From Candidatus Hodarchaeota archaeon (GTDB lineage Archaea; Asgardarchaeota; Heimdallarchaeia; Hodarchaeales; Hodarchaeaceae), in the NCBI GenBank assembly GCA_016840305.1, contig JAEOSP010000174.1, forward strand, positions 1-9,112: DNA of 9,112 bases. The letters run 5' to 3'. Below, piece after piece: positions 1 to 9,112 of the stretch. How positions within the stretch are numbered: position 1 is the stretch's first letter; every line of letters begins with the position of its first letter. The notes below the pieces were generated by a model, which saw nothing but the letters and a program-made list of their open reading frames with translations, searched no databases and had not been told where the DNA came from. A program made the position numbers and the translations under genes.

Positions 1-840
1 CGTAGATCAAACATAAAGATAGATTATATGGGCATGATAATGTTCATTATTACTGCGTTCTCTTTTGTCGGCGGAGTGTTAATAATTTTTAAAGATAATA
101 TAATTGGCGGAATCCTGATTCTTGCTTCATTTTTATTTGGGACTTTATTCATATATTTGGAAATTAGAAATCCTAAACCAATGATTTCATTAAAAATAAT
201 GAAAGACAGGACAATCCTAACAGGAATATTCTCATCGTTTCTTTGTTATATGGTGTACTACGGTATGGTCTTTCTCTTACCCTTCTTCTACCAAGAAGTC
301 CTGTTGTTTTCACAATCCCAAACAGGACTTCTTATGATTGTACCTCCTGTAGCTATGGCAATAATGGGTCCTATTGCAGGGATCTTTGCAGAGAAAATTG
401 ATATCCGAAGGTTAGCATCATTTGGCGCCTTCTTACTTAGTTTTTTTATCTTTCTTCTAGCTTTAACAATTGATCTGGAGCTAATTATTATAGTTCCTTT
501 AGTAGCTTTATTAGCTGGAGCTTTAACAATTTTCACCGTTTCTAATGGGACCTCTGTAATGAATTCCGCTCCAAAAAAAGATGTTAGTGTTGTTTCAGGA
601 TTAATAGGTCTATCCCGTAATATAGGTTTTACCTTGGGAACTACACTTACATCAGCATTTTTTAATTTGTTCTTTTTAATGAATAATCCTGATGATATTA
701 CTAGTGGAATAATATTCACTTCAAGCTATTATCAAAGCTTGGAGTCAACCTATTTGATTTTTGCTCTCTTTGCGTTGCTTGGAGCTGGTATATCATTATT
801 GAGAAAATCAGCTCCTTCTAGTTATTATAATGCAAATTAG
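1..840 (+). CDS. MFS transporter, DHA2 (14-helix) family, C-terminal half; 5' end outside window
   Basis: This is a probable proton-driven efflux permease in the cytoplasmic membrane; its substrate cannot be told. The frame is open from base 1, so the Met codon at 28 is internal and 279 residues are visible. The first visible residues, ending in KIDYMG, match the hydrophilic 'FDWLG'-type turn that precedes helix 7 in DHA2 proteins. Eight hydrophobic segments follow, at about residues 10-30, 33-53, 74-96, 109-128, 138-156, 159-182, 197-220 and 250-267, which corresponds to helices 7-14. Family-like landmarks are NPKPMISLKIMKDR before helix 9, FLLPFFYQEV with an SQSQTGLLMIVPP loop, GPIAGIFAEKIDIRRL (the second-half motif A equivalent), and GLIGLSRNIGFTLGTTL near the end. 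It ends in a short polar tail. The next gene lies 76 bp downstream on the same strand. I am sure of the superfamily, fairly sure of DHA2, and have no view on substrate. Confidence 0.85.
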   Translation, partial: RRSNIKIDYMGMIMFIITAFSFVGGVLIIFKDNIIGGILILASFLFGTLFIYLEIRNPKPMISLKIMKDRTILTGIFSSFLCYMVYYGMVFLLPFFYQEVLLFSQSQTGLLMIVPPVAMAIMGPIAGIFAEKIDIRRLASFGAFLLSFFIFLLALTIDLELIIIVPLVALLAGALTIFTVSNGTSVMNSAPKKDVSVVSGLIGLSRNIGFTLGTTLTSAFFNLFFLMNNPDDITSGIIFTSSYYQSLESTYLIFALFALLGAGISLLRKSAPSSYYNAN

Positions 841-905
841 TAAAACGGAAGCTCTTAAGAATAGGAAAGATTATAACGAGTAACATTTGTTGATAATAAA
901 TAAAT

Positions 906-911
906 AGGTGA
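906..911 (+). promoter_or_regulatory. Shine-Dalgarno site that sets the start of the 60-residue protein
   Basis: AGGTGA matches six bases of the archaeal consensus GGAGGTGATC and ends 5 nt before the ATG at 917. A GTG at 908 lies inside this site and would give a protein three residues longer, but it has no site of its own. ATG 917 is therefore preferred. Confidence 0.65.
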
Positions 912-916
912 AGAAA

Positions 917-1099
917 ATGGTTAGTGTCGAGATCGATGAAGAGAATAATGAAATAATTGTGAGATTGCCAATAAAACCAAAAAAATCGAGTACTGGTAAA
1001 ATGATGTTAATTGCGTCATCAGGAGGATGGGTGGGGACAGACGCAAAGTATGAAGACGAGCAACTACGAGTAAATGCAACCGTTGGTTATAAATTATAG
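917..1099 (+). CDS. Small conserved-looking hypothetical protein, 60 aa
   Basis: Function unknown. The protein is soluble, with no signal or membrane segment. It starts with an acidic strand (MVSVEIDEENNEIIVRL), then PIKPKKSSTGKMMLIASSGG, then VGTDAKYEDEQLRVNATVGY. The order is: beta strand ending in a proline/lysine-rich turn, 'SSTGK-hydrophobic-IASSGG', then a Thr-Asp/Ala strand and a short end. From memory this resembles a family of tiny prokaryotic proteins with a 'PSKSGKTLVVASTxGN' core, probably a compact beta fold; I cannot name the family or a function. The GK in STGK is not a P-loop, because the GxxxxGK spacing is absent. The start is set by the Shine-Dalgarno at 906-911. It lies 76 bp after the transporter on the same strand and may be transcribed with it or separately. 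Evidence that it is a real gene is the ribosome site, the balanced codon use and the family resemblance. Confidence 0.6.
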   Translation: MVSVEIDEENNEIIVRLPIKPKKSSTGKMMLIASSGGWVGTDAKYEDEQLRVNATVGYKL

Positions 1100-1120
1100 T
1101 GTAATGGATAATATCAATAA

Positions 1121-1339
1121 ATATCACTAATAGGCCAATATTCATTCCAAGAACTGTTTATTTCACTATTTGTTAAACCAGTAAAAGAATGTGTAAAATC
1201 GGGGTATGGAAAGAGTAATCCCATCGTAATTTATATAGATAATATGGATACATCTGAGGATGAACAAAAATCTCTGAGACATTTCACTCCTGTACAAACA
1301 GAGATACTGATGGATTATTGTTGTTTTGAAAATTATTAA
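1121..1339 (+). pseudogene. Possible relic of a NACHT/STAND-type NTPase (Walker B region)
   Basis: This frame is open for 72 codons but lacks an ATG, GTG or TTG start at its 5' end. The only in-frame ATG before the last few codons, at 1244, would leave 31 residues. The translation looks like protein: SFQELFISLFVKPVKECVKS, then PIVIYIDNMDTSEDEQ, then LRHFTPVQTEILMDY. A segment of the form 'LF.KP......' followed by a hydrophobic beta strand and an acidic D-x-x-D is how the Walker B strand of NACHT-type STAND NTPases looks ('PLVIVIDALDE'). An ATG at 1104 in another frame (MDNINKYH, then stop) could be the old start before a frameshift. By my rough estimate, 72 stop-free codons in DNA this AT-rich is well under 5% likely for a given frame. 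Walker A and sensor regions are absent. Alternatives are a chance open frame or a non-standard start. Confidence 0.3.
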
Positions 1340-1398
1340 ATAATAGATAGCCTTTCTACTGGTTTAGCAATATCTTGTATTAACATCGTCAACATTGA

Positions 1399-2166
1399 TT
1401 AGACAGAAAATGTCTTCGAATGGTAATATTCTAAATTGATAAATTTACATCCACAATCCTCAACGTCGTCTTTGTATCCTTCAATAAATGCTTCTTTCCC
1501 TTCATCAGTGTAATGAATGGGTATGAAGTAACGGGGATTAATTGTTTCTATTACTGTGACAACATCGGCTTCAGTCATAGTTTGGCAACCTGGACCGAGA
1601 GGTAAAAGGACAAGGTCAATCTCATCAGTCAATTGCTCGTACTCATCAATATTCCAGGAGTCACCAGCATGAAAAATGGCAAAATCATCAATTTCAATTA
1701 TGTAACTTGTGTAGTTATTATCCATAGGATGACTTGAATCAGGTGATCCAGGCATAGTGTACATATAGAAACAGGTAACGTTGAAATTATTCACTGTAAA
1801 TGTATCCTCAGGTACAACAGAAGTTGCATCATATAGCAAAGCTTCTATGCTCATTATGGCTGGAAAGTAAAGGTTAGTATTACCTGTTTTAATGAGATCG
1901 ATGGAATCTGGATCATAATGATCACCATGCTCATGAGTAATGAGAATTGCATCAGCAGGATAATCTGAATAACTAGATGGTAAATCATAAGGATCAATAT
2001 AGATTCTAGTATCATCATATTCTATCATAACTCCCGCATTATACAGTAGTTTTACTTTAATCCCATCATTTGGGGTGAGAACTACCGCTGCGATAACCAC
2101 TCCAGATGTAATAACAAGAGCGCCAATTAAAACAACATATTTCATATTATTTTGAAGGAAACTCAT
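1399..2166 (-). CDS. Membrane-anchored metallo-beta-lactamase-fold hydrolase (UlaG-like)
   Basis: This 255-residue protein is a probable metal-dependent hydrolase facing the outside of the cell. Residues 8-31 form one hydrophobic helix (KYVVLIGALVITSGVVIAAV), a signal anchor or uncleaved signal peptide. The MBL domain starts near residue 36 with KVKLLYNAGVMIEYDDTRIYIDP, the short form used by UlaG-like/'beta-lactamase superfamily 2' proteins. Metal ligands can be placed: H78, H80, D82 and H83 in THEHGDH, a further His at H146 (SSHPMDNN), D169 in IFHAGD, and H218 in FIPIHY. All positions expected for a two-metal site are therefore present. C238 and C240 lie close together near the end. The substrate is unknown; relatives act on cyclic or phosphate esters, lactones or N-acyl phospholipids. 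I see no Shine-Dalgarno before ATG 2166. A TATA-like element about 26 nt upstream suggests a leaderless message. The second Met (residue 8) is an alternative start that would keep the anchor. Confidence 0.85.
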   Translation of the reverse strand: MSFLQNNMKYVVLIGALVITSGVVIAAVVLTPNDGIKVKLLYNAGVMIEYDDTRIYIDPYDLPSSYSDYPADAILITHEHGDHYDPDSIDLIKTGNTNLYFPAIMSIEALLYDATSVVPEDTFTVNNFNVTCFYMYTMPGSPDSSHPMDNNYTSYIIEIDDFAIFHAGDSWNIDEYEQLTDEIDLVLLPLGPGCQTMTEADVVTVIETINPRYFIPIHYTDEGKEAFIEGYKDDVEDCGCKFINLEYYHSKTFSV

Positions 2167-2185
2167 GGTATTCTAATATGACTGA

Positions 2186-2197
2186 GATATTAATAAA
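2186..2197 (-). promoter_or_regulatory. TATA-like box for the MBL hydrolase gene
   Basis: On the minus strand this reads TTTATTAATATC, centred about 25 nt before ATG 2166. An archaeal TATA box sits about 25 nt before the transcript start, so the message would begin at or next to the ATG. This agrees with the lack of a Shine-Dalgarno. Confidence 0.4.
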
Positions 2198-2225
2198 TGA
2201 AGAGAATGATGCAAATTTTTTGTTG

Positions 2226-2244
2226 ATTTTTGAATTTCAAAAAT
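2226..2244. repeat. Near-perfect 19-bp palindrome upstream of the MBL gene
   Basis: ATTTTTGAA and TTCAAAAAT are exact inverse complements around a single central T. The palindrome lies 60-78 bp upstream of ATG 2166 and about 30 bp beyond the TATA-like box, in the 174-bp gap below the helical-repeat gene. It could be an operator for a dimeric regulator. It could also be a hairpin ending the upstream transcript, although a 1-nt loop makes that less likely. Confidence 0.4.
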
Positions 2245-2278
2245 TATTAAAGTTCCAAATTTCATATCAATTCTAGGG

Positions 2279-2294
2279 GTATTGATTCCAATAC
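2279..2294 (-). terminator. Small hairpin downstream of the helical-repeat gene
   Basis: GTATTG and CAATAC pair around a 4-nt loop, about 47 bp past the end of the 2341-2880 gene. No T-run follows on the minus strand, so a role in termination is only a guess. Confidence 0.15.
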
Positions 2295-2340
2295 TAATCT
2301 AATATCCTCCATCCAAACTTTGACTCTTCCAACAGAGTCT

Positions 2341-2880
2341 TCACTTATATATCTGTAAGAATTTGTACTTCTCAGGATTGATTTCTTTTATCGCTTCGGC
2401 TGCACGATTAACATCAATCTGTACTAATGGCTCAAATCGTTTGTTCAATTCATCAGGATCCTTTGTTTTCTTTGTCAAAGAATAAAATGCTGTCCACAGA
2501 TGGTCATCAACTAATTCGACTGCTTTTTGAGTATTTATTTTAAAAATTGGTTCAAAATGTTCCCTAAACGCATTTTTATCACAACTTTCACTTACAGCGA
2601 GAACTAATAACTTCCAGATGTGCTCTTTGACCTTTCCTGTATCTATTTGAACGATTGCTCCTAACTCTTTGTGTAATGCGTCTGGATCCTTAATTTGTCT
2701 TGTTAATGAATATAATACTGACCAAAAACGATCTTCGACAAGCTTGATTGCTTTATCTGGTCTGATTTTAAACACTGGTTCAAGCTTCTGTCGAAAAGCT
2801 TCCTCGCTACTGATCTCATCTATCGAGGAACAGACTAACATCCAGAAATGTTTCCTAACCTTTTCTTTGTACTCTCCCAT
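2341..2880 (-). CDS. Helical tandem-repeat protein, 179 aa, unknown function
   Basis: I do not recognise the family. The protein is soluble, charged and almost wholly helical, with no signal peptide, and is built from a repeat of exactly 76 residues: 8-83 and 84-159, then a partial third copy to the end. Each repeat splits into two shorter units. Units starting at F29 and F105 share the pattern FR...EP.FKI...KA..LV.D..W...YSLT followed by KDPD; I count 21 identities in 40. Units at L69 and L145 share L.K.....VQID. VRKHFW (8-13) matches VKEHIW (84-89) at the same 76-residue offset. Alternating helices of this kind usually make a scaffold that binds protein, as HEAT or TPR repeats do, though this is neither by sequence. 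The start is ATG 2880, with GGTGAT 3 nt before it. The gene shares a strand with both neighbours but is separated by 174 and 212 bp, so an operon is not evident. Confidence 0.7.
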   Translation of the reverse strand: MGEYKEKVRKHFWMLVCSSIDEISSEEAFRQKLEPVFKIRPDKAIKLVEDRFWSVLYSLTRQIKDPDALHKELGAIVQIDTGKVKEHIWKLLVLAVSESCDKNAFREHFEPIFKINTQKAVELVDDHLWTAFYSLTKKTKDPDELNKRFEPLVQIDVNRAAEAIKEINPEKYKFLQIYK

Positions 2881-2883
2881 AAC

Positions 2884-2889
2884 ATCACC
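2884..2889 (-). promoter_or_regulatory. Shine-Dalgarno site for the helical-repeat gene
   Basis: GGTGAT on the minus strand matches the archaeal consensus and lies 3 nt before ATG 2880. It supports that start over any later one. Confidence 0.55.
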
Positions 2890-3092
2890 ATTTTACATCT
2901 ATTAAGATTTGCGTTCTTTTTTATTGATTTATGAAAGAGAGGATTGAAATTTCCTCTATTTTATACAGCTCATTATTTCTCCTCTGTCAATAAAAGGATA
3001 TTGTACCATGAGTCACAAAGGAATTAATGATATATATTCAATAACAATAGATTCAGAGGATGTGAATGGCAGGAGACATTGGATAATAGTTA

Positions 3093-4313
3093 TCATTTAA
3101 GACTAATATGTTTATCGACACCCTCACCTTCAGTAAGGATTTTTTCACCAGCAAGTCTTACAAGAGCGTCTAATTTCTTAATATTATAGGTTTTCTTCCA
3201 GTTTGGATTACTTTTACTTAAAATTATTCCTAAAGCTGCCAATCTCACGGGTTTCGATGTATTGGATTTTTGAAGCGTTTTCAAATTATCAAGCAGAAAT
3301 GTGACTGCCATTTCATCGTTTGATTGAACCTTCTTGGTGACACTTTTGGGTAAGAATTTCGGTTCAGGAACGATGGATAATATTTTTCCTTTCCTTTTAG
3401 GAGTGAATAATGGTGATTTACTTCTTTCAAGCAGAGCAGCTAACGATTTATAGCCATATTTTACCTTCCATTGAGGTTCGATCTCCGATAAAGTTATACC
3501 AAGCTGACTTGCCAAAATATCTCCATCAGTAGTCATAGGGGTTTTCTGGATTGCTTTTACAAGCAATTCACTAATTTCCTCTGTAGTTTTCGTAGTCGTT
3601 TTAGCTATAGACTTTGAAACGACTTTAGTTTTAACCTGAGAGCTTTTTTTATCCTTAATTTTTTTAGGTTCACGTAAAAACTTCTGTAAATATTTTTCAG
3701 TTAGTTCTATTGTTTCATCTGCAAACTGACGGAGATCAGTGGATGTAGTTTTCGGTGGGCCATGAACCAAACGAACTATGACTCCAGATTGTTTTGCTAT
3801 TTCCACTGAAGGAATGAAATCCCTATCGCCCGCGACTAATACAATTAGACTAACCTGTTGGGAGGTAGCTAAATGAACCATTTGTACAGCTAGTTGAACA
3901 TCAACGCGTTTCTGTTCTTTTACAGTAATTGGTTTTTTACAATGAGGACAATCAGTTATTCGGTCTACAACATCACCGAGAATAACTTCAAACCTTGGCA
4001 AGATGCGAATACCATCATGAAAACTTTGACGATGATTATCTTTACCATCAAAGTAATAAGTTCGAAGACGATAAGCAGGTTGACACACTTCATCACTCAA
4101 GGCAGTTAAGTCCACGTCGAGTGATCCAAATAATCTTCTGATATAATTCCAATAACTACCATCGAAAAGAACGGCAGCTATAGGAGGAAAAGTATTATAC
4201 ATGGCAGTAGGGTATTTTTGAATCAAGATATGATCCCTTCCGTATTTAAGATGCCCATAAACCTGAAAATTTGGTGGTTGTGTGAAAGAAATGAATACTA
4301 GATCTAGTTTCAT
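3093..4313 (-). CDS. NYN-domain (PIN-like) ribonuclease with two C-terminal LOTUS/OST-HTH-like domains
   Basis: This is a probable RNA-cleaving or RNA-binding protein of 406 residues. The NYN/LabA-like PIN-fold domain covers about residues 44-212. It has a first acidic residue D51 in AAVLFDGSYWNYIRR, a second at D138 in KRVDVQLAVQM, and a third group D163/D165 in LVAGDRDFIPSVEIAK, so the acidic site is complete. A CPHC pair (C122, C125) just before the second motif could be half of a zinc site. A lysine-rich linker runs from about 214 to 243. The first helical domain, 244-316, has the LOTUS signature (EISELLVKAIQ, then SQLGITLSEIEPQWKVKYGYKSLAALLE). The second, about 334-406, is more divergent (LAALGIILSKSNPNWKKTYNIKKLDALV). 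NYN plus LOTUS domains recalls eukaryotic MARF1 and some bacterial proteins. No Shine-Dalgarno precedes ATG 4313; Met38 at 4202 would remove an N-terminal extension and is a credible alternative start. Confidence 0.85.
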   Translation of the reverse strand: MKLDLVFISFTQPPNFQVYGHLKYGRDHILIQKYPTAMYNTFPPIAAVLFDGSYWNYIRRLFGSLDVDLTALSDEVCQPAYRLRTYYFDGKDNHRQSFHDGIRILPRFEVILGDVVDRITDCPHCKKPITVKEQKRVDVQLAVQMVHLATSQQVSLIVLVAGDRDFIPSVEIAKQSGVIVRLVHGPPKTTSTDLRQFADETIELTEKYLQKFLREPKKIKDKKSSQVKTKVVSKSIAKTTTKTTEEISELLVKAIQKTPMTTDGDILASQLGITLSEIEPQWKVKYGYKSLAALLERSKSPLFTPKRKGKILSIVPEPKFLPKSVTKKVQSNDEMAVTFLLDNLKTLQKSNTSKPVRLAALGIILSKSNPNWKKTYNIKKLDALVRLAGEKILTEGEGVDKHISLK

Positions 4314-4735
4314 TTATTATCAATAAACCACTCGGTATTTCCACGCTTATAGGGCAAATAAACAATAATTATTCACTGTCTTAAACTTTTTGAAAATAGA
4401 ACCTTTAAATCATCCTAGATTTCTTTTTCGTTGAATATCCAATCTATTGCAAAGGACGGATTATTAACAATTAAAAAGTATTAATTAGTTGTTTGTATTC
4501 TTTTTCTAATCTCTTTGGATTGTATTCTAATTCTTATTTGTGTAAGTAAACGGTAATCCGAACATAAAATTCAGTAATATCATTAATTTCAATTTGCCAA
4601 AAAGCCTTTTAAGGTTGTAAGAGAGAGGTCTCTGAATACGAGAAAATTGCTTTGTCAGACAAAAATGATCTACATTCTTAGTTGTTTCCTATAAGCTGTT
4701 AGTCTTACAAGAAGCAGAGAAACGAGAGAAGAGAA
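4314..4735. other. 422-bp gap between the NYN-LOTUS and long GTPase genes, no clear gene
   Basis: This stretch is very AT-rich and has frequent stops in all frames. It should hold the promoter of the NYN-LOTUS gene: TATAAG on the minus strand at 4347-4352 is a weak candidate. It also holds the 3' end of the long GTPase transcript: on the minus strand, bases 4709-4738 form a pyrimidine-rich run just past the stop, which could help termination. I see no tRNA, CRISPR or transposon ends. A possible protein relic inside it is listed separately. Confidence 0.5.
4471..4608 (-). pseudogene. Possible short protein relic with one internal stop
   Basis: One minus-strand frame reads KAFWQIEINDITEFYVRITV, continues YLHK, meets a TAA at 4534-4536, then goes on ELEYNPKRLEKEYKQLINTF to a stop. 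The two halves keep the same frame and read like one charged protein segment. There is no start codon or ribosome site, and the family is unknown. Open runs of 24 and 20 codons are common by chance, so only the protein-like composition supports this. Confidence 0.15.
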
Positions 4736-6874
4736 TTAGAAAAGGTCTTCATTGTCGATAAGTAGATTCAAATATTCTTTCAGCTTATCCGAGGTTTCGT
4801 CTTTCTTTTGTTCATGTTTTATGATAACTTGTGTTTCTGAAATTTCCTTAAATCGCAAGGCGGCTCTTATTGAAGCATAGACAATCTTGCTAGCAAATTT
4901 AACTGATCCCTCTGATTCTATAGGAATTTGCAATGCTTCTTTCAATAATTTTTCAAGCTGTTGCTCTGATATCATTTCAGAAATGTGTGCCTGTCCAATG
5001 GGAAATCCTCGTTGAGTAAAACTAAGGATAAATCCTTTTTTTACAGATTCTAGATTAAAAGCAACTGATTCACTATCTGGAAGAAAGAGATCGTTTCCAC
5101 TGGTTTCTAACTCAATTGGAATAATATATTCAACCAAATCCGTTCTAACTCCAGTTTCACTTCGAACTGTTTTTGTAGTGACATCTAAAGTAGAGCTGAT
5201 TTTTTTGGCTTTTAATTGCCTTATTGATGCATAGATTATCTTAGCTGCGAAATGCATTGAAGAAATACCATCTTCAAAAACGCCAAGACTCATAAGATTC
5301 TTTTCATAGGCTAGTAAGTAAAGGATTTCTTCTTCAGTTGCTTCAGACGAAATTAAAGAACTTCCCAACATTTCCTTTTGCCCCATACTGCTCCGTTGCA
5401 GAAAAGAAATAAGAGTATTAAGGCCATCATCAACTAAATTTACTTTAAAGCCCATACTTTGAGTATTTGGTAATGCAATAATCCCTTCGTCGCTTTCTAT
5501 CTCAACTGGAACATCTAACTTTGTATAATCTACTAATTTCTTTTTTACTTCTTTCTTTTTCTTCGGAACTACTTCTTTAGAAGGTGGGAAATAATTTTGA
5601 ACTATTTCTCTCATACTTAATTGTACTTTTTCAGTTGCTAATACTAGACATGTAACGATATCTTCTTCATTTAATCCTCCCCTAAGAATCACAGAAAATA
5701 ATTCTAGAAGTTTATTCTTATCAATGGTTCTACACTTTTCTTTCCCTTGAGATTTCTCAATAAACGGCAAGTACTTTAAGAATATATCACTTACTAAAGG
5801 TACAGACATTCCAGAAGTAACACCCATTTCGAATAATTGGTTCCATCCGCTATTTACGAGTTCATTTGCTTCTTCAATGCTGATACGATAGAATTCAACT
5901 AGGTGATTTATTTCAACCGAACTAGTAGGAGTTGTTGATTGAGGTTCAGCTTCACTAGAAATCTTCTTAAGATGTGCTGAAGTGTCTATTGTTTCTATTT
6001 CATCTGAATTTGGAACCCTGTGGATTAAGGTTGTTTCCGAAATTGATTCTTCACTTGCTGCGTTACCAAGAAAGACACTTGATTCGTCAGAAACATCATT
6101 AAATGTTTTCAAAGACTGTTTCATTATTAAACGTAATTTCTCTGCAGCAGCAGTATCTCCATCCATTTCTTTTGGTATTAGTCGTGGTTGTGCTCTTGGA
6201 ACTGCTGGTTCCCTTTTTTCTGAAAGTGTCATAGCAATTTCATGATGTTCCTCTATTTCTCCAATCAATCGACCGTTTACAAAGTCGCTTTGAGCAAGCT
6301 CTGGAATAGAAAGTTCAAAAATCCGCCCAAACGTGTCAATAACAGTTTCAGGTCTATAAATTGTTGTTCTAAAAAATTTTATTTGATTTGAGGACTCAAT
6401 TTGGAATTGTTCCTTTAATTGCTCATGAATTGATTCATAATTGGGGCTGTTCCTAATTAAATCATTTTTGTGTAAGAAAATAAATATATTGGCGGCGGGA
6501 GAGAATTTCTTCAATTTCTCTAAGCAGGAACTGAAATATTGAATTGCGTTATTTCGGGAGGTTTTATTTGCAACATCAATCAAGAAAATAAATATTTTGA
6601 CATTGCTAAATACAAATGGACTAAATCCCTTTAGGAAACGTTTTAAAAAGATCTTTTGTCCACCCAGATCAACTATAGTGACTGGTATGTCATTCACAGC
6701 GAGAGACAATCTCTCGTAATTGATTGTAGCTGAAAGTTTATTCACGTCTTCGGTTTGCTGTTTTAAAAAGAAGATTCGCTTTACTGCAGTTTTCCCAGCC
6801 TCACTTAATCCAGCAATTAAAATTTTATATCCGAGTTGTTGAGAAATTTCAGACTCCGAAACCCATCGCGACAT
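4736..6874 (-). CDS. Rag/Gtr-like GTPase with a long C-terminal region carrying a duplicated domain, 712 aa
   Basis: Residues 15-190 form a Ras-superfamily GTPase domain. G1 is GLSEAGKT (22-29), the switch I Thr is T50 in ATINYER, G3 is DLGGQ (69-73), G4 is HKND (135-138) and G5 is probably TTI (170-172). His in place of Asn in G4, the ATI switch and the GGQ motif place it with Rag/Gtr GTPases, not Ras or Rab. There is no C-terminal cysteine for a lipid anchor. A low-complexity acidic, Ser/Thr-rich linker (about 200-320) follows, then a helical region (322-430), then a lysine-rich hinge (434-447). Two copies of an unrecognised domain come next, at 455-560 and 585-679, both ending in F-A-(A/S)-K-I-(I/V)-YASIR and a K-x-IS end. 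The usual Rag roadblock tail is not evident. Eukaryotic Rags are about 300-400 residues, so this is a greatly extended form. It is divergent from the 7107-8003 GTPase, its possible partner. TTTAATTTA on the minus strand near 6902-6910 is a possible TATA box; no Shine-Dalgarno is evident. Confidence 0.85.
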   Translation of the reverse strand: MSRWVSESEISQQLGYKILIAGLSEAGKTAVKRIFFLKQQTEDVNKLSATINYERLSLAVNDIPVTIVDLGGQKIFLKRFLKGFSPFVFSNVKIFIFLIDVANKTSRNNAIQYFSSCLEKLKKFSPAANIFIFLHKNDLIRNSPNYESIHEQLKEQFQIESSNQIKFFRTTIYRPETVIDTFGRIFELSIPELAQSDFVNGRLIGEIEEHHEIAMTLSEKREPAVPRAQPRLIPKEMDGDTAAAEKLRLIMKQSLKTFNDVSDESSVFLGNAASEESISETTLIHRVPNSDEIETIDTSAHLKKISSEAEPQSTTPTSSVEINHLVEFYRISIEEANELVNSGWNQLFEMGVTSGMSVPLVSDIFLKYLPFIEKSQGKEKCRTIDKNKLLELFSVILRGGLNEEDIVTCLVLATEKVQLSMREIVQNYFPPSKEVVPKKKKEVKKKLVDYTKLDVPVEIESDEGIIALPNTQSMGFKVNLVDDGLNTLISFLQRSSMGQKEMLGSSLISSEATEEEILYLLAYEKNLMSLGVFEDGISSMHFAAKIIYASIRQLKAKKISSTLDVTTKTVRSETGVRTDLVEYIIPIELETSGNDLFLPDSESVAFNLESVKKGFILSFTQRGFPIGQAHISEMISEQQLEKLLKEALQIPIESEGSVKFASKIVYASIRAALRFKEISETQVIIKHEQKKDETSDKLKEYLNLLIDNEDLF
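4838..5122 (-). repeat. Second copy of the domain duplicated in the long GTPase
   Basis: Encodes residues 585-679. It starts IPIELETSGNDLFLPDSESV and ends KFASKIVYASIRAALRFKEIS in pattern, matching the first copy at both ends, with about 11 fewer residues in the middle. It is a protein-level repeat; the DNA has diverged. Confidence 0.7.
5195..5512 (-). repeat. First copy of the domain duplicated in the long GTPase
   Basis: Encodes residues 455-560. It starts VPVEIESDEGIIALPNTQSM, with FKVNLVDDGL, ISFLQRSSMGQ and, at the end, HFAAKIIYASIRQLKAKKIS. The order of strands then helices matches the second copy at residues 585-679. Confidence 0.7.
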
Positions 6875-7016
6875 CGCTCTATTTATCCTATGTATCAGAC
6901 GTAAATTAAAGATCAGAGAAGAAGATTATTATTGAATATGTTCATATATATCTTTGAATATCATTTTAATAAGGCATCTAAATCATTCGAAATTTATTGG
7001 GAGAATCTATTTATAA

Positions 7017-7041
7017 TTATTGATATTATTTTTATCAATAA
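7017..7041. repeat. 9-bp inverted repeat in the divergent promoter region
   Basis: TTATTGATA (7017-7025) and TATCAATAA (7033-7041) are exact inverse complements with a 7-bp spacer, so half-site centres are 16 bp apart. It is a candidate operator about 22 bp upstream of the proposed TATA box at 7063. Such AT-rich sequence makes chance repeats fairly common, so this is tentative. Confidence 0.4.
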
Positions 7042-7096
7042 ATAATAATAACCAATTTCCTGTATAGTAATAATTCACTTGAATTCAAAAAATGTT

Positions 7097-7102
7097 GTGA
7101 TC
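7097..7102 (+). promoter_or_regulatory. Shine-Dalgarno site for the RagA-like GTPase gene
   Basis: GTGATC matches the last six bases of the archaeal consensus GGAGGTGATC and ends 4 nt before ATG 7107, which supports that start. Confidence 0.55.
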
Positions 7103-7106
7103 ATAA

Positions 7107-8003
7107 ATGCAACAGACTAATCAGCCTAGTAAAGTATTATTTATGGGACTGGGAGCAAGTGGTAAAAGTAGCATTAGATCGATTGTATTTGAAGGTAAAT
7201 CTTTAGAAGATGTTAAGGATTATCATGCGACTATTAATTATACTCGTTCAACAAAAAATATCATTGATGCGCCTTTTCAAATATTCGATTGTGGTGGTCA
7301 AGAGAGTTTTATCTCTGTTTTTGTGGGAGAGCAAGCTGAATTCATTTTTAGTGAGGTCGCGGTTCTTATCTGGGTAATAGATGTGTCAAATTTCGACTCT
7401 GTTTCTACTTCAAGATTTTATTTTAATCTGGCCCAAAAAAAACTAGTAGAATACTCCAAAGGAGCAATTATCTTCTGTCTTCTCCACAAAATGGATTTAT
7501 TAATACCTGATATGAAAGAAAAAGTTACTGAAACAATTTTCTCGTACTTTGCTCCGATGGATGGAATCGACATTAATTATCGAAGTACATCAATATTTGA
7601 TCAATCCATCTTTAATGTAGTAGGGGAGATAGTTCAAGCTCTTATTCTTAGAAGTACGAAAGCTCAATCAGTATCAGGGGCAATTGAAGAATTTATTAAA
7701 TCACATGCTGAAATGGCAGGTGTAGCTATCTACACAGATGATGGTTTACCTGTTTTCGAAGAAGGAGATACTGATAGAATAATCTTACCAGCCAATCTCT
7801 GGTTGGCGTCTTATGATAGGTTATCTGAGGAATATGAACGTGAAGAGCTGCAAACAATACTTGAGACAAAAGATTATGTTTTCGTATTCCGCAATATTAA
7901 ATCTGAACTTCTCCTTACGGGAATTGCTCAAAAAGTGGCTCCATTACAATATGTTTTGGTAAAAATGGAACAGTTAGCAAAGATAGTGAATCAACTGTTA
8001 TAA
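7107..8003 (+). CDS. RagA/Gtr1-like GTPase with C-terminal roadblock-like domain, 298 aa
   Basis: Residues 8-182 are a Rag-type GTPase domain close to eukaryotic RagA/Gtr1. G1 is GLGASGKS (14-21) followed by SIRSIVF, where RagA has SMRSIIF. Switch I is ATIN (T42), G3 is FDCGGQESF (DCGGQ 61-65), and G4 is HKMD (127-130) within IIFCLLHKMDL, nearly the RagA wording. G5 is TSI (161-163) followed by FDQSIFN. Residues 188-298 look like a roadblock/LC7 domain: helix SGAIEEFIKSH, strand GVAIYTDDGLPVF, a central helix, strands YVFVFRN and ELLLTGIA, and a final helix. Eukaryotic Rags have the same two-part plan and dimerise through the roadblock part; their length of a little over 300 residues is also similar. 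In eukaryotes they report amino-acid supply to TORC1. No TOR pathway is known to me in archaea, so the role here is open. There is no lipid-anchor cysteine. The gene is divergent from the long Rag-like GTPase and convergent with the tubulin-like gene. Confidence 0.9.
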   Translation: MQQTNQPSKVLFMGLGASGKSSIRSIVFEGKSLEDVKDYHATINYTRSTKNIIDAPFQIFDCGGQESFISVFVGEQAEFIFSEVAVLIWVIDVSNFDSVSTSRFYFNLAQKKLVEYSKGAIIFCLLHKMDLLIPDMKEKVTETIFSYFAPMDGIDINYRSTSIFDQSIFNVVGEIVQALILRSTKAQSVSGAIEEFIKSHAEMAGVAIYTDDGLPVFEEGDTDRIILPANLWLASYDRLSEEYEREELQTILETKDYVFVFRNIKSELLLTGIAQKVAPLQYVLVKMEQLAKIVNQLL

Positions 8004-8113
8004 AAATCGAAGAAGAATCAAGTCAAATCATTAACTAGGCCACACCAGATTAGTACCTTACAGTATCCTTGTCAATCTTTGCAGAATAATAATAAATTCA
8101 TTGGTAAGTCGAA

Positions 8114-9112
8114 TTATTTATTATTTCCTTCTTTCTTATCTTCATCGGTCATATATTTGCCGAATAAATTCTGAATATCATCCATCGCTATCTGTAATTC
8201 TTCATGTGGAATACCTTTTGATCTTTCAAACCAGCCTCTCTTAATTGTGGACTTTGAATCATTATGATATGCAATCAGATTAGAAGCATCATTGAAAACA
8301 TCCCGTAATTCTGGAATACGAGGTAAACCAAAAAGGAGAAGTAAAGAAGATTTTTCCATTTCTGGATCATCATATGAAACAAATGATGGTTGAATGGATC
8401 CTCCTTTCACTAAATAGGGAGCTAAAATCTTTTTCAAGTAAGCAGAATACTCAAGTTTCGAAATATCTTTATTTCCAGTCAATATGGAGTATACTGAACC
8501 CGCAGCAGGTTTTTTATCAATATCCGTTAGGGAACAATGATTAACCGTATATCTAGCTGCTAAAGCCATTTGCTTATCCATTCGTCCATATTCTGGCAAA
8601 AAATACATATCTTCAAAGAAACACGGAACTACAACAGGATCTAACCTTCGAGAATAGTCAGCTAAGTCAGTTGTTGGCATAACCTTTTTACCATATTCTT
8701 GAATGCTTGGAGAAAGAATTGATTCTATTGTACGTAGAGCTAGCGGATTTACTAACTGTGTAAACTCTACTCCAGCATTTGTTCGTAATTTTTCATCTTT
8801 TGTTGTTAAATTTGAGGAATCTATACCAAGTGATTGATCTAATAAACCATTAGCTCGGCCTTCTCTCCACTCCATTACTCGTTTCAACATAGTTTTATTT
8901 GATAACAAGAAAATTAAATTTGGACCTTTTTTTGGTTCTAATTGATTTCTTAATAGAGTTGATAAGGACCATATTGAGTTTATTGCTTCAGAAGACTGGT
9001 TTTCAAATGGTAGGACACCAAATACATAAATGAATATTCTACGTTCATCAGAAAAATGTTTATGTAACAGTTCAACAAGAGCTGGGGTTCCCCCACAACC
9101 AGTACCACCACC
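8114..9112 (-). CDS. Tubulin/FtsZ-superfamily GTPase (CetZ- or FtsZ-like), 5' end outside window
   Basis: This is a cytomotive GTPase that would form filaments by GTP-dependent self-assembly. The frame is open to the window edge, giving 332 visible residues; the TTG at 8908 is internal and not the start. Visible residues 1-10 read GGGTGCGGTP, the T4 glycine-rich loop that is the family signature. It is followed by a helix, the strand IFIYVFGVLPF, and a helix with SSEAINSIWSLSTLLRN before LIFLLSNKTM. This is the order seen in FtsZ and CetZ (TxPF...L..L....D.LI...N). NPLALRTIE and TTDLADYSRRL (about 147-157) fit the end of the GTPase domain and the T7 region, and the last 170 residues would be the C-terminal domain. 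About 330 residues after T4 is longer than the usual 280-300. The tail ends in a charged stretch and has no clear FtsZ C-terminal peptide. It is divergent from standard FtsZ; 'GGTP' and 'VLPF' lean towards CetZ or FtsZ-like groups. T1-T3 lie outside the window. Confidence 0.85.
   Translation of the reverse strand, partial: GGGTGCGGTPALVELLHKHFSDERRIFIYVFGVLPFENQSSEAINSIWSLSTLLRNQLEPKKGPNLIFLLSNKTMLKRVMEWREGRANGLLDQSLGIDSSNLTTKDEKLRTNAGVEFTQLVNPLALRTIESILSPSIQEYGKKVMPTTDLADYSRRLDPVVVPCFFEDMYFLPEYGRMDKQMALAARYTVNHCSLTDIDKKPAAGSVYSILTGNKDISKLEYSAYLKKILAPYLVKGGSIQPSFVSYDDPEMEKSSLLLLFGLPRIPELRDVFNDASNLIAYHNDSKSTIKRGWFERSKGIPHEELQIAMDDIQNLFGKYMTDEDKKEGNNK

Follow-up and report, generated by a model that had tools for sequence, protein, structure and literature searches.

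Eukaryotic growth control depends centrally on Rag GTPases and on longin-type GTPase-activating proteins (GAPs) such as Folliculin (FLCN). Known Rags run to 307-336 residues for RagA/Gtr1 chains and 314-404 for RagC/Gtr2 chains, G-domain constructs of 181-196 residues being left out of this comparison. Asgard archaea also have Rag-like GTPases, among them LokiRagO (8yl2), LokiRagM (8zla) and the proteins of Lokiarchaeota MKD1, whose neighbouring Rag-like genes are predicted to pair through their roadblocks (PMC10933270, section 7). The Rag fusions listed in that section are to longin or roadblock domains only. Longin GAPs of the FLCN, NPRL2 and SMCR8 type are described as one group (PMC8213707), with Arg164 of FLCN given as the catalytic finger (PMC8107286, PMC7464330). 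A further point of comparison is the FtsZl1 operons, in which a tubulin-superfamily gene is linked to a distinct GTPase and which have been proposed as membrane-remodelling systems (PMC2875224). The DNA compared here with these systems is a stretch of 9,112 nucleotides from a Candidatus Hodarchaeota archaeon, referred to below in its entirety as the window.

The gene at the centre of this analysis, F0, occupies positions 4736-6874 on the minus strand and encodes 712 residues. A sequence-only reading had given these coordinates and this length correctly; its strand needed correction to minus, the plus strand of the same interval containing 53 stops. It had also recognised a Rag-type G domain, which is borne out by a Pfam Gtr1_RagA match over residues 17-193 (E 2.8e-31) and by a RagA-type fold. 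This domain spans residues 1-205 (6260..6874, minus strand) and its nucleotide motifs are intact, including the DxGGQ glutamine; every letter of GLSEAGKT, DLGGQ and HKND is at least 90% conserved, and HKND lies in G4 (residues 135-138) as first read. F0 shares the RagA-type G domain and intact motifs with RagA/Gtr1 and the Asgard Rag-like GTPases, and MKD1 also has neighbouring Rag-like genes, as the window does (PMC10933270). In contrast to these proteins, F0 is twice as long, a comparison that the first reading had drawn correctly, and carries a GatB/GatE-type helical domain (H) and a doubled domain (D1 and D2) where a roadblock would be expected. Against a roadblock profile, H, D1 and D2 score 10.0, 10.6 and 12.2, versus 29.3 for the partner Rag described below. 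Because its G domain is Rag-type but the C-terminal roadblock is absent, F0 is a Rag-type GTPase by its G domain and not a canonical Rag. While the G domain belongs to a known kind, an architecture like that of the whole protein was not found in the literature searched (open-licence PMC). The claim that F0 matches no known architecture holds for that literature; within the tail, the helical part is recognisable.

The tail had been described as some 500 unrecognised residues comprising an acidic linker, a helical region, a lysine hinge and a doubled domain, and each of these parts could be delimited on the minus strand. The linker (residues 206-316, 5927..6259) is acidic and mostly disordered, with a mean net charge of -7.6 over residues 216-316 (range -12 to -1 in 38 proteins), a predicted helix at 241-255 and short conserved motifs containing D240, L244, L247 and M251, then L269, A272, A273, E275, E276, E280 and L283. 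H follows (residues 317-431, 5582..5926), with helices predicted between residues 318 and 428. By both fold and profile it resembles the 115-residue helical domain of the amidotransferase subunits GatB and GatE (the Pfam GatB_Yqey region), although the Pfam GatB_Yqey model itself (PF02637) does not match it. The likeness extends over GatB residues 307-416 of 491, which is the helical part and not the GatB tail after it. F0 differs from GatB/GatE in having neither the catalytic cradle nor any part corresponding to what follows the helical domain, and in being fused to a GTPase; a Pfam scan of F0 returned GTPase families only, and the amidotransferase catalytic domain is not among them. The lysine-rich hinge (residues 432-447, 5534..5581) is basic on average (+4.1, range -4 to 9 in 38 proteins). 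D1 (residues 448-562, 5189..5533) and D2 (residues 576-682, 4829..5149) are copies of one alpha/beta domain, for which five strands followed by two helices are predicted, and form a true internal repeat (hhalign of D1 against D2: probability 97.9, E 6.2e-13, 98 columns). An acidic C-terminal stretch (4739..4828), with a helix predicted at 696-707, ends the protein. "Unrecognised" is thus right for D1 and D2, which have no known family, and wrong for H; in F0, a helical domain of the GatB/GatE type stands in a new context, together with a duplicated domain of no known family. As a separate observation, GatB_Yqey scored over its cut-off in one of seven F0 genomes searched versus 121 of 148 genomes of the phylum, and many of the genomes listed without it belong to the window's class.

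An assembly fusion, the origin that would have undone the first reading, is ruled out by at least 38 full-length clusters of 710-755 aa and by occurrence in 8 of 227 genomes; the F0 architecture is conserved. Scoring in the two protein searches was limited to the candidates with the most words in common with the query (7,989 and 7,995), and their lists are not exhaustive; the search with residues 205-712 as query gave at least 42 clusters including F0 itself, the 38 with the same layout and four shorter ones. Among the 47 matches listed for the tail search, 21 are 710-735 aa long, 16 (500-572 aa with a G domain, 62-66% query coverage) were taken to have a single D domain, and 10 without a listed Pfam domain, on contigs of 1.3-8.5 kb, were taken as truncated. 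There is also a third form of about 560 aa with one D domain and a clade of its own: 14 one-D rows group together (100/100) in a tree whose root is unresolved and whose one-D group, assigned by length, wrongly took in two fragments (P0014 and P0041). Source labels of the relatives are mostly Hodarchaeales, Hodarchaeota, Kariarchaeaceae or Promethearchaeota, with single records labelled Heimdallarchaeota, Hermodarchaeota and Thorarchaeota, and the four F0 contigs with named genomes are Hodarchaeota or Hodarchaeum. One tail profile found 9 of 58 genomes of the window's class, in G047 through no more than a short match where a contig ends; a second found 10 of the 227 phylum genomes, eight with the F0 family and two with GatE-like genes. 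The G domain is also present in G047, cut by the contig end, and in G044, where a run of N interrupts the gene, which is therefore no example of a tail-less F0. One 101-kb contig bears two F0 paralogues. A viral origin was discarded: no close relative was found in IMG/VR, PHROGs gave 0 hits, and BFVD gave none at E <=0.001.

The most informative part of the analysis is the context of F0, which lay beyond the view of the sequence-only reading: a second, divergently transcribed Rag that has a roadblock, receptors with FLCN-like tails at many of the related loci, and a tubulin-like neighbour. The second Rag, F1 (298 aa, 7107..8003, plus strand), has a RagA-type G domain at residues 9-196 (Pfam Gtr1_RagA, E 2.3e-38) and, at about residues 197-275 (7695..7931), a roadblock domain assigned by hhalign against 19 roadblock sequences (probability 58.3, E 9.7e-5, score 29.3; 50 shuffles reached at most 14.9). 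The Pfam roadblock model is absent among the matches of 12 F1 members. F0 and F1 are transcribed away from each other across 232 bases (6875..7106), in which a sigma-70 promoter scan, with a model not suited to archaea, scored below the shuffle mean. This second RagA-type GTPase of about 300 aa is the next, divergent gene at all 14 loci with a readable 5' flank (the window, L001, L002, L020, L022, L024-L029, L030, L031 and L103), which, as loci of related genomes, are not independent; the gene maps were built from open reading frames and purpose-made profiles. Two more F0 genes, in L003 and the second of L030, are cut by contig ends. This gene pairing, constant at 14 of 14 readable loci, is what suggests an F0-F1 heterodimer.

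The second element of the context is a set of large surface-type proteins. A protein of this kind with an FLCN-like tail is encoded near the Rag pair at 8 of the 14 loci. At seven of them (L020, L022, L024, L026-L029) an open reading frame of 2,120-3,075 aa, in some cases truncated where the fetched stretch ends, directly adjoins the pair; at L025 a 400-aa relative lies farther along. The fetched stretches of the other six (window, L001, L002, L030, L031, L103) contain no tail gene. Pfam scans of three long receptor frames gave a laminin-G-like domain with DUF2341 in one and no clear domain in two. By eye, a single hydrophobic stretch precedes a conserved end of about 200 residues, an arrangement that would place the large part at the surface and the end domain in the cytosol. 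At E 1e-10, 29 of 227 genomes contain this end domain, which often lies within frames of more than 1,000 aa.

By profile comparison, the end domain shares homology with a set of FLCN-like proteins from Hodarchaeal genomes, each about 440 aa long (hhalign probability 69.2, E 4.4e-5, score 40.0; 50 shuffles at most 20.1). Pfam Folliculin scored over its cut-off on the FLCN-like proteins in 6 of 8 genomes and in 0 of 14 control genomes, and two of three such proteins passed when scanned singly. Single tails all fell below the cut-off (E 0.004-0.1 in five of six, no match in the sixth), and in an alignment scan one of four matched (E 0.2). The motif [EDQ]ARGG occurs in all 16 aligned tails, which are profile matches cut at a start motif and not a random sample, and ARG[KR] in all four FLCN-like proteins; the L025 tail has TARGG, and three weaker relatives (L095:5049-8054, L096:5748-8729, L097:8384-11560) lack the ARG motif. 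Arg164 of human FLCN aligns to this motif in both profiles, with scores (16.0 and 22.4) below the best of 100 shuffles (20.8 and 26.3). PDB searches returned nothing with the FLCN-like profile; with the tail profile the matches were confined to kinases and chemotaxis proteins, none of them better than E 0.28. Compared with FLCN, NPRL2 and SMCR8, the receptor tails share homology with the FLCN-like proteins and carry an arginine that may correspond to Arg164, but are joined to large surface-type proteins, and their GAP role is putative. The literature searched (open-licence PMC) showed no case of Rag pairs with FLCN-type tails beside them. Receptors also stand beside F1-type Rags at two loci without F0, L104 and L108. 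Other members of these families were seen in passing: the FLCN-like family of about 440 aa, presumably cytosolic, is represented by L099:1204-2520, L100:956-2284, L101:1095-2378 and L102:8192-9511, with a roadblock-domain frame (L100:121-612) immediately ahead of the FLCN-like gene in G003; in L096, L097 and L098, long surface-type frames with FLCN-like tails stand in tandem, two or three to an array, in which a third member without the ARG motif might be a non-catalytic partner; and G040 has a single open frame of 8,821 aa.

The third element is a gene of the tubulin/FtsZ superfamily (8114..9112, minus strand), which runs off the window end with 332 aa visible, orthologues having 441-448 aa. 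The fragment matches the family profile at E 9.3e-223 and Pfam Tubulin at E 0.0075, and the full orthologue in L002 matches Pfam Tubulin at E 8.5e-19; against NCBIfam ftsZ the protein scores 39.4 bits with a cut-off of 295.2, and its assignment is to the superfamily only. The gene follows F1 in the window, L002 and L030, and F0 in L025, the loci here called type A. Beyond it, two genes that belong to no family, about 1,140 and 312 aa long, follow in L002, L025 and L030; the window stops earlier.

Our leading reading, a tentative one that we place somewhat short of an even chance, is that F0 and F1 form a two-Rag switch controlled by the FLCN-tailed surface proteins, with the F0 tail as its output or assembly arm and the tubulin-like protein as a likely output. 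F0 would be a working RagA-class GTPase and one half of the switch, and F1, encoded head to head, the other half through its roadblock; this is supported because the F0 motifs are intact, the fold is RagA-type, and F1 is divergent at every readable locus and carries a roadblock, with the neighbouring Rag-like genes of MKD1 as a precedent (PMC10933270). Single-pass surface proteins would control the pair at the cell membrane, their FLCN-type longin inner tail probably acting as a GTPase-activating or docking module that uses the conserved arginine. Such control draws its support from the tail gene near eight of the loci, the FLCN homology, the ARG motif and the receptors beside F1-type Rags at L104 and L108. 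Where a Rag usually has its roadblock, F0 has the flexible acidic linker and the GatB/GatE-type domain followed by either one D domain or two; together these parts would make the output or assembly arm, and at loci like the window the adjacent tubulin-like protein would be the likely output since its gene adjoins the pair there and at L002, L025 and L030. Against this reading, the functional links all come from gene neighbourhood at loci related by descent, the window itself has no receptor gene and five other loci likewise show none in the stretches fetched, and F1 relatives occur without F0 at L104, L105 and L106. F0 also lacks the roadblock through which Rags usually pair, and the FLCN-type assignment is weakened by the subthreshold single tails, the human FLCN score within shuffles and the three relatives without the motif.

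The same gene linkage would serve a membrane-traffic or surface-organising module, in which the Rag pair recruits surface proteins and filament proteins to particular membrane sites, for positioning and not for signal reception. The FtsZl1 operons, likewise a tubulin-superfamily gene linked to a GTPase, offer a precedent (PMC2875224), but the vWA and OmpA partners given for them there are not seen here, where the GTPases are Rags and the tubulin-like neighbour is placed by superfamily only; we consider this account unlikely. A still less likely one is a self-contained switch whose tail folds onto its own G domain as inhibitor or GAP, the neighbours being separate systems with a common promoter region. 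The long linker with its conserved short motifs, the basic hinge and the greater conservation of the G domain (mean pairwise identity over 38 full-length proteins 78%, versus 53% for H, 56% for D1 and 53% for D2, with 34% for the linker) would suit it, but the head-to-head partner is retained at all 14 readable loci, and the full-length structure model (pTM 0.36) predicts no reliable tail-G contact. Eukaryotic Rags act in amino-acid sensing, and this role and the likeness of H to GatB/GatE might suggest a sensor in which the Rag nucleotide state is set by the binding of tRNA, or of a complex that handles it, to H and perhaps also to D1/D2, but H, D1 and D2 are acidic on average (-2.6, -7.2 and -3.8), the match is limited to the helical part of GatB and no tRNA-handling gene was noticed among the scanned neighbours at the mapped loci; this is the least probable of these accounts.

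A bolder version of the two-Rag switch, which we regard as doubtful, is that Hodarchaeal receptors signal through Rags: the FLCN-type longin tail of adhesion-type giants, with its arginine finger, would switch the two-Rag module, and the long Rag, by way of its GatB-type arm and D domains, would relay the signal to a tubulin-like cytoskeleton or other effectors. If true, FLCN-Rag control is older than lysosomes and TORC1 and had its beginning at the cell surface, and a receptor-Rag system of this kind, once shown, would exceed a variant of a known Rag type. The window's archaeon belongs to a lineage regarded as nearest to eukaryotes, and the linkage of its long Rag to a second Rag and, in relatives, often to giant surface proteins with FLCN-like inner tails hints that signalling at the surface may predate eukaryotes. 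Because a single neighbourhood brings together Rag genes, a roadblock and surface-type proteins with FLCN-like domains, the origin of the Rag-FLCN wiring becomes testable with few purified proteins.

Several other genes were observed near the loci. F3, of about 340 aa and without a Pfam or PDB match, lies near the Rag pair or F1 at several of them (L020:12237-13295, L025:5127-7277, L028:12734-13753); its N-terminus looks longin-like by eye only, and profiles gave no support for a longin protein. The stretch L104:3072-16021 combines F3 with a Rag of the partner type and a receptor of 3,597 aa that has an FLCN-like tail, but has no long Rag, and L108 is similar. The window also encodes a NYN-domain protein (3093-4313, E 4.6e-14), which also matches OST-HTH/LOTUS weakly (E 0.044), and a 179-aa protein (2341-2880) of no clear family that appears internally repeated by eye. 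DRTGG-domain, acyl-CoA ligase-like and acetyl-CoA hydrolase/GNAT genes adjoin the type B cluster at four loci (L020:13407-18664, L022, L027 and L028).
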